Shown here piece by piece: positions 1 to 64,000 of a DNA stretch of 64,000 nt (position 1 is its first letter; each line of letters begins with the position of its first letter). Below the pieces are notes generated by a model that had not been told where the DNA came from, did no database searches, and was given only the letters and a program-made list of their open reading frames with translations. The stretch spans positions 1 to 64,000 of the forward strand of contig UCFC01000031.1 of assembly GCA_900471515.1 (NCBI GenBank), given 5' to 3'. The translations under genes were made by a program, and so were the position numbers. Source of the DNA: Hyphomicrobiales bacterium (GTDB lineage: Bacteria > Pseudomonadota > Alphaproteobacteria > Rhizobiales > Rhizobiaceae).

Positions 1-111
1 TCAGCAGTCTGAGGCGGCCAGAGATGGCGGGCTTTTTGTTTGCCCTGAGTTTCTGATTTAACGCGCTGCGACGATGAATCAGCGTGTCGCGTCAAGTCAC
101 TGATTTCAGAT

Positions 112-1269
112 TCAAAGTCCGATCGCCGTCAGCATGATGAAGGTGGCGAAGAGGATGAAGTGGGTCATGCCCTCGATGGCGTTCGTCTCGCCGTCGTTGA
201 GGTTGATGGCCGCGGCAATCAGCGTGACCATGACCATCACCGTCTGGACCGGCGACATGGCCATGACGAAGGGCTGGCCGGTATAGAGCGCGATACCCTC
301 CATGACCGGCACGGTGAGGATGACCGTCGAGAGGGAGGCGCCCATGGCGATGTTGACGGTTGCCTGCATGCGGTTGCGCAGCGCTGCCCTCAGGGCCGTC
401 AGAATTTCCGGAGCCGCGGAGATGGCGGCGACCACGATGGCGGTTACGGCCACGGGAGCGCCGGTGCCGCGCAGGCCCTCGCTCATGAAGCCCGACATGA
501 ACTCGGCAAGCGCGCCTATGATGACCACGCCGATGAGGATGATGGTGATGGAGGCCGCGACCGATCCTTCTTCGTGATGTTCGTCCGGATGTTCCTTCTG
601 CCGTTCCGAGCGCGGATAGCTGTAGGAGAAGAAGTAGCTGTGCTGGCCGACCTGCATGCGCAGAAAGAGGCCGTAAAGGGCGATCATGGCGATGATGGTG
701 AAGCCGGAATAATAGTGCCATTTGTCGTCGGGCACGAATTCGGGAACGATCATCGAAATGCCCATGGCAGTCAGGATCATCACGCCGTAGGTCTTGCCGG
801 AATTGTCGTTATAGGGCTGCTCGCCATGTTTCAGGCCGCCGAGCAGGGCTGCGAGGCCGAGAATGCCGTTGATGTCGAGCATGAGCGCCGAATAGATCGT
901 GTCGCGCACGAGCGTCGGCGACGTTTCCTCGCCGCTCATCATGATGCCGAGAATGATGACTTCCACGGCGACGGCCGAGAGTGTCAGGATCATCGTGCCA
1001 TAGGGATCGCCGACCTTGACGGCGAGCAGTTCCGCATGGTGGGCGACGCGCATGGAGGCGAGCACGATGGTGACGATCAGGGCAGCGGCGGCGGCAAGCG
1101 CCATCACCTGCCCGGCCTCCATGACGGCATGTTCCATGAGATAGGCGACGACTGCCACGACGACCGCCACGACCAGGAACTTTTCTTCCTTAAGATGCAA
1201 TGCCATTTCCACCACCAGCGCCGATTTCGATTCCCCCGGGGACTGTAAGCCGGTGATTTTTCTACGCAA
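112..1269 (-). CDS. chaA: Calcium/proton antiporter, ChaA-like
   Basis: Inner-membrane cation/proton exchanger of the CaCA superfamily, expected to expel Ca2+ (possibly Na+ or K+) using the proton gradient. The 385-residue product has about eleven hydrophobic segments in two related halves. Each half has an acidic alpha-repeat motif: VEVIILGIMMSGEE in the first and SAAPEILTALRAALRN in the second. A hydrophilic His/Asp/Glu-rich loop (HPDEHHEEG) separates them, as in E. coli ChaA, which is of similar length. The start is unsure. The longest reading begins with TTG at 1269, and an ATG at 1206 (MALHLKEEKF) would give a 364-residue protein closer to the first membrane segment. It stands alone, with no co-directional neighbour. 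Family is clear; ion preference is inference. Confidence 0.85.
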   Translation of the reverse strand: MRRKITGLQSPGESKSALVVEMALHLKEEKFLVVAVVVAVVAYLMEHAVMEAGQVMALAAAAALIVTIVLASMRVAHHAELLAVKVGDPYGTMILTLSAVAVEVIILGIMMSGEETSPTLVRDTIYSALMLDINGILGLAALLGGLKHGEQPYNDNSGKTYGVMILTAMGISMIVPEFVPDDKWHYYSGFTIIAMIALYGLFLRMQVGQHSYFFSYSYPRSERQKEHPDEHHEEGSVAASITIILIGVVIIGALAEFMSGFMSEGLRGTGAPVAVTAIVVAAISAAPEILTALRAALRNRMQATVNIAMGASLSTVILTVPVMEGIALYTGQPFVMAMSPVQTVMVMVTLIAAAINLNDGETNAIEGMTHFILFATFIMLTAIGL

Positions 1270-1445
1270 GAAGACTCGTCACGGATGAAATTTGCAGTCT
1301 GTGACGATTAATGAAATACTGCTTTTCATACGGCAGCCGGAACCCAGATCGCGGCGTCCTCGAAACCTTCTCAAGCGGCCCGCGCTGAACCGGACATGAT
1401 CCGGGAGCCCACGGATGCGCAACGAGAAGAAGAGGAGAGACATGC

Positions 1446-1727
1446 ATGGTCAAGGTGGTCTACGAAGTCGTACCGCATGACGGCGGCTGGGCCTACAAGC
1501 TGGGAGACGTCTATTCCGAGGCATTTCCGAGTCACTCCGAGGCGCTCGAAGCGGCCCGTATCGTTGCGGCAGAGCAGCAAGTGGGCGGCGATTCCGCCGA
1601 GATCAGCTGGCAGGATGCTCAGGGCAAGTGGCACGAGGAATATGCCGAGGGCGGGGATCGTCCCGAGACCGAGGTCGTGGACGTCTTTGCCAAGAGCCGT
1701 TCGCCCGAGGTTTCCCCCGAGCCCTGA
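1446..1727 (+). CDS. DUF2188 family small protein
   Basis: A 93-residue soluble protein beginning MVKVVYEVVPHDGGWAYKLG. The pattern of a short strand, a conserved DGGWAYK element, then an Ala-rich helix (SHSEALEAARIVAAEQQ) is typical of DUF2188 proteins, whose function is unknown. The C-terminus is acidic. A purine-rich ribosome binding site (agaggaga) lies just upstream. It is a single-gene unit facing away from the antiporter and converging on the LysR gene. No membrane segment or signal peptide is seen. Nothing in the sequence or context fixes a role. Confidence 0.8.
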   Translation: MVKVVYEVVPHDGGWAYKLGDVYSEAFPSHSEALEAARIVAAEQQVGGDSAEISWQDAQGKWHEEYAEGGDRPETEVVDVFAKSRSPEVSPEP

Positions 1728-1763
1728 TTTGCGGCCGGCTCCTCATCGTCGTTCAGCGCACCG

Positions 1764-2672
1764 TCAGACGCGCGTTTCCCTGCATGACCTGATATAGTTC
1801 AGCAGCCCATTGACCAGTGCGTCGAAGGCGACGCGGCAGCGCGGCGATGTCTTGAGGCTCTCGTGCATGACCACCCACGTGCCGAGGGGGATTTCGAATT
1901 CGTCTGCCAGAATATGGACGAGATCGGGGTTTGGGCGGGCAAGTCCCGTCTGGCAGACGCCGATGCCTATTCCGGCACGGATAGCGGTGTAGTGGGCCAG
2001 ATGGCTGCTGGTGCGGAAGGCATAGGCGAGCTGCTCGGCCACCGGGTAGAGCTTCAGCATCATGCGGATATAGGCCGTCTGCCGGTCGAAGCCGATGAGG
2101 CGATGGCCGGCAAGCTCGGCCATGGTTTGCGGCGTGCCGTGCCGTTCCAGATAGCGGCGATGGGCATGGAAGCCCAGCGGGATATCGCCGACGCGCCGCA
2201 CCAGCAGCGCGTCCTGCCGCGGTTCGGCCATGCGCACGGCAATATCCGCCTCCCGGTTCATGAGGTCTTCCAGCGCATCGGATGCCGACAGTTCCACCTG
2301 CAGGCCGGGATAGGCTTCCTGCAGATCGGCGATGATCGGCGGCAGGACCTCGATGCCGATCACTTCGCTGGCGCTGATGCGCACGGTGCCTTCCACCTTG
2401 CCGCGCTGGCTGGATGCAGTGCGCAGGAGCGCGGCCGCCGTCGTTGCCAGCGTTTCGGCGTAGGGCCGCAGGTCGAGCGCCATGTCGGTCGGCAACAGGC
2501 CGTTTGACGAGCGGATGAAAAGTTCCGCGCCGACAGCTTCCTCCAGCGCATCGATGTGGCGGCCGATCGTCGGCTGCGTCAGGCCGAGTTCGCGGGCGGC
2601 GGCCGAAAGCGACCCGTGGCGCAGCACAGTCAGGAAAGAGCGGTAGAAATCCCAGCTTGGCTCGGCGGTCAT
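1764..2672 (-). CDS. LysR-family transcriptional regulator
   Basis: A 302-residue LysR-type regulator. The N-terminal winged helix-turn-helix (about residues 8-65) contains GSLSAAARELGLTQPTIGRH. It is followed by a linker helix and the periplasmic-binding-like effector domain. It starts 89 bp from the divergent epimerase-like gene at 2762, the usual position of a LysR regulator and its target, so control of that gene is a reasonable inference. The C-terminal half has the HRRYLERHGTP and GIGIGVCQTGLA elements common to the subgroup acting on small reductases. The inducer is unknown. Confidence 0.9.
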   Translation of the reverse strand: MTAEPSWDFYRSFLTVLRHGSLSAAARELGLTQPTIGRHIDALEEAVGAELFIRSSNGLLPTDMALDLRPYAETLATTAAALLRTASSQRGKVEGTVRISASEVIGIEVLPPIIADLQEAYPGLQVELSASDALEDLMNREADIAVRMAEPRQDALLVRRVGDIPLGFHAHRRYLERHGTPQTMAELAGHRLIGFDRQTAYIRMMLKLYPVAEQLAYAFRTSSHLAHYTAIRAGIGIGVCQTGLARPNPDLVHILADEFEIPLGTWVVMHESLKTSPRCRVAFDALVNGLLNYIRSCRETRV

Positions 2673-2761
2673 GTATTTATGTATAGCGGCGGAACGTATT
2701 TCGTCAATTTTGTTTATCTCCGGCCGAAGGCATAGTCGTCTCGTCGAACAAGGAGACGATC

Positions 2762-3784
2762 ATGGGCAGTGGAGATCAGCGCAGGAAATCGGCGCTTATT
2801 CTGGGTGCTACGGGTGGCATCGGCGGCGCGGTTGCCCGCAAACTGCAGGCGCGCGGCTGGACGATCAGGGCACTCCACCGCAACGCCCAGAAAGCATCGG
2901 CAAGCGGGCAGGGCTTCGACTGGGTACAGGGCGACGCAATGAATGCCGCCGATGTTCGCAGGGCCGCGGAAGGTGTTGATCTCATCGTTCATGCCGTCAA
3001 TCCCCCTGGCTATCGCGACTGGGAGAGGCTGGCGCTTCCGATGCTCGACAATACGATCGCCGCGGCCTGCGCGGTCGGCGCGCGCATCCTGCTGCCGGGC
3101 AATGTCTACAATTTCGGGCCGGATGCCTTTCCGGTCGTGAGGGAGGACAGCCCCCAGCACCCGGTGACGAAGAAGGGCAGGATTCGCGTCGAGATGGAGA
3201 AGCGCCTGAAGGCGGCTTGCGAGATGGGCGCCAGCGTCATCATCGTGCGCGCCGGCGATTTCTTCGGGCCGGGCGCCACCGGCAACAGCTGGTTTTCCGC
3301 CGCCTATGCCACGCCGGGCAAACCGGTCGGCACGATCAGAAACCCCGCGCTGCCGGGCATCGGGCACCATTGGGCCTATCTGCCCGATGTCGCCGAGACG
3401 ATGGCGCAGCTTGTCGAGCGGGCCGAGCGCCTGCCGGCATTCGCCTGCTATCATATGAACGGATTCTGGGACGGCGACGGCCGCCAGCTGGCGGAAGCGG
3501 TCCGCCGGGTTGCCGGCGGCAAGGCGAAGATCGGTCGTTTTCCCTGGTTCGTCGTGCCGCTGCTCGCTCCCTTCATGACGCTGATGCGGGAACTGAAAGA
3601 GATGCGTTACCTCTGGAAAGTGCCGCTGCGCATGAAGAACGACAGGCTGGTCGCCGAGCTTGGAACCGAGCCGCATACGCCGATCGACGAAGCCGTGCGC
3701 GCCTCGCTCATTGCGCAAGGCTCGCTGCCGGAGCTGCCGCATGGCGTGGCGGCGCTTCTTTCGCATGCTGGAAAGGCCGGTTAG
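2762..3784 (+). CDS. NAD(P)-binding epimerase/dehydratase-like protein (extended SDR)
   Basis: A 340-residue Rossmann-fold protein. The dinucleotide-binding motif GATGGIGGAVARKL lies at about residues 15-28. A conserved Asp follows beta-strand 3 (WVQGDAMNAADV). The middle of the protein has RILLPGNVYNFG, in the place of the SDR active-site strand. It is related to NAD-dependent epimerase/dehydratase or NmrA-like proteins. The classical YxxxK pair is not obvious, so it may act as a reductase with altered chemistry or as a redox sensor. A strong RBS (aaggagacgatc) precedes the ATG. It diverges from the LysR gene and its stop overlaps the convergent kinase gene by 4 bp. Substrate unknown. Confidence 0.8.
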   Translation: MGSGDQRRKSALILGATGGIGGAVARKLQARGWTIRALHRNAQKASASGQGFDWVQGDAMNAADVRRAAEGVDLIVHAVNPPGYRDWERLALPMLDNTIAAACAVGARILLPGNVYNFGPDAFPVVREDSPQHPVTKKGRIRVEMEKRLKAACEMGASVIIVRAGDFFGPGATGNSWFSAAYATPGKPVGTIRNPALPGIGHHWAYLPDVAETMAQLVERAERLPAFACYHMNGFWDGDGRQLAEAVRRVAGGKAKIGRFPWFVVPLLAPFMTLMRELKEMRYLWKVPLRMKNDRLVAELGTEPHTPIDEAVRASLIAQGSLPELPHGVAALLSHAGKAG

Positions 3785-4578
3785 CCAAGCTCCGCAAGCG
3801 CGATGCGGGCAACCGTCAGAGGTTTCTCGGCGGAGGCATGATCGCCATCCTCAAGGAACCAGGCGGCGGAGAGGGCGGAATAGGCGGCGATCCATTTGAG
3901 CAGTCTCGACGGCTCGATGTCTGCCTCGCCGGAGACGATCGGAAGCTGGCGGCGCAGACGCCTCGGATCCACCGTCGTCGGCAGGTCTTCGTTGGCGAAG
4001 ATATTGGCAAAGTCGTAGCCGCGCTCGCCGTAGATCCGCTTGGGGTCGATCGCCAGCCAGCCCCTTTCGCCGAAATCGAGGACGTTGCGGTGATGGATGT
4101 CGCCGTGGAGAATGCCGAGCTGCTGCGGCGCCGCAAGCAGGGCGCTTGCGATCTTCCAGCAATCGGCGAACGTGCCGGCATGGGTTTCCGCCGCCGGCTT
4201 CAGGCTGCGGAACCAGCGCTCGAGCGTCGGCGCCCCCTCAAGCGGGGTGGGGCGGGGCGCATGCAGCCTTGCGGCAGTGCGCACCATGATACGGCTTGCC
4301 TCGTCGTCCTTACCGTTCAGGGCCATGTGCAGCAGGGACTGCCTGTCTGCGGCGCGCTCCAGGAGGACGGCATCGTCCTCCTGCGCATAGACCCGGGCCG
4401 CGCCATCGCCATTCCACCATTGCATCAGCAATGCGCCTTCGCGCTCGCTGCTGTCGATTGCGACTTTCAGCATGGCGGGTTTGTCCTGCCAGATGACCGG
4501 CAGGAGGCGGCTTGAATGGGTGATGATGGGTTCGCCGTCTGGCGACAGCGACCAGCGTTCGAGATAGCGGGAGAACAT
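3781..4578 (-). CDS. Aminoglycoside phosphotransferase, APH(6)/streptomycin-kinase-like
   Basis: A 265-residue protein of the APH(6)/hydroxyurea phosphotransferase family, which transfers phosphate from ATP to streptomycin-type aminoglycosides. The N-terminus FSRYLERWSLSPDG and the following SSRLLPV resemble streptomycin 6-kinases. Lys38 (AMLKV) fits the ATP-binding lysine. The catalytic loop LHGDIHHRNVLDF has Asp160 and Asn165, and AIDPKRIYGERGYDFA supplies the metal-binding Asp178. Length and order match the family, and no catalytic residue is missing. Chromosomal homologues in rhizobia are common and may phosphorylate other substrates, so resistance is only a prediction. Confidence 0.85.
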   Translation of the reverse strand: MFSRYLERWSLSPDGEPIITHSSRLLPVIWQDKPAMLKVAIDSSEREGALLMQWWNGDGAARVYAQEDDAVLLERAADRQSLLHMALNGKDDEASRIMVRTAARLHAPRPTPLEGAPTLERWFRSLKPAAETHAGTFADCWKIASALLAAPQQLGILHGDIHHRNVLDFGERGWLAIDPKRIYGERGYDFANIFANEDLPTTVDPRRLRRQLPIVSGEADIEPSRLLKWIAAYSALSAAWFLEDGDHASAEKPLTVARIALAELG

Positions 4579-4610
4579 GGCGGCATGCTAGCGGCAATGG
4601 TCTGAAATGG

Positions 4611-4634
4611 AAATCCCGCCGGGCGGCGGGATTT
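4611..4634 (-). terminator. Rho-independent terminator downstream of the Old Yellow Enzyme gene
   Basis: A perfect 10-bp stem (4611-4620 with 4625-4634) with a 4-base loop, GC-rich at its centre and ending in T/A pairs. It lies 17 bp beyond the stop of the minus-strand ene-reductase operon and before the kinase gene, so it should separate the two transcripts. Read on the minus strand the stem runs into TTTCC, a short U tract. Confidence 0.65.
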
Positions 4635-4650
4635 CTGTCTGCTTCGACGA

Positions 4651-5775
4651 TCAGGCGACCTTTTCGAGCAGCGGATAGTCGATGTAGCCCTTGGCGGTGC
4701 CACCGTAGAAGGTGGACTGGTCGGGCGTGTTGAGCGGCAGGTTCTTTTCCAGGCGCTCGACGAGATCCGGATTGGCGATGAAGGGTTTGCCGAAGGCAAC
4801 AAGATCGGCCGCGCCGGTTTCGACGGCTTCGAGCGCCATATCGCGGTTGTAACCGTTGTTGACCATCCAGGCAGCCTTGCCGCCGGCCTTCTCGTAGGCG
4901 GCACGCAGCGCCTTGTAGTCGAAGGAGGGGTTGTCGCCCTGGCGATAGTCGCGCTCGCCGCCGGTCTGACCTTCAACGACATGGATATAGGCGAGGTCGT
5001 ACCTGGCCAGGCCTTCGACGACATGGGTGAAGATCGCCTGCGGATTGGAATCGTAGGATTCGCCCGACGGCGTGACCGGCGAAATGCGGATCGCGGTGCG
5101 GCGGGCGCCGATTTCCCTGGTCACGGCTTCAACGACTTCAAAGGTCAAGCGGGCGCGGTTTTCGATCGGGCCGCCATATTCGTCGGTGCGGTCGTTGACG
5201 CCGTCGCGCATGAACTGGTCGAGCAGATAGCCGTTGGCGCCGTGGATTTCGACGCCGTCGAAGCCGGCATCGATCGCGGCGCGGGCGGCCTTGCGGTAAT
5301 CCTCGACGATGCCGGGAATTTCAGAGGTTTCGAGAGCGCGCGGCTCGGAGGTGTCGGTAAAGCCGCCGGTGCCGTCCGCGTTGACGAGATAGGTCTTGGC
5401 CTTGGCGATGCGATTGGTCGACGAGACCGGCTTGCCGCCGTTCGGCTGCAGCGCGGTGTGCGAGATACGGCCGACATGCCACATCTGCACGACGATCTTG
5501 CCGCCCTCGGCATGGACGGCATCCGTCACCCGCTTCCAGCCATCGAGCGCTTCCTTGCTGTAGAGGCCGGGCACGTTGGCATAACCCTGGCCCTGGTGCG
5601 TGATGGCGGTCGCTTCGGTGATGATGAGGCCGGCCGTGGCGCGCTGGCGGTAATATTCGACATTCATGTCGTTCGGGATTGCGCCCGGCGAACGGTTACG
5701 GGTGAGCGGCGCCATGACGATATGGTTCTTCAGGGCAATATCGCCCGCCTGCGTCGGTTGAAAGAGCTTGGCCAT
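4651..5775 (-). CDS. nemA: Alkene reductase, Old Yellow Enzyme family (NemA-like)
   Basis: A 374-residue FMN-dependent NADPH ene-reductase that reduces electrophilic alkenes, and in E. coli NemA also nitrate esters and N-ethylmaleimide. The start MAKLFQPTQAGDIALKN and the FMN motif NHIVMAPLTRNRS are typical. The substrate-anchoring pair is His178/Asn181 in EIHGANGYLLDQF, followed by NDRTDEYGG. Length equals that of the family. It is the third gene of an ArsR-MFS-OYE operon, with 24 bp between the MFS stop and its start region. That context suggests detoxification of a reactive electrophile together with its export. The physiological substrate is not shown. Confidence 0.93.
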   Translation of the reverse strand: MAKLFQPTQAGDIALKNHIVMAPLTRNRSPGAIPNDMNVEYYRQRATAGLIITEATAITHQGQGYANVPGLYSKEALDGWKRVTDAVHAEGGKIVVQMWHVGRISHTALQPNGGKPVSSTNRIAKAKTYLVNADGTGGFTDTSEPRALETSEIPGIVEDYRKAARAAIDAGFDGVEIHGANGYLLDQFMRDGVNDRTDEYGGPIENRARLTFEVVEAVTREIGARRTAIRISPVTPSGESYDSNPQAIFTHVVEGLARYDLAYIHVVEGQTGGERDYRQGDNPSFDYKALRAAYEKAGGKAAWMVNNGYNRDMALEAVETGAADLVAFGKPFIANPDLVERLEKNLPLNTPDQSTFYGGTAKGYIDYPLLEKVA

Positions 5776-5799
5776 AGTAAGGTCCTTTCTGCTTGGGGG

Positions 5800-6966
5800 T
5801 CACTCGGCGGCGGCGGGCGCGGCCTGCGCCCGGCCGGAGAGATAGGTAAGAGCGGTGGCGGCAAGGCCGATCAGGGCCATGGCGGCCGCCGCGAGGGGAA
5901 CGCGGTCGAGATCGAGGCCGGCATCGATGACCGTGCCGCCGACCCAGGCGCCGAGGGCGTTGCCGGTGTTGAAGGCGCCGATATTGATGGTCGAGACGAG
6001 GTTCGGCGCATCCCTGCCGAAGCCGACCACGCCGACCTGCAGGGCCGGCACCGCAGCAAAGGTGGCAGCGGCCCACAGGAAGAGGGTGATCTCGGCCGGG
6101 ATGAAGAAGCGGCTCGTATAGAAGAAGATCGCCGAGCTCAGCGCGATCGCCGCAAAGATGGCGGCGAGGGCAGCACCGAGGCGCCAGTCGGCAAGCTTGC
6201 CGCCGATCAGGTTGCCGACCGTCAGGCCGATGCCGATCAGGAACAGTGTCCAGGTCACCCCTTCCGGTGAGACGCCGGTCACGTCCCGCAGCAGCGGGGC
6301 GATATAGGTGAAGAGCGTGAACATCGAGGCCGAGAAGAAGACGGTGACCGACAGCGCCATCCACAGGCGGCCGTTCCGCAACGCCGCGATCTCGCGCAGG
6401 ATACTGCTCTGCTCTTCCTGCCTGTCGCGAGGCAGGGCGGCGATCAGGCCGGCAATGGTCACGACGCCGATTGCCGTCACCACCCAGAACGTGGACCGCC
6501 AGCCGAAGGCCTGGCCGATGGCGGTGCCGAGCGGCACGCCGAGCACGTTTGCGAGCGTCAGGCCGGTGAACATCAGGGCGACGGCGCGGGCCTTGCGGTC
6601 CTCGCTGACGAGATTGGCGGCAACGACCGAGCCGATGCCGAAAAAGGCGCCGTGGCAAAGGGCGGTGACGATGCGGGCGATCATCAGCACCCAGTAGTTG
6701 GGCGCAATCGCGCAGAGCAGGTTGCCGGCGATGAAGAAGGCCATCAGCATGATGAGCGCCGAGCGGCGCTTCAGCCTGGCGGTGGAAACGGCCATGACGG
6801 GCGCGCCGAGTGCTACGGCCAGCGCATAACCCGTCACCAGCCAGCCGGCCTGCGGGATCGTGACAGAGAGGTCGGCGGCGACTTCGGGCAGAAGGCCCAT
6901 GATGACGAATTCGGTGGTGCCTATCGCAAAAGAGCTCAAGGCAAGCACGAGCAGGGCAAGGGGCAT
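5800..6966 (-). CDS. MFS transporter, arabinose-efflux/AraJ-type
   Basis: A 388-residue exporter with twelve hydrophobic segments and the DHA1-type N-terminus PLALLVLALSSFAIGTTEFV, typical of AraJ/YdhP/purine-efflux relatives. TM2 is followed by STARLKRRSALI, a weak form of MFS motif A. The chosen start (6966) is 2 bp downstream of the ArsR stop, so the two are translationally linked. A longer in-frame reading to 7038 would overlap the ArsR gene and lacks family similarity. The operon with an ArsR regulator and an ene-reductase suggests efflux of a toxic organic compound. Substrate unknown. Confidence 0.9.
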   Translation of the reverse strand: MPLALLVLALSSFAIGTTEFVIMGLLPEVAADLSVTIPQAGWLVTGYALAVALGAPVMAVSTARLKRRSALIMLMAFFIAGNLLCAIAPNYWVLMIARIVTALCHGAFFGIGSVVAANLVSEDRKARAVALMFTGLTLANVLGVPLGTAIGQAFGWRSTFWVVTAIGVVTIAGLIAALPRDRQEEQSSILREIAALRNGRLWMALSVTVFFSASMFTLFTYIAPLLRDVTGVSPEGVTWTLFLIGIGLTVGNLIGGKLADWRLGAALAAIFAAIALSSAIFFYTSRFFIPAEITLFLWAAATFAAVPALQVGVVGFGRDAPNLVSTINIGAFNTGNALGAWVGGTVIDAGLDLDRVPLAAAAMALIGLAATALTYLSGRAQAAPAAAE

Positions 6967-6968
6967 GG

Positions 6969-7268
6969 TCAGAGATCCTGCGTCAGTTGCTGGAGGAAGG
7001 CGGCGATCGTTTCTTCGTTGCGCTTGTAGAAGATCCACTGGCCGACGCGCTTGCTGGTGACGAGGCCGGCGCGGTGGAGGATGCCAAGGTGCGAGGACAC
7101 GGTGGATTGAGACAGGCCGCAGCGTTCGAACTGGCTGGCACAGACACCCATTTCAAACGGATGTTCCTGCGTCGGAAAGTGTTCTTCCGGGTTCTTCAGC
7201 CAGTTGAGGATGTCCATCCGGGCAGGATTGGCCAGCGCCTTGAGAATCTCGTCTTTGTCCATCGTCAT
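6969..7268 (-). CDS. ArsR-family transcriptional regulator
   Basis: A 99-residue winged-helix repressor. The recognition region is GLSQSTVSSHLGILHRAGLV, followed by the beta-wing GQWIFYKRNEE. It lacks the ELCVCDL metal site of classical ArsR proteins. It does have two cysteines, Cys43 and Cys50, in MGVCASQFERCGLSQS just before the recognition helix, where thiol chemistry could alter DNA binding. As first gene of the operon with an MFS exporter and an ene-reductase it is probably an autorepressor released by an electrophile or oxidant. The effector is inference. From memory, an ArsR gene occupies the same place beside the AbcR loci in S. meliloti. Confidence 0.9.
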   Translation of the reverse strand: MTMDKDEILKALANPARMDILNWLKNPEEHFPTQEHPFEMGVCASQFERCGLSQSTVSSHLGILHRAGLVTSKRVGQWIFYKRNEETIAAFLQQLTQDL

Positions 7269-7293
7269 TCATCGAATTATAAATCGGATTTTC

Positions 7294-7322
7294 TCGATAT
7301 ATGGATCGATGATATTCGATAT
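7294..7322. promoter_or_regulatory. Candidate ArsR operator: two TCGATAT direct repeats
   Basis: The heptamer TCGATAT occurs at 7294-7300 and 7316-7322, 22 bp apart (two helical turns), within AT-rich DNA 26-54 bp upstream of the ArsR start. Placement fits an autoregulatory operator over the minus-strand promoter. No protein-binding evidence exists; the repeats are simply visible. Confidence 0.35.
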
Positions 7323-7376
7323 GCAAGTCACGGAGGCGTGAGGTCGTAATTTTCCCGCTCTGCCTAAAGTTTAAGC

Positions 7377-7491
7377 AAAAAAAGAGGGCCGCTGGAAAAC
7401 CAGGGCCCTATAAGTGTGAAGGTCAAAAACCTCCAGAGGGGAACAGCCAACGCGGTGGCACTGGGAGAGAAGCCACGAAATGCATCAGCTA
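7377..7491 (-). ncRNA. AbcR-type trans-acting small RNA (alpha-r15 family), distal copy
   Basis: One of two tandem minus-strand small RNA genes, about 115 nt. On the RNA strand it carries a CTCCCAG anti-Shine-Dalgarno stretch (complement of 7461-7467), a CCCCTCTGGAGG hairpin (7430-7441) and a terminator (stem 7386-7408, U tract 7377-7383). The 39 bases at 7409-7447 are identical to those at 7633-7671 in the other copy. A promoter is visible: -35 TTGAAA (7520-7525), 16-bp spacer, -10 CCATAT (7498-7503). AbcR RNAs of rhizobia and Brucella bind Hfq and repress ABC-transporter mRNAs at the ribosome binding site. Family assignment rests on sequence pattern and on the lsrB/ArsR setting; ends are estimated. 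Confidence 0.85.
7384..7408 (-). terminator. Terminator of the distal AbcR-type RNA
   Basis: GGGCC, a bulged G, CTGG, loop AAAA, CCAG, GGCCC at 7386-7408, followed on the minus strand by seven consecutive U residues (7377-7383). Textbook intrinsic terminator. Confidence 0.85.
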
Positions 7492-7536
7492 TGAGCGATA
7501 TGGTGGTTCTTTGTGCAGCTTTCAATACATTTTTGT

Positions 7537-7551
7537 GCATGCCAGCTATGC
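7537..7551. promoter_or_regulatory. GCAT-N7-ATGC dyad upstream of distal AbcR promoter
   Basis: Inverted repeat GCAT (7537-7540), 7-base spacer, ATGC (7548-7551), centred about 53 bp upstream of the predicted transcription start. The same dyad occurs at the identical distance before the proximal copy (7762-7776). The position and half-site symmetry fit a LysR-type regulator. The adjacent lsrB gene product is the obvious candidate, because its Brucella relative VtlR is known to activate an abcR gene. Binding here is inferred. Confidence 0.5.
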
Positions 7552-7599
7552 GCTGCACAAAATTTTCCGCACTGCGGTATCTCCCGGTAAAATTCAGGC

Positions 7600-7716
7600 A
7601 AAAAAAGAGGGCCACCGGAAAACCGAGGCCCTTATAAGTGTGAAGGTCAAAAACCTCCAGAGGGGAACAGCTAATGCGGTGGAACTGGGAGGAAAAGCCA
7701 CCGTGTGCATCAGCTA
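7600..7716 (-). ncRNA. AbcR-type trans-acting small RNA (alpha-r15 family), proximal copy
   Basis: Tandem partner of the RNA at 7377-7491, about 117 nt. It has the CTCCCAG target-binding stretch (complement of 7685-7691), the CCCCTCTGGAGG hairpin (7654-7665) and a terminator (7609-7631, U tract 7600-7606). The promoter has -35 TTGCCG (7745-7750), a 16-bp spacer and -10 CCATAT (7723-7728). The 5' region diverges from the other copy around the loop, so the target sets may differ, as described for AbcR1 and AbcR2 in Sinorhizobium and Agrobacterium. Ends are estimated from the promoter and terminator. Confidence 0.85.
7609..7631 (-). terminator. Terminator of the proximal AbcR-type RNA
   Basis: GGGCC and CCGG pair with CCG and GGCCC around an AAAA loop. 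Seven U residues follow on the minus strand (7600-7606). Confidence 0.85.
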
Positions 7717-7761
7717 TGTGCGATATGGTGCTTTAATGAGCAAACGGCAACCCTTTTTTGT

Positions 7762-7776
7762 GCATGTCAGTCATGC
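7762..7776. promoter_or_regulatory. GCAT-N7-ATGC dyad upstream of proximal AbcR promoter
   Basis: Same dyad as at 7537-7551, again centred at about -53 and followed by a shared T-rich TTTTGTG element. It lies between the small RNA promoter and the 3' end of lsrB. Probable LysR-type binding site. Confidence 0.5.
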
Positions 7777-7817
7777 GTGGGTTGCATGATTTGAAATTGG
7801 TTCCACAAAAAGGGAAA

Positions 7818-8714
7818 TCAGAAGTTCCAGTTACGGGCCTTGCTGACGATGAAATCGCGGAAGGCTTTCAGCTTGGCGGCGTTCTTGATCTCGTCCGGAT
7901 AGCAGAAATAGGTATCGAAGGAGGGAACGTCGGCATTGATCGCCAGCTGGATCAGGCCGGGGTCGCGGCCGACGATATAATCCGGCAGGCAGGCGATGCC
8001 GATACCGAGCAGGCAGGCGCGCTTGATCGAGGTCTGGCTGTTGATCTGCAGGTGCGGAATGCGCTTGTTGTCCGACGAGCGGCCGGCGATTTCCAGCCAG
8101 TTGACGTCGAGCAGGTAGTTCGGCGCCGGTTCGCCGAAGGTGATGATCCGGTGATTGTCGAGATCCTCGATCGTCTGCGGTTCGCCATGGCGGTTGATGT
8201 AGGAGGGGGCCGCATAGACGTGCATATGCACGGTGAAGAGCTTGCGCTGGATGAGGTCCGACTGTTGCGGCTGGCGAAGGCGGATCGCGCAATCGGCATG
8301 GCGCATGTTCACATCCACTTCCTCGTTGTCGAGGATGAGCTGGATCTGGACATCGGGATAGAGCTGCAGGAACTCCTGGATCTTGTCGGTCAGCCAGCCC
8401 TGGCCGAGACCGACCGTGGTGGTGACGCGCAGCTTGCCGGACGGCGTTTCCGTCGTCTCGGTCAGCTGCATCTTCACGGTTTCGAGCTTCAGCAGCACGT
8501 CATGGGCGGTGCGGTACAAAAGCTCGCCCTGTTCGGTGAGGATCAGGCCGCGCGCGTGGCGGTGGAAGAGCTTGGTGCCCACATCCTGCTCGAGCGCGCT
8601 GACCTGGCGGCTGATGGCCGACTGGGACAGATGCAGCTTGTCGGCCGCATGCGTAAACGATCCGGCTTCGGCAGCTGCGTGGAAAATACGCAGCTTGTCC
8701 CAGTCCAACGGCAT
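7818..8714 (-). CDS. lsrB: LysR-family regulator LsrB/VtlR-type
   Basis: A 298-residue LysR regulator starting MPLDWDKLRIFHAAAEAGSF, with winged HTH at about residues 1-65 (AADKLHLSQSAISRQVSAL). The effector domain contains Cys142, Cys234, Cys242 and Cys271. In S. meliloti LsrB is needed for symbiosis, LPS and oxidative-stress responses, and the Brucella/Agrobacterium orthologue VtlR controls AbcR small RNAs. Here it lies 22 bp downstream of trxB on the same strand, so the two are probably co-transcribed, and directly upstream of the two AbcR genes. The start at 8714 fits the family; an upstream in-frame start at 8729 is less likely. The symbol is assigned from synteny and recalled sequence. 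Confidence 0.88.
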   Translation of the reverse strand: MPLDWDKLRIFHAAAEAGSFTHAADKLHLSQSAISRQVSALEQDVGTKLFHRHARGLILTEQGELLYRTAHDVLLKLETVKMQLTETTETPSGKLRVTTTVGLGQGWLTDKIQEFLQLYPDVQIQLILDNEEVDVNMRHADCAIRLRQPQQSDLIQRKLFTVHMHVYAAPSYINRHGEPQTIEDLDNHRIITFGEPAPNYLLDVNWLEIAGRSSDNKRIPHLQINSQTSIKRACLLGIGIACLPDYIVGRDPGLIQLAINADVPSFDTYFCYPDEIKNAAKLKAFRDFIVSKARNWNF

Positions 8715-8736
8715 TCCCCCACCCCTCATGCCACGA

Positions 8737-9711
8737 TTACTCCGCTGCTACGGCAACGGGCATATGGCCCGTCAGATAACGCTCCGCCTCGAGGGCGGCC
8801 ATGCATCCCATGCCTGCGGCAGTGACTGCCTGGCGGAACGTATCGTCGGTCACATCACCTGCGGCATAGACGCCCTCCAGGCTGGTCGCAGTCGAATCCG
8901 GCGCGGTCCAGAGATAGCCATTGTCCTTCAGCTTCAGCTTGCCCTTGAAAAGTTCGGTTGCCGGTGCGTGGCCGATCGCCACGAAGACGCCGTCGACGGC
9001 GACCTCGGTGATGGCACCGGTGCGGGTATCGCGCAGGCGGGCGCCGGAAACGGACGGCGGCATGGGGGGCTTTGCCGGCGTGCCCGTGATTTCGGCGACC
9101 TCGGTGTTCCAGAGAACCTTGACGTTCTCCTTGGAGAAGAGGCGTTCCTGCAGGATCTTTTCCGCACGGAAGCTGTCGCGGCGGTGCACGACAGTAACCG
9201 ACCTGGCGATATTGGAGAGATAGAGCGCTTCCTCGACGGCGCTGTTGCCGCCGCCGACCACGATCACGTCCTTGTTGCGGTAGAAGAAGCCGTCGCAGGT
9301 GGCGCAGGCAGAGACGCCGAAGCCCTGGAAATGCTGCTCGCTCTCGATGCCGAGCCACTTGGCCTTGGCGCCGGTTGCGATGATCAGCGTATCGGCGGTC
9401 CAGACCTGGCCGCTATCGGTACGGGCGACGAAGGGGCGCTGGTTGAGATCGACCTCGGTGACGAGGTCGTTGACGATTTCGGCGCCGACATGCTGGGCCT
9501 GCTGCAGCATCTGGTCCATCAGCCAGGGACCCTGGATCGGATCGGCAAAGCCCGGATAGTTCTCGACGTCGGTGGTAATCATGAGCTGGCCGCCCTGTTC
9601 GAGACCGGCGATCAGAACCGGTTTCAGCATGGCGCGTGCGGCGTAGACCGCTGCCGTATAGCCGGCAGGTCCGGAACCGATAATGAGCACCTTGGTATGG
9701 CGGGCAGACAT
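8737..9711 (-). CDS. trxB: Thioredoxin-disulfide reductase
   Basis: A 324-residue FAD/NADPH enzyme that reduces thioredoxin in the cytoplasm. It has the FAD motif LIIGSGPAGYTAAVYAARA near residues 9-27, the redox-active pair in ACATCDGFFYRN, the NADPH motif VVGGGNSAVEEALYL, and the C-terminal FAD contact GVYAAGDVTD. The start ATG at 9711 is preceded by GAAAGG; a longer reading adds a non-homologous N-terminus. It is the first gene of the probable trxB-lsrB operon, linking thiol redox balance to the redox-responsive regulator LsrB. Confidence 0.97.
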   Translation of the reverse strand: MSARHTKVLIIGSGPAGYTAAVYAARAMLKPVLIAGLEQGGQLMITTDVENYPGFADPIQGPWLMDQMLQQAQHVGAEIVNDLVTEVDLNQRPFVARTDSGQVWTADTLIIATGAKAKWLGIESEQHFQGFGVSACATCDGFFYRNKDVIVVGGGNSAVEEALYLSNIARSVTVVHRRDSFRAEKILQERLFSKENVKVLWNTEVAEITGTPAKPPMPPSVSGARLRDTRTGAITEVAVDGVFVAIGHAPATELFKGKLKLKDNGYLWTAPDSTATSLEGVYAAGDVTDDTFRQAVTAAGMGCMAALEAERYLTGHMPVAVAAE

Positions 9712-9941
9712 AGAATTTCCTTTCGACTGGCAGGATGCGACGGCCAAGAGGCGAATAAGGCCGTTTCGCAATCCCTGCGCCATTTATGAACGACCAATGC
9801 TTTTATTCAAGGGCAGCCTTGCATTACCAACAAGGCAAATGCAGGTGCTGTGCAAGATTCCGTCATCGGACTGAAACTTTCTTGCGTATTCCGTGGCTTT
9901 ATATAGAAGCTGCCCGCGGGGAATTAAAGAAAGGCCTGGGC

Positions 9942-10409
9942 GTGGTTCGCGCTGAACTTGACGTTATCGACATAAAGATATTGCGGGAACTGCAGGCAGA
10001 CGGCCGCATGACCAATGTGGAGCTTGCCGACCGGGTGGGAATTTCAGCGCCGCCCTGCCTGCGCCGGGTGCGCAAGCTCGAGGAAGCCGGCGTCATCGAA
10101 GGATACCACGCGATGCTGAACAGCCCGAAGCTCGGGCTCGATCTCGTCGCTTTCTGCATGGTCGGCCTCAAGCACCAGTCCGAAGCCAATCTGAAGGCCT
10201 TTGCCGCCGCCACCGCCGAATGGCCGCTGGTGCGCCAGGCCTGGATGGTTTCCGGCGACAGCGATTTCCTGCTGCATTGCGTGGCCCAGAACCTGACCCG
10301 CTTCCAGGATTTCGTCATCGAGGTGCTGACGGCCAACGAGCATGTCGATACCGTTCGCACCATGCTGACGATCCGCCAGGTGAAGAAGCTCGGGCTGGTC
10401 GAGCTCTGA
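9942..10409 (+). CDS. Lrp/AsnC-family transcriptional regulator
   Basis: A 155-residue feast/famine regulator. The HTH domain (LDVIDIKILRELQADGRMTN followed by VELADRVGISAPPCLRRV) occupies about residues 5-60. The RAM effector domain (about 70-150) includes MVSGDSDFLLHC. The probable start is GTG at 9942 (VRAELD); upstream in-frame sequence back to 9786 has no family similarity. It diverges from trxB. From memory, an lrp-type gene holds the same place in S. meliloti. Ligand, probably an amino acid, is not evident. Confidence 0.9.
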   Translation: MVRAELDVIDIKILRELQADGRMTNVELADRVGISAPPCLRRVRKLEEAGVIEGYHAMLNSPKLGLDLVAFCMVGLKHQSEANLKAFAAATAEWPLVRQAWMVSGDSDFLLHCVAQNLTRFQDFVIEVLTANEHVDTVRTMLTIRQVKKLGLVEL

Positions 10410-10429
10410 ACAGACTTTCCTGAAAGGCT

Positions 10430-11221
10430 TCAGCCGCGCCAGGCCTTGCTCAGCCAATCGGTATTGCCGATGCGGCGATACCATTTCTGCCCGCCGCCTT
10501 CGAAGACCTCGCTCATTTTCGGATTGCCGGCGAAGACGACGATCCTGGCTTCCGGCGGCAGTTCGGGATCGCGCCAGAAGCTCTTGATGTGGCGCGGCAC
10601 GCAGGCGTTCTTGAAGCTCACGCACCATTCCCGCGGCCAGTATTGCAGGTTTCCATGGGCTGCGAGCTGTGCGCTCTGGAACTGCTGGGAAATCTCGTAT
10701 TTCGACATGGCTGCCACGGGATCGGCGATGTAGGTGTCGAGAATATAGGCGTGGGCGCCGATCTCGTAGCGGAAGACCGAGCTGTTGCCGACCGAGGCCA
10801 GGAACCGGTCGCGGGCCGGATTGAGCTTGCGCAGCGGCTTTGGCCGGAAGAGATCGTCGTCGCGGATGATGAGGAACTTGCCCGGATGCTGGAAGAGCGG
10901 CTCCAGGTCGTCGACGATGACGAGGTCGAGATCGAGGAAGAGGCCGATGCCCTCGAGACCGGCGAGGTCGCGGCGGAAGAGCGACAGCTTCTGCCAGCGG
11001 CGGTCCTTCGAGCCGGCCGGCAGGCCGAGTTCGGGGAGGGGGAAGGTTTCGATACCCTCCTGGAGGCCTTCCGTGTTGTCGGTGAAGCAGACAAAGCGGT
11101 GCGGGCGTTTCAGGTGCCGTCTGACGCCGCGGTAGAGGTTGTTGACATATTCGGGGCCGTAGAGCGTTCCCCACTTCATGCAGAGCACGTTGACCAGGTC
11201 ATTGCTGTTTGCGGTCGACAT
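10430..11221 (-). CDS. Glycosyltransferase-like protein (DxD type)
   Basis: A 263-residue cytoplasmic protein starting MSTANSNDLVNVLCMKWGTL. It has the glycosyltransferase features VCFTDNTEGL and FLDLDLVIVDDLEPL, the latter a DxD-type nucleotide-sugar/metal site, and GNSSVFRYE downstream. It resembles rhizobial GT8-like or capsular-type transferases rather than a known enzyme. It lies 46 bp downstream of the LpcC/LpsB-like glycosyltransferase gene on the same strand, so a role in lipopolysaccharide core or another surface glycan is likely. In S. meliloti this slot holds lpsC, lpsD and lpsE as I recall, so this gene may be a lineage-specific replacement. Confidence 0.75.
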   Translation of the reverse strand: MSTANSNDLVNVLCMKWGTLYGPEYVNNLYRGVRRHLKRPHRFVCFTDNTEGLQEGIETFPLPELGLPAGSKDRRWQKLSLFRRDLAGLEGIGLFLDLDLVIVDDLEPLFQHPGKFLIIRDDDLFRPKPLRKLNPARDRFLASVGNSSVFRYEIGAHAYILDTYIADPVAAMSKYEISQQFQSAQLAAHGNLQYWPREWCVSFKNACVPRHIKSFWRDPELPPEARIVVFAGNPKMSEVFEGGGQKWYRRIGNTDWLSKAWRG

Positions 11222-11267
11222 CCCTTGCGCCCCTGCCTTCCCGAAATGTTTGTTACAAAAGTTCGGC

Positions 11268-12317
11268 TTAAGCGCCGAGAAGCTCCTGGTAAATCCGGGC
11301 GATTGCCGTCGCTTCCTTTTCCAATGCGAAATTTTCGCGCACGTGCCGGAGCGCCGTTTCCCCCTGTGCGGCCGCCAGCGCAGGATCGGCAAGATAGGTG
11401 GCAATGGCTGCCGTCAGCGCCTTGCCGTCGCCGGGCGGCACGATGACGCCGTTTTCGCCCGACACGATCATCTCGGCATAGGCGCCGGCGTCGGAGGCGA
11501 CGACCGCCGTCTTCGAGGCCATGGCTTCCAGAGGGGTCAGGCCGAAGCCTTCGTTGCGGGACGGGGCGACGTAGAGCGTCAGGCGGCGATACCAGACCTT
11601 GATGTCGGGCACTTCGCCGATGAAGACGATGCGGTCGGCCAGGCCGGCCGCGGCAATATCGGCCTTCAGCTTGTCGGCGAATGCCGTGTGCTCCGGCGTG
11701 ACGCGGCCGGAAATGACGGCCGTCCAGTCCGGATATTGCGGCAGAAGCGCAATCATCGCCTGGACGAACAGGTCGGTGCCCTTCTGGTGGCGCACCCGGC
11801 CGAAGCAGCCGACGAGATGGCGGCCGGGCAGGCCGGTGGCCGTGATCGTATCGTCCGGTCCTTCGGGCGGATGGAAGAGCGCGAGATCGACGCCGTGCTG
11901 AATGACCGTGTGCGGCACCTTGAGGAAGGAGCCGGAGCGGCTGCTGGTGGCGATGACGGCATCCATCCGGCGGATCAGCCAGCGGGTGTAGGACGTGTGG
12001 CGGCGCTGGGCGGCCGAGGTGAAGACGAGCTTCAGCGGCATGCGCAGCACGTGGCGCAGGAGGATGCCTGCAGCCATCTCGTTGTTGCGGCGCGCATGCC
12101 AGACGCGGTGGCGGCGCCCGGCCGGCGGGCGCCAGAGGCCGGCCAGCTGCGGCCATTTCAAGCGCGGAAGATCCGGCGGCAGGCCGGGGCCGAGAGCGGC
12201 GATCCTGATCCCCAGCCGGATCTGGCAGGGGATAAGCTGGACGATCGTGGACGTGACGCCGGAGAGCCGGCGTTTCAGGTTGGGCGCGATGATCTCGACG
12301 TCGCTGATATCCGGCAC
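11268..12317 (-). CDS. lpsB: LPS core glycosyltransferase, LpcC/LpsB-like (GT4)
   Basis: A 349-residue GT4 (GT-B fold) transferase. The C-terminal donor-binding domain shows FGRVRHQKGTDLFVQAM and the E-x7-E segment SRNEGFGLTPLEAMASKTAV. Length and position next to greA match LpcC of Rhizobium leguminosarum, the mannosyltransferase adding to the Kdo of the LPS core, and LpsB of S. meliloti, important for symbiosis. It acts on the cytoplasmic face of the inner membrane. It is followed by a second glycosyltransferase gene 46 bp downstream. The identity rests on recalled sequence and synteny; the exact sugar is not provable here. Confidence 0.85.
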   Translation of the reverse strand: MPDISDVEIIAPNLKRRLSGVTSTIVQLIPCQIRLGIRIAALGPGLPPDLPRLKWPQLAGLWRPPAGRRHRVWHARRNNEMAAGILLRHVLRMPLKLVFTSAAQRRHTSYTRWLIRRMDAVIATSSRSGSFLKVPHTVIQHGVDLALFHPPEGPDDTITATGLPGRHLVGCFGRVRHQKGTDLFVQAMIALLPQYPDWTAVISGRVTPEHTAFADKLKADIAAAGLADRIVFIGEVPDIKVWYRRLTLYVAPSRNEGFGLTPLEAMASKTAVVASDAGAYAEMIVSGENGVIVPPGDGKALTAAIATYLADPALAAAQGETALRHVRENFALEKEATAIARIYQELLGA

Positions 12318-12328
12318 GGGCTGCTCTT

Positions 12329-12355
12329 GAAAAGAAAAGCGCGGGCGATCAGCCC
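12329..12355 (-). terminator. Possible terminator after greA
   Basis: GGGC, a 5-base loop and GCCC overlapping the greA stop codon, followed on the minus strand by GCGCTTTTCTTTTC. Short stem but a good U tract. It would only partly separate greA from the downstream glycosyltransferase genes. Confidence 0.4.
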
Positions 12356-12825
12356 CAGGAAACGGAGAGGATTTCGTAGGCCTTGGAGCCGCCCGGCGCG
12401 TTGACTTCGATGGAATCGCCGACTTCCTTGCCGATCAGCGCGCGGGCGATCGGGGAGGAGATGGAAATGCGGCCCTGCTTCACGTCGGCTTCCTGATCGC
12501 CGACGATCTGGTAGGTCTTTTCCTCTTCGGTGTCCTCGTCGACGAGCTTCACCTTGGCGCCGAACTTGATCTTGTCGCCCGACATCTTGGTAAGGTCGAT
12601 GACTTCGGCGCGCGCCGTCAGGTCTTCGAGCTCGGTGATGCGGCCCTCGTTGTGGCTCTGCGCTTCCTTGGCTGCATGGTACTCGGCATTTTCGGAAAGG
12701 TCGCCATGGGCGCGCGCTTCCGCAATGGCCTCGATGATTCGCGGGCGCTCCTCCTGCTGACGCCAGCGCAGCTCTTCCTGCAGCTTGACGAAACCACCCT
12801 GTGTCATCGGTACCTTATCAACCAT
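12349..12825 (-). CDS. greA: Transcription elongation factor GreA
   Basis: A 158-residue factor that enters the RNA polymerase secondary channel and stimulates cleavage of backtracked RNA. The N-terminal coiled coil includes [20 protein letters not shown], and its tip [18 protein letters not shown] carries the acidic residues that act on the active site. The C-terminal FKBP-like domain includes [18 protein letters not shown]. The start at 12825 ([11 protein letters not shown]) matches the family; an in-frame extension to 12870 does not. It precedes the LPS glycosyltransferase genes, as in S. meliloti. Confidence 0.97.
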
Positions 12826-13063
12826 TTTCTTGTCCTTCTCTCCCCGCATCTGCAGTTCGCGCAGACACAAAAGAAAACAGGTCCCGAAGGGGAACTTCGG
12901 AACCGTGTTACAATCCTATTTCGCCGCTTATAGCAGATCGGCACGCGCAATTTCCATAAAATTCGTATCGGCGCTTTTTGCGCTGTGCTGAAGTGCCTGC
13001 TTTTGAAGGGAAGTCGGGTACAATCCCGTTTCTCCGTCTTGATTTCGCCACCGTGAACATTTA

Positions 13064-14308
13064 GTGAACATACGGATGAAGAAATCGCTTAAAGAACGGT
13101 TGGCGATCCTTTCCGACGCTGCCAAATACGATGCTTCCTGTGCCTCCAGCGGTACCGTCAAACGGGATTCGTCCGGCTCCGGCGGGCTTGGCTCGACCGA
13201 AGGCTCGGGCATCTGTCACGCCTATGCGCCTGACGGCCGATGCATCTCGCTGCTCAAGATCCTGCTCACCAATTTCTGCATCTATGACTGCGCCTATTGC
13301 ATCAACCGCTCGTCGAGCAATGTCGAGCGCGCGCGGTTCACGCCCGAGGAGGTCGTCTGGCTGACGCTGGAATTTTACCGGCGGAACTACATCGAAGGCC
13401 TGTTTCTCTCCTCGGGCATCATCCGCTCATCCGACCATACGATGGAGGAAATGGTGCGCATCGTGCGGGAATTGCGGATCACGCATAGTTTCCGCGGCTA
13501 CATTCACCTGAAATCCATTCCGGAAGCATCCGCGCATCTGATCGAGGAGGCGGGGCTCTATGCCGACCGCCTCTCGCTCAATATCGAACTGCCGACCGAT
13601 AGCGGCATCAGCCGCTTTGCACCGGAGAAGAAGCCGGCCGGCATTCGCCGCTCGATGGGCGATCTCCGGCTGAAGATCGAAGCGGCGCAAGAGCCGACGC
13701 TGCAAACCAGGAGGCGAAAGCGCTTCGTGCCGGCCGGCCAGAGCACGCAGATGATCGTGGGCGCCGACGGGGCCAGTGACGCGACGATCCTGTCCACCAG
13801 CGGCCAGCTCTACAGCAGCTACGGTCTGAAGCGGGTTTATTATTCCGCCTTCAGCCCGATCCCCGACAGTTCGAAGAACCTGCCGCTCATCAAGCCGCCG
13901 CTGATGCGCGAGCACAGGCTCTATCAGGCCGACTGGCTCTATCGTTTCTATGGGTTCGGCATCGACGAAATCACGTCGACGCAAGAGGGCGGCATGCTGG
14001 ATCTCAATCTCGATCCCAAGCTTGCCTGGGCGCTCGGCCATCGCGAGGACTTCCCCGTCGATGTCAACCGGGCCGATCGCGAGAAGCTTCTGCGCGTGCC
14101 GGGGCTCGGCACCAGGACGGTGAAGGCGATCCTGACCGAGAGGCGACAGCGCCGGCTCCGGCTCGAGGACCTGCCGCGTCTCGGCGTCTCCATCCGCAAG
14201 GTACAGGCCTTCGTCACGGCCGAGGGCTGGACACCGCATCGCCTTGTCGACCGGCCGGACCTGCGCGCCATGTTCGAGCCGCAACCCGAACAATTGACGC
14301 TGTTATGA
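13064..14308 (+). CDS. Putative DNA modification/repair radical SAM protein (UdgX-linked)
   Basis: A 414-residue radical S-adenosylmethionine enzyme. The 4Fe-4S site is Cys72, Cys76 and Cys79 in FCIYDCAYCINR, a CX3CX2C motif. The radical SAM barrel follows, including GLFLSSGI and the glycine-rich RSSDHTMEEM region. The C-terminal part (about residues 330-385) is a helix-hairpin-helix DNA-binding fold, VNRADREKLLRVPGLGTRTV. This architecture marks the family known as putative DNA modification/repair radical SAM protein, found next to UdgX. Its stop overlaps the UdgX start by 4 bases (ATGA), implying translational coupling. The start may instead be the ATG at 13076. The reaction is unknown. Confidence 0.9.
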   Translation: MNIRMKKSLKERLAILSDAAKYDASCASSGTVKRDSSGSGGLGSTEGSGICHAYAPDGRCISLLKILLTNFCIYDCAYCINRSSSNVERARFTPEEVVWLTLEFYRRNYIEGLFLSSGIIRSSDHTMEEMVRIVRELRITHSFRGYIHLKSIPEASAHLIEEAGLYADRLSLNIELPTDSGISRFAPEKKPAGIRRSMGDLRLKIEAAQEPTLQTRRRKRFVPAGQSTQMIVGADGASDATILSTSGQLYSSYGLKRVYYSAFSPIPDSSKNLPLIKPPLMREHRLYQADWLYRFYGFGIDEITSTQEGGMLDLNLDPKLAWALGHREDFPVDVNRADREKLLRVPGLGTRTVKAILTERRQRRLRLEDLPRLGVSIRKVQAFVTAEGWTPHRLVDRPDLRAMFEPQPEQLTLL

Positions 14309-15753
14309 TGCGCCGGATCGTTCTGGAGGGCAGGGGGAATTTCGAGGAATGGCGCAAGGCCGCCCGCGCCTTTGCCGCGGCCGGAATCCTGCCTGACGAC
14401 ATCGACTGGCAGGAAAAGAGCAGCGAGCCGGGCTTTGCCTTCCAGCGTGATGCCTTGCCGCCCGATCCAGCCCCCAACGCCAGACCCATGAGCGTTCCGC
14501 CGGCTTTCATGGCGCTTGCCGAGGCGGTGATCTGCCATAGCGATCCCGGCCGGTTTTCGCTGCTCTACAGCCTGCTGTGGCGATTGCTGGAAAACCGGAA
14601 CCTGCTGGATCTGGCGTCCGACGAAGAGGTTTCGCGGGCGCGGCTGATGCAGAAGAGCGTGCATCGCGACGCGCATAAAATGACGGCCTTCGTGCGCTTC
14701 AAGGAGGTGGCGGCACCTGTCGGCGGGCGGCGAAAGTTCATCGCCTGGTTCGAGCCGGATCATTACATCGTCGCGCGCAAGGCGCCGTTCTTCCAGCGCC
14801 GCTTCACTGATATGGACTGGCTGATCGCCACGCCGAAGGGATCGGCCGCCTGGGTCGGCGAGCGGCTGACGACAAGCGACGCGCCCTGCGAAAAGCCTGA
14901 CATCAGCGACGCAACCGACGATCTCTGGCGCACCTATTATGCCAGCATCTTCAATCCTGCCCGGCTGAAGGTGAAGGCCATGCAGGCCGAGATGCCGAAA
15001 AAATACTGGAAGAACCTGCCGGAGGCCGATCTCATCCCCGGCCTGATCGCCGATGCGGAAGCCAAGGTGCTTGCCATGGCCGAACGCGAAGCGACGATGC
15101 CGCTTGCCTATCATAACAGGATTCGGGAGGCGGCCGCCCGCATGCCGGCCCCGAAACGGGCGCCTGCCGGCACGCTGGAGGCGTTGCGGGAAGAAGCCGC
15201 CGCCTGCAGCCGATGCCCGCTGCATGAGAGGGCGACGCAGACGGTCTTTGGCGAGGGGCCAGTCGATGCCGGCATCATGTTCGTCGGCGAGCAGCCGGGC
15301 GATCAGGAGGACCTTGCCGGCCGCCCCTTCATCGGGCCGGCCGGGACCGTTTTCGACGAGGCGATCGCGCAGGCCGGTATCGATCGGTCGAGGCTCTATG
15401 TCACCAATGCCGTCAAACATTTCAAATACGAGCCGCGCGGCAAGCGGCGCATCCACCAGAAGCCCAATTTGGGCGAGGTGCAGCATTGCCGCTGGTGGCT
15501 GAAGCTGGAGCTCGACCTCATACGGCCGCGGCTGGTCGTGGCGATGGGGGCGACGGCCTTCTACGCGCTGACCGGTGAGAAGCAGAAGCTCGCGGATGTG
15601 CGGGGGCGAGCGATTGCCATGCAAGAGGGACGATCGCTTTTCGTCACCGTGCACCCTTCCTACCTGCTGCGGATTCCGGATGAGAAAAGGAAGGCGCAGG
15701 AGCTTGCGCGTTTTCGGCAGGAGATGAGTCTGATCAAGGGCCTGGCGGCCTGA
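14305..15753 (+). CDS. udgX: UdgX family uracil-DNA binding protein fused to DUF4130
   Basis: A 482-residue two-domain protein. The N-terminal half (about 1-270) is DUF4130, of unknown role. The C-terminal half (about 290-482) is a family-4-like uracil-DNA glycosylase. It has CSRCPLHERA for the iron-sulfur cluster, motif A GEQPGDQEDLAGRPFIGPAG, and HPSYLLR. The insertion KRRIHQKP (residues 380-387) is the UdgX signature. In Mycobacterium smegmatis UdgX the His of this loop forms a covalent bond to the sugar after uracil excision; here it is His384. It is coupled to the radical SAM gene, so both probably act on the same lesion. Confidence 0.93.
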   Translation: MMRRIVLEGRGNFEEWRKAARAFAAAGILPDDIDWQEKSSEPGFAFQRDALPPDPAPNARPMSVPPAFMALAEAVICHSDPGRFSLLYSLLWRLLENRNLLDLASDEEVSRARLMQKSVHRDAHKMTAFVRFKEVAAPVGGRRKFIAWFEPDHYIVARKAPFFQRRFTDMDWLIATPKGSAAWVGERLTTSDAPCEKPDISDATDDLWRTYYASIFNPARLKVKAMQAEMPKKYWKNLPEADLIPGLIADAEAKVLAMAEREATMPLAYHNRIREAAARMPAPKRAPAGTLEALREEAAACSRCPLHERATQTVFGEGPVDAGIMFVGEQPGDQEDLAGRPFIGPAGTVFDEAIAQAGIDRSRLYVTNAVKHFKYEPRGKRRIHQKPNLGEVQHCRWWLKLELDLIRPRLVVAMGATAFYALTGEKQKLADVRGRAIAMQEGRSLFVTVHPSYLLRIPDEKRKAQELARFRQEMSLIKGLAA

Positions 15754-15775
15754 GCGGAGAAATCGATTCAACGCG

Positions 15776-16975
15776 TCAGGGCACGAATACGGGGTCTCTG
15801 GGCAGGTTCGGCGGAGCATAGCCGGTCGCCATGCGGGTCCGCACGGAGGCATGCAGCGTCGATCCGTCGGGAATGAAGCGCCGGTCCTGTCGCGGCAGAT
15901 AGATGGCGCGTCTGTCGCCGCGTCTGCGCCAGGAATTTTCCGGCACCCGTCGCGGAATATATTCGAGCAGTTTCCAGCCGGCTGTCATGGAATCGTGCAG
16001 GGCCGCGGTCGGATCGAGTTCGACATATTGGTTGTCATTCTTGCCGAGCACGATGTTGTTGATCGTGCGCGAGACGTAGAGCAGGCCTGCCGGCTCCGTT
16101 TCGCGGATCATCCAGTCGAGCGGTATCTTCACCTGCGCGCTTTCGGCTTCCGGGTAGCCGCCACCGATATCGCCATGGACGCCGGCAAACCAGACTTCCT
16201 TGAAATCCTGCCTGGCACTCGCGGGCTTGAAGGGATTGCCGCGATAGTCCTGATCCGGCGTCCACAGTTCCGGCTGGAACATGGTTCTGCGCTCGTCGAT
16301 CGACACGGCATGGCGCACGTATTCGACGCTTGGGTTCTTGCGGGTGAAAGGATGGGTCTTGAACTGAGGACGCCCTCTGCCGGCCTCGATCACCGAGGCC
16401 ACCGTATCGAACAGGCCGAGCAGCTTGATCGGCGGGCGGTCGTTGCGCAGCATGCGCTCGTAGAGACGCATGCTCTTGAAGGCCGATGACGGATCGGCGC
16501 CGTCAGGGCCGTCGGTGCGCTGCTCCTGTTCGGGAATGCCCTTGTAGGTTCTGTAGGCATAGTCGAGCAGGTTCAGGTGATAGCGGCTGCTCAAGCCGAA
16601 GGCGTGGATGAAACCCGCCAGAACGCGGGCCGTATAGGCACCGCGGCTGAAGCCGAAAATATAGATGCGGTCGCGCTCGGGATGACCGCCGTGATCGTCG
16701 GGCGGACCGGCATCGTAGTTCTCGACCAGGAAGCGATAGGCGCCCTTGACGTTTTCATCGAGCCCCCAGCCGGTGGCAAGGCCCCAGACTTCGATAGTCT
16801 TGCGGTAGAAGCGCGACCATGCATCTGCCGCACCAAGCGTGCCGACTCCGGGATCGTAATAGACGATCTGTTCGTCCGAGCGCTTCAGCGTTCCGAACAG
16901 GCGCAGAATATTGGTGCGGTCTGCAGATATCTCGTTCGACGTGCCGTCGAACAGAATGACGATGTTCTTCGACAT
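15776..16975 (-). CDS. DUF2235 domain-containing alpha/beta hydrolase
   Basis: A 399-residue protein starting MSKNIVILFDGTSNE, a hallmark of DUF2235. It continues with YYDPGVGT and the nucleophile elbow IYIFGFSRGAYTARVLAGF (GxSxG). The family includes Tle1-type phospholipase effectors of type VI secretion and many uncharacterised hydrolases. No signal peptide or membrane segment is visible and no secretion gene is nearby, so an effector role is not supported here. The start at 16975 is chosen because the family begins exactly there; an in-frame extension to 17089 is unlikely. It converges on udgX and lies downstream of carB on the same strand. Confidence 0.85.
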   Translation of the reverse strand: MSKNIVILFDGTSNEISADRTNILRLFGTLKRSDEQIVYYDPGVGTLGAADAWSRFYRKTIEVWGLATGWGLDENVKGAYRFLVENYDAGPPDDHGGHPERDRIYIFGFSRGAYTARVLAGFIHAFGLSSRYHLNLLDYAYRTYKGIPEQEQRTDGPDGADPSSAFKSMRLYERMLRNDRPPIKLLGLFDTVASVIEAGRGRPQFKTHPFTRKNPSVEYVRHAVSIDERRTMFQPELWTPDQDYRGNPFKPASARQDFKEVWFAGVHGDIGGGYPEAESAQVKIPLDWMIRETEPAGLLYVSRTINNIVLGKNDNQYVELDPTAALHDSMTAGWKLLEYIPRRVPENSWRRRGDRRAIYLPRQDRRFIPDGSTLHASVRTRMATGYAPPNLPRDPVFVP

Positions 16976-17065
16976 GCTGCTCCCCGATACGGCCGGGGAG
17001 CAGGCTAACATCAAGTTCCCATGCCTGCAATTTGGGGTCGCAGTTTTGTCGGGATGGGAGGCAGA

Positions 17066-17090
17066 GGTGAAGGGGGCTTGCCCCTTCACC
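17066..17090. other. Stable hairpin after carB
   Basis: A perfect 10-bp stem (17066-17075 with 17081-17090) and a 5-base loop lie immediately beyond the carB stop. No U tract follows on the minus strand, so it is more likely an mRNA 3'-end stabiliser or a Rho-linked signal than a full intrinsic terminator. Confidence 0.4.
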
Positions 17091-17096
17091 CGATCG

Positions 17097-20000
17097 TCAG
17101 AAGTAGCTCTGCAGCGGACGGACTTCGAGGTTGCCGGCCTTCAGCGCCTTGATGGCCTGGGCGGCGGCTTCGGCGCCGGCCATGGTGGTGTAATAGGGCA
17201 CTTTCTGCATCAGCGTGGCGCGGCGCAGCGACTTCGAATCCGAGATCGCCTTGTTGCCGTCGGTCGTGTTGATGACGAGCTGGACCTGGCGGTTGCGGAT
17301 GGCGTCCTCGATATGCGGACGCCCCTCGAGAACCTTGTTGATCTTGGTGGCCTCGATGCCGTTTTCGCCGAGGAAGCGAGCGGTGCCGCCGGTTGCCAGA
17401 ACCTTGAAGCCCTGTTCGGCCAGAATGCGGATCGCCGGCAGGACGCGCGGCTTGTCGGCATCGCGCACGGAGACGAAGACCGTGCCTTCACGCGGCAGTT
17501 CGACGCCGGCGCCGAGCTGGGACTTGGCGAAGGCCAGCGCGAAATCGCTGTCGAGACCGATGACTTCGCCGGTGGAGCGCATTTCCGGGCCGAGCAGCGT
17601 ATCGACACCGGGGAAGCGGGCGAAGGGGAAGACGGCTTCCTTGACGGCGATGTGCTTCAGCGCCCGCGGATCGGGCTTTTCGCCATAGGCGGCGAAGGTC
17701 GCGTCGAGCTTCTCGCCGGCCATGACGCGGGCGGCGATCTTGGCGATCGGCGCACCGATGGTCTTGGCGACGAAAGGCACGGTACGCGAGGCGCGCGGGT
17801 TGACTTCAAGGACGTAGACCGTGTCGTCCTTGATGGCGAACTGCACGTTCATCAGGCCGCCGACATTCAGCGCCTTCGCCATGGCCTTGGCCTGACGTTC
17901 CAGCTCGTCGAGCATTTCGCGCGACAGCGTGCGCGGCGGCAGCGAGCAGGCGCTGTCGCCCGAATGGATGCCGGCCTCTTCGATATGCTCCATGATGCCG
18001 GCGACATAGACGTCGGTGCCGTCGGAGAGGCAGTCGACATCGACTTCGATGGCGTTGGTCAGGTAGCTGTCGAAGAGCAGCGGGTTCTTGCCGAGCAGGG
18101 TGTTGATCTGGCCGGTCTTGTCGTTCGGGTAGCGGGCCTTGATATCTTCCGGCACTAGTTCCGGAACGGTGTCGAGCAGGTAGGTCTGCAGCTGGCTCTC
18201 GGCATGGATGATCTGCATGGCGCGGCCGCCGAGCACGTAGGACGGGCGAACGACCAGCGGGAAGCCGATTTCGGCGGCGACGAGGCGGGCCTGCTCGACC
18301 GAGTAGGCGATGCCGTTGTTCGGCTGGTTGAGGTCGAGCTTCATCAGAAGCTTCTGGAAACGGTCGCGGTCCTCGGCAAGGTCGATCGCATCGGGGGCGG
18401 TGCCGAGGATCGGGATACCGTTCTTTTCCAGCGCTTCGGCAAGCTTCAGCGGGGTCTGGCCGCCGAACTGGACGATGACGCCGACGACTTCGCCCTTTTC
18501 CTGCTCGGCGCGCAGGATCTCGATCACGTCTTCGGCCGTCAGCGGCTCGAAATAGAGGCGGTCTGACGTATCGTAGTCGGTCGAAACGGTTTCCGGGTTG
18601 CAGTTGATCATGATCGCTTCGTAGCCGGCATCCTTCAGCGCGAAGGCGGCATGGCAGCAGCAATAGTCGAACTCGATGCCCTGGCCGATACGGTTCGGGC
18701 CGCCGCCGAGGATGACGACCTTCTTGCGGTCGGAGACCTGCGCCTCGGAGCGGGCGGCGCCGACGAAAGGCGTCTCGTAGGTCGAGTACATGTAGGCGGT
18801 GGGCGAAGCGAATTCGGCCGCGCAAGTATCGATGCGCTTGAAGACCGGGCGGACGTTGAGCGAATTGCGCAGCTCGGCCACTTCCTTCGGGCGCTTGCCG
18901 GTCAGCGTGGCCAAGCGGGCATCGGAGAAGCCCATGGCCTTCAGCATGCGCAGGTTGGCGGCATCCTCGGGCAGGCCGTGCTCGCGGATGCGGGCTTCCA
19001 TGTCGACGATGTTCTTCAGCTGGGCGATGAACCAGGGATCGATCTTGCAGCCCTCATGGACTTCGGCCTCGCTCATGCCCTGACGCAGCGCCTGGGCGAC
19101 CATGCGCAGGCGGTCCGGGGTCGGCGTGCCGATCGCGGCGCGGATGGCGTTCTGGCTGGATTCGCCTTCCTCGAAATCCGGGATCTCGATTTCGTCGAGG
19201 CCGGTCAGGCCGGTTTCGAGGCCGCGCAGCGCCTTCTGCAGCGATTCGGCAAAGGTACGGCCGATCGCCATGACTTCGCCGACCGACTTCATGGCGGTCG
19301 TCAGGACCGGCGAAGCGCCGGGGAATTTCTCGAAGGCGAAACGCGGGATCTTGGTGACGACATAGTCGATCGACGGTTCGAAGGAGGCAGGCGTTGCGCC
19401 GCCGGTAATGTCGTTTTCGAGTTCGTCGAGCGTGTAGCCGATGGCGAGCTTGGCGGCGACCTTGGCGATCGGGAAGCCGGTGGCCTTGGAGGCGAGTGCG
19501 GAGGAGCGCGAGACGCGCGGGTTCATTTCGATGACGACGAGGCGGCCGTCCTTCGGATTGACGGCAAACTGCACGTTCGAGCCGCCGGTCTCCACGCCGA
19601 TCTCGCGCAGCACCGCAATCGAGGCGTTGCGCATGATCTGGTATTCCTTGTCCGTCAGCGTCAGCGCCGGGGCAACGGTGATCGAATCGCCGGTATGGAC
19701 GCCCATCGGATCGATGTTTTCGATGGAGCAGATGATGATGCAGTTGTCCGCCTTGTCGCGGACGACCTCCATCTCGTATTCCTTCCAGCCGAGAACGGAC
19801 TCTTCGATCAGCACTTCCGTGGTCGGGGAGGCGTCGAGGCCGCCGCCGACGATTTCGAAGAATTCCGAGCGGTTATAGGCAATGCCGCCGCCGGTGCCGC
19901 CGAGCGTGAAGGACGGGCGGATGATGGCGGGCAGGCCGACATGGTCGAGCGCCTGGGCGGCAATCGCCATGGCATGGCTCATGTAGCGCTGCTTGCGGTC

Positions 20001-20582
20001 GCTCTCGCCGAGGTTCCACTGGTTTTCCAGTTCGTCGAGCGCCTTGTCGAGATCGGCGCCGGAGAGGCTTTCGCGCAGCTTGGCACGCTCGGCCTCGTGT
20101 GTCTTGCGGTCGGCATCCTTGATATCGGTGGCGTTTGCCAGCATCGAGCGCGGGGTTTCCAGGCCGATCTTGGCCATGGCTTCGCGGAAGAGGGCGCGGT
20201 CTTCGGCCTTGTCGATGGCGGCGGGCTTGGCGCCGATCATTTCGACATTGTAGCGGTCGAGCACGCCCATGCGCTTCAGCGAAAGCGCGGTGTTCAGCGC
20301 GGTCTGGCCGCCCATGGTCGGCAGCAGCGCATCCGGACGCTCCTTGGCGATGATCTTGGCGACGACTTCGGGCGTGATCGGCTCGACATAGGTCGCGTCG
20401 GCCAGACCCGGATCGGTCATGATCGTTGCCGGGTTGGAGTTGACGAGGATGACGCGGTAGCCTTCCTCTTTCAGCGCCTTGCAGGCCTGGGTGCCGGAAT
20501 AGTCGAATTCGCAAGCCTGGCCAATGACGATCGGTCCCGCGCCGATGATGAGGATCGATTTGATGTCTTGGCGCTTCGGCAT
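17097..20582 (-). CDS. carB: Carbamoyl-phosphate synthase large subunit
   Basis: A 1161-residue synthetase subunit that makes carbamoyl phosphate from bicarbonate, ammonia and two ATP for arginine and pyrimidine synthesis. It starts [20 protein letters not shown]. Two ATP-grasp halves are visible: the first with [18 protein letters not shown], the second with [14 protein letters not shown]. The C-terminal MGS-like allosteric domain includes [19 protein letters not shown]. Length is slightly above that of E. coli CarB (1073) because of insertions typical of rhizobia. The partner carA lies 9 kb away on the same strand, so the two are not co-transcribed. No frameshift is seen. Confidence 0.98.
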
Positions 20583-20755
20583 GGGCGATATCCATTGTGT
20601 GGCTGCGCAAAAAGCCGGCCAGGGTGGGAGATCACCGGGTCGGGTCGCGCATTGAGGGTCTTTTCAGGCTAGAAGCGGCTTATAGGCAAATGTTTTTGCA
20701 AACGGAACCCCATAAATCACGGAATCGACAGGAATTCGGACCGGCTTTTGGAAGC

Positions 20756-21784
20756 CTATTGCCCGGCGGGCAAGACGAGCGTGCGAATCTCGCCGCCAAA
20801 CGCCGGATTGGCGATGGCTTCGGGTGCCTGTTCCAGCGTTACACGACGCGAAATCAGTGGCTCGACCTTGACCGCGCCCGTGGCAATGAGATCGGCGGCG
20901 CGCTGGTGGGTGAACGGGTTGAGGAAGGAGCTGACGAGATTCACCTCCCGAAACAGCAGATCGAATGGCTCGATCTCTATCCTTGCGCCCTGCGGCATGA
21001 CGCCGAGGATGACTGCCGTGCCGCCGCGTCTTGCAAGCCTCGGCGCCTGCATCATCGTTTCGGCAACACCGGCACATTCGAAGACGACATCAGCGCCGCC
21101 GGGCAGCAAGCCGCCGTCGCCGGCAATGCCGCTGACCGCATCCGCCGCTGACGGATCGAAGCTTGCGGTGGCACCCAGCGTTTCGGCCAGCGCGCGTTTG
21201 CCGGCATTGCGGGTGACGAGGAGAATACGCGTCGCGCCGGCAAGCCGGGCAAGCTGCACGGTCAACAGGCCGATCACGCCGCCGCCGAGCACGATGACGG
21301 AAGAGCCGGTCCTGACATTGGCGAGATCGACGCCATGCAGGCAGCAGGCGAGCGGCTCGCAAAAGGCGCCGTGCAGGGGATCGAGGCCGGGCGGCAGGGC
21401 GAAGGCCTGTTTCTGCGGGAGGATGACATAATCGGCAAAGCCGCCATCGCGGTGAATGCCGATGGCCTGCAGGTTCCGGCAGAGATTGACCCGGCCCCTG
21501 CGGCATTCTTCGCAGCCGCCGCAGGCGATGTTGGGATCGCCGGTCACGCGCATGCCGGGGCGGAAGCCCACGACATCGGGGCCGACCGCTTCGATGATGC
21601 CGGCAAATTCGTGCCCGAGCGTCACCGGCGGGTGCGAGGGGAACTCGCCGAGGAAAAGATGGCGGTCGGTGCCGCAGATGCCGCAGGCTTCGATGCGCAC
21701 CAGCAAATCGCCGGGGCCGGGAACGGGTTTTTCGACCTCGCGCAGAAACAGCTTTCCGGTCGCTTCCAGGCGCACGGCTTTCAT
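20756..21784 (-). CDS. Zinc-dependent alcohol dehydrogenase (MDR family)
   Basis: A 342-residue medium-chain dehydrogenase. The catalytic zinc site has CGICGTDRHLFLG and GHEFAGIIEAVG. The structural zinc cluster is CGGCEECRRGRVNLC. The nucleotide fold shows VIVLGGGVIGLLTVQLARLAG. The start MKAVRLEATGK at 21784 matches the family; the upstream in-frame stretch does not. Such rhizobial enzymes usually oxidise sugar alcohols such as sorbitol or idonate, but the substrate cannot be read from sequence. It stands alone, with no transporter or regulator beside it except the LytTR gene 77 bp upstream. Confidence 0.88.
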   Translation of the reverse strand: MKAVRLEATGKLFLREVEKPVPGPGDLLVRIEACGICGTDRHLFLGEFPSHPPVTLGHEFAGIIEAVGPDVVGFRPGMRVTGDPNIACGGCEECRRGRVNLCRNLQAIGIHRDGGFADYVILPQKQAFALPPGLDPLHGAFCEPLACCLHGVDLANVRTGSSVIVLGGGVIGLLTVQLARLAGATRILLVTRNAGKRALAETLGATASFDPSAADAVSGIAGDGGLLPGGADVVFECAGVAETMMQAPRLARRGGTAVILGVMPQGARIEIEPFDLLFREVNLVSSFLNPFTHQRAADLIATGAVKVEPLISRRVTLEQAPEAIANPAFGGEIRTLVLPAGQ

Positions 21785-21861
21785 CGGCGTTCTCCTCCCT
21801 GTCTCCTTGCCGTCAGGAAGCGGGAAAGCGGGAGTCGCGTCAAGCATTTACCGGGGCTTCT

Positions 21862-22677
21862 TCAGCCGAAACGGCGGCGGGCTTGCTCGGCAAAACTGCG
21901 GCTGACGGGGATTTGCGTACCGTCGCGCGTGAGGATCAGGACCTTGCCGTTGTCGCGTTTCAAGGTCTCGACATGGGCGTCGGCCACCCAATGCGACCTG
22001 TGGACCTGCAGCCCCGGTGTCGCGCCGATTTCGCGCAGCGCATCGGAAAAGCGCAGCAGCACCAGCTCGCGGCCGCGGCTGGTGACGACCTCCGTGTAGT
22101 GATCCTGTACCGAGAGGCGCAGCAGGACGCCGCGGTTCTGCGGCTTCAGCCGGTCGAGGATCGAGGCGGCAGGCGGGGCCTGTGCCGCGGCCTCTTCGAT
22201 CTGCCGGTGCATGGCAAGATAGGTCAGAAAACAGAAGAGGGCGCAGAGCGGCAGCGCGAAAAGGGCTCTTGCCAGGCCGCCGCCGAGGGCCGCCGGATCG
22301 CCGCTGAAGCCATAGTCCACAAGGCCGATCGCAAAGCCGATCGGCAAGGCGGCGACCAGCGAGCCGATCATCATGCGCCAGAACGTATTCCCCAGCCGCT
22401 TGCGCAGCAGCGCATCGGCGAGCACGGAAAACAGGATGGCGATCGACCATGCGACGGCGTGCAGGATCAGCCAGTAGGCGAAGCGCTCGCCGGCCGGCAT
22501 GCTGTCCATCGTGCCGTAGGGACCTGTCACCGCGAAGATGAGGACAATGGCGAGGAAGGTTCCCCAGAAGCGCGAAGAGCGCCAGAAGACCTGCAATTCG
22601 CGAAGCGTGGATTGCAAGGAGGGGTGATCCACGAAGTTTTCCCGCCGTTTACGCCATGTTCGTTGAGAGAGATGCAC
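21862..22677 (-). CDS. Membrane-bound LytTR-family DNA-binding protein
   Basis: A 271-residue protein with four predicted membrane segments in the first 160 residues (FLAIVLIFAVTG, WLILHAVAWSIAILFSVLA, MIGSLVAALPIGFAIGLVDY, LFALPLCALFCFLTYLAMH). A LytTR DNA-binding domain follows (about 175-268: VQDHYTEVVTSRGRELVLLR and VHRSHWVADAHVETLKRDNG). It is a one-component regulator held in the inner membrane. The start is GTG at 22677; another GTG at 22632 (VDHPSL), with a better-placed RBS, is possible. It diverges from a DUF2306 membrane protein only 40 bp away, its likely target. Signal unknown. Confidence 0.85.
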   Translation of the reverse strand: MHLSQRTWRKRRENFVDHPSLQSTLRELQVFWRSSRFWGTFLAIVLIFAVTGPYGTMDSMPAGERFAYWLILHAVAWSIAILFSVLADALLRKRLGNTFWRMMIGSLVAALPIGFAIGLVDYGFSGDPAALGGGLARALFALPLCALFCFLTYLAMHRQIEEAAAQAPPAASILDRLKPQNRGVLLRLSVQDHYTEVVTSRGRELVLLRFSDALREIGATPGLQVHRSHWVADAHVETLKRDNGKVLILTRDGTQIPVSRSFAEQARRRFG

Positions 22678-22717
22678 TCATGCCGGAAACGGGGGGCGAA
22701 TTCAACCGGAGCCGATC

Positions 22718-23206
22718 ATGACGCTTGAACCTCTGCTCAATGCGCCTCCTGCCATACAGATCCATGTCGCCGCCGTCGTGCCGGCGGCCATCCTCGGGGC
22801 CTATCTGCTCGCTCGGCCGAAGGGCACGCGGCTGCACCGGCTGCTCGGCAAGATCTGGATGGCGCTGATGGTGGTGACGGCGCTGTCGAGCTTTTTCATC
22901 CACGAGATCAATCTCGTTTACGGCTTCAGCCCGATCCACCTTCTCTCCGTCTTCGTACTCGCCGGAAGCTGGCGGGCAATCCTCGCTGCGCGCCGGCACG
23001 ATATCCGCACGCATCGGCGGATCGTATCGGGCATGTATTTCGGCGGCATCGTCGTTGCCGGCCTTGCGACGCTGCTGCCGGGCAGGATCATGCATGCGGT
23101 GACGTTCTCCGGCAACAGCTGGCTGACCCTGGTGCTGTTCGGGCTGATTGCCGCCGCGATCGTCGCGGCCGTCGGCTTTCGCCCGCGCCGCGGCCGGGTC
23201 GCGTGA
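22718..23206 (+). CDS. DUF2306 membrane protein
   Basis: A 162-residue integral membrane protein with four hydrophobic helices. Conserved DUF2306 features include IQIHVAAVVPAAILGAYLL, LHRLLGKIWM and HDIRTHRRIVSGMYFG, where His residues at membrane edges suggest heme or metal contacts. The function of the family is unknown. It shares a 40-bp divergent promoter region with the membrane LytTR regulator, suggesting coordinated expression. The pairing of LytTR and DUF2306 recurs in alphaproteobacteria as far as I recall. Confidence 0.85.
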   Translation: MTLEPLLNAPPAIQIHVAAVVPAAILGAYLLARPKGTRLHRLLGKIWMALMVVTALSSFFIHEINLVYGFSPIHLLSVFVLAGSWRAILAARRHDIRTHRRIVSGMYFGGIVVAGLATLLPGRIMHAVTFSGNSWLTLVLFGLIAAAIVAAVGFRPRRGRVA

Positions 23207-23290
23207 GGAAGCGGCTGGAATTCGCCCTTGCGGCGGATATATAACTGACTCCTGAGAGCATGCATGGGCGCATCGCCGGGGAGATCGATC

Positions 23291-24220
23291 ATGGAATGGA
23301 AAGGACGGCGTCAGTCCGACAATATCGAGGATCGCCGCAGCGATCCGTCCGGTGGCATTGGACGCAATCCCTTCGGCCGCGGCGGTGGCTTCAGCTTTCC
23401 GTCGGGCGGTGGCGTCGGCCGTCGCGGCGGCGGGCTCAGCATCGGCACGATCGTCTTTCTCGTCGTCATCTACCTGATCTTCAAGGCGATGGGCATCGAC
23501 CTGATGCAGGTCATGGAAGGCGGCGGATCGATGGACGGCTCCGGCTACTCGCAGAGCGAGTCCGCCCCGCAGACGCCCGCCAACGACGAGATGACCGCCT
23601 TCGTGCGCACGGTTCTCGCCGAAACCGAAGATACCTGGCATGGTATCTTCCAGTCTCAGGGCCGGGATTACGAAGAGCCGCGCCTCGTGCTCTTCTCCGG
23701 CCAGACGCAGTCCGCCTGCGGTTTCGCATCGGCTGCGACCGGACCCTTCTATTGCCCGGGCGATCACAAGGTCTACCTCGATACGGCCTTCTTCCAGCAG
23801 CTTTCCGATCAGTTCGGCGCGTCGGGCGATTTTGCCGAGGCCTATGTGATCGCGCACGAAGTCGGCCATCATGTGCAGAGTCTGCTCGGCATCCTGCCGA
23901 AATTCAATCAGGCGCGCCAAAGCATGAGCGAGGCCGATGCCAACAGAATGTCGGTCCGCGTCGAGCTGCAGGCAGATTGTTTTGCCGGCATCTGGGGCAA
24001 GTTTACCCAGCAGAAGGGCATTCTGGACGCCGGCGATCTGGAGGAGGCGCTGAATGCCGCCCAGCAGATCGGCGACGATACGCTGCAGAAGCGTTCGCAG
24101 GGCTATGTCGTGCCCGAGAGTTTCAACCACGGCACCTCGGCGCAGCGTATGCGCTGGTTCAAGCGCGGCTTCGACAGCGGGCAGCTTTCGGCCTGCGATA
24201 CTTTCTCCAACCCGATCTGA
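23291..24220 (+). CDS. Neutral zinc metallopeptidase, YpfJ type
   Basis: A 309-residue membrane-anchored protein. It starts MEWKGRRQSDNIEDRR, followed by a Gly-rich stretch (residues 17-50), one membrane segment (IGTIVFLVVIYLIFKAMGI) and a periplasmic domain. The zinc site is HEVGHH (His189, Glu190, His193) within AYVIAHEVGHHVQSLLG, followed by ELQADCFAGIWG, which supplies the third ligand region. This is the pattern of the YpfJ/putative zinc metallopeptidase family. The start at 23291 is preferred to 23264 because it matches the family and has an RBS-like gggagatc. Natural substrates are unknown. Confidence 0.92.
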   Translation: MEWKGRRQSDNIEDRRSDPSGGIGRNPFGRGGGFSFPSGGGVGRRGGGLSIGTIVFLVVIYLIFKAMGIDLMQVMEGGGSMDGSGYSQSESAPQTPANDEMTAFVRTVLAETEDTWHGIFQSQGRDYEEPRLVLFSGQTQSACGFASAATGPFYCPGDHKVYLDTAFFQQLSDQFGASGDFAEAYVIAHEVGHHVQSLLGILPKFNQARQSMSEADANRMSVRVELQADCFAGIWGKFTQQKGILDAGDLEEALNAAQQIGDDTLQKRSQGYVVPESFNHGTSAQRMRWFKRGFDSGQLSACDTFSNPI

Positions 24221-24230
24221 TACCGAAAGG

Positions 24231-24255
24231 CGGCACCCCGAAGGGCAGGGTGCCG
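24231..24255. terminator. Hairpin between convergent genes
   Basis: CGGCACCC (24231-24238) pairs with GGGTGCCG (24248-24255) between the convergent metallopeptidase and aldo/keto reductase genes. No clear U tract on either strand, so it is only a weak terminator candidate. Confidence 0.35.
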
Positions 24256-24270
24256 GCCTCTCGGGGCTGA

Positions 24271-25263
24271 CTACTTTTCACTGTCCATGTGCCTGAGCTG
24301 GGCTTCCGGATAACGGGCGCCCTTGGCCGCGCCTTTCGGCACGGCGCGTTCGATGGCGGCGAGATCGTCGGCGGTGAGTTTCACCGCGCGCGAGCCGAGC
24401 GCCTCCGTCAGCCGGTCGCGGCGGCGGGCGCCGACCAGCGGCACGATATCCTCGCCCTGTGCCGCCACCCAGGCGATCGCGACCTGCGCGACCGAGGCGC
24501 CCTTGAAGGTGGCGATCTTTCTGAGTTCTTCGACCAGGGCAAGGTTTTCATCGACGTTGCCTTCCTGGAAGCGCGGGCTGAAGGCGCGGAAATCGCCTGC
24601 ACCCTGCTGGCCCTTCTGCCAATGGCCGCTGATGAGGCCGCGCGACAGCACGCCATAGGCGGTGACGGAAATGCCGAGGTCACGGGTCGTCGGCAGGATT
24701 TCGTCCTCGATGCCGCGGGAAATCAGCGAATATTCGATCTGCAGGTCGGCGATAGGGGCGACGGCGGCGGCCCGGCGGATCGTATCCGCCCCGACTTCGG
24801 AGAGGCCGACATGGCGGACGTAACCGGCCTTGATGAGATCCGTTATCGCGCCGACCGTTTCCTCGATCGGCACATTGGGATCGAGGCGGGCGGGGCGATA
24901 GATGTCGATATAGTCGACGCCGAGGCGTTGCAGCGTATAGGCGAGGAAGTTCTTCACGGCGATCGGGCGGGCGTCGTAGCCGTTCCAGCCATTGGAGGGA
25001 TCGCGCAGCGCGCCGAACTTGACGCTGATGACGGCGTCTTCGCGCCTGCGGCCCTTCAGCGCTTCGCCGATCAGCATTTCGTTATGGCCCATGCCGTAGA
25101 AATCGCCGGTGTCGAGCAGGTTGATGCCGGCATCGAGCGCGGCATGGATGGTCGCAATGCTTTCGGCGCGGTCGGACGGGCCGTACATGCCCGACATGCC
25201 CATGCAGCCGAGGCCGATGGCCGAGACTTGGGGACCGGTTTTTCCCAAACGATAGGTCTGCAT
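24271..25263 (-). CDS. Aldo/keto reductase
   Basis: A 330-residue NADPH-dependent oxidoreductase of the YajO/AKR11-13 type. It starts [20 protein letters not shown]. The catalytic tetrad is partly visible: Asp and Tyr in [21 protein letters not shown], Lys in [11 protein letters not shown]. The usual catalytic His (normally QxHRxD) is replaced in [13 protein letters not shown], as in several members of this subgroup. The C-terminus carries the cofactor-binding region [13 protein letters not shown]. It starts 111 bp from the divergent LysR gene, which probably regulates it. Physiological aldehyde unknown. Confidence 0.92.
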
Positions 25264-25374
25264 CTTCTTCTCCTTCAACGGCGCCCCGACGGCGTCTTCG
25301 GATGCGGTTTTATCGCCGATAAGTTTGTGCGATAATCCGGATAGTCTCGAACAGGCCGTACGGGAAAATGCACA

Positions 25375-26280
25375 ATGGATGAGCTTCCCCTCAGTGATCT
25401 GGATGCCTTTGCCGCAATTGCAAGGGAGCGCAGCTTCCGCTCGGCGGCCCGAAAACGCGGGGTTTCCGCCTCGTCGCTGAGCGATTCCCTGCGGCGCCTG
25501 GAAGAACGGCTCGGCGTCAGGCTGCTCAACCGCACGACCCGCTCCGTCACGCCGACGGCGGCGGGCGAAAGACTGCTGGAAAGGCTTGCTCCGGCGCTGT
25601 CGGAAGTTGCGGCCGCGCTCGGCCAGCTGGACAGCTTTCGCGACCATCCGGCCGGCACGCTGCGGCTCAACGTGCCGAGCATCGTCGTCAAGCTTTTCAT
25701 GGCCGATCTTGCCGCCCGTTTCCTGACGCTGTACCCGCAGATCACGCTGGAGATCATTGCCGACGACAATTTCATCGACGTGCTCGCCGCCGGCTTCGAT
25801 GCCGGCGTGCGTTACGATGAAAGGCTGGAGCGCGACATGATCGCCGTGCCGATCGGTCCGCGCCGGCAGCGCTACGTGACGGCAGCCGCACCCGCCTATC
25901 TCGACAGGCGCGGCGTGCCGCAGCATCCGAGGGACCTGCTGGAGCATAGCTGCATCCGCCATCGCTTCCTGAGCGGGGCCTCGGTTGCCTGGGAATTCGA
26001 GCGCGGCAAGGAGACGGTGCTCGTCACCCCTTCCGGTCCCATCGTCGCCAATGCGGTGGAGATGGAGATAGGGGCAGCTTATGCCGGGCTCGGCGTCATC
26101 CGCACCTTCGGGGAGCTGCTTGCGCCCGGTATCGCCGATGGCCGGCTGATGCCGATCCTTGCGGAATGGGACAGCGAATTTTCCGGCCCGTTCCTCTATT
26201 ATCCGAGCCGCCGCCATATGCCCGCACCGCTGCGCGCCTTTGTCGATTTCGTACGGATGGAGCAGCGGAAGGGCGCCTGA
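25375..26280 (+). CDS. LysR-family transcriptional regulator
   Basis: A 301-residue LysR regulator. The HTH ([20 protein letters not shown]) is followed by [20 protein letters not shown]. The effector domain has [20 protein letters not shown], typical of the DsdC/AaeR-like group often found divergent from oxidoreductases. It shares a 111-bp intergenic region with the aldo/keto reductase at 24271-25263, its probable target. Complete, with no missing motif. Confidence 0.92.
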
Positions 26281-26414
26281 CCCATCTGTTTTGACGGGTT
26301 CGCCATCAAAAACATTGAAATGTTCACGGATTGTTTCGCTTGTCCCAATCGGCTATGTCACATGTTCGGCGACAAGATCGTCTTTCCGGAAAATAACAGC
26401 TGTAGAGATGTCTC

Positions 26415-27662
26415 ATGCTTGATGCGAAATTCGTTCGCCGCGGCCTTTTCCTGGTCTTTGTCATTCTCTTTCTGGATATTATCGGCATTGCGATCATCCT
26501 GCCGGTGCTGCCGGTCTATCTGGAGCAGCTGACGGGCGGCACGGTCAGCGATGCGGCCATCGACGGCGGCTGGCTGATGCTGATCTATTCGCTGATGCAG
26601 TTCCTGTTTGCGCCGCTGCTCGGCAATTTGAGCGACCGTTTCGGGCGCCGTCCGATCCTCTTGCTGTCGGTGTTGACCTTCGCGCTCGACAATTTCATCT
26701 GCGCCATTGCCACCAGCTACTGGATGCTGTTCGTCGGCCGCGTGCTTGCCGGCATCAGCGGCGGCAGCTTCGCCACCTGCTCGGCCTATATTGCCGATAT
26801 CAGCAACGAAGAGAACCGCGCCAAGAATTTCGGCCTGATCGGCATCGCCTTCGGCGTCGGCTTTACGGTCGGCCCCGTCATCGGCGGCTTCCTCGGCGAA
26901 TTCGGGCCGCGCGTACCCTTCTTCGGCGCGGCGGCGCTGTCCTTCGTCAATTTCGTTGCCGCCTGCTTCCTGCTGCCGGAAACGCTGGATGAGAAGAACC
27001 GCCGCCGGTTCGAATGGAAGCGCGCCAACCCGCTCGGCACGCTGCGGCAGATGCGGCACTATCCCGGCATCGGCTGGGTCTGCCTCGTCATGTTCCTGGT
27101 CTTCCTGGCGCACGCCGTTTACCCTTCGGTCTGGGCTTTCGTCTCGAGTTTCCGTTATGGCTGGAGCGAGGGACAGATCGGCCTGTCGCTCGGCATCTAC
27201 GGAATAGGCGTGGCGCTCATCATGGGGCTTGTGCTGCCGCGTATCGTGCCGGTGCTCGGGGAATGGAAGACGGCGCTGGTTGGGCTCTGTTTCACGATGG
27301 TTGCCCTCGTGGGCTATGCCTTCGCCTGGGAAGGCTGGGTCGTCTATACGGTGATCATATTGACCGTCATGGAGAATGTCGCCGATCCGCCGCTGCGCAG
27401 TATTGCCGCCGGCAAGGTGCCGCCCTCGGCGCAGGGCGAACTGCAGGGCGCGCTCACCAGCATCAGCAGCATCACCACGATCGTCGGGCCGCTGATCTTC
27501 ACGCAGATGTTCGGCTATTTCACAAAGCCCGATGCGCCTGTCGTCTTTGCCGGCGCGCCCTATCTTCTGGCGGCTCTCTTCATTCTCGTGGCGGCAATCG
27601 TGTTTCTGACGCGGGTGACGACCGCGAAGGCGCCGGCGGAAGTATTCAACGCGGCGGAGTGA
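26415..27662 (+). CDS. MFS transporter, tetracycline-resistance (TetA-like) group
   Basis: A 415-residue DHA1 drug/proton antiporter with twelve hydrophobic segments. The N-terminus FLVFVILFLDIIGIAIILPV, motif A GNLSDRFGRRPILLLSV and motif C-like GFTVGPVIGGFLGEF place it in the TetA/TCR group. The second half has LTSISSITTIVGPLIFTQMF. It may export tetracycline-like or other amphiphilic compounds, but chromosomal rhizobial homologues are often sugar or unknown exporters. No TetR gene is adjacent, so regulation is not evident. Confidence 0.88.
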   Translation: MLDAKFVRRGLFLVFVILFLDIIGIAIILPVLPVYLEQLTGGTVSDAAIDGGWLMLIYSLMQFLFAPLLGNLSDRFGRRPILLLSVLTFALDNFICAIATSYWMLFVGRVLAGISGGSFATCSAYIADISNEENRAKNFGLIGIAFGVGFTVGPVIGGFLGEFGPRVPFFGAAALSFVNFVAACFLLPETLDEKNRRRFEWKRANPLGTLRQMRHYPGIGWVCLVMFLVFLAHAVYPSVWAFVSSFRYGWSEGQIGLSLGIYGIGVALIMGLVLPRIVPVLGEWKTALVGLCFTMVALVGYAFAWEGWVVYTVIILTVMENVADPPLRSIAAGKVPPSAQGELQGALTSISSITTIVGPLIFTQMFGYFTKPDAPVVFAGAPYLLAALFILVAAIVFLTRVTTAKAPAEVFNAAE

Positions 27663-27802
27663 TCCATCAAAAACAGTGAAGGCGTGATGAATTTTTCAGC
27701 ATCTGCCCGTTTTGGGGTAGTTCTTCGCGCGAGTTTGCTCTAAGCCGACACGATATTTTGCCGTATTGCGGCCCTTAACGATCCAATCTCAGGAACAGTG
27801 TC

Positions 27803-29206
27803 ATGGACACGCCCATCGAGGTGCGCGCGGTCGCGCCTGTAAACGACAACCGCTGGTCTGCGCATTTTCGCGCCACGCTGATGCTCGGCGTGCCGCTGAT
27901 CGGCGCCCAGCTGGCCCAGTTCGGCATCGGCATGACCGACGTGATGATCGTCGGCCAGCTTGGCGCGGAAAACCTTGCGGCCATGGTGCTTTCGGCGCAG
28001 TTCCTGTTCACAATCCTGATTTTCGGTTCGGGCTTTGCGATCGCCGTCATTCCGATGGTGGCGCAGGCCTACGGGCGCGGCGATGTCGTGACCGTGCGCC
28101 GGTCGCTGCGCATGGGGATCTGGGTCGTCATCTGCTACTGGCTGCTGATGCAGCCGGCCTTTTTCAATTCCGAGTCGATCCTGCGCTATTTCGGGCAGAA
28201 GCCCGACGTGGCGAAGCTTGCGCATGGCTATATCGTCATCGGCCAGTTCGGCGTGCTGCCGGGGCTGCTTTACAATGTCATGCGCGCGCTCGTCAGCGCC
28301 ATCGGCAAGGCCGGCGTCATCCTCAACGTCACCATCGCCATGCTGGTGCTGAATGCGATCGGCGCCTATATCCTCGTGCTCGGCCATTTCGGCTTCCCGG
28401 TCATGGGGCTGGAGGGGGCGGCAATCGTGTCCGTCGCGGTGCAGGTGGCGGGCTTCCTGTTCATCCTGTCCTATGTGCAGGGCAGGGAGGAGACGCGGCG
28501 CTACGAGATCTTCGTGCGCTTCTGGAAGCCGGACTGGCACGCCTTTTTCGAGGTCGTTCGCCTCGGCCTGCCGATCAGCATCACCATTCTCGCCGAAGTC
28601 AGCCTCTTTACGGCAGCGTCGCTGCTGATGGGCCATATCGGCACGATCGAGCTTGCCGCGCACGGCATCGCCCTGCAGTGGGCGTCGATGGCCTTCATGA
28701 TCCCGCTCGGCCTCGGACAGGCGGCAACGGTGCGGGTCGGCGTCGCGCACGGACAGGGCGATCATGCGGGTCTGGTGCGGGCGGCCGTCACGGTGTTGAT
28801 CATCGCCAGCATTGCCGCGATCGTCGGCAGCGTCATCTTTGCGACCGTGCCGCAGGTTCTGGCGCGGCTGTTCCTCGATGTCAGCCTGCCCGAGGCGCCT
28901 CAGGTGCTTGCCTATGCCGGTCCGCTGATCGTCATTGCCGGCCTTTTCCAGTTCGTCGACGGCCTGCAGGCGATTGCCAGCGGCCTGCTGCGCGGCCTGA
29001 AGGATGCGCGCGTACCGATGATCATGGCCCTGATCGCCTATTGGCCGATCGGCTTCTTCCTCGCCTGGGCCTTTGCCTTCCCGCTCGGCTTCGGCGGGCT
29101 CGGCATCTGGCTCGGTTTCCTGGTCGGGCTTGCGGCCGCGGCCGCCATGCTCTGCATGCGCTTCTATATCCTGGTTCGCCGGGAAGGCGCGACGGCCGGC
29201 GCTTGA
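27803..29206 (+). CDS. MATE-family multidrug efflux transporter (NorM-like)
   Basis: A 467-residue inner-membrane exporter with twelve hydrophobic segments and two pseudo-repeats of about 200 residues. The first half begins LMLGVPLIGAQLAQFGIGMT and continues DVMIVGQLGAENLAAMVLS. The second begins RLGLPISITILAEVSLFTAA and includes QWASMAFMIPLGLGQAATVR. These match NorM-type Na+ or H+-coupled efflux pumps for cationic drugs and flavonoid-like molecules. It follows the TetA-like MFS gene by 140 bp and may have its own promoter. Substrate unknown. Confidence 0.92.
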   Translation: MDTPIEVRAVAPVNDNRWSAHFRATLMLGVPLIGAQLAQFGIGMTDVMIVGQLGAENLAAMVLSAQFLFTILIFGSGFAIAVIPMVAQAYGRGDVVTVRRSLRMGIWVVICYWLLMQPAFFNSESILRYFGQKPDVAKLAHGYIVIGQFGVLPGLLYNVMRALVSAIGKAGVILNVTIAMLVLNAIGAYILVLGHFGFPVMGLEGAAIVSVAVQVAGFLFILSYVQGREETRRYEIFVRFWKPDWHAFFEVVRLGLPISITILAEVSLFTAASLLMGHIGTIELAAHGIALQWASMAFMIPLGLGQAATVRVGVAHGQGDHAGLVRAAVTVLIIASIAAIVGSVIFATVPQVLARLFLDVSLPEAPQVLAYAGPLIVIAGLFQFVDGLQAIASGLLRGLKDARVPMIMALIAYWPIGFFLAWAFAFPLGFGGLGIWLGFLVGLAAAAAMLCMRFYILVRREGATAGA

Positions 29207-29237
29207 GCCGGCCGGTGCGAGGTTGGCGCGACCTGCT

Positions 29238-29558
29238 TCAGGCAGCCACAGGCTTGTAGCTGGCGATATCGGCGCGAATGCCGAGACGGGCAAACATTTC
29301 CTGCGGATTGAAATTGGCCGCCTCGTGGGCCGCCGCTACCGCCGCCTTCACACGCTCGACGACATCGGCGCTTTCCCATTCGGCGACCGTGACGAAATTG
29401 AACTCGCCGGGACCGGCAACCTGTTCCAGCACCGTATGGCCGATGAAGCCGTCCTGTGCCTCCAGCACCTTATGGGTCCTCATCACATTGACCAGAAATT
29501 CCTCGCGCGCTGCGGCCGGCACGACGAATTTGTCTACCCTGTAGAAAGCTCCGCTCAT
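29238..29558 (-). CDS. Antibiotic biosynthesis monooxygenase-like protein
   Basis: A 106-residue dimeric alpha/beta-barrel protein of the ABM superfamily, starting MSGAFYRVDKFVVPAAAREE. It contains GFIGHTVLEQVAGPGEFNFV and VTVAEWESADVVERVKAAV, typical spacing for ABM proteins that act as quinol monooxygenases or heme-handling enzymes. No heme-contact residues can be confirmed. It is a single gene converging on the MATE transporter gene. Confidence 0.82.
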   Translation of the reverse strand: MSGAFYRVDKFVVPAAAREEFLVNVMRTHKVLEAQDGFIGHTVLEQVAGPGEFNFVTVAEWESADVVERVKAAVAAAHEAANFNPQEMFARLGIRADIASYKPVAA

Positions 29559-29635
29559 TCAGTCTTCTCCTGCATCTGATGTGTTGCAGGCAGTTCTGTA
29601 ATTCCTCAAGTTAAGTTGAGGTCAATATGCGGAGA

Positions 29636-29663
29636 AAGAAAAAGGCCCGCGCGAGCGAGCCTT
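29636..29663 (-). terminator. Intrinsic terminator of carA
   Basis: AAGGC, CGC, a GCGA loop, GCG and GCCTT with one mismatch (29642-29663) lie 10 bp beyond the carA stop. On the minus strand they run into TTTTTCTTTCT. Good stem and U tract. Confidence 0.7.
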
Positions 29664-29672
29664 GATCCGGTA

Positions 29673-30878
29673 TCAACGTTCGGCGAGTGCCGGTTCGCCC
29701 TTCTTCTCGCGCACCATGTTGACGAAGCGGCGGAAGAGGTAGTGGCTGTCCTGCGGGCCGGGCGAGGCTTCCGGGTGGTGCTGGACGGAGAAGACCGACT
29801 TGCCGAGGACGCGCAGGCCGCAATTGCTGCCGTCGAACAGCGAAACGTGAGTCTCTTCAACGCCTTCCGGCAGCGACTTCGTGTCGACCGCGAAGCCGTG
29901 GTTCATGGAGACGATCTCGACCTTGCCGGTCGTATGGTCCTTGACCGGATGGTTTGCGCCGTGGTGGCCCTGGTGCATCTTCTCGGTCCTGGCGCCGAGC
30001 GCGAGGCCCAGCATCTGGTGGCCGAGGCAGATGCCGAAGACCGGGATATCGGTCTTGATCAGTTCCTTGATGACGGGCACGGCATATTCGCCCGTGGCGG
30101 CCGGGTCGCCGGGGCCGTTCGACAGGAAGATGCCGTCCGGCTGCAGGGCAAGCACGTCCTCGGCGCTCGTCGTTGCCGGCATGACGGTGACCTTGCAGTC
30201 GAGGCCGGCAAAGAGGCGCAGGATATTGCGCTTCACGCCGTAATCGAGGCACACGACGTGGTACTTCTGGCCGGCGGCGCCGAGTTCGCCGTAGCCTTCG
30301 TTCCAGACCCAGGGGGTCTGCGACCATTGCGAGGACTGGCCGGAGGAAGCGATCTTGGCGAGGTCGAGGCCTTCGAGGCCGCTCCAGGCCCTGGCTTCGG
30401 CCTTCAGCGCGTCCACGTCGAAATTGCCCGCGGGGTCGTGGGCGATGACGGCGTTCGGGGAGCCGTTTTCGCGGATCCAGGCGGTCAGCGCGCGGGTATC
30501 GATGCCGCAGAGCCCGATGATGCCGCGCGCCTTCAGCCAGGCGTCGAGATGCTTGGCGGCGCGGTAGTTCGAGGGCTCGGTAATGTCGGCCTTGAAGATG
30601 ACGCCGACCGCGCCGTGGCGGGCTGCCGGTGTCAGGTCTTCGATATCTTCTTCGTTGGTGCCGATATTGCCGATATGGGGAAAGGTGAAGGTGACGATCT
30701 GGCCGAGATAGGAGGGATCGGTGAGGATCTCCTCGTAGCCGGTCAGCGCCGTGTTGAAGACCGCTTCGGCCTGGACCTTGCCGGTGGCGCCGATGCCCTT
30801 GCCTTCGATGACGGTGCCGTCGGCAAGAACGAGCAGGGCGGTCGGCTTTTCGGTTGTCCAGGGTGCTGTCGCGGTCAT
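29673..30878 (-). CDS. carA: Carbamoyl-phosphate synthase small subunit
   Basis: A 401-residue glutaminase subunit that feeds ammonia to CarB. The N-terminal domain begins MTATAPWTTEKPTALLVLAD and has FNTALTGYEEILTDPSYLGQ. The C-terminal class I amidotransferase has the nucleophile Cys in FGICLGHQMLGLALG and the His/Glu pair in VQHHPEASPGPQDSHYLF. The ATG at 30878 fits the family; ATG at 30884 (MKMTATAP) is equally placed, and the longer reading to 30983 is improbable. It lies 9 kb from carB, so subunit balance must come from separate promoters. Confidence 0.97.
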   Translation of the reverse strand: MTATAPWTTEKPTALLVLADGTVIEGKGIGATGKVQAEAVFNTALTGYEEILTDPSYLGQIVTFTFPHIGNIGTNEEDIEDLTPAARHGAVGVIFKADITEPSNYRAAKHLDAWLKARGIIGLCGIDTRALTAWIRENGSPNAVIAHDPAGNFDVDALKAEARAWSGLEGLDLAKIASSGQSSQWSQTPWVWNEGYGELGAAGQKYHVVCLDYGVKRNILRLFAGLDCKVTVMPATTSAEDVLALQPDGIFLSNGPGDPAATGEYAVPVIKELIKTDIPVFGICLGHQMLGLALGARTEKMHQGHHGANHPVKDHTTGKVEIVSMNHGFAVDTKSLPEGVEETHVSLFDGSNCGLRVLGKSVFSVQHHPEASPGPQDSHYLFRRFVNMVREKKGEPALAER

Positions 30879-31150
30879 CTTCATCCCGTTTCCGGCGGGC
30901 CTGGCGTTTGCGAAAACGCGAGCCGGCCATTTGATCTCGCAGGTACAGGCGCGCGGCCTTGGCCGCGTTTGACGCCTGATCACGAATTTTGGTGCAGGTG
31001 GCGGTAGATAGCCACGCTCTTTGTCCAGGTCAATCTTTGTACCGCAGATTGCGGTACTTTTCCTGCTGATATTGGCCGGATTCTCGCAATTTATTTGATC
31101 CCATGCATCGGCCTGGTTTATGAAAGCGCCATTTTAAAAGGAGTAGTAAC

Positions 31151-31603
31151 ATGCTGCGCGACCAACTCGCCACCGAGCTCAAAGAGGCCATGAAGGCAAA
31201 GAGGATGGACCGACTCGGCACCATCCGCCTCATCCAGGCCGCTATCAAGGATCGCGACATCGCCAATCGCGGCGCCGGCAAGGACGAGGCTGGCGACGAT
31301 GAAGTGCTGCAGATCCTCGCCAAGATGGTGAAGCAGCGCGAGGAGTCGGCGAAGATCTACGAAGAGAATGCCCGCCCGGAGCTTGCCGAAAAGGAGCGTG
31401 CCGAAATCGCCGTCATTCAGGATTTCCTGCCGAAGCAGCTTTCCGACGATGAGGTGCGCGCCAATATCGCCGCCATCATCAAGGAAGTCGGCGCCGAAGG
31501 CCCGAAGGACATGGGCAAGATCATGGCCGCCCTCAAGGAGCGTTATGCCGGCCAGATGGATTTCGCCAAGGCTTCCGGCGCCGTCAAAGAGCTCTTGAAA
31601 TAA
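31151..31603 (+). CDS. GatB/YqeY domain protein
   Basis: A 150-residue helical protein starting MLRDQLATELKEAMKAKRMD. It contains LIQAAIKDRDIANRG and FLPKQLSDDEVRANI, typical of YqeY, which resembles the tRNA-binding tail of the GatB amidotransferase subunit. A role in tRNA-dependent amidation is suspected for the family but unproven. RBS aaaaggag lies upstream. The 3' end overlaps the convergent gene at 31584 by 20 bp. From memory it often lies close to carA and dnaG in rhizobia, as here. Confidence 0.93.
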   Translation: MLRDQLATELKEAMKAKRMDRLGTIRLIQAAIKDRDIANRGAGKDEAGDDEVLQILAKMVKQREESAKIYEENARPELAEKERAEIAVIQDFLPKQLSDDEVRANIAAIIKEVGAEGPKDMGKIMAALKERYAGQMDFAKASGAVKELLK

Positions 31604-32480
31604 GGCGTTTTGCCTGCGGTTGCTCGTCGACCGCAGGCCCGAACACTGCTTCGGCAGCGGCGTCGATAATGCCGAATTTCGCCGCCTGATAGTTCCAATA
31701 TTCGAGGACGAAGCCGCGGGAGAGCCAGAAATCGCCCTTTCTCGGCGGCTCGGTCCAGCCCACGCTGCCCATGGCGGCGGCCTGTGTCAGCAGGCGCTTC
31801 AGGTGGGTGTTGGAGATCATGAACTGATCGCGAATCTCGCGCAGCGACAGCGGGCCGACGAAGACGCGGTCGGCAGAAGGCGGAAAGCCCGGCAGGCGCG
31901 AAATCAGGTAATCCATCACCAGGCCGCCGGAATTGGCCCAGTTGAAGAGATTGAAGGTGGTGCCCGGATCGCGCACGGCTTCGGTTTCGATGATCTGCCT
32001 GGCGATCAGCGGCTGCAGGCGGGCGATCGACGCAGGGTCGGCCGCCAGATTTTCCGCGCGGCGGCCGCCATCGAGACTGTCCAGGACCATCAGATGGGCG
32101 GCCAGCCATTTGGTGAAATGATCTTCGGCCGTTTCCGTCGGCTCGAGAAAGCGGGTGCGCTTGTCATCGCCCGGAATGGGGCGCAGAAACCGGTAAGCCA
32201 GCATTTCCTGCACGAAGGCGGCCGCGGTGTTGCGGCTGGCGATCTTGTTCTGGATGACGAAATCGATGAAGCGGCCGGAATAGAGGCCGCGTTTTTCTTC
32301 GCCGGGATAGCCGTAATAGAGCGCAAAGCCGGTATGTGCCATCAGCCAGCGCTGCTGAGCTGCGAATATGGATGCAATACGGGGGCTCTCGCGATAAATC
32401 GCGAGCATCTGATTGGCGCAATGAAGAATTGCAGCAAGAAAATTATCGTCGGCTGCAAGTTTTTCTGCGGTATAGGCCAT
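31584..32480 (-). CDS. Uncharacterised protein with a possible C-terminal winged helix
   Basis: A 298-residue soluble protein that I do not recognise. It is mostly helical, with aromatic-rich segments (GFALYYGYPGEEKRGLYSG). Near the C-terminus LSLREIRDQFMISNTHLKRL looks like a helix-turn-helix, followed by the wing-like KGDFWLSRGFVLEYWNYQ. It may be a one-domain sensor regulator. The ATG at 32480 (MAYTAEKLAADDN) is preferred to a TTG at 32534 that lacks an RBS; that TTGACA could instead be a -35 box. The 3' end overlaps yqeY by 20 bp. Appears to be a rhizobial family of unknown function. Confidence 0.7.
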   Translation of the reverse strand: MAYTAEKLAADDNFLAAILHCANQMLAIYRESPRIASIFAAQQRWLMAHTGFALYYGYPGEEKRGLYSGRFIDFVIQNKIASRNTAAAFVQEMLAYRFLRPIPGDDKRTRFLEPTETAEDHFTKWLAAHLMVLDSLDGGRRAENLAADPASIARLQPLIARQIIETEAVRDPGTTFNLFNWANSGGLVMDYLISRLPGFPPSADRVFVGPLSLREIRDQFMISNTHLKRLLTQAAAMGSVGWTEPPRKGDFWLSRGFVLEYWNYQAAKFGIIDAAAEAVFGPAVDEQPQAKRLISRAL

Positions 32481-32604
32481 AGCACTGTCCAGGAGTTTCG
32501 CGCATTCATTTGCCACGCCTGTTGGAAGTGTCAATGCTTTTGTATTTTAGGGGTTAATTGGTAAGGTAAAACTCAATAAAGGCGCAGCGCTAAGCCCAAA
32601 AATT

Positions 32605-32639
32605 AAGAAGGCAGGAGCTGGGGGCGCTCCTGCCTTCTT
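32605..32639. terminator. Strong bidirectional hairpin terminator
   Basis: AAGAAGGCAGGAGC (32605-32618) and GCTCCTGCCTTCTT (32626-32639) form a perfect 14-bp stem with a 7-base loop. On the minus strand it is followed by AATTTTTGGG, an imperfect U tract. It lies upstream of, not behind, both flanking genes, so it must end an unannotated transcript or act in a leader. Confidence 0.6.
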
Positions 32640-32780
32640 GCTCTTTGCTTCCGTCAGCGACGCAGGGTTGAAACCCAAGCCGGCGGGTATTTGCAAAGGC
32701 ACCCTTGCGAGGCGGCGCCGGGGGTAGGGATGGTGCCTCGCTTGGGGATCGCTCTGTTGAGATCGAACTTATGGCCGGCC
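32605..32780 (-). ncRNA. Candidate small RNA or leader ending at the 14-bp hairpin
   Basis: The minus strand from about 32780 to 32605 is GC-rich, has no plausible ORF, and ends in the strong terminator hairpin above. An AT-rich TTATTATATTTTTG sits upstream (complement of about 32795-32810) as a possible -10 region, but no good -35 is seen. It could be an orphan sRNA or the 5' leader of the gene starting at 32480. The 5' end is a guess; only the terminator is firm. Confidence 0.3.
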
Positions 32781-33134
32781 CTCGGCTTATTCAAATTACA
32801 AAAATATAATAATCCCGGATTCGGCCTTTCCGGTTGCGAATTTGGCGCTCGGCGCAGCACTTCGGAAATTCTGTTCACATGCAATCTAATAAATTGTTTT
32901 TACTTTATCTTTTCGGGGTTTCCCTTTTCGGGAAAAGGATGTTTCAGACCACCTGGAAATTGGAAAATGTCAAAAATGTCGCACCCCCTGCCAGGGTCCG
33001 ATAACGTGTTGTTGAGTGGCTTTGGCTGGCGTTTTTGACAGTGTCTCCGCCCCTGTGAAAAGCGGGATTTGCCGCAGAGTTTCGTGGCGCGGCGCGACAA
33101 AGCTGCTTATATGGAGGCTCTGCAAGAGGTAGAG

Positions 33135-35120
33135 ATGCGCTTTTCCCCCACCTTCCTGGACGATATCCGCGACCGCGTTCCCATTTCGAACGTGATTGCG
33201 CGGCGCGTGAGCTGGGACAAGCGCAAGACCAACGTGTCGCGCGGCGACTACTGGGCCTGCTGCCCGTTCCATGGCGAAAAGTCGCCGAGCTTCCACTGCG
33301 AGGATCGCAAGGGCCGCTACCATTGCTTCGGCTGCGGCGTGACCGGCGATCATTTCCGCTTCCTGACCGAACTCGAAGGCCTGAGCTTTCCCGAGGCGGT
33401 GCAGACGATCGCCGATATGGCCGGCGTGCCGATACCGGTTGCCGATCCGCAGATGGAGAAGCGCGAGAAGGAGCGCACCTCGCTTCTCGACGTCATGGAA
33501 ATGGCGACGCAATTCTTTCAGGACCAGTTGCAGGCGGCCAATGGCGCAAAGGCGCGGGCCTATCTGCGCGACCGCGGGCTGACGGGGCGCACCATCGAGA
33601 CGTTCCGGCTCGGATTTGCGCCTGACAGCCGCAATGCGCTGAAGGAATTTCTGGCCGGCAAGGGTGTCAGCAAAGAGCAGATCGAGGCCTGCGGCCTTGT
33701 GGTGCACGAGAATGTGCCGGTGTCCTACGACCGGTTCCGTGACCGCATCATGTTCCCGATCCTGTCGTCGCGCGAGAAGGTCATCGCCTTCGGCGGCCGG
33801 GCCATGTCGCCGGATGCGCCGGCGAAATATCTCAATTCCAACGAGACCGAGCTCTTCCACAAGGGCAACGTGCTCTACAATTTCGCCCGCGCGCGCCGAT
33901 CGCTGCAGGGGGCGAACGGCGAGGGCACGATCATTGCCGTCGAAGGCTATATGGATGTCATCGCGCTGCATCAGGCGGGTGTCGAAAACGCCGTGGCGCC
34001 GCTCGGCACGGCGCTGACGGAAAACCAGCTGGACCTGCTCTGGAAGATGACGCCGCAGCCGGTGCTCTGCTTCGACGGCGACGGCGCCGGCATTCGCGCC
34101 GCCAACCGCGCCGCCGACCTGGCCCTGCCGCATCTGAAGCCGGGACGCAGCGTGCGTTTCGCGCTGCTGCCGGATGGCAAGGATCCCGACGATCTCGTCA
34201 AGCACGAGGGCAGGGCGCCGTTCGACAAGGTGATGGCGCAGGCCAAGCCCCTCTCGGAAATGCTCTGGGATCGCGAAGCGCGCAGCGGAAAATTCGATAC
34301 GCCGGAAGCGCGCGCAGAACTCGAAGCGCGGCTGCGCCAGCTCGTCGCCGTCATTGCCGACGAGAACGTGCGGCGCCATTACCAGCAGGACATGCGCGAC
34401 CGGCTGAACAGCTTCTTCCAGCCGCAGTTCCAGAACCGCGGCGGCAGCGAAAGGCGCAGTTTCGGCGGCAATGGCGGCGGCAGTTTCCGCGGCCAGAAGG
34501 GCGCCGGTCCCGGCGGGGGGCGAACCTCCGTTGCCGCGTCGGACCGTCTGACCCGCTCGGGGCTCGTGCGCGGCCATCAGGACAATGCGGCGCTGAGAGA
34601 ATGCGTGCTGGCGCTCACCGTCATCAATCACCCTGCCTTGATGCTCGACGATTACGACGAGATCGCCGCGATCGATTTCGACAATCGCGACCTGCAGAAG
34701 CTCTGGTCGGCGATGCTGGGGGCGGCGGCCGTCGTTGCCGGGCCGCATCTGACGCGCGACTATCTGATGGAATGTCTCGATGTCGCCGGTTTCGGGCCGC
34801 TCCTGAAGAACCTCGATCAGCAGGTGCGCAATGCGCGGCTGTGGACGGCCACCGAGGAGGCGGCGATGGAGGATGCGCGCGAGGGCTATCGCCAGGCACT
34901 CGCCTTCCACAAGCGCGCCAAGGACCTGCGCTGGCAGAAAATCGAGCTGGAGCGCGATATCGCACAGGCGACGGAGGCCGGCGACGATGCCGAGATCGAC
35001 CGGCTGATGCGCGCCTCGCAGGAAGTGCATTACGAAGCGCTCAGGCTTGAAAACCAGGAAGCCATCATCGATGGTTTCGGTGTGCTCTCCGGCCGCGTCA
35101 AGGGCGCTGCGAGCCACTGA
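33135..35120 (+). CDS. dnaG: DNA primase
   Basis: A 661-residue primase that makes RNA primers at the replication fork. The CHC2 zinc finger lies in [14 protein letters not shown] through HCFGCG (Cys43, His46, Cys64, Cys67). The TOPRIM core has [18 protein letters not shown] and [18 protein letters not shown], which hold the catalytic Glu and Asp residues. The C-terminal DnaB-interacting helical domain follows a Gly-rich linker (about 440-480). The start at 33135, after the RBS AGAGGT, matches the family; an in-frame extension to 33069 does not. Its stop shares one base with the recQ start, so the two are translationally linked. Confidence 0.97.
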
Positions 35121-36985
35121 TGTCGCAGGCCGATCGGAACGCAGCATCCTTCTCCGCCTCCGATGCGCTGTTTGCCGGCGCGGCCGAGCCGCTCGACGTG
35201 CTGAAGCGCGTCTACGGCTATTCCGCCTTTCGCGGTCGGCAGCAGGAAGTGGTGGAACATGTGGTTGCCGGCGGCGATGCCGTGGTGCTCTTCCCGACCG
35301 GCGCCGGCAAGTCGCTCTGCTTCCAGATCCCGGCCCTTTGCCGCCCGGGTCTCGGTATCGTCGTCTCGCCGCTGATTGCGCTGATGCGCGATCAGGTGGA
35401 GGCGATGAAGCAGCTCGGCATTCGTGCGGCAGCGCTGAATTCCTCCATTTCGCGCGAGGAATATGTCGCGATCCGCCGCGGCATTTCCTCCGGCGAGCTC
35501 GACCTGCTTTACGTGACGCCCGAGCGGATTCTGATGGACGGTTTCCGCGAGATCATCGGCAATACGAAGATCGCGCTGTTTGCGATCGACGAAGCCCATT
35601 GCGTTTCGCAATGGGGCCATGATTTCCGGCCGGAATATCGCGAACTCGGCAAGCTTGCCGAGCAATATCCCGGCGTGCCGCGCATCGCGCTGACGGCAAC
35701 GGCCGATCCGCATACACGCGAGGACATTATCGAGCGGCTGATGCTCGACAATGCCGCGGTCTTCACGACGAGCTTCGACCGGCCGAACATTTCCTATGAG
35801 ATCGTCGAACGCGACCAGCCGCGCCAGCAGCTCCTGCGTTTCCTTTCCGGCCATAAAGGCAATAGCGGCATCGTCTATTGCCTGTCGCGCGCCAAGGTGG
35901 AGGAGACGGCCGACTGGTTGAACACGCAGGGCATCCGGGCGCTGCCCTACCATGCCGGCATGGACCGGGCGCTGCGCGACGCCAATCAGGACGCTTTCCT
36001 GAAGGAGGAAGAGCTCTGCCTTGTGGCGACCGTCGCCTTCGGCATGGGCATCGACAAGCCGAACGTGCGCTACGTCGCCCATCTCGATCTGCCGGGTTCG
36101 GTCGAGGCCTATTACCAGGAAACGGGCCGCGCAGGACGCGACGGCCTGCCTTCGGAAGTGTGGATGGCCTATGGCATGGCGGACGTGATCCAGCGCCGGC
36201 GGATGATCGACGAGGGCAATGCGGCCGACGAGATCAAGCGCATCGAGCGCAGCAAGCTCAACGCGCTGCTGGCGATCTGCGAGACGGCATCCTGCCGGCG
36301 GCAGGCGATCCTGGCGCATTTCGGCGAGGCGCATGGCGGCAAATGCGGCGGCTGCGATACCTGCCTGAAGCCGGTCGAGACCTGGGACGGGACGGAAGCG
36401 GCGATCAAGGCGCTGGCCGCGATCTATCGCACCGGCGAACGTTTCGGCGCCGGTCATGTGATCGACGTGCTTGTCGGCAATGTGAATGAAAAGACCGAGC
36501 GCTTCGGCCATGTCGACATGCCTGTTTTCGGCGCCGGCAAGGATATTCCCGTCCGTACCTGGCAGTCGGTCTATCGCCAGCTGATGGCAATGGGGCTGAT
36601 CCGTGTCGATCACGAGGCTTTCGGAGCCCTGAAGCTGGAGCCGGAGGCGCGTGCGGTTTTCAAGCGCGAACGCGAAGTGTTCTTTCGCAAGGACCGTCCG
36701 CCGTCCGAACGCAGGGCGAAAAAAACCGAGCGTGCGGAGCGCAGAACCGGTCTTTCCGGTGCTGACGGCGCGCTTTTCGAGGCGCTCCGGGCCGAGCGCA
36801 TGTCGATCGCCAAATCGCTCGGCGTGCCGCCCTATGTCGTCTTCCCCGATACGACGCTGATCGCGTTTGCCACCGAGCGGCCACGCAGCCGCAAGGAATT
36901 GCTCGGCATTTCCGGCGTCGGCCAGTCGAAGCTCGAACGCTACGGGGACGCCTTCCTCGATATTATCCTCTCCCATGACGATTAG
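35120..36985 (+). CDS. recQ: ATP-dependent DNA helicase RecQ
   Basis: A 621-residue 3'-5' helicase of recombination repair. Walker A is [14 protein letters not shown] (Lys64). The DEAH box lies in [20 protein letters not shown] near residue 157, and motif VI in [17 protein letters not shown]. The RQC zinc site has CETASCRRQ and CGGCDTC. A C-terminal HRDC domain (about 545-621) starts [20 protein letters not shown]. All canonical parts are present, and length is close to E. coli RecQ (609). It overlaps dnaG by one base (TGATG), an unusual coupling of primase and helicase. Confidence 0.97.
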
Positions 36986-37061
36986 CGCGGTTGCATATAT
37001 CTTCCGCTGCAATCGTTCGAGATCTCTGCTAAAATTCGCGCCAGAGTTTGGGGGAAGTTCG

Positions 37062-37523
37062 ATGGCGCATTTCGACAGAGCGGTGGCGTCACTACCCGGA
37101 CGCGAGCGGATTGCCAGGCATCCGCATGGCGGGCAGATTTTCATTCATGCGACGGCAGAGGAAACCGCAGGCGCCTACGGCATCTGGGAGACCTTTTCCG
37201 CGCCCGGCACCGGCCCGTCGCGGCATATGCATACGCGCGAGACGGAGGTCTTTCGCGTCATCGAGGGGAGCTACCGGTTCTGGTGCGGCAGCGAGATGAT
37301 CGAGGCTCCGGTTGGCGCCGTCGTGGTCCTGCCGCCGAACGTGCCGCATCACTGGCGCAACGTCAGCGACCGCATGGGGCGGATGATGGGTTTCGTGACG
37401 CCTGGCGGTTTCGAGCATTTCTTCATGGAGCTCGAGCGGGCCGGAGCGACAACGCCTGAGGTGATCCTGCCCATCCAGGAGCGTTTCGGCCTTGTGGAGA
37501 TCGGCGACGGTCCCGACCCTTGA
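37062..37523 (+). CDS. Cupin domain protein
   Basis: A 153-residue single-domain cupin. Motif 1 GPSRHMHTRETEVFRVIEG has the metal-binding His-x-His and Glu. Motif 2 PPNVPHHWRN supplies the second His. The start MAHFDRAVASLPGRER at 37062 is chosen because upstream in-frame sequence lies inside recQ and is a shadow. It follows recQ by 76 bp on the same strand. Function is unknown; such proteins may be dioxygenases, isomerases or binding proteins. Confidence 0.82.
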   Translation: MAHFDRAVASLPGRERIARHPHGGQIFIHATAEETAGAYGIWETFSAPGTGPSRHMHTRETEVFRVIEGSYRFWCGSEMIEAPVGAVVVLPPNVPHHWRNVSDRMGRMMGFVTPGGFEHFFMELERAGATTPEVILPIQERFGLVEIGDGPDP

Positions 37524-37868
37524 GATCGGCCCTGTCGCATCCGCTGGCTATTTTGCGCGCGCAAGCTGTTCGTGCAGCGGCGGGCCGTGGCGTGCGTGCG
37601 CGCGTTGGCGACGGCTCCGGTCTTTGTCGCTGCCTCGGTTAAACGCTGCAGCCTGCCCGCAGGCGCATCGACTTCCTGCTCACGAATATAAAGGCCGCAA
37701 CGATACTCCTTTTGAACATGCGGATGTCCTTTCGAATATTCATATCAATTCCATGGCGGCCAAGCCCGGAGTCCGAAAAATTTTTCGTACCGGATCGGCG
37801 ACATCTGCACTTGCTTTGTGCTAATTGCAGCGCCCAACGGAGGACGTTTTTGGGAAAAGGGGTCTATA
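37524..37868. other. Intergenic region before kbl
   Basis: About 345 bp with no convincing ORF. It is GC-rich at first, then becomes AT-richer (37681-37800) before the kbl RBS, which suggests a promoter in the second half. No repeat, operator dyad or RNA gene is recognised. Confidence 0.5.
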
Positions 37869-39056
37869 ATGACAAAAGCATTTCTCTCCCACCTGCAATC
37901 GGAACTCGCCTCGCTCAAGGATGCCGGCCTTTACAAGTCCGAGCGCGTCATCACGTCCAAGCAGGCCGGCGAGATCGCCGTCGCCTCGGGCGAGCGTGTG
38001 CTGAATTTCTGCGCCAACAACTATCTCGGCCTTGCCGACAATGAGGAACTGGCGGAAGCCGGCAAGAAGGCGCTCGACCGTTATGGCTACGGCATGGCCT
38101 CGGTGCGCTTCATCTGCGGCACGCAGGAGGAGCATAAAGAGCTCGAGGCGCGCATCTCCTCCTTCCTCGGCATGGATGACACGATCCTCTACTCCTCCTG
38201 TTTCGACGCGAATGGCGGCCTGTTCGAGACGCTGCTTGGCGAAGAGGATGCGATCATTTCCGACGCGCTGAACCACGCCTCGATCATCGACGGCGTGCGC
38301 CTCTCCAAGGCCAAGCGCTTCCGCTATGCCAACAACGACATGGCGGCGCTGGAAGAAGAGCTGAAGAAGGCCGAGGGCAGCCGCTTCAAGATGATCGCGA
38401 CCGACGGCGTCTTCTCCATGGACGGCATCATCGCCAATCTGCAGGGTGTCTGCGATCTCGCGGAAAAATACGATGCGATGGTCATGGTGGACGACAGCCA
38501 CGCGGTTGGCTTCGTCGGCAAGCATGGCCGCGGGTCGCCGGAACATTGCGGTGTCGAAGGCCGGGTCGATATCACCACCGGCACGCTCGGCAAGGCGCTC
38601 GGCGGCGCATCCGGCGGCTACACGTCGGCCAAGGCCGAAATCGTCGAATGGCTGCGGCAGCGTTCGCGCCCCTATCTTTTCTCCAACACTTTGGCGCCGG
38701 TCATTGCGGCGGCCTCGCTGAAGGTGTTCGACCTTATTGAAAACGGCGATGCGCTGCGCGAACGGCTGTCTGCCAATGCGGCACTCTTCCGCTCCGAAAT
38801 GACCAAGCTCGGCTTCACGCTTGCCGGCGAGGGGCATCCGATCATTCCGGTGATGCTGGGCGATGCCAAGCTGGCGCAGGATATGGCAGCACTGATGCTG
38901 AAGAAGGGCGTCTATGTGATCGGCTTCTCCTTCCCCGTCGTGCCGAAGGGGCAGGCGCGTATCCGCACGCAGATGTCGGCGGCGCATTCGAAGGCGGATG
39001 TGGAGCGCGCAATATCCGCCTTTGCCGAAGCCGGCCGCGAACTTGGTGTGATCTAA
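37869..39056 (+). CDS. kbl: Glycine C-acetyltransferase (2-amino-3-ketobutyrate CoA ligase)
   Basis: A 395-residue PLP enzyme of the alpha-oxoamine synthase family. It cleaves 2-amino-3-ketobutyrate with CoA to glycine and acetyl-CoA, the second step of threonine breakdown. It has [54 protein letters not shown] and the PLP lysine in [15 protein letters not shown]. The start [10 protein letters not shown] at 37869 is preferred to an upstream in-frame start at 37818. It is followed by tdh, which makes its substrate, in one operon. Confidence 0.97.
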
Positions 39057-39081
39057 AAAGCAAGTGACGGTGTGCCATGTG

Positions 39082-39133
39082 GCCCCCTCATCCGCCCTTT
39101 CGGGCACCTTCTCCCCGCGGGGGAGAAGGGGAG
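39082..39133. repeat. RIME-like palindromic repeat between kbl and tdh
   Basis: Contains GCCCTTTCGGGC (39094-39105) and the near-perfect hairpin CCTTCTCCCC/GGGGAGAAGG (39107-39116 with 39120-39129). The sequence CCCCTCATCCGCC...CTTCTCCCCGCGGGGGAGAAGG is a very common intergenic repeat in Rhizobiaceae, usually called RIME. It may mark mRNA processing or a nucleoid-protein site. It is the only copy noticed in the window, and lies within a likely operon. Confidence 0.75.
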
Positions 39134-39166
39134 GGTTGGCCTCGGTGAAAGCCAAAGGGAAAAACG

Positions 39167-40204
<1,038 letters not shown>

Positions 40205-40214
40205 GGAGACAGGA

Positions 40215-40562
40215 ATGAAATACGAGGGAAGCTGCCATTGCGGCAATATCGCCTTCACGGTGGAAGGCGCGTTCACCGAAGCGCTCGATTGCAACTGTTC
40301 GCTTTGCCGCCGGCGCGGCGGTCTGCTCGGCTTCGTGCCGCGCGAGAAGTTGCAGCTGACCGTGCCGGAAGAAAACCTGTCGACCTATACGTTCAACACG
40401 CATGCCATCAAACATCACTTCTGCGCCAAGTGTGGTATTGCACCCTTCGGCGAGGCGAAGGCGCCCAATGGCATGGAGATGGCTTCCGTCAATCTGCGCT
40501 GCATTCCGGCGCTCGATCTATCGGCGCTCAAGGTAAACGCCTATGACGGGCAATCTCGTTAG
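40215..40562 (+). CDS. GFA family (glutathione-dependent formaldehyde-activating-like) protein
   Basis: A 115-residue zinc protein of the CENP-V/GFA fold. The zinc-binding cysteines lie in GSCHCGNIAF, CNCSLCRRRGG and HFCAKCGIAPF, the complete GFA pattern. It begins only 10 bp after tdh, so it probably belongs to the kbl-tdh transcript. The true reaction of most GFA proteins is unknown, and the name does not prove formaldehyde chemistry. Confidence 0.9.
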   Translation: MKYEGSCHCGNIAFTVEGAFTEALDCNCSLCRRRGGLLGFVPREKLQLTVPEENLSTYTFNTHAIKHHFCAKCGIAPFGEAKAPNGMEMASVNLRCIPALDLSALKVNAYDGQSR

Positions 40563-40774
40563 GGCATGATCTCAATGGGCGTGTGATTTGGAACACGCGC
40601 CCAAAGACCGCGCATCTCCTCGTCGGTGACGGCAATACAGCCGTCCGTCCAGTCCCACAGCCGGTGTTTGTTCCGCAGGAAGCCCCACCCATTGGGAAGG
40701 CCGTGGATCATGATGTCATGATCCTTGTCACCGGCATTCTCCATAATGGTGTGCGTTTTATTTTTGCAACCCAT
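40559..40774 (-). pseudogene. Remnant of an L,D-transpeptidase (YkuD) gene
   Basis: A 71-codon fragment that keeps the C-terminal part of a YkuD L,D-transpeptidase. It has DIMIHGLPNGWGFL with the conserved HG, and DWTDGCIAVTDEEM with the catalytic Cys in place of the usual SxGCxR, then the family end PIEIMP. Intact enzymes are 150-350 residues; the N-terminal catalytic fold and signal peptide are missing. The frame upstream closes with TAG (TAG CAA ATC GCC AAC ATG), so no longer protein exists. It overlaps the 3' end of the GFA gene by 4 bp. Most likely a decayed gene; a short functional product cannot be excluded. Confidence 0.7.
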
Positions 40775-41215
40775 GTTGGCGATTTGCTAAGAATCTATGG
40801 CATGTGACGGTAACGATATCAGGTTATTCCGATGATCATCCGAAAGGCCTTGTCTTTTGCCGGTGACATACTAGATAAGCAACGCAATCGCTGGCGCGGT
40901 TCAAAGCCTGTGGATAAGGCTTTTTCCGGGTTTTCGGTGGCTTTTTTTCTGGAAAAGCTTGACGAGAACAAATTTTGTGGGAATCACCGTTCGACTTGAG
41001 CGGTGAACTGGGTCAAGGCGGATCGCACAACCATGGCCGGAAATCCAATGGCAATTGAATTTTGCTGTCCGATGCCGACGATCGTGGTTAATCAGGCTTT
41101 AAATGTCATCCCGTTAGGTGGGTATAGGTGATTCGAGGCCGGCGCGCACGCCCGGGCCACGAGGCGGCCATTCACCGCAGCGAGTATGAATAGCGTCAGG
41201 AAGGCGACGATATAA
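40775..41215. other. Leader/promoter region of rpoD
   Basis: About 440 bp with no real ORF. A CTTGAC hexamer at 40958-40963 resembles a rhizobial -35 element, but the spacing to any -10 is poor (GAATCA). AT-rich stretches at 40940-40980 and 41040-41105 may hold the promoters of the essential sigma factor. No repeat or RNA family is recognised. Confidence 0.45.
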
Positions 41216-43270
41216 ATGGCAACGAAGGTCAAAGAGAACGAAGACCAGGAAGTCGAACGCGACGGCGCAAGCGACGGCCCTCTTCTCGATCTCTCCGATG
41301 ACGCGGTCAAGAAGATGATCAAGGCCGCCAAGAAGCGCGGCTATGTGACGATGGACGAGCTCAACGCCGTCCTGCCTTCCGAAGAAGTGACGTCCGAACA
41401 GATCGAAGACACGATGGCGATGCTCTCCGACATGGGCATCAACGTGATCGAGGACGAAGAGGCCGAGGAAGCCGGCGCTTCCGGCGGTGACGACGACGAC
41501 AGCTCGGGCGACGAGGACGGCGAGGGCGGCGAACTTGCGCCTTCCGGCGGCACCGCGCTTGCGACCGCCAAGAAGAAAGAACCGACCGACCGTACCGACG
41601 ATCCGGTGCGCATGTATCTGCGCGAAATGGGCTCCGTCGAGCTTCTGTCGCGCGAAGGCGAAATCGCCATCGCAAAGCGCATCGAGGCCGGCCGCGAAAC
41701 GATGATCGCAGGCCTCTGCGAGAGCCCGCTGACGTTCCAGGCGCTGATTATCTGGCGCGACGAACTCAACGAAGGCACGACGCTGCTGCGCGAGATCATC
41801 GATCTCGAAACCACCTATTCCGGCCCGGAAGCCAAGGCTGCCCCGCAGTTCCAGAGCCCCGAGAAGATCGAGGCCGACCGCAAGGCTGCCGAGGAAAAGG
41901 AAAAGACCCGCCGCGCCCGCTCCGGTGACGACGACATTACCGATGTCGGCGGCGAAGGCATGCCTCCGGAAGAGGAAGAAGAGGACGAGGACGAATCCAA
42001 CCTCTCTCTCGCCGCGATGGAAGCCGAGCTTCGCCCGCAGGTCATGGAAACGCTCGACATCATCGCCGAGACCTACAAGAAGCTGCGCAAGCTGCAGGAC
42101 CAGCAGGTCGAGCAGCGCCTTGCCGCCACCGGCACGCTGTCTTCCGCCCAGGAGCGCCGCTACAAGGAACTCAAGGACGAACTGATCAAGGCCGTCAAGT
42201 CGCTGTCGCTCAACCAGAACCGCATCGATGCGCTGGTCGAGCAGCTCTATGACATCAACAAGCGCCTCGTGCAGAACGAGGGCCGCCTGCTGCGTCTGGC
42301 CGAATCCTACGGCGTCAAGCGCGATAGTTTCCTGGAACAGTACCAGGGCGCGGAACTCGATCCGAACTGGATGAAGTCGATCGGCAATCTGGCCGCCCGC
42401 GGCTGGAAGGAATTCGCCAAGAGCGAAAACACGACGATCCGCGACATCCGCCAGGAGATCCAGAACCTCGCGACGGAAACCGGCATTTCGATCTCGGAAT
42501 TCCGCCGCATCGTGCATATGGTGCAGAAGGGCGAGCGCGAAGCGCGCATCGCCAAGAAGGAAATGGTCGAAGCGAACCTTCGCCTCGTCATCTCCATCGC
42601 CAAGAAGTACACGAACCGCGGCCTGCAGTTCCTCGACCTCATCCAGGAAGGCAATATCGGCCTGATGAAGGCGGTCGACAAGTTCGAATACCGCCGCGGT
42701 TACAAGTTCTCGACCTATGCGACCTGGTGGATTCGCCAGGCGATCACCCGCTCGATCGCCGACCAGGCCCGCACGATCCGTATTCCGGTGCATATGATCG
42801 AAACGATCAACAAGATCGTTCGTACTTCGCGCCAGATGCTGCATGAAATCGGCCGCGAGCCGACGCCGGAAGAACTGGCCGAAAAGCTCGCCATGCCGCT
42901 CGAAAAGGTCCGCAAGGTCCTGAAGATCGCCAAGGAGCCGATCTCGCTCGAAACCCCTGTGGGTGACGAAGAAGATTCGCATCTCGGCGATTTCATCGAA
43001 GACAAGAACGCGCTGTTGCCGATCGACGCCGCCATCCAGGCGAACCTGCGCGAGACGACGACCCGCGTTCTGGCATCGCTGACGCCGCGCGAAGAGCGCG
43101 TGCTGCGCATGCGCTTCGGCATCGGCATGAACACCGACCATACGCTCGAAGAAGTCGGCCAGCAGTTCTCGGTCACGCGCGAACGTATCCGCCAGATCGA
43201 GGCGAAGGCGCTGCGCAAGCTCAAGCATCCGAGCCGATCCAGGAAGCTGCGCTCGTTCCTCGACAGCTAA
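41216..43270 (+). CDS. rpoD: RNA polymerase primary sigma factor (sigma-70)
   Basis: A 684-residue housekeeping sigma factor, called SigA in rhizobia. Region 1.1 is N-terminal, and region 1.2 starts at [21 protein letters not shown] long acidic non-conserved region follows ([13 protein letters not shown]). Region 2.4 lies in [20 protein letters not shown], region 3 in [20 protein letters not shown], and region 4.2 is [20 protein letters not shown]. All parts for -10 and -35 recognition are present. It ends with a strong terminator 26 bp downstream. Confidence 0.98.
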
Positions 43271-43296
43271 GGCTTCGACGGATAGGAAAATCGGAA

Positions 43297-43326
43297 CCCG
43301 GCCAGCCCCGCGCTGGCCGGGTTTTT
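43297..43326 (+). terminator. Intrinsic terminator of rpoD
   Basis: CCCGGCCAG (43297-43305) pairs perfectly with CTGGCCGGG (43313-43321), loop CCCCGCG, followed by TTTTTCTTT. A textbook terminator 26 bp after the rpoD stop. Confidence 0.9.
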
Positions 43327-43509
43327 CTTTGGTCGGAACGGTTGCAGATGAGCCTTTCGGGCTATTGCTAAGCCGGATTGATGGCGCCGATCTTGTTGTC
43401 GCGCTGTGGTGACACGCCTATAATCCGGGCGCGGGGGAAGGGAGCGGTCGCGGCATGCGAACGGTTTCACATGCCTGCCCGGAACATGGCCTCCGCCGGG
43501 AGGTGTAAC

Positions 43510-43803
43510 ATGACCACTTACATTCTCATGGTAAACTGGACGGATCAGGGAATCCGCAGCGTGAAGGATTCCGCCAAGCGGCTCGATGCGGGAAAGGCGT
43601 TGCTCGGCAGCATGGGCGGCTCCTTCGAGCGCTTCTATCTCACCATGGGCGAATATGACATGGTGGCTGTCTGCGAGGCGCCCGACGACCGGGTCATGGC
43701 GCGGTTTACGCTGTCGCTCGGCATGGGCGGCAACGTGCGCACGAAAACCTTGAAGGCATTTCCGGAAGTGAATTATCGCGACATCATCGCGTCGCTCGCA
43801 TAG
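43510..43803 (+). CDS. GYD domain protein
   Basis: A 97-residue protein starting MTTYILMVNWTDQGIRSVKD. It has the GYD-type motif MGEYDMVAVCEAPDD and a ferredoxin-like alpha/beta pattern. The family is widespread and of unknown function. A good RBS (gggaggtg) precedes 43510; the in-frame stretch to 43378 is non-coding by similarity. Single gene between the rpoD terminator and the DUF930 pair. Confidence 0.85.
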   Translation: MTTYILMVNWTDQGIRSVKDSAKRLDAGKALLGSMGGSFERFYLTMGEYDMVAVCEAPDDRVMARFTLSLGMGGNVRTKTLKAFPEVNYRDIIASLA

Positions 43804-43894
43804 ATCAGGATGGCCGATAACTGGTGACGAGCCAGAGAGAGCGTTGCGGCTGCCTCGCAGCGCTGTCAGTGTCGCTGTGCCTTGAACCCAGAGC

Positions 43895-44659
43895 ATGGAC
43901 TTGCCTTCGATGGAACATTCCGGCCTGTTGCAGAGAGGAAAGATCGATCCGGCGTGGCCGGCGTCGCTCGCGCTGCATCTTGCCGTCATCGCGATCCTGC
44001 TCGCCTTTCTGCCCGACGTGGTGCCGATCAGAGCTCCGCCGGAGGACAGTATCGATGTCGAGGTGGTGACACCGCCCGTCGCCGTCGCTCCAGCTGCGCC
44101 GCCTGCGGCCCAGCCACCGCCGAACCCCGCAGAGGGGAAAAATTCGGTCGCGGCACAGGCTGCTCCCACCGCTCCCGCAACGGCACCCGAGACGGTTTCG
44201 CGAGAGGTTCCGCCCGCCTTGCCGGCGCTGCCGAAACCTCCGGCCTCAGCTGTCCAGCAGCTGGTACAGGCAACGGAACTCTTCTCCGGCAAGACGCTTG
44301 CCAGTCCGCGCAGCCGCAGGGCGCGTCAGCTTATCGCCACGCTGTCGGCCAGCGAGCGCAATCTGCAACTCTGCAATCTCGAGGCGCTGGAGCAGGTCAG
44401 CCGCTCCCGGCCGGGCTCCGCGCCCGATCTCGTTGCGCCCTATGCCATGAAGCCGGAGACGGTGAGGGGCAACAGCATCGAGGTGGGCGGCGGGGCTTTC
44501 CGCAGCAAAAAGAACTGGTTCAATATCCGCTTCCATTGCGAGGTGGATCCCGCAGGGAAGACTGTCACCGCCTTTGCCTTTGCGATTGGCGATGCCATTC
44601 CGAAGGACCTGTGGCAGGAACACAATCTGGTGGCCGAGGACGGCGAAGCCGACCAGTGA
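43895..44659 (+). CDS. TonB-like membrane-anchored protein with DUF930 domain
   Basis: A 254-residue protein with one N-terminal membrane helix (ASLALHLAVIAILLAFLPDV). A Pro/Ala-rich periplasmic spacer follows (about 50-110), then a C-terminal DUF930 domain (about 120-250) with GGGAFRSKKNWFNIRFHCEV and AFAIGDAIPKDLW. The architecture resembles TonB proteins: anchor, proline-rich arm, periplasmic domain. It is followed 90 bp later by a paralogue of the same layout. Its role is unknown. An alternative start at 43910 (MEHSGLLQ) is possible. Confidence 0.85.
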   Translation: MDLPSMEHSGLLQRGKIDPAWPASLALHLAVIAILLAFLPDVVPIRAPPEDSIDVEVVTPPVAVAPAAPPAAQPPPNPAEGKNSVAAQAAPTAPATAPETVSREVPPALPALPKPPASAVQQLVQATELFSGKTLASPRSRRARQLIATLSASERNLQLCNLEALEQVSRSRPGSAPDLVAPYAMKPETVRGNSIEVGGGAFRSKKNWFNIRFHCEVDPAGKTVTAFAFAIGDAIPKDLWQEHNLVAEDGEADQ

Positions 44660-44749
44660 GCTTGCTGCTACCGGTCGCGAAGGCCATCATCACAAGGTTT
44701 TTTCCATTTGTGGCTTGATGCTGCCAGTTTTAAAGGCCACATCGCTGCT

Positions 44750-45787
44750 GTGACAGAAGAAGAAGTCGAACCGGATACCGATCACGAGACGCAACACCAG
44801 GAGCCTCGCGCTCGCTGGGGCGTTGTCGCGTCCGTGCTGGTGCATGTGCCCATCGTCGCGCTTCTCATATTCGGCCTGCCGGAGATCCAGCCGAAACCCG
44901 CCGAAGACGAGAGCGTGAAGGTGGAACTCGTGCCGCCGCCGGAGGAGAAGAAGCCGGAGGAGAAGCAGAAAGAGGAAGAGAAGCCCAAGGAACAGGCAAA
45001 GGCTGAGCCGCCGCCGCCTCCGCCTCCGCCACCACCTGCAAGGCGTCCGCCGTCTCAGCCAAAGATGTCGCCTACCGTGTTTGAATTTGCGGAAAAGGAT
45101 ACTGTACCGAACCAGCGCGAGTCTGGGCCACCGCAGCAGGCACGGGCGCCGAAGCAGTCTGTCAGCGATGTAAGGCAGGCGGAGAAACCTTCCACTGAGC
45201 CGTCAAAGCCGGATCAAACTAGAGTAGCCGAGCAGAGCTCTTCAACGAATCCAGTGCCGGAGGATATCAGTCTGCCGCAGGTCGAAACCGCGGAAGCCAA
45301 TCCCGAAAAGGATGGCCCCGCGTCTACGGGAAGCACCGAGGCCAAGACAGATTTCGAGACGGCGAAACCGTTGGAAGAAGCCAAGGTATCGTCGCAAACC
45401 GATGTGAAAGCCGAGGAAGCAGATCAACTCGCCAAAGCGCGGACATTGTTTTCGGAAGAGATTACGTCCGATCCAGCCATCAAGACGGCGATGAGGAACC
45501 TGTCGCGCGGTGACCGTATCGATCAGCTTTGTCAGACTGAGCTAAGACAACAACTGATTCACTCGTCGGCGCAGTACAACCCACGTTGGCTGCCTTCTTT
45601 CCGGCTTTCGGCGGGGAATGTGCTTGACGCGAAAGGCGGGGCCTTCAAAAATGGAAATGAATGGTACAACGTAAGGTTTCGCTGCGAGGTCGACAGTGAT
45701 GCCACGAAGGTCGTATCCTTTGCCTATGATGTCGGCGATGTGGTTCCGAGAAGCCAATGGAAAAGCCGGCGCTTCCCGGCAGATTAG
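44750..45787 (+). CDS. TonB-like membrane-anchored protein with DUF930 domain (paralogue)
   Basis: A protein of about 345 residues with an N-terminal membrane helix (WGVVASVLVHVPIVALLIFG). Next come a Glu/Lys-rich stretch, a run of ten prolines and other low-complexity periplasmic sequence (about 60-240), then a C-terminal DUF930 domain with GGAFKNGNEWYNVRFRCEVD and FAYDVGDVVPRSQW. It shares the last domain with the upstream gene. The start is GTG at 44750 or TTG at 44708; neither has a strong RBS. The middle part is visibly less GC-rich than its neighbours, which may reflect relaxed low-complexity sequence. Function unknown. Confidence 0.8.
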   Translation: MTEEEVEPDTDHETQHQEPRARWGVVASVLVHVPIVALLIFGLPEIQPKPAEDESVKVELVPPPEEKKPEEKQKEEEKPKEQAKAEPPPPPPPPPPARRPPSQPKMSPTVFEFAEKDTVPNQRESGPPQQARAPKQSVSDVRQAEKPSTEPSKPDQTRVAEQSSSTNPVPEDISLPQVETAEANPEKDGPASTGSTEAKTDFETAKPLEEAKVSSQTDVKAEEADQLAKARTLFSEEITSDPAIKTAMRNLSRGDRIDQLCQTELRQQLIHSSAQYNPRWLPSFRLSAGNVLDAKGGAFKNGNEWYNVRFRCEVDSDATKVVSFAYDVGDVVPRSQWKSRRFPAD

Positions 45788-45887
45788 CCCTGGTGGAGTG
45801 TCTCGCTTCACAACAAGCCACGCGCAAGGAACCGTCTCTATCGTTCTCGCATGACCGTTATGGTACGGTAGCGAAGGGACACATGAC

Positions 45888-46049
45888 ATGTCGAACGAGA
45901 TCGAGCATTTTTTCGAGCGCCAGGAAGAAGCCGTCAGCCTGATGTTTCTGGAAAACAAGGCAGACGAGCTGACCGACATTCTGGTCGCCGCTCTGGAAGA
46001 GGCTTTCGAAATTCTTCTGGAAAGCGCGCCGGCCGAAACCTTCCACTAA
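45888..46049 (+). CDS. Small acidic protein, 53 residues, unrecognised
   Basis: An ATG-started ORF of 53 codons: MSNEIEHFFERQEEAVSLMF continues with an amphipathic helical pattern and ends ESAPAETFH. It is Glu-rich and largely predicted helical, with no signal peptide. It lies in a 314-bp gap between the DUF930 paralogue and the APH(3')-like gene, on the same strand, and has an upstream gaaggga as possible RBS. Coding is likely but not certain; the function is unknown. Confidence 0.55.
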   Translation: MSNEIEHFFERQEEAVSLMFLENKADELTDILVAALEEAFEILLESAPAETFH

Positions 46050-46101
46050 GGCGCCCGCGCGCGAGCCCCAATAGGGAGCTCTTTTCCTCAACAGGATCAT
46101 C

Positions 46102-46899
46102 ATGGTCATATCGCTTCAGGAGGATGGCAGACTTCCGGTTTCGGTGCGCAGCCACCTTGGCGGCTATGAATGGCGGCGCGATGCTCTCGGCCGTTCTTCG
46201 GCCTGTGTCTTTCGCCTGGAAGCTCAGGGCCGTCCCGGGCTTTATCTGAAGGTCGAGGAGGCGGGGCCGTTCTGCGAGCTCGCCGACGAGGCCGACAGGC
46301 TTGTCTGGCTTGCCGGCAAGGGCCTCGATTGCCCCGAGGTTATCGCCCTTGAGAGCGACGGCGAACGCAGTTTTCTCCTGATGACGGCGCTGCCGGGGGC
46401 CGATCTCGTCACCGCCGCCACGCTGTTGCCGGAAGAGCGTGTCGAGATCCTCGCCGCGGCGCTCAGCACTCTCCACAGTCTCGATTCCAGCCTCTGTCCC
46501 TTTGATCATCGTCTGGACAAACGTCTTGCGGCCGCCGAAGCGCGCATGCGGGCCGGCCTCGTCGACGAGACGGACTTCGACGAAAAGCGGCTGGGCAAAA
46601 GCGCCTTCTTCCTCTTCGGCGAATTGCAGCGGCTGCGGCCGGAGAGCGAAAATCTCGTTGTTGCCCATGGCGATGCCTGCCTGCCGAATTTCATGGCCGC
46701 GGGCGGCCGGTTTGGCGGTTATGTCGATTGCTGCCGCCTGGGTGTCGCCGACCGCTACCAGGATATCGCGCTCGCCTGCCACAGCGTCGTCTATAATTTC
46801 GGCGAGGAATTTGTGCGCCCGTTTCTCAATGCTTACGGCCTGTCGATCATCGATCCCGAGAGGATCGAATATTATCAGCTTCTCGACGAGTTCTTCTGA
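46102..46899 (+). CDS. Aminoglycoside 3'-phosphotransferase-like kinase, APH(3')
   Basis: A 265-residue protein of the APH(3') family, related to neomycin phosphotransferase II (264 residues). It has the ATP-binding Lys50 (GLYLKVE), the catalytic loop AHGDACLPNF with Asp191 and Asn196, and the metal-binding Asp209 in VDCCRLGVADRYQDIALA. It ends LLDEFF, very close to NPTII-type enzymes. No key residue is missing. It may give kanamycin/neomycin resistance, but chromosomal context without a transposon or regulator suggests a native housekeeping kinase. Resistance is inference. Confidence 0.88.
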   Translation: MVISLQEDGRLPVSVRSHLGGYEWRRDALGRSSACVFRLEAQGRPGLYLKVEEAGPFCELADEADRLVWLAGKGLDCPEVIALESDGERSFLLMTALPGADLVTAATLLPEERVEILAAALSTLHSLDSSLCPFDHRLDKRLAAAEARMRAGLVDETDFDEKRLGKSAFFLFGELQRLRPESENLVVAHGDACLPNFMAAGGRFGGYVDCCRLGVADRYQDIALACHSVVYNFGEEFVRPFLNAYGLSIIDPERIEYYQLLDEFF

Positions 46900-46952
46900 T
46901 CCCTTGCCCGGCTTGCCGCCGGCTGGCAATGTCGGCGGCAAAGGAGATTGTC

Positions 46953-47753
46953 ATGGCAGCCGGTCAGTTCAGGATGCTGCGCTCGTCGGTGGCGGGCGTC
47001 GAAGCGGTGGTGGCGACATCGGGCCATCGTTTCGCACGCCATACGCATGAGCAGTTCGGCATCGGCCTGATCTTCTCCGGCGCGCAGAAATCGCTGAGCG
47101 GGCGCGGCATGGTGGAAGCGGAAGCCGGCGATCTCATCACCGTCAATCCGAACGAGGTCCATGACGGCGCGCCGATCGGCGAGGCGCGGTCCTGGAGCAT
47201 TCTCTATTTCGATCCCGCCGTCATGGACGGCCTTTCGCGCGAGGTGGCACAAGACAGCGCCGGCCGTTCGGAAATTCCGCGCCCCGTCATTCATGACGGA
47301 CGGCTCGCCGACCGGTTCCGCGCGCTGTTCTTCGCCGTGACCGGCGAGGGGGAGCGGCTGCGCTGCGAGGAGCTGCTGCTGTCGGTCATTGCCGATACGA
47401 TGCGGGAGGCGGCAATGCAGGAGGAGCCGGCGCCGGCGCCGCGCTCCGTCGTTCACGCCCGCAGCCTGATCGATGACGATCCGGCTGCGGAAATCTCGCT
47501 TGCCGACCTGGCGCGCGAAAGCGGGCTCAGCCGGTTTCAGGTGCTGCGCGCCTTTGCCAGGGCGACGGGCTTTACGCCGCATGCCTATCTCGTTCAGGCC
47601 CGCGTCCATCTTGCCCGCCGGCTGATTGCCGGCGGTGCGGGTCTGGCGCAGGCGGCTGCCGAAAGCGGCTTTGCCGACCAGAGCCATATGACGCGGGCCT
47701 TCGTCTGCCGCTATGGGCTGACGCCCGGCGCCTATGCGCGCGGCCATTCCTGA
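46953..47753 (+). CDS. AraC-family transcriptional regulator with cupin-like sensor
   Basis: A 266-residue regulator. The N-terminal AraC-binding/cupin domain has RHTHEQFGIGLIFSGAQ and VNPNEVHDGAPI. The C-terminal pair of HTH motifs includes LADLARESGLSRFQVLRAFA and GLAQAAAESGFADQSHMTRA. The start at 46953 is chosen for its strong RBS AAGGAG; 46929 is an alternative. It precedes the DMT exporter gene by 72 bp on the same strand and may control it, as in YdeC-type pairs. Confidence 0.88.
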   Translation: MAAGQFRMLRSSVAGVEAVVATSGHRFARHTHEQFGIGLIFSGAQKSLSGRGMVEAEAGDLITVNPNEVHDGAPIGEARSWSILYFDPAVMDGLSREVAQDSAGRSEIPRPVIHDGRLADRFRALFFAVTGEGERLRCEELLLSVIADTMREAAMQEEPAPAPRSVVHARSLIDDDPAAEISLADLARESGLSRFQVLRAFARATGFTPHAYLVQARVHLARRLIAGGAGLAQAAAESGFADQSHMTRAFVCRYGLTPGAYARGHS

Positions 47754-47825
47754 CCCCCTGCAATTTCGTTCAAGACCCGCGGCCTTTCGGCCTGTTTGTT
47801 TCCGCCGTCTCGAAAGGAGCGGCAG

Positions 47826-48713
47826 ATGAGCAGGCAATTTCAAGGTTACATCTATCTCACATTGGCCATGACGACGGTCGGCAGCACCGTTGTCGCCAGC
47901 AAGGTCATCGCGTCCGGGCTGCCGCCCTTTACGGCAACGGCGCTGCGTTTTGCGGCTGCCTTCCCCTTCTTCCTGTTTCTGATGCACTGGACGAGGTCGC
48001 GGCTGCCGCGGCTTTCCGGACGGGACTGGCTGATCCTTGTCACGCAGGCGGGGGCGGGGAGCGTCGGTTACACGACGCTCCTGATTTCCGGCCTGTCGCT
48101 GACGTCGGCGGCCAATGCCGGCGTCATCATCGGTACCCTGCCGGTCGTCTCGGCGGCGATCTCCATCCTCGTCCTCGGCGAGAGGCCGCAACGCTTCCTG
48201 CTTCTGGCGATCGGCCTTGCGGCGGCGGGCGTCTTTTCCATCGTCTTCTCGCCGGGTGCCGGCAGCGGGTCCCTTGCCGGTGACATGCTGATTTTCGGCG
48301 CGGTTATCTGCGAGGGGCTGTTCATCCTGCTGAACAAGCGGCTCGGCACGGCGATCCCGCCATTGACGCAATCGGCGCTGATGACGGCGATCGGTTTCGT
48401 GGTTGCCGGTGTGCCGGCCCTGTTCGAGCATCATGATATCGGCGGCGCTTCGCAACCCGCTTTGCTTGCGGTCGTCTATTATGCGCTGGTGCCGACCGTC
48501 GGCGGGTTCATACTCTGGTATGCGGGCGCGGAGCGCGTCAGCGGCGCGGAGGCTTCGCTCTTTACGGCTGTCGCGCCGGCAAGCGCCGTCATCTTCGCCT
48601 TCCTGGCTCTCGGCGAGGCGATCGGTTCCAACCAGATTTTCGGGATCGCCTGCGTCCTGTCTGCCGTCATCGGTCTTGGGTTCGCAAGCCTTCGCAGGAC
48701 GGCCAGGAACTGA
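47826..48713 (+). CDS. EamA/DMT-family transporter
   Basis: A 295-residue exporter with ten hydrophobic segments in two EamA repeats. The first begins GYIYLTLAMTTVGSTVVASK, with FTATALRFAAAFPFFLFL. The second has GDMLIFGAVICEGLFILLN and GAEASLFTAVAPASAVIFAF. DMT proteins usually export amino acids or metabolites. RBS AAAGGAGCGG precedes the ATG at 47826. It follows an AraC regulator on the same strand and converges on another AraC gene. Substrate unknown. Confidence 0.9.
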   Translation: MSRQFQGYIYLTLAMTTVGSTVVASKVIASGLPPFTATALRFAAAFPFFLFLMHWTRSRLPRLSGRDWLILVTQAGAGSVGYTTLLISGLSLTSAANAGVIIGTLPVVSAAISILVLGERPQRFLLLAIGLAAAGVFSIVFSPGAGSGSLAGDMLIFGAVICEGLFILLNKRLGTAIPPLTQSALMTAIGFVVAGVPALFEHHDIGGASQPALLAVVYYALVPTVGGFILWYAGAERVSGAEASLFTAVAPASAVIFAFLALGEAIGSNQIFGIACVLSAVIGLGFASLRRTARN

Positions 48714-48733
48714 TGCATGCGCCGCGATACGCT

Positions 48734-49597
48734 TCAGCCGCGGCGAAAGACGTTGCGATATTCCCGCGGCGTCATGCCGGTCTGCGCCCTGAATTGCCTG
48801 TTGAAATTGGCAAGCGATCCATAGCCGACGGCATCGGCAATATGGCCGATGGGCTGGCCTGTGGCGGAAAGGCGGGCGCAGGCATCGCCGATGCGCATGC
48901 GGATCAGATAGTCGGAGACGGTGGTGCCGGTGTGGCGGCGAAAGAGCCGGTGCAGGCCGGAGACGCTGAGTGCGGCGATATCGGCCAGCTCTTCCAGAGG
49001 GATGGCGCGGGCATATTGAAGATGCAGGTGGGTAAGCACCCGGTCGATGCGTTCGCGGCTTTCCTGCAGTTCAGGGCTCTGGCCGGGCGCGCTGGCAAGC
49101 GCGGATGCCTGACGGTCGCCGGCAATGCGTCCCAGAATGTTCAAAAGGGACAGCAGCCGCTCGGCGGGCGGTTTTGAAAAGATCGCCTCGATTTCGCTGC
49201 GCACGGCATCTGCGGTTTCCTTTGAAAACTGCAGCCCCCGGTCGGCGCGTGACAGCATGGCTTCGATTGGTGCGAGTTCGATTGCCCCTGCGGTGACCTT
49301 GCGCATCCAGTCCGGATGAAACCAGAGAACCAGGGCGATATGCGGCGTTGCCTCCTCGTATTTTGCGCGGGATACCCAGGTATGCGGCAGGTTGGGGCCG
49401 ACGAGCACGAGGTCTCCATCCCCATATTCCCCGGTATGGTCCCCGATGAAACGCTGGCCGATGGAATTCAGCGTCATGGTCAGCTCGAATTCCGGATGGT
49501 GATGCCATTGAAAGGGAATCGCGTCGTCCAACCGCCGGTTCAGCATGCTCCAGGAGGAATCGGCGTTTCGCGGCAGGATTTCGAGATAAGGCCTCAT
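48734..49597 (-). CDS. AraC-family transcriptional regulator
   Basis: A 287-residue regulator with an N-terminal cupin-like sensor (FQWHHHPEFELTMTLNSIGQ). Its C-terminal double HTH has LEELADIAALSVSGLHRLFR and GHIADAVGYGSLANFNRQFR, ending with the usual GMTPREYRN. It starts 137 bp from the divergent PhyH-family gene, a typical regulator/target layout. Effector unknown; the cupin suggests a small organic ligand. Confidence 0.9.
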   Translation of the reverse strand: MRPYLEILPRNADSSWSMLNRRLDDAIPFQWHHHPEFELTMTLNSIGQRFIGDHTGEYGDGDLVLVGPNLPHTWVSRAKYEEATPHIALVLWFHPDWMRKVTAGAIELAPIEAMLSRADRGLQFSKETADAVRSEIEAIFSKPPAERLLSLLNILGRIAGDRQASALASAPGQSPELQESRERIDRVLTHLHLQYARAIPLEELADIAALSVSGLHRLFRRHTGTTVSDYLIRMRIGDACARLSATGQPIGHIADAVGYGSLANFNRQFRAQTGMTPREYRNVFRRG

Positions 49598-49733
49598 CGG
49601 GCGCCTTTCTGGTTATCGACGCCAGAATAGTATCATAATCCGCCAAGCCGGCACAACATCGGCCGAGCTGCGGCGTTACACTCTCCCCCATCACCTGAAA
49701 CGACAGGGATGGAACAAATGATGGGAGGATCTC

Positions 49734-50669
49734 ATGCAACTGGCAGTCAAACGCGACGCTCATCCGACGGCCTCGTCGGTTACGACACAGCTCAAGGACA
49801 TCAAGAAGAAGCTGCCGCTGCGGGTGCTCTCGCAGGCGGACTGGCAGCACTGGACGACGAGGGGTTATGTGATCGTTCGCCAGGCCGTTCCTGCAGCCAA
49901 TGTCGAGCGGCTTGTGGAGGTGCTCTGGCGTTTTGACGAGAAGGATCCGAACGATCCTTCGACCTGGTATGCGCCGCAGCGGCGCGAGCACAAGATGAAA
50001 GAGCTCAACAATACCGGCATGCTGGAGATCTACAATCACCAGGCGCTCTGGGATAACCGGATGGAGAAGCGCGTCTATGACGTGTTCGTCGATATCTGGG
50101 ACCGCGAGGACCTGTGGGTGACGATCGACCGCGCCAATCTCAACCCGCCGAAGAAGGTCAAGGGCAATCCGAACGGCTTCATCCACTGGGATGTCGATAC
50201 GTCCATCCGGCCGCTGCCGATCGGCGTGCAGGGTGTCTTGAGCCTCAAGAAGCAGGACGGTGATGTCGGCGGCTTCCAGTGCGTGCCCTATCTCTTCGAG
50301 CATTTCGAGGAATGGGTGAAGACGCAGCCCGAGGATCGCGATCCGATGCATCCCGATATGACCGGCCTTTCGGTTGTCAACATCGACATGGAGCCGGGCG
50401 ACCTGATGATCTTCAACTCGCTGCTCGCTCACGGCGTTCGGCCGAACCATTCGGATAACCGCGTGCGCATGGCCCAATATATCTCCATGCATCCGGCCGA
50501 ATACGACAATGCCGAGGAGCGCGAGGAGCGCATCCGCCTGTGGCGGGAGCTCGACCATCCGAAGCGCGATGCCTTCCCGGGCGATCCGCGCGAATGGGAA
50601 AAGCACAATGCCAAGACCGCCGAGCTGACGCCGCTCGGCCGCAAGCTGCTCGGCCTCGACCGCTGGTAA
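49734..50669 (+). CDS. Phytanoyl-CoA dioxygenase (PhyH) family protein
   Basis: A 311-residue Fe(II)/2-oxoglutarate-dependent oxygenase. The metal-binding triad is indicated by HWDVDTS (His-x-Asp) and the distal His in LLAHGVRPNHSDNRVRMAQ, with Arg that binds 2-oxoglutarate. It contains GYVIVRQAVPAANVERLVEV at the N-terminus. The substrate may be a hydrophobic acid or an alkaloid-like compound, but no partner gene points to one. It is divergent from an AraC regulator and ends before a good terminator. No membrane segment. Confidence 0.9.
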   Translation: MQLAVKRDAHPTASSVTTQLKDIKKKLPLRVLSQADWQHWTTRGYVIVRQAVPAANVERLVEVLWRFDEKDPNDPSTWYAPQRREHKMKELNNTGMLEIYNHQALWDNRMEKRVYDVFVDIWDREDLWVTIDRANLNPPKKVKGNPNGFIHWDVDTSIRPLPIGVQGVLSLKKQDGDVGGFQCVPYLFEHFEEWVKTQPEDRDPMHPDMTGLSVVNIDMEPGDLMIFNSLLAHGVRPNHSDNRVRMAQYISMHPAEYDNAEEREERIRLWRELDHPKRDAFPGDPREWEKHNAKTAELTPLGRKLLGLDRW

Positions 50670-50688
50670 AAGCCAGGCGATCACAAGT

Positions 50689-50715
50689 CGCGGAGGTGGA
50701 CGCCTCCGCGGCTCT
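50689..50715 (+). terminator. Terminator after the PhyH-family gene
   Basis: CGCGGAGG (50689-50696) pairs with CCTCCGCG (50703-50710) around TGGACG, followed by GCTCTTTCGTCTT. It ends the PhyH transcript before the panE-like gene. Confidence 0.6.
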
Positions 50716-50799
50716 TTCGTCTTGACGCGGCAGCGGCAATGGCGATCCTCCGGTTCGATCGTTCAACGAGTGGCGTTGGACGGAGGGATCGGATTTCAG

Positions 50800-51723
50800 A
50801 TGCGTATTCTCGTTGTGGGCGCCGGCGGCATCGGCGGTTATTTCGGCGGCAGGCTGGCGGCTGCGGGCAGGGACGTGACCTTCCTGGTGCGGCCGAAGCG
50901 GGCGGAGAGCCTGCTGCTCAACGGCCTCGTCATCCGCAGCCCGCTCGGCGACGCGCATGTGACGCAGCCAAAGCTGGTGACGGCAGACAGGCTCGGCGGA
51001 AGCTTCGATCTCATCCTGCTCGGCTGCAAGGCGTATGATATCGACGATGCGATGGCCTCCTTCGCGCCGGCGGTCGGGCCGCAGACCGCGATCCTGCCGA
51101 CGCTGAACGGCATGGCGCATCTCGATACGCTCGAACGCCGGTTCGGCGCTGCGGCCGTTCTTGGCGGGACCTGCTTCATATCCGCGACCATTGCGCCCGA
51201 CGGCGCCATCCTCCACATGAACGATACGCACAGGCTGAGCTTCGGTGAGAGAAGCGGCGGCCTGTCGCCGCGCATCGAAGCGATCGCCGCGATAATGGCC
51301 GATGCCAGCTTCCAGGCGGAGGCGAGCGCCGACATCCTGCAGGCGATGTGGGACAAGTGGGTCTTCATCGCTTCCAGCGCCGGCATGACCTGCCTCATGC
51401 GCTCGGCGATCGGCGACTATGTCGCGGCCGGTGCCTCGGACGCTGCGTTGCAGCTGGTCGACGAATGCGCCTCGGTGGCCGCCGGCCAGGGTTTTGCGCC
51501 CGGCGCGGCCGCGCTCGAGCGCATTCGCGGCATGATGACGATGGCCGGGTCTGCCATCACCACGTCCATGCTGCGCGATATCGAAGCGGGCGGGCGCATC
51601 GAGGCGGGCCAGATCATCGGCGACATGATCGTCCGGTCCGGCACGCGGCCGCCGATCCTCTCGCTCGTCCACGCGCATCTGAGGGCCTATGAGATTCGCA
51701 GGGCGAGGGAGGGCGGCCGCTGA
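50800..51723 (+). CDS. Ketopantoate reductase-like protein (PanE/ApbA family)
   Basis: A 307-residue NADPH-dependent reductase. The N-terminal motif RILVVGAGGIGGYFGGRLAA binds NADPH. KAYDIDDAM, NGMAHLD and KWVFIASSAGMTCLMR correspond to the active-site regions of the family, including the conserved Lys. It may reduce 2-ketopantoate to pantoate for CoA synthesis, but many rhizobia carry several PanE-like paralogues, so the symbol is withheld. The start at 50800 follows an RBS (cggagggatc); the longer frame to 50722 is unlikely. Confidence 0.85.
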   Translation: MRILVVGAGGIGGYFGGRLAAAGRDVTFLVRPKRAESLLLNGLVIRSPLGDAHVTQPKLVTADRLGGSFDLILLGCKAYDIDDAMASFAPAVGPQTAILPTLNGMAHLDTLERRFGAAAVLGGTCFISATIAPDGAILHMNDTHRLSFGERSGGLSPRIEAIAAIMADASFQAEASADILQAMWDKWVFIASSAGMTCLMRSAIGDYVAAGASDAALQLVDECASVAAGQGFAPGAAALERIRGMMTMAGSAITTSMLRDIEAGGRIEAGQIIGDMIVRSGTRPPILSLVHAHLRAYEIRRAREGGR

Positions 51724-51789
51724 CCCCTTGGGATGGCCGCTTGCGCACCCTATCTCTGCGGTAGAGATATCAATCCGGAGATGACCCCC

Positions 51790-52188
51790 ATGTCAGGCAA
51801 GCCGATCAAGATTCCCGGGCCGGATCATCCGATCACCGTCGAACACAATCCCTCCCGTATCGTCGTCAAGCTCGGCGGCCGCGTGATTGCCGATACGCGT
51901 GATGCGTTGACGCTGCGCGAGGCTTCCTATCCGCCGGTGCAGTATATTCCACGCAAGGATGTGGATATGTCGCTCCTTCAGCGCAGCGACCATACCAGCC
52001 ATTGTCCCTACAAGGGCGAGGCATCCTATTACAGCATTCCTGGCGGCGGTGAACGCTCGAGGAATGCGATCTGGACCTACGAGACGCCCAATCCGGCTGT
52101 CGCCAATATCCGGGACCATATGGCTTTTTATCCGGACCGCGTGGATTCCATCGAGGAGTTCTCGTCGCCGGAAGCAGGGCAATTCTAA
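51790..52188 (+). CDS. DUF427 protein
   Basis: A 132-residue protein starting MSGKPIKIPGPDHPITVEHN. It has the DUF427 features VIADTRDALTLREASYPPVQ, YIPRKDVDM and HTSHCPYKGEASYYS, then ending near DHMAFYPDRVD. The family (beta-barrel, often called YdfB-like) is of unknown function. The ATG at 51790 has GGAG ten bases upstream; the ATG at 51781 is too close to it. No clear operon with the panE-like gene, which ends 66 bp upstream. Confidence 0.88.
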   Translation: MSGKPIKIPGPDHPITVEHNPSRIVVKLGGRVIADTRDALTLREASYPPVQYIPRKDVDMSLLQRSDHTSHCPYKGEASYYSIPGGGERSRNAIWTYETPNPAVANIRDHMAFYPDRVDSIEEFSSPEAGQF

Positions 52189-52329
52189 GGGACAGGTTGC
52201 CTGCCGCCTTCCTGTTTGCGGGCGGCCGGGCGAAGCGCCTGCGAATGTTTAAGCGTATTGGGTTAATATGAAACCTCCTCAGGTTGCAGTATTCTTGCAC
52301 GCGGCAGGAATTATGCAGCCGGGGGGCTC

Positions 52330-52986
52330 ATGAAACTGGATCAGGTTGAGCTTCGCTCGGAAGCATTGGATATACGCATCGCCGAGAGCCTCGGCGACGG
52401 TTCTTTCAATCTTGAGTTTGATGTCGCACCCGGCGACGGCTATGTTCTAATTCTCCTTGAAATCCTGGCGGGAAGGGGAGATTTCCTCGTTCGGGGTTTC
52501 GACGAGGAGGATAGCGCCGCAGCTTCGCTCAAGGGACGGCAGCGGGTCTATGTGGTGCGACCCGTAAAAGCCAGGCGCGTGATCGCGGTCGGCATGTTTG
52601 CGGCCGTCGACAGCAAGGTCCGGGCGACGATCGCCTGTTTCAGGAAGAAGGTCGCCGATACTTCGGAGGAATTATCCTGCCCGCAGTGTCAGGCGCTTTC
52701 CAAATTGCTCGTCGGCTCGGCTCTTGCCTGGATGGGTATCCCGTCTCCCGACATGCTGGATGCGGCCGAGATTTCCGCCGCTCCTTCCGTCGAACAGATG
52801 CGGAAACTGCTGATCGGTACGGCGACGATCGGCACCTCGCAGCAGGAATTGCTCGATCGTGTCGATCCCGGCCTGCGTACGGCAATCCTCGATGTGATGG
52901 GGGAGACCATGTGGCTGCTCGACATGCGCGACCAATTGCATGCCGCCGCCTGCGAGATGGTCGGCTGCCGTCAGACCGTCCATTGA
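52330..52986 (+). CDS. Uncharacterised protein
   Basis: A 218-residue soluble protein of no family I recognise. Around residues 115-125 is a CxxC pair (ELSCPQCQALSKLL), and the C-terminus has a further CEMVGC. The first 90 residues look like mixed beta strands, the last 100 helical. The cysteine pairs suggest metal or iron-sulfur binding, but this is a guess. The ATG at 52330 has a GGGGG element upstream. It is isolated between the DUF427 gene and an MFS gene. Confidence 0.65.
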   Translation: MKLDQVELRSEALDIRIAESLGDGSFNLEFDVAPGDGYVLILLEILAGRGDFLVRGFDEEDSAAASLKGRQRVYVVRPVKARRVIAVGMFAAVDSKVRATIACFRKKVADTSEELSCPQCQALSKLLVGSALAWMGIPSPDMLDAAEISAAPSVEQMRKLLIGTATIGTSQQELLDRVDPGLRTAILDVMGETMWLLDMRDQLHAAACEMVGCRQTVH

Positions 52987-53109
52987 TGCGGCAATTGCGC
53001 GCCACAGCTTATTCCGGTTGACATCGGTCATTTTCAAGCAGAACACCGTTCCGCTCTTATAAGATTCCTATAAGCGTCTGCGGCCCGTCCGCAGGCCGGT
53101 GAATGCACA

Positions 53110-54333
53110 ATGGACATTACAGTGAAAGAGCGGGACAGCGTTCTGCGCCATCCCGGCTATCTGAACTTCGCCGCCTCCCGCGTCTTCTCCTCGCTTTCGT
53201 TCCAGGCCGTGGCGATTGCCATGGGATGGATGATCTACGAACAGACGCACAGCGCCTTCGCGCTTGCCCTTGTCGGCTTCTGCCAGTTTCTGCCGATGGC
53301 GGTGCTGACCTTCGTGGTCGGCCATGTCGCCGACCGGTTCGACCGCCGGCGGATCGGGCTTGCCTGCCAGCTCATCGAAGCGATCACGTCGCTCGTGCTG
53401 GCGATCGCAACCTGGCAGCAATGGCTTACGCCTGTCGGAATGCTTGCCGCCGTCACCATCATGGGCGCGGTCGTCGCCTTCGAGAGGCCGACCATGGCGG
53501 CCCTTCTGCCCAATATCGTGCCGGCCTCGATGCTTCAGCGGGCGGTTGCCACCTCGACCTCGATGATGCAGACGGCGCTGATCATCGGCCCGTCGCTCGG
53601 CGGTCTTCTCTATGGCGTCAGCCCTGTCGCTCCCTTCGCGGTCGCGGCCGTGCTCTTTGCCGTGGCGAGCTTCAACGTCATCTCCATCCGCATGGAGTGG
53701 ACGCCGTCGAAACGCGAGCCCGTAACCCTGTCCTCCGTCTTCGCCGGGGTTTCCTTCATCCGCAGCCGCCCGGTCATGCTCGGCACCATCTCTCTCGACC
53801 TTTTCGCGGTGCTGCTCGGCGGCGCAACGGCGCTGTTGCCGATGTTTGCCAGCGATATCCTGCATGCCGGCCCATGGGGGCTTGGCATGCTGCGCGCGGC
53901 ACCCGCCATCGGCGCGCTTGCCATGTCAATCGTGCTTGCGCGCCGACCGCTGACATCGGATGTCGGTCGCAAGATGCTGCTGGCCGTTGCGATCTTCGGC
54001 GTGGCTACGGTCGTTTTCGCGCTTTCCACCAACATTGCGCTTTCCGTCGTCGCGCTGCTCGTCGTCGGAGCTTCGGACACGGTGAGTGTCGTCGTTCGCA
54101 GCTCGCTGGTGCAGCTCCTGACGCCGGATGACATGCGCGGGCGCGTCAATGCCGTCAATTCGCTCTTCATCGGCACGTCGAACCAGCTCGGCGAATTCGA
54201 ATCCGGCATGCTTGCCGGCGTCATCGGACCGGTGGCGGCGGGTATTGCGGGCGGGTTGGGGACGATCGCAGTCGTGCTGCTGTGGACGCGGCTTTTCCCC
54301 GATCTCCTCAAGGTGAAGACCCTCCAGGGCTGA
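53110..54333 (+). CDS. MFS transporter, EntS/enterobactin-exporter-like group
   Basis: A 407-residue exporter with about twelve hydrophobic segments. It starts MDITVKERDSVLRHPGYLNF and has motif A-like GHVADRFDRRRIGLACQLIE after TM3. The half-way region SVFAGVSFIRSRPVMLGTIS and later LTPDDMRGRVNAVNSLFIGT are typical of the MFS_3/EntS group of siderophore or drug exporters. No siderophore synthesis genes are close, so substrate is unknown. Complete and single. Confidence 0.88.
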   Translation: MDITVKERDSVLRHPGYLNFAASRVFSSLSFQAVAIAMGWMIYEQTHSAFALALVGFCQFLPMAVLTFVVGHVADRFDRRRIGLACQLIEAITSLVLAIATWQQWLTPVGMLAAVTIMGAVVAFERPTMAALLPNIVPASMLQRAVATSTSMMQTALIIGPSLGGLLYGVSPVAPFAVAAVLFAVASFNVISIRMEWTPSKREPVTLSSVFAGVSFIRSRPVMLGTISLDLFAVLLGGATALLPMFASDILHAGPWGLGMLRAAPAIGALAMSIVLARRPLTSDVGRKMLLAVAIFGVATVVFALSTNIALSVVALLVVGASDTVSVVVRSSLVQLLTPDDMRGRVNAVNSLFIGTSNQLGEFESGMLAGVIGPVAAGIAGGLGTIAVVLLWTRLFPDLLKVKTLQG

Positions 54334-54441
54334 CCGCCTGCTCTCCTTGCCGCATCGGGTGCCGGCGCTAATTGACGGCGCAATGTCGGATGTGGCCGGC
54401 GTCGAACGTCCTTCGGAGGTTAACGCAAGAGGAGGAGTGCA

Positions 54442-54795
54442 ATGTCCTACGTCGATGGTTTCATCGTCGCCGTTCCCCGCGAGAACGTCGATGCCTACAA
54501 GGAATTTTCCGCCTATGCCGGAGCGATCTGGAAGGAATACGGCGCGCTCGAATATGTCGAGTGTCTCGGCAATGACGTGCCCTACGGCGAATTGACCTCC
54601 TTTCCGCGCGCCGTCATGGCCAAGGAAGACGAGGTGGTCGTCTTTTCCTGGATTCTTTACGAATCCAGGCAGGCGCGCGACGAGATCAATGCGAAGGTGA
54701 TGGCCGATCTGCGCCTTTCCAGCGACAAGTGGAAGATGCCGTTTGACGGAAAGCGCATGATCTATGGCGGGTTCGAGGAACTGCTGCGGCTTTGA
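54442..54795 (+). CDS. DUF1428 protein (YbaA-like)
   Basis: A 117-residue protein starting MSYVDGFIVAVPRENVDAYK. It has the DUF1428 signature KEYGALEYVECLGNDVPYGE and continues with EDEVVVFSWILYESRQARD. It is a ferredoxin-like dimeric protein of unknown function, related to YbaA of E. coli. The RBS gaggagg stands 7 bp upstream of 54442. Confidence 0.92.
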   Translation: MSYVDGFIVAVPRENVDAYKEFSAYAGAIWKEYGALEYVECLGNDVPYGELTSFPRAVMAKEDEVVVFSWILYESRQARDEINAKVMADLRLSSDKWKMPFDGKRMIYGGFEELLRL

Positions 54796-54869
54796 TATCC
54801 GATCCCTGCCATTGACTTGGACGGCAAGGCGCGCCACCTCGCGGCAGACAAACCGCGACGGAGACCGCC

Positions 54870-55292
54870 TTGCCCCAGACAACAGTGACACTTTCAACCC
54901 GCGGCCAGGGCCTTTACGAATTTACCGACCAGGTCAGCGCATTCGTGCGCCGGTCCGGCATGGAGGAGGGGCTGTTGACGGTTTTCGTGCGCCATACGTC
55001 CTGCTCGCTGCTCATCCAGGAAAATGCCGATCCGGATGTGAAGACCGACCTCAACAGTTTCTTCCGCCGCCTCGTGCCGCCGTCTTCCGACCCGTCCATG
55101 CGCTGGGTCGTCCATACGATGGAGGGGCCGGACGACATGCCCGCCCATATCAAGGCGGCGCTGACCCCGGTTTCGATCGGCATTCCCGTCAGCCAGGGCC
55201 GGCTGATGCTCGGCACGTGGCAGGGCATCTATCTCTTCGAGCACCGTGACCGGCCGCATCGGCGCGACGTGGTCCTGCATTTGAGCCCATAG
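54870..55292 (+). CDS. YjbQ/UPF0047 family protein
   Basis: A 140-residue protein of the YjbQ family, named secondary thiamine-phosphate synthase from a weak activity. It has VRHTSCSLLIQENADPDVKT, the conserved His/Asp patch GPDDMPAHIKAAL, and the end LMLGTWQGIYLFEHRDRPH. The start is TTG at 54870 with a GGAG RBS; no better ATG exists in frame. Forms a trimer with a conserved His cluster in known structures. Cellular role uncertain. Confidence 0.9.
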   Translation: MPQTTVTLSTRGQGLYEFTDQVSAFVRRSGMEEGLLTVFVRHTSCSLLIQENADPDVKTDLNSFFRRLVPPSSDPSMRWVVHTMEGPDDMPAHIKAALTPVSIGIPVSQGRLMLGTWQGIYLFEHRDRPHRRDVVLHLSP

Positions 55293-55470
55293 ACTGTTCC
55301 AGGCAATTGCGGGCGCAGAACCGTGGCAGGCTTTGCCGGCATTGCCCTGCGCCGTTAACCGTTGTGAATGTCAACTGAATGGGCGGTTCGAACGGCGTTC
55401 AGCTTTCCTCGTCTAGTCTTGCGACAATCCCGGAAGGGAGATCGAGGACACACCACGAGGAGATCGTCTC

Positions 55471-55779
55471 ATGTCGCACTTTCTTGCCAAGGCTTCGCTT
55501 GCCGCACTAATTGCTCTGAGTTCCATCCCACTTGCCGGCTCCGCCGCCGTCGCCGCGCCCCAGACCGATTTCGTCGTCAAGGCGCAATATCATTATCGCC
55601 CGCCGGTTCGCGGCTGCTCGCCGATGGAGGCCATCCGCAAGGCCCGCTATTCCGGCCTGCGCGATGTGCGCATTTCCAACATTACGCCGCGCCGGGTTGT
55701 CGTTGCCGGCCGCGATCGCCGTGGCTGGGACCGCATGACCTTCGCCAATGTGCGCGGCTGCCCGCTCATGTATCGCTGA
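55471..55779 (+). CDS. Small secreted protein, ITPRRVVV family
   Basis: A 102-residue exported protein. The N-terminus MSHFLAKASLAALIALSSIP is a signal peptide with cleavage near AVAAP. The mature part has one Cys pair (RGCSPMEAI and RGCPLMYR) and the motif SNITPRRVVVAGRDRRGWDR, then TFANVRGC. It shares its whole layout with the next gene at 55932. The function is unknown. A gagga RBS precedes the ATG at 55471. Confidence 0.8.
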   Translation: MSHFLAKASLAALIALSSIPLAGSAAVAAPQTDFVVKAQYHYRPPVRGCSPMEAIRKARYSGLRDVRISNITPRRVVVAGRDRRGWDRMTFANVRGCPLMYR

Positions 55780-55931
55780 TTTTTTCGGCCAGGGCCGGGA
55801 AAACGCGCGCCCGGGCCGTTTTGCCTTGACCGCGACACTTTCGCCCGTCTTCTCTCGGAACTGTATGTAAGTGATTCCGAAACAAGCTTCGGCAATTGCC
55901 GGCGCGGCTATCAACCACGAGGATCTTTTTC

Positions 55932-56288
55932 ATGATGCAGTTTCTGGCGAAGGCAGGGTTTGCAGCCCTTCTTTCCGCTGCTGCGCTGGCCGGCACGGTT
56001 GCGCCGGCTTCCGCACAGGTCAATATCATTATCGGCGAGCCCGACCGTCGTCCGCCGCCGCCGGATTGGCGCCGTCCGCCTCCGCCGCCGCTGCCGGGTT
56101 ACGGCCGTCCGCCGCGTGGCGGCTGCAATCCGCGCATGGCGGAAAATATCGCCGAGGATTACGGCCTGCGCCGCACGCATGTCGTGGATATCACGCCGCG
56201 CCGTGTCGTCGTGCAGGGCTGGAGCCGTCGCGGCCCCGACGAGATGACCTTCGGCAACGTTCGCGGTTGCCCGCTGCTGCGCCGCTGA
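55932..56288 (+). CDS. Small secreted protein, ITPRRVVV family (paralogue)
   Basis: A 118-residue exported protein with signal peptide MMQFLAKAGFAALLSAAALA, cleaved near ASA. The mature part begins with a Pro/Arg-rich segment (DRRPPPPDWRRPPPPPLPG). It then resembles the upstream gene: GGCNPRMAENIAEDYGLRRT, DITPRRVVVQGWSRRGPDEM and FGNVRGCPLL. The upstream sequences of the two genes also share the RBS CCACGAGGA. It ends before a bidirectional terminator. Function unknown; tandem duplication is clear. Confidence 0.8.
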   Translation: MMQFLAKAGFAALLSAAALAGTVAPASAQVNIIIGEPDRRPPPPDWRRPPPPPLPGYGRPPRGGCNPRMAENIAEDYGLRRTHVVDITPRRVVVQGWSRRGPDEMTFGNVRGCPLLRR

Positions 56289-56316
56289 TATCAGGCGCCC
56301 GACCGCCTATCGCATA

Positions 56317-56349
56317 AAAACCGCCCTTGCCGACAGCAGGGGCGGTTTT
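56317..56349. terminator. Bidirectional terminator between convergent genes
   Basis: AAAACCGCCC (56317-56326) pairs with GGGCGGTTTT (56340-56349) around a 13-base loop, between the convergent secreted-protein and SIMPL genes. It has T-rich tails on both strands. Confidence 0.85.
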
Positions 56350-56400
56350 CTTTTGCGCGGCTTTCCGGCAGGGCGGGGCGCCGAAGCGCCCCCACGGACC

Positions 56401-57144
56401 TTACTGCTCGATTGCGAAGGTCACGCTGACGGTGACGTTGTAGCTGTTCTCGCCGCCCTGGACCGGCACGGAAGCGGCATCGGCGGCTTCCTTCATCATC
56501 GCGGTGCGGTAGACCGGCTGTGGCATCGGGCGCACGACATTCTCGCTGATTTCGATGACGCGGCCGATCTTGACGCCGGCGGCCTCGCTCAGTGTCTTCG
56601 CCTTCTTGATCGCGTTGGCGACGGCATCCTTGCGGGCGGCCTCAAGCGCCGCTTCCGGCTTGTCGTTGGTGAACTGGATATCGCCGCCCTGATTGACGCC
56701 GAGAGTGACGGACTGGTCGATGATCTCGCCCAGTTTGGACAGGTCGCGGACGCGCACCGTGACCGAGTTGCTGGTCTGATAGCCGATCAGCTGCGGCGGC
56801 TGCGGCTGGTTGTCGACCGGCTGCGGGTAATTGTACTGCGGCTGGATCGAGAAGCCCGAGGTCTGCAGGTCGCGGTCGGCAATGCCGCTCTTCTTCAGCG
56901 CGGCGAGCACCTCGCTCATCGCCTTGTTGTTTTCGTCGAGCGCTTCGCGGGCGGTCTTTGCCTGCTTGACCACGGCCAGATTGACGACGGCCATATCGGG
57001 AGCCAGCGTCGATTCGCCCTCTGCGGACACATTGATGACCGCTTCGCGCGGCCGGCTCTCCTGCGCCAGAAGCGGAGCGGATGCCGCCAGCGGCAGGCTC
57101 AGAAAGGCTGTCAGAAGGGCAGTCTTGGTATAGTTCGGCGCCAT
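56401..57144 (-). CDS. SIMPL domain (DUF541) exported protein
   Basis: A 247-residue protein with signal peptide (TALLTAFLSLPLAASAPLLA), cleaved near AQE. A SIMPL/DUF541 domain follows, with VINVSAEGESTLAPDMAVVN near the mature N-terminus, then NKAMSEVLAALKKSGIADRD and LGVNQGGDIQFTNDKPEAAL. The family includes periplasmic stress proteins (for example BP26/OMP28 of Brucella, a known antigen). The start MAPNYTKTALL fits the signal. Single gene ending at a bidirectional terminator. Confidence 0.92.
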   Translation of the reverse strand: MAPNYTKTALLTAFLSLPLAASAPLLAQESRPREAVINVSAEGESTLAPDMAVVNLAVVKQAKTAREALDENNKAMSEVLAALKKSGIADRDLQTSGFSIQPQYNYPQPVDNQPQPPQLIGYQTSNSVTVRVRDLSKLGEIIDQSVTLGVNQGGDIQFTNDKPEAALEAARKDAVANAIKKAKTLSEAAGVKIGRVIEISENVVRPMPQPVYRTAMMKEAADAASVPVQGGENSYNVTVSVTFAIEQ

Positions 57145-57374
57145 GTTCGTTCCTCGGCTGTTTGCGTCCCTGCGCGCTTTGTGTCTGGGGATTGTGAAGC
57201 TATTGCGGCAGAAACCGATAAGGGAAAAGCTTTACCATGACGATTGTTTTCGACTAAAGGGTGTGGAGGGGCAATCAACGCATGGTAGATAATGCGAGCA
57301 TGTGGCTGTTGCCCGCGGTTCAGCCGCGACTTATAGAGAACCGCATTTCCGTCTCCTGCTGAAGTTTCGCCTCT

Positions 57375-58112
57375 ATGAAAATCGGTGCCTATGTCATCAA
57401 CCTGAACCGTTCCATCGCCCGCTGGGAAGGGCTGTCGCGGAAGGCCAGTTCGCTTGGGCTCGACGTCGTCAGGATATCCGGGGTGGATGGCTCGCAGATC
57501 GAGGCCCACGACAAGGCTGATATCGACAGGCGGCAGTTTCTTCTTCGCAACGGCAGGAACTATCTGCCGGGCGAGCACGGCTGCTATCGCAGCCACGTCA
57601 AGGCGCTGACCGAGTTTCTCGACAGCGGCAACGATGCGGCGATCATCATGGAGGACGATGTCGAACTGCAGGCCGATCTGATCGAGCGCGCGGAAGCCGT
57701 GCTTGCCGCGCTCCCGAAAGCGGAACTGGTCAAGCTGCTGAACCACCGCTCCAAGGGGTTCATGCAGAAGGCGACGACGAAATTCGGCGATGCCATAGGC
57801 CGTTGCATCCACGGGCCGCAGGGCTCGGCCGCCTGTTATCTGGTCACGCGATCGGGGGCAGGCAAGCTCCTGCGGACCATGGCCGTCATGGTCTATCCCT
57901 TCGATGTGGCATTAGAGCGCGGGTGGTCTACCGAGGTTAATACCTTTACGGTCAAGAACAATCTGATAGAGCTAGGGCCGAACAGCCACGAGACCGCGAT
58001 TGCGACGAAGCTCGACTACAGGCGGCAGAAATTCAAGGGAATACGCCGCTCCGTCACGCATCTGCTTCGCGCCGCCGATTATGCAAGAAGGGTGCAATAT
58101 TCTCTATGGTAG
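57375..58112 (+). CDS. Glycosyltransferase family 25 (LPS/LOS biosynthesis)
   Basis: A 245-residue transferase of GT25, adding sugar (often galactose) to lipooligosaccharide or surface glycans. It starts MKIGAYVINLNRSIARWEGL, then has LPGEHGCYRSHVKALTEFLD, and the metal/donor motif IIMEDDVELQADL. The C-terminal region has GPQGSAACYLVTRSGAGKLL. It overlaps the O-antigen ligase gene by 7 bp, implying translational coupling and a role in polysaccharide assembly. Acceptor unknown. Confidence 0.9.
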   Translation: MKIGAYVINLNRSIARWEGLSRKASSLGLDVVRISGVDGSQIEAHDKADIDRRQFLLRNGRNYLPGEHGCYRSHVKALTEFLDSGNDAAIIMEDDVELQADLIERAEAVLAALPKAELVKLLNHRSKGFMQKATTKFGDAIGRCIHGPQGSAACYLVTRSGAGKLLRTMAVMVYPFDVALERGWSTEVNTFTVKNNLIELGPNSHETAIATKLDYRRQKFKGIRRSVTHLLRAADYARRVQYSLW

Positions 58113-59452
58113 CGAGCGAAGAGCCGATCGCCACGCCCTCCCGCGTCAAATCCGTCCTTGTCATCCTGTGGCTGCTGATGATTTCGGCTCCCATCGTGGA
58201 AAGCGATACCTATCGCTATGTGGCGCTGCTGCTGATCGGGACGACCTTCGTCTGGTTCAAGCCGAATCTGAACCTGCTGCGGCGCGACTGGCTGGCGAAT
58301 GCCTGTATCGTATGGGGCGCCTATGCGCTGCTGCGCTTCCTTTTCGGCCTGATCGTCGACGGCGAGAAAGGCGCGTCGGACTGGCTCTATGCCTTTCCGC
58401 TGTTTTTCCCCGCGGTCGGCATCGCGCTTTATTCCGGGCGCAAACATGTCGAAACGGTCTTTGCGATCTATTTCCCGGTGGCGCTTGCCGCGCTGCTGGT
58501 CTCCACCGACTACCGGCTGATCCTTGAAGGCGACGTGCGCATTTCGCCGCTCTACCACAACAACCTCATTCATGGCGCGATCGGCTGCGGTTTCCTGATG
58601 ATCGGCGCCTTCTACTGGCTGTTGAATGCCTGGGAGACCGGCAAGCTGGCGCGCCGTTCCGGTGCGTGGATCATTGCCGTCAGCATGTCGATTATCGCGC
58701 TCTGCCTCTTCAATATCTACGGCTCGAAGGCGAAGGGCGTCTGGCTGAGCCTCGTTCTCGTCGGGCCTCTCATGCTCGCTTCGCTGCTGCTTTACGCAGA
58801 CAGGCGCCGTGCCGCCGTTGCGGGTCTGGTCGCTTTGCTCTTCATTTCGCTCGGGATCTGGGTCGGCTGGAACAGTATCTGGACCTTCGCCGGCCCGACC
58901 TATGAGGCCGCCGCGCGGATCGCCACAGAGGTTTCGCAGCGCGGGGGAGTGTGGAACGCTGTCGCCGCCGCCATTGCGTCCAGCGATACGCCGAATGCCA
59001 TGAGCGAGCGGCTGCAGCTCTGGGCGAACGCTTCGGAAGTGATTGCCCAGGCGCCGTTCTTTGGCGCCGGAAACCATTGGCTCACGCTCTGGCGCTCGAC
59101 CACCTATGCCAGCGTGCCTTACACGCTTCTCCACAACGGCTATTTCGAAATGCTCGTCCGCCACGGGCTGTTCGGCATCGTGGTTTTCGCCATTCTGGCG
59201 GGCGCCATGTACAGGCGCGTCGTGGCCGCGCGGAGGCAGAGGCTGATCAGCCTCAGCGCATTGCTGGCCTACACGATGGTGACGCTGTTCTTCCTTGGAA
59301 CGATCCTGTCCAATTCCAACAACCGGCTGGCAATCGGCGAATCGTTCTTCTTCGTGTTTTCCGCGGTCGCGTTCGCCTGCGGGATCATGGTGAAGAAGGG
59401 GGAGATCAGGCAGGAGACCGGCATCGTATCTCGGGACCGGAAGGCTGCCTGA
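58106..59452 (+). CDS. O-antigen ligase family protein (WaaL/Wzy-like)
   Basis: A 448-residue integral membrane protein with 10-12 hydrophobic segments. The large periplasmic loop (about residues 260-345) includes FFGAGNHWLTLWRSTTYASV and HNGYFEMLVRHGLFGIVVFA, the Wzy_C/O-antigen ligase signature with a conserved His. It joins polymerised O-antigen to the lipid A core, or polymerises another glycan. Start at 58106 overlaps the GT25 gene by 7 bp. It is the second gene of a two-gene surface-glycan unit. Confidence 0.9.
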   Translation: MVASEEPIATPSRVKSVLVILWLLMISAPIVESDTYRYVALLLIGTTFVWFKPNLNLLRRDWLANACIVWGAYALLRFLFGLIVDGEKGASDWLYAFPLFFPAVGIALYSGRKHVETVFAIYFPVALAALLVSTDYRLILEGDVRISPLYHNNLIHGAIGCGFLMIGAFYWLLNAWETGKLARRSGAWIIAVSMSIIALCLFNIYGSKAKGVWLSLVLVGPLMLASLLLYADRRRAAVAGLVALLFISLGIWVGWNSIWTFAGPTYEAAARIATEVSQRGGVWNAVAAAIASSDTPNAMSERLQLWANASEVIAQAPFFGAGNHWLTLWRSTTYASVPYTLLHNGYFEMLVRHGLFGIVVFAILAGAMYRRVVAARRQRLISLSALLAYTMVTLFFLGTILSNSNNRLAIGESFFFVFSAVAFACGIMVKKGEIRQETGIVSRDRKAA

Positions 59453-59515
59453 GAGGGTCGGGGACCTCAGCCCAAAGGCATTGCAGAGCGCCCCTGCAAC
59501 GGAGCGCCCGCGTTG

Positions 59516-59662
59516 TCAGATACCGAAATCGTCCAGAAACGAAGGATGGATGGCGGTTTTGCGTGCCTCGCGCGCATCACGATAGCGCTGCTGGGCAGAA
59601 CCGAAACCATTGACGATCCGTCGCATGAGGCCGCTTTTGCGGCGTTTGAAAATCAGGGGCAT
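59516..59662 (-). CDS. Small basic protein, 48 residues, DUF1127-like
   Basis: A 48-residue protein, MPLIFKRRKSGLMRRIVNGF continuing with YRDAREARKTAIHPSFLDDF. The basic helix followed by DFGI is reminiscent of short DUF1127-like proteins that bind RNA or control phosphate and C1 metabolism in alphaproteobacteria. The start at 59662 has a GTGAG RBS; a longer frame to 59749 has no support. It is alone between two large genes on the other strand. Coding is probable; the family assignment is weak. Confidence 0.5.
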   Translation of the reverse strand: MPLIFKRRKSGLMRRIVNGFGSAQQRYRDAREARKTAIHPSFLDDFGI

Positions 59663-59876
59663 AGAAAGCTCACTTTTTCTTATTTTTGTTAGCCGGCGAG
59701 CATATAATTTGTGCGCGATGCTGCAGCAATGGGCATTTTGGCATGCCACCTATGCAGAATATGACAGTGATATGACATCGGGCGCAACGTCTCGTTGTCC
59801 ATTGCAGCCAATGGCATCGGTTATGGCGGTCATGTAAGATGCCGGCCATGTCGTCCTTTCGGGGGAAGAGACGGAC

Positions 59877-62093
59877 ATGGAACGCCGCCTTGCAGCAGTA
59901 CTGATTGCCGACATTGTGGGCTATGGCCGTCTAAGCCAGGTCGACGAGGAGGGCACGCGTCTGCGTTTCCAGGCAGATCTGAGGGACGTCGTCGCGCCGC
60001 TGATCGCGCGCCACAGCGGACGGCTGGTCAAGACGATGGGCGATGGGCTGCTGGTCGAATTCCACAGCGTCGTCGACGCCATGAACTGCGCCATAGACGT
60101 GCAGAAGCAGAAGGCCGAACGGAATGTCGGCGTTCACGCCGACCGGCGCCTGGACTTTCGCATCGGCATCAACCTGGGCGACATTATCGTCGAGGGCGAG
60201 GATATCCATGGCGACGGCGTCAATCTCGCCGACCGGATGCAGGCGCTCGCAGAGCCCGGCGGAATCGCGATCTCGGGTGCGGCCTACGACCAGGTGAAAT
60301 CGAAGCTCGCGGTCGGTTTCGTCTCTCTCGGCACTCAAAGGGTCAAAAGCATCGCCGAACCCGTGCGTGTCTACCGCGTGGTGTTCGATCCGGCCGCGGC
60401 GAAGACGTTTGCCAACCTGCGCAGCTATCTCGGCCGCCGGCGCACCGCGGCGATCGCCGCCGCCGCCGTCCTCGCCATTCTGGCGGGGGCGGCACTGTGG
60501 TGGCAGCCGTGGGGGCTGCTCGAAAGCCCGTCCTTGACCCAGCGCTTCGCCTATCCCCTGCCGGACAAGCCTTCCGTTGCCGTTCTGCCGTTCATCAATG
60601 TCAGCGGCGACGTGGCGCACGATCATCTTGCCGAAGGCCTGACCGACGATCTGATTACGGAACTGTCGAAAGTTTCCGGCCTGTTCGTCATCGCGCGCCA
60701 TTCCGTTTTCGCGGTGCGCGACGATGGCGGCAAGATACAGGACGTGGCGGCCGAACTCGGGGTTCACTACGTCCTAGAGGGCACGTTGCAGCGCGCCGGT
60801 TCGCGATTGCGCATCAACGTCAAACTGATCGATGCGCTGACCGGGCTTTCGATCTGGGCCGAGCGCTATGACCGCGAATATGCCGATCTCTTTGCGGTGC
60901 AGGACGACGTCATCAGCAAGATTATCGCCGCACTTGCCATCAGGCTCAGCGACGGCGAGCGCACGCAGCTGGCGCAGATCCCGACGGAAAATCTCGAAGC
61001 CTATGATTATTACATGCGCGCCGAACAGGCGGGGCTCACCTATGGAGACGTGGCGACCTATCGTGAGGCGCTGTCCTATTACCAGAAGGCGATCGATCTC
61101 GATCCGAATTTTGCCGATGCGCATGCGGGAATCGCGCGGATTGCCGTCGATGTCTGGCGCAACGACTACAATATCCTCTGGTCGGCCGCCGTTGCCCGCA
61201 AGATCGCCTACGACGCGGCAGGGGAGGCGCTGAAGATCGATCCGAACAATGCGCGCGCGCATACGGTGCTTGCCCTCCTGCAACTGGTCGACGGGCGCCA
61301 GACGGAGGCGCTGATTTCGGCCAACCGCGCCGTGCAGGCGCAGCCGAGCGATGCCGAAGCCTATGCCAACCTGGCGCTGGTGCTTGCGCATATCGGCAAT
61401 CACGAGCAGGCGGTCGAGGAAATGGAGAAAGCGCTGCGTTTCGATCCTTCGCCTTCGGCAGGCTTCCAGCTGCTGGCCGGCATCGTTTTCTACATCGTCG
61501 GAGACGAGGACCGGGCGATCTCGCTGATGGAGGCCGCCCGCGACGCCTTGCCCAATGCGGAGGCGGCACGCGAATATCTGACGGCGGCCTATATAGACGA
61601 CGGGGACAGGACGCGCAGCCTGCAGGAGAAAACCAAGCTGCTCGAACTCTTTTCCGAGAGCAACCTGACCTATTACAGCTATCTCTACGACTACTGGCGC
61701 AGCGACGATCTGAGCAAGCATCTCGGCCGCCTGCGCAAAGCCGGCATTCCGGACTGGCCCTTTGGTTTCCAGGGCGAGAAGGGCGATCTCGTCACCGGCG
61801 AAGAGCTGCGCGACCTCATCGGCGACAAGACCTGGACCGGCAAACACCGCAACGGCACGCAGTTCGTGCAGTTCTTCGACAAGGCGGGCAATACCGCCTA
61901 TCGCAGCGCCAATACGAACATTACCGGCACTGTCGAAATCAGGGGAGACTGGCTCTGCGAGAAATTTCCGGGCTATTTCCTCGACCGGATGGTCTGCGGC
62001 AACGTCTACCGCAATCACGCCACCGAAGAGCCCGGCGCGACATATGTGCATGTCACGCCGCAGGCGCTGAAATTCTTCTCGATCGAGCGCTGA
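59877..62093 (+). CDS. Class III adenylate/guanylate cyclase with TolB-like, TPR and C-terminal domains
   Basis: A 738-residue signal protein. The cyclase domain (about 1-175) keeps the metal Asp12 (VLIADIVGYGRL) and Asp56 (LVKTMGDGLLVEF). A membrane helix (about 194-214) follows, then a TolB/FlgO-like domain (about 225-345: PSVAVLPFINVSGDVAHDHL, YVLEGTLQRAGSRLRINVKL). Three or more TPRs follow (about 370-590, for example AYANLALVLAHIGNHEQAVE). The C-terminal domain (about 630-735) starts LIGDKTWTGKHRNG and resembles the DUF995-type fold, with paired cysteines in WLCEKFPGYFLDRMVCGN. The cyclase is cytoplasmic and the rest periplasmic, so it could report envelope state. Confidence 0.9.
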   Translation: MERRLAAVLIADIVGYGRLSQVDEEGTRLRFQADLRDVVAPLIARHSGRLVKTMGDGLLVEFHSVVDAMNCAIDVQKQKAERNVGVHADRRLDFRIGINLGDIIVEGEDIHGDGVNLADRMQALAEPGGIAISGAAYDQVKSKLAVGFVSLGTQRVKSIAEPVRVYRVVFDPAAAKTFANLRSYLGRRRTAAIAAAAVLAILAGAALWWQPWGLLESPSLTQRFAYPLPDKPSVAVLPFINVSGDVAHDHLAEGLTDDLITELSKVSGLFVIARHSVFAVRDDGGKIQDVAAELGVHYVLEGTLQRAGSRLRINVKLIDALTGLSIWAERYDREYADLFAVQDDVISKIIAALAIRLSDGERTQLAQIPTENLEAYDYYMRAEQAGLTYGDVATYREALSYYQKAIDLDPNFADAHAGIARIAVDVWRNDYNILWSAAVARKIAYDAAGEALKIDPNNARAHTVLALLQLVDGRQTEALISANRAVQAQPSDAEAYANLALVLAHIGNHEQAVEEMEKALRFDPSPSAGFQLLAGIVFYIVGDEDRAISLMEAARDALPNAEAAREYLTAAYIDDGDRTRSLQEKTKLLELFSESNLTYYSYLYDYWRSDDLSKHLGRLRKAGIPDWPFGFQGEKGDLVTGEELRDLIGDKTWTGKHRNGTQFVQFFDKAGNTAYRSANTNITGTVEIRGDWLCEKFPGYFLDRMVCGNVYRNHATEEPGATYVHVTPQALKFFSIER

Positions 62094-62127
62094 CGGGCAA
62101 AGCCCGGATTGTCAAAAGGGCAGCCGC

Positions 62128-62640
62128 CTATTGGGCGGACGGATGCTGCCAGTCCTTCTGCGCCTTTTCCGAGATCAGGATGTTCTGCACTTCCGACCAG
62201 TGCTTCTGGGAATCGACCACTTTCGTCGGGTTCTTCACCAGTCCCTCGGCGGCCCCCGGATCGTAGCTGATATAGAGCTTGCCGTCGATGATCCGCCAGG
62301 CATTCGGGTCGATATTGGTCGTCACCGTTCCGAAGGACACGCCATCGGCGCAGTAGCCGCCATATTGCGGGGCATATTTGCCGGGATCCTTGACGAACAT
62401 GTCGCGATGTTCGGCGCTGGCGAAATACCAGGTCGCGCCCAGCCAGTGGTGGGAATATTGCGGCGATCCCTGCACCGCCTTGTCGTCGGTGAAATAGGCG
62501 ACCGGGTCGTAGCCCTTGATCGCCACATCCCCGAAATAGCCGGTATTGACGAAATCCTCCGCCGGGGCGGGTTCGGCAAGCAGCAGGACGGCAAGGCCGC
62601 CCATGGCCGCAGCCTTCACAAATCCATTCCAGTGAGACAT
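62128..62640 (-). CDS. YHS domain protein, exported
   Basis: A 170-residue protein with a signal peptide (AAAMGGLAVLLLAEPAPAE). A YHS domain follows, with GYFGDVAIKGYDPVAYFTDD, then HHWLGATWYFASAEHRDMFV and YAPQYGGYCADGVSFG, the conserved pattern of YHS domains thought to bind metal (copper or iron). It lies 30 bp downstream of an exported ankyrin protein gene on the same strand, so the two are probably co-transcribed. Role in the periplasm unknown. Confidence 0.9.
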   Translation of the reverse strand: MSHWNGFVKAAAMGGLAVLLLAEPAPAEDFVNTGYFGDVAIKGYDPVAYFTDDKAVQGSPQYSHHWLGATWYFASAEHRDMFVKDPGKYAPQYGGYCADGVSFGTVTTNIDPNAWRIIDGKLYISYDPGAAEGLVKNPTKVVDSQKHWSEVQNILISEKAQKDWQHPSAQ

Positions 62641-62670
62641 TTCATTGCTCCCGTTTCCAGGCGCGCACGG

Positions 62671-63261
62671 TCATTTGCGCTTCGTGCACTCGTCATAGAG
62701 CCACTGACCGGTAAGGTCCGCGCCCTGACAGGCGGCGCCCGCTTTCAACAATAGGGTGACGGAATCCCAGTGCGACCGCCATCCGGCCTGCGTCACCGGC
62801 GTGTAGCCGTTTCGTTCCTTCGGCTCGATATCGGCCTTCTGCGCGAGCAGGAAAGCAATGATATCGGCGTGGCCTTCTTCGGCCGCCGCGTGCAGCGGCG
62901 TCATGCTGTAGAAGTTCTTGTGGTCGTTGACCGAGGTGCCTCTCGCCACGAGAAGTTCCACGACATCGAGATGGCCGCCATAGGCCGCCGCATGCAGGGC
63001 CGTCAGCCCGCCCTTGTTGCGGATTTCGATGTCGCAGCCCCGGTCGAGAAGAAGGGCGACGACATCGGCCTTGCCCGAAAGAGCTGCGATCAGCAGCGCC
63101 GGCTCGCCGGTGGCGTCAGGCTCGGAGAGGTTTGCACCCTGATCCGCAAGCTGCCTGACGCGCTCGACATTGCCCTCGCGCGCAGCGTCATGCAGCGGTC
63201 CCGCCGAAGCGGCGGAAATCCCAAGGCCGAGACAGATGAAGCTTGCCCAAAACACATTCAT
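62671..63261 (-). CDS. Exported ankyrin-repeat protein
   Basis: A 196-residue protein with a signal peptide (MNVFWASFICLGLGISAASA). Four to five ankyrin repeats follow (about 20-165): GPLHDAAREGNVERVRQLAD, GEPALLIAALSGKADVVALL, ALHAAAYGGHLDVVELLVAR, TPLHAAAEEGHADIIAFLLA. It ends with a Cys pair near the C-terminus (AACQGADLTGQWLYDEC). The start at 63261 fits the signal peptide; 63294 would add a basic extension. It is upstream of the YHS gene, with which it likely forms a periplasmic pair. Confidence 0.88.
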   Translation of the reverse strand: MNVFWASFICLGLGISAASAGPLHDAAREGNVERVRQLADQGANLSEPDATGEPALLIAALSGKADVVALLLDRGCDIEIRNKGGLTALHAAAYGGHLDVVELLVARGTSVNDHKNFYSMTPLHAAAEEGHADIIAFLLAQKADIEPKERNGYTPVTQAGWRSHWDSVTLLLKAGAACQGADLTGQWLYDECTKRK

Positions 63262-63631
63262 CGCGCACCCCCGTCTTGCCATCCCTGGCCTCACAAGCGC
63301 GAAAACGTGGTTAAGCTACCATGAATATGCGCAACCGACAATAAATAGCGGTGTTGTCTGACACCAGTATCCGGAATATGTGGGAATCTCTGGGATTGTT
63401 TGGGAACTTGCGAAAACTGTCCGGAAATCAGGGCTTTCTGCGCCAAAAGCTCAAATTTGAGTGACGATCTTTTTGACATCCCCAAACAGCCTCACGCAAC
63501 AAAATTAGTCGATTGGGCGGGGAATCCCCAACTGCTTCGAAAAACCTTCAAAATCCCAAAAGCGCCTTCGAGCGGTCCTCAAATCCTGCAATTCGAGGCT
63601 TTTTGAATTTCAGATAGTGAGTAGATAGTTG
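63262..63631. other. Intergenic region between ankyrin gene and IS fragment
   Basis: About 370 bp with no supported gene. The sequence is less GC-rich than the genes nearby, with short repeated GGGAAT/TGGGAA stretches, and no tRNA, RNA family or att site is recognised. A 64-codon minus-strand frame (63291-63485) shows no family features. It could be old IS or decayed gene sequence. Confidence 0.4.
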
Positions 63632-64000
63632 CTGACCTTGCCCCGTTGAAATGATCCATTTTGAAGTAAGCTCTGGCCCATTGAGAGGACCAGGGAATGA
63701 AGCGCAATCGTTTCACAGACGAGCAGATCATCAGCATTCTGAAGGAGCACGAGGCGGGCACGCCGGTCTCGGAGCTTTGCCGCAAGCACGGCGTCAGCGA
63801 TGCCAGCATCTATAAGTGGAAAGCCAAATACGGCGGCATGGACGTGTCCGAGGCCAAGCGGCTGAAGACGCTGGAAGACGAGAACACGAAGCTGAAGCGT
63901 ATCGCGCTACACAATCAGTTCGATATGCTCGGCAAGTGACTTGTCTTTCACGGCTATGTGTTGCGAGACATCGCTACCCATTGCAAAGAGCAGGCGCCGC
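63632..64000 (+). mobile_element. IS3-family insertion sequence, left part, incomplete
   Basis: From about 63632 the sequence CTGACCTTGCCCCGTTGAAA looks like an IS3-group terminal inverted repeat. It precedes an orfA-type transposase at 63697. The window ends before any orfB or right end is seen. Sequence after the orfA stop does not read like the expected orfB start, so the copy appears internally altered. The boundary is an estimate. Confidence 0.55.
63697..63939 (+). CDS. IS3-family transposase OrfA (truncated or altered 3' end)
   Basis: An 80-residue OrfA-type protein. Residues 1-45 (MKRNRFTDEQIISILKEHEA, then GTPVSELCRKHGVSDASIYK) are the IS3 HTH DNA-binding domain. A leucine-zipper start follows (KTLEDENTKLKR). 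After this the usual LLAEAMLD...KDLL part is absent, replaced by IALHNQFDMLGK and a stop, so the normal programmed frameshift region and orfB are missing or changed. Expected to be non-functional alone. Confidence 0.75.
   Translation: MKRNRFTDEQIISILKEHEAGTPVSELCRKHGVSDASIYKWKAKYGGMDVSEAKRLKTLEDENTKLKRIALHNQFDMLGK

Follow-up and report, generated by a model that had tools for sequence, protein, structure and literature searches.

A predicted membrane-bound class III cyclase with a lipocalin-like C-terminal barrel is linked to secreted-type YHS and ankyrin-repeat proteins in rhizobia

Our analysis ties a predicted single-span class III cyclase, whose C-terminal domain (CTD) is modelled as a barrel, to two convergent neighbour genes coding for secreted-type proteins, one of the YHS_seleno family (hereafter YHS) and one with ankyrin repeats (Ank). 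The three genes lie in a 64,000-nt stretch of DNA, here called the window, from a genome of 5.99 Mb in 83 contigs (Table 1). The anatomy of the cyclase, its topology signals, the barrel fold, a remote kinship of the CTD with DUF995 and the three-gene linkage are each supported, and the linkage suggests, on sequence grounds, that the triad may form a three-part sensing module. The two neighbours are the stronger clue, and were absent from the first-pass annotation of this DNA.

Table 1 Features of the cyclase locus, with coordinates in the window
Feature	Coordinates	Strand	Basis or remark
Cyclase ORF, 738 aa, ATG start	59877..62093	+	Cyclase homology domain-TM-FlgO/TolB-like-TPR-lipocalin-like CTD; predicted membrane-bound class III
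Cyclase homology domain, residues 1-170	59877..60386	+	Pfam PF00211, conservation, PDB 3mr7
Transmembrane helix, residues 190-211	60444..60509	+	Hydropathy; Arg-rich stretch just before
FlgO/TolB-like domain, residues 229-365, predicted periplasmic	60561..60971	+	Sub-cut-off FlgO match
TPR region, residues ~373-600	60993..61676	+	Pfam TPR models, modelled helices
GIPDWPFGF motif, residues 623-631, TPR-CTD junction	61743..61769	+	Positions mostly invariant
CTD, 8-strand barrel, residues 641-738	61797..62090	+	AlphaFold2, structural neighbours, DUF995 profile link
Cys694 codon (in WLCEKF)	61956..61958	+	87/88; predicted disulfide partner of Cys707
Cys707 codon (in MVCGNV)	61995..61997	+	88/88
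YHS_seleno-family protein, 170 aa, signal-peptide-like start	62128..62640	-	NF041384; convergent with cyclase
Ankyrin-repeat protein (Ank), 207 aa, signal-peptide-like start, C-terminal Cys pair	62671..63294	-	Pfam Ank

To place the cyclase among its relatives, we kept the best 80 of 126 confirmed stretches from a scan of genome contigs, giving 79 named loci, all of which hold a cyclase relative at 57-91% identity, including one frame-broken before the CTD (L087) and one cut at its end (L133); the best named CTD matches are from Rhizobium, in a collection from which the records closest to the window may be missing. Among 61 related genomes, a CTD profile (E<1e-30) found 19 sites in 14 genomes, with three sites each in G011 and G025, two in G029 and a broken frame in G013. 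Class-wide, the CTD profile was found in at least 5 of 385 genomes (E<=0.001; a lower bound, with at most 10 candidates scored per genome), as three cyclases (own genome, L137 and L138) and two small stand-alone CTD proteins (L139 and L140) whose starts resemble those of lipoproteins or signal peptides. Weak matches among the 61 relatives (E ~0.005-0.006) include two small, secreted-looking proteins (L182 and L183), and a further weak match, L184, is a cyclase-TM-linker-CTD protein of ~430 aa that lacks TPRs; all five of L139, L140, L182, L183 and L184 carry two cysteines within the CTD. The architecture had been annotated as uncommon, which holds class-wide, where two of the five or more matches are stand-alone, but not in rhizobia, where it recurs across the 79 named loci.

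The neighbours accompany these cyclases with great regularity. By tblastn, YHS and Ank adjoin the cyclase tail-to-tail in 78 of the 79 named loci, that of R. johnstonii 3841 (L102) among them, the exception (L133) stopping at a contig edge, and at the 19 strong sites of the 61 genomes YHS lies beside 19/19 and Ank (E<=1e-30) beside 18/19. All 18 Ank matches at this threshold in the 61 genomes sit beside CTD cyclases, while 15 further YHS matches (E<=1e-20) lie elsewhere and are weaker (best 5.8e-29). One genome (G034) has nearly lost Ank, with ~13 residues of its end remaining; among distant cases, the triad is complete in G214, and G067 has YHS together with an end of Ank at the contig edge. 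When the 79 named loci are pooled with 21 genome-derived ones (100 loci, five contigs occurring in both sets), the triad is complete in 98/100, and in 98/98 the cyclase is on the strand opposite to YHS and Ank. The stop-to-stop gap between cyclase and YHS has a median of 19 bases (78 values) and spans 0-132 bases excluding the broken L087; at plasmid locus L287 it reaches several hundred bases.

We also compared distance matrices for the three genes at 18 of the 21 genome loci (G034, G013 and G067 were dropped for missing or broken genes), and obtained correlations of 0.97 for cyclase-YHS, 0.97 for cyclase-Ank and 0.94 for YHS-Ank, values as high as which appeared in none of 5000 permutations. 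The copies G011c/G029c/G003 are mutual nearest neighbours in all three genes, as are G011b/G025c; the nearest neighbours of G025b and G029b differ from gene to gene. Judged by these sequence distances, the triad is inherited as one block, the matched distances reflecting co-inheritance and not contact.

Linkage is not universal from the side of either the CTD or YHS. Three cases led us to reject the idea that every CTD gene has YHS and Ank. Sinorhizobium meliloti R28 pSymA (L283:2150-4384) carries a divergent-CTD cyclase without YHS or Ank and with an opposite-strand cyclase gene upstream, and its CTD as query finds 3/385 genomes. Genome G054 (L231:3979-5271) encodes a cyclase-TM-linker-CTD protein of ~430 aa with neither TolB/TPR part nor YHS/Ank neighbours; here the CTD barrel seems to have been joined to a cyclase independently. 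In G021 a weaker match (E 1.7e-9) falls in a TPR-CTD frame of 338 aa that lacks the cyclase, the second cysteine, YHS and Ank. The YHS family is in turn common without the triad (113/385 class genomes at E<=1e-15), and a general tie between YHS and cyclases was rejected: a cyclase lay within 1.5 kb at 3 of 40 sampled non-triad YHS loci, a count that may be chance and in which the search model contained 2 of the 3. At two of these (L264:2054-3358 and L254:2114-3343) YHS adjoins a different, multi-span-looking class III cyclase, the third (L262) being recognized by profile only. An ankyrin gene was found at 0/40 non-triad YHS loci, and, as a control, a cyclase or ankyrin gene at 0/27 DUF995 loci. 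An Rfam scan gave no match, and promoter and terminator scans gave no excess over shuffles.

The YHS protein scores 136.8 bits against NCBIfam NF041384 (YHS_seleno; cut-off 70), placing it in that family, and 24.1 bits against Pfam YHS, under the cut-off of 30.3. Its sole invariant cysteine lies in GGYC and is present in 98/98 sequences (leaving out G067, which reads GGLC there), and the C-terminal cysteine pair of Ank is present in 97/97 (G067 again left out). A hydrophobic start (mean >=1.2) is seen in 68/99 YHS and 88/97 Ank sequences, which are partly clipped at the start; the signal-peptide-like starts of the window proteins were judged by eye. The YHS_seleno family has a GxU selenoprotein motif, according to the available passages of a 2026 review (PMC13188914), and the triad YHS has an invariant cysteine in GGYC; a thiol or metal role for this protein is a fair guess.

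A precedent by analogy is the adenylyl cyclase of Mycobacterium phlei, a class III enzyme likewise tied to a YHS domain: in the available passages of its description (PMC4626032), the fused YHS domain confers Cu2+ activation, its copper site comprises one Asp and three Cys, and several Rhizobium species are said to have similar YHS-cyclase fusions. The M. phlei domain is fused and cytosolic with three Cys and an Asp, whereas the triad YHS is separate, has a signal-peptide-like start and offers one Cys; the triad cyclase in addition spans the membrane and comes with an ankyrin protein, a word absent from those same passages (PMC4626032). Copper sensing through the published YHS site is not supported, as the triad YHS has one Cys column (98/98) and not three. 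The open-access literature searched yielded no description of a YHS, ankyrin and cyclase triad.

Turning to the cyclase itself, a Pfam scan places the N-terminal domain in class III, with Guanylate_cyc (PF00211) matching residues 7-158 at 41.7 bits (cut-off 21.9). Among PDB sequences the adenylate/guanylate cyclase 3mr7 matches best (E 9.6e-38; structural Z 27.5), and the nearest PDB relatives are class III cyclases, a point in favour of an adenylate cyclase receptor. Conservation was read from an alignment of 88 sequences that includes the query, the frame-broken L087 and the contig-cut L133, and in which at least five contigs, judged by length, are present twice, so that rows are not independent. 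D12, D56, D109 and R120 are each kept in 88/88 and K52 in 86/88; we take D12 and D56 to be the metal ligands, K52 and D109 to be of the adenine type, and R120 to be the transition-state arginine. The annotated metal aspartates of a class III cyclase are therefore kept throughout the set, and because adenine-type K52 and D109 are retained, cAMP is the likelier product; the earlier suggestion that cAMP or cGMP is changed can thus be narrowed towards cAMP, with cGMP less likely.

The protein has a single strong hydrophobic peak, at residues 190-211, with a 19-residue hydropathy mean of 2.14 against 1.33 for the next best; this region reaches at least 1.6 in 83/88 sequences (median 2.13). Lysines and arginines in ~16 residues average 5.5 before the helix and 1.5 after it, and are more numerous before than after in 84/88, with 3 ties. 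Cysteines after the helix number two in 84/87 sequences and three in 3/87 (L087 left out). Taken together, the hydropathy, the charge bias and the conserved cysteines favour a C-terminus in the periplasm, so we predict a cytoplasmic cyclase domain, a single membrane span and a periplasmic remainder, in agreement with the annotated split of the cyclase from the TolB/FlgO-like and TPR part by one helix and against an all-cytoplasmic protein. A comparable helix is missing from four CTD-less TolB/TPR cyclases of the same genome (best 19-residue means of 0.87-1.61 after the cyclase core). Belonging to this family therefore does not by itself make a TolB/TPR part periplasmic, and we predict that within the TolB/TPR cyclase family the CTD-bearing form alone is a transmembrane receptor.

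After the helix, residues 251-320 match Pfam FlgO with 20.8 bits (E 3.7e-4), under the cut-off of 22.6 and hence outside formal membership; FlgO is detected in 44/48 relatives and TolB_N in 1/48 (E<=0.01), and the FlgO-like domain by itself gave one match to PDB sequences, at E 0.35. Several Pfam TPR models score above cut-off, the best stretches falling within residues 395-534, and the annotated succession of TolB/FlgO-like and TPR regions after the helix is borne out in this form. Residues 247-524 also resemble CadC-type regulators (NCBIfam NF007540), at 41.5 bits, which is far under the cut-off of 400 and does not confer membership. The output of CadC is a DNA-binding domain, and CadC-type regulators differ further from the 738-aa cyclase in having no CTD barrel. 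Two proteins of the same genome (L003 and L013) combine TolB-like and TPR regions with an N-terminus that, by eye, looks like a winged-helix DNA-binding domain in place of the cyclase.

The CTD is more than a chance extension, as it recurs in the 79 named loci and gives a high-confidence model. AlphaFold2 on residues 602-738 (66 sequences) returned two helices followed by eight strands with pLDDT 91.7 and pTM 0.83, a distinct barrel that fits the separate C-terminal fold proposed in the first-pass annotation; the full-length protein was modelled with less confidence (pLDDT 79.1, pTM 0.51). The WTGKHRNG motif of that annotation corresponds to residues 653-660, and its paired cysteines to Cys694 in WLCEKF and Cys707 in MVCGNV. 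These lie in modelled strands 692-696 and 705-712, in a register (694+707 = 696+705) that would allow them to face each other, and we predict that they form a disulfide. By VIA-align the nearest structures are lipocalin-like 4i95 (Z 9.7, rmsd 2.9, 90 aligned), the designed barrel 9hag (Z 9.6), Treponema TP0435 (9.5) and 4iab (9.5), so that the model supports a barrel fold, with lipocalin-like proteins and designed barrels nearest and tied in score.

Direct searches with the CTD alone matched no family in Pfam, NCBIfam, PHROGs or PDB sequences. A Pfam scan of 18 CTDs gave three chance-level matches of one member each (E 0.017-0.096), and none of 18 CTDs including the query was reported against DUF995 (PF06191) at E<=10, leaving them outside its 20-bit membership limit; the stand-alone relative L139 reached 16.4 bits (E 0.008). 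As DUF995 appeared in 1/142 genomes of a class-wide sample, the own genome only, we built a DUF995 profile from 28 same-genus sequences and compared profiles with hhalign after trimming signal peptides. Probabilities were 98.2 for CTD against the stand-alone set, 96.2 for the stand-alone set against DUF995, 65.5 for the CTD alone against DUF995 (P 5.8e-5) and 94.9 for the CTD joined with the stand-alone proteins (P 4.2e-8), compared with maxima of 2.2 (CTD), 7.9 (stand-alone) and 1.4 (joint) over 50 column shuffles of DUF995 and at most 0.2 for reversed DUF995. With scores far above shuffled controls, the CTD is a remote relative of DUF995, whose small rhizobial proteins have a similar order of motif and cysteines, although the CTD is invisible to a direct Pfam scan. 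Of the annotated DUF995-like, lipocalin-like end, a barrel fold with lipocalin-like proteins among its nearest structures (AlphaFold2, VIA-align) and a remote DUF995 kinship (hhalign) are thus supported, and Pfam DUF995 membership is not. The DUF995 protein of the own genome (L001:1393-1965; 176 bits) is far from the CTD in sequence.

Our preferred reading, which we hold tentatively and a little short of even confidence, is a one-pass adenylate cyclase receptor that would act together with YHS and Ank through its periplasmic part, perhaps reading thiol/redox or metal state. Class III enzymes make their product as dimers, and the cytoplasmic domain would make cAMP in this way; the periplasmic part would consist of the FlgO/TolB-like domain, a TPR superhelix and the lipocalin-like barrel, the last probably closed by the Cys694-Cys707 disulfide. 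Secreted YHS and/or Ank would report the periplasmic thiol/redox or metal state, would bind, singly or jointly, to the TPR/barrel part, and binding would alter the geometry of the cyclase dimer and move cAMP up or down. Kept catalytic residues, helix, charge bias, cysteine pair, barrel, secreted-looking CTD relatives and linkage speak for this reading; catalysis, the disulfide, export and contacts between the proteins are inferred, as are the signal and the direction in which it acts. Counting against it are the CTD genes without neighbours in S. meliloti, G054 and G021, the loss of Ank in G034, the frequency of YHS without the triad, the absence of the published copper-site cysteines, the helix-less TolB/TPR cyclases of the same genome and the modest full-length model. 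A narrower version, in which secreted YHS would report redox or metal to the barrel through the one cysteine that occupies the selenocysteine position of its family, with Ank as adaptor or inhibitor, strikes us as rather unlikely.

Linkage would suit pathway effectors as well as sensor subunits, and YHS and Ank form their own unit on the opposite strand; it is therefore conceivable, if on balance unlikely, that they serve a stress-related function in the periplasm, possibly controlled by cAMP, while the cyclase senses something else. The evidence against this is weak: a Clr-type site pattern matched the window 4 times where chance predicts 6.3, none of the matches lying between or near the triad genes and the nearest ~1.6 kb upstream of the cyclase, and Ank is confined to sites beside CTD cyclases (18/18 at E<=1e-30 in 61 genomes). 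We consider it quite improbable that the barrel is itself the binding site for a small ligand in the periplasm (a lipid or peptide, as the first-pass annotation suggested, or a sugar) and that the neighbours are incidental: lipocalin-like proteins do rank among its top structural neighbours and small secreted-looking CTD relatives exist, but Foldseek returned 477 matches at E<=10 and 0 at E<=0.001, and the kept neighbours would be left unexplained. Linked inheritance without shared function, the triad merely moving as a block through plasmids or duplication, is more improbable again. Triads do occur on plasmids (48 plasmid records match the CTD, with the triad in 8/9 of those examined, among them plasmids of Ruegeria conchae, Microvirga ossetica and S. 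fredii NGR234, and S. meliloti R28 pSymA as the exception), some genomes have multiple copies and a transposase-like gene lies near the G214 triad by eye; against this, order and orientation are kept in 98/98 even as cyclases of complete triads diverge down to 38% identity to the window, and the flanking genes change, those upstream of the window cyclase being common to 7/79 loci, the open frame nearest Ank on its far side to 0/79 and farther frames to 1-5/79 (loci extend ~2.8 kb past Ank). That the whole protein is cytoplasmic and residues 190-211 span no membrane, as the four helix-less TolB/TPR cyclases of the same genome might suggest, is barely credible given the hydropathy peak, the charge bias in 84/88, the conserved cysteine pair and the secreted look of stand-alone CTD relatives.

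To our knowledge, few rhizobial class III cyclases have a known signal, and the kept pair of secreted partners offers a practical starting point for asking which signal one of these enzymes may detect. In the available passages of PMC13001267, 28 class III cyclases are annotated in S. meliloti, among which the CHASE2 cyclases CyaD1/D2/K likewise carry a sensor domain outside the cell, and cAMP rises upon sensing via the outer-membrane partner NsrA; their sensor is CHASE2, as against the FlgO-TPR-barrel of the 738-aa cyclase, and those passages name no YHS or Ank genes for them. The triad could also give roles to DUF995-like domains, on which nothing related was found in the open-access literature searched, and to secreted YHS proteins, which received passing mentions only.

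Finally, some surroundings of the triad were recorded. The Ruegeria conchae triad (L284) has genes for a cation diffusion facilitator and a DUF411 protein nearby, and that of Rhizobium sp. SL42 (L281) has arsenic resistance genes; these are 2/4 annotated triad neighbourhoods, the other two having sulfonate and ABC transporter genes. Upstream of the window cyclase, at 57375-59452, a glycosyltransferase family 25 gene and an O-antigen-ligase-like (Wzy_C) gene overlap by 7 bases.
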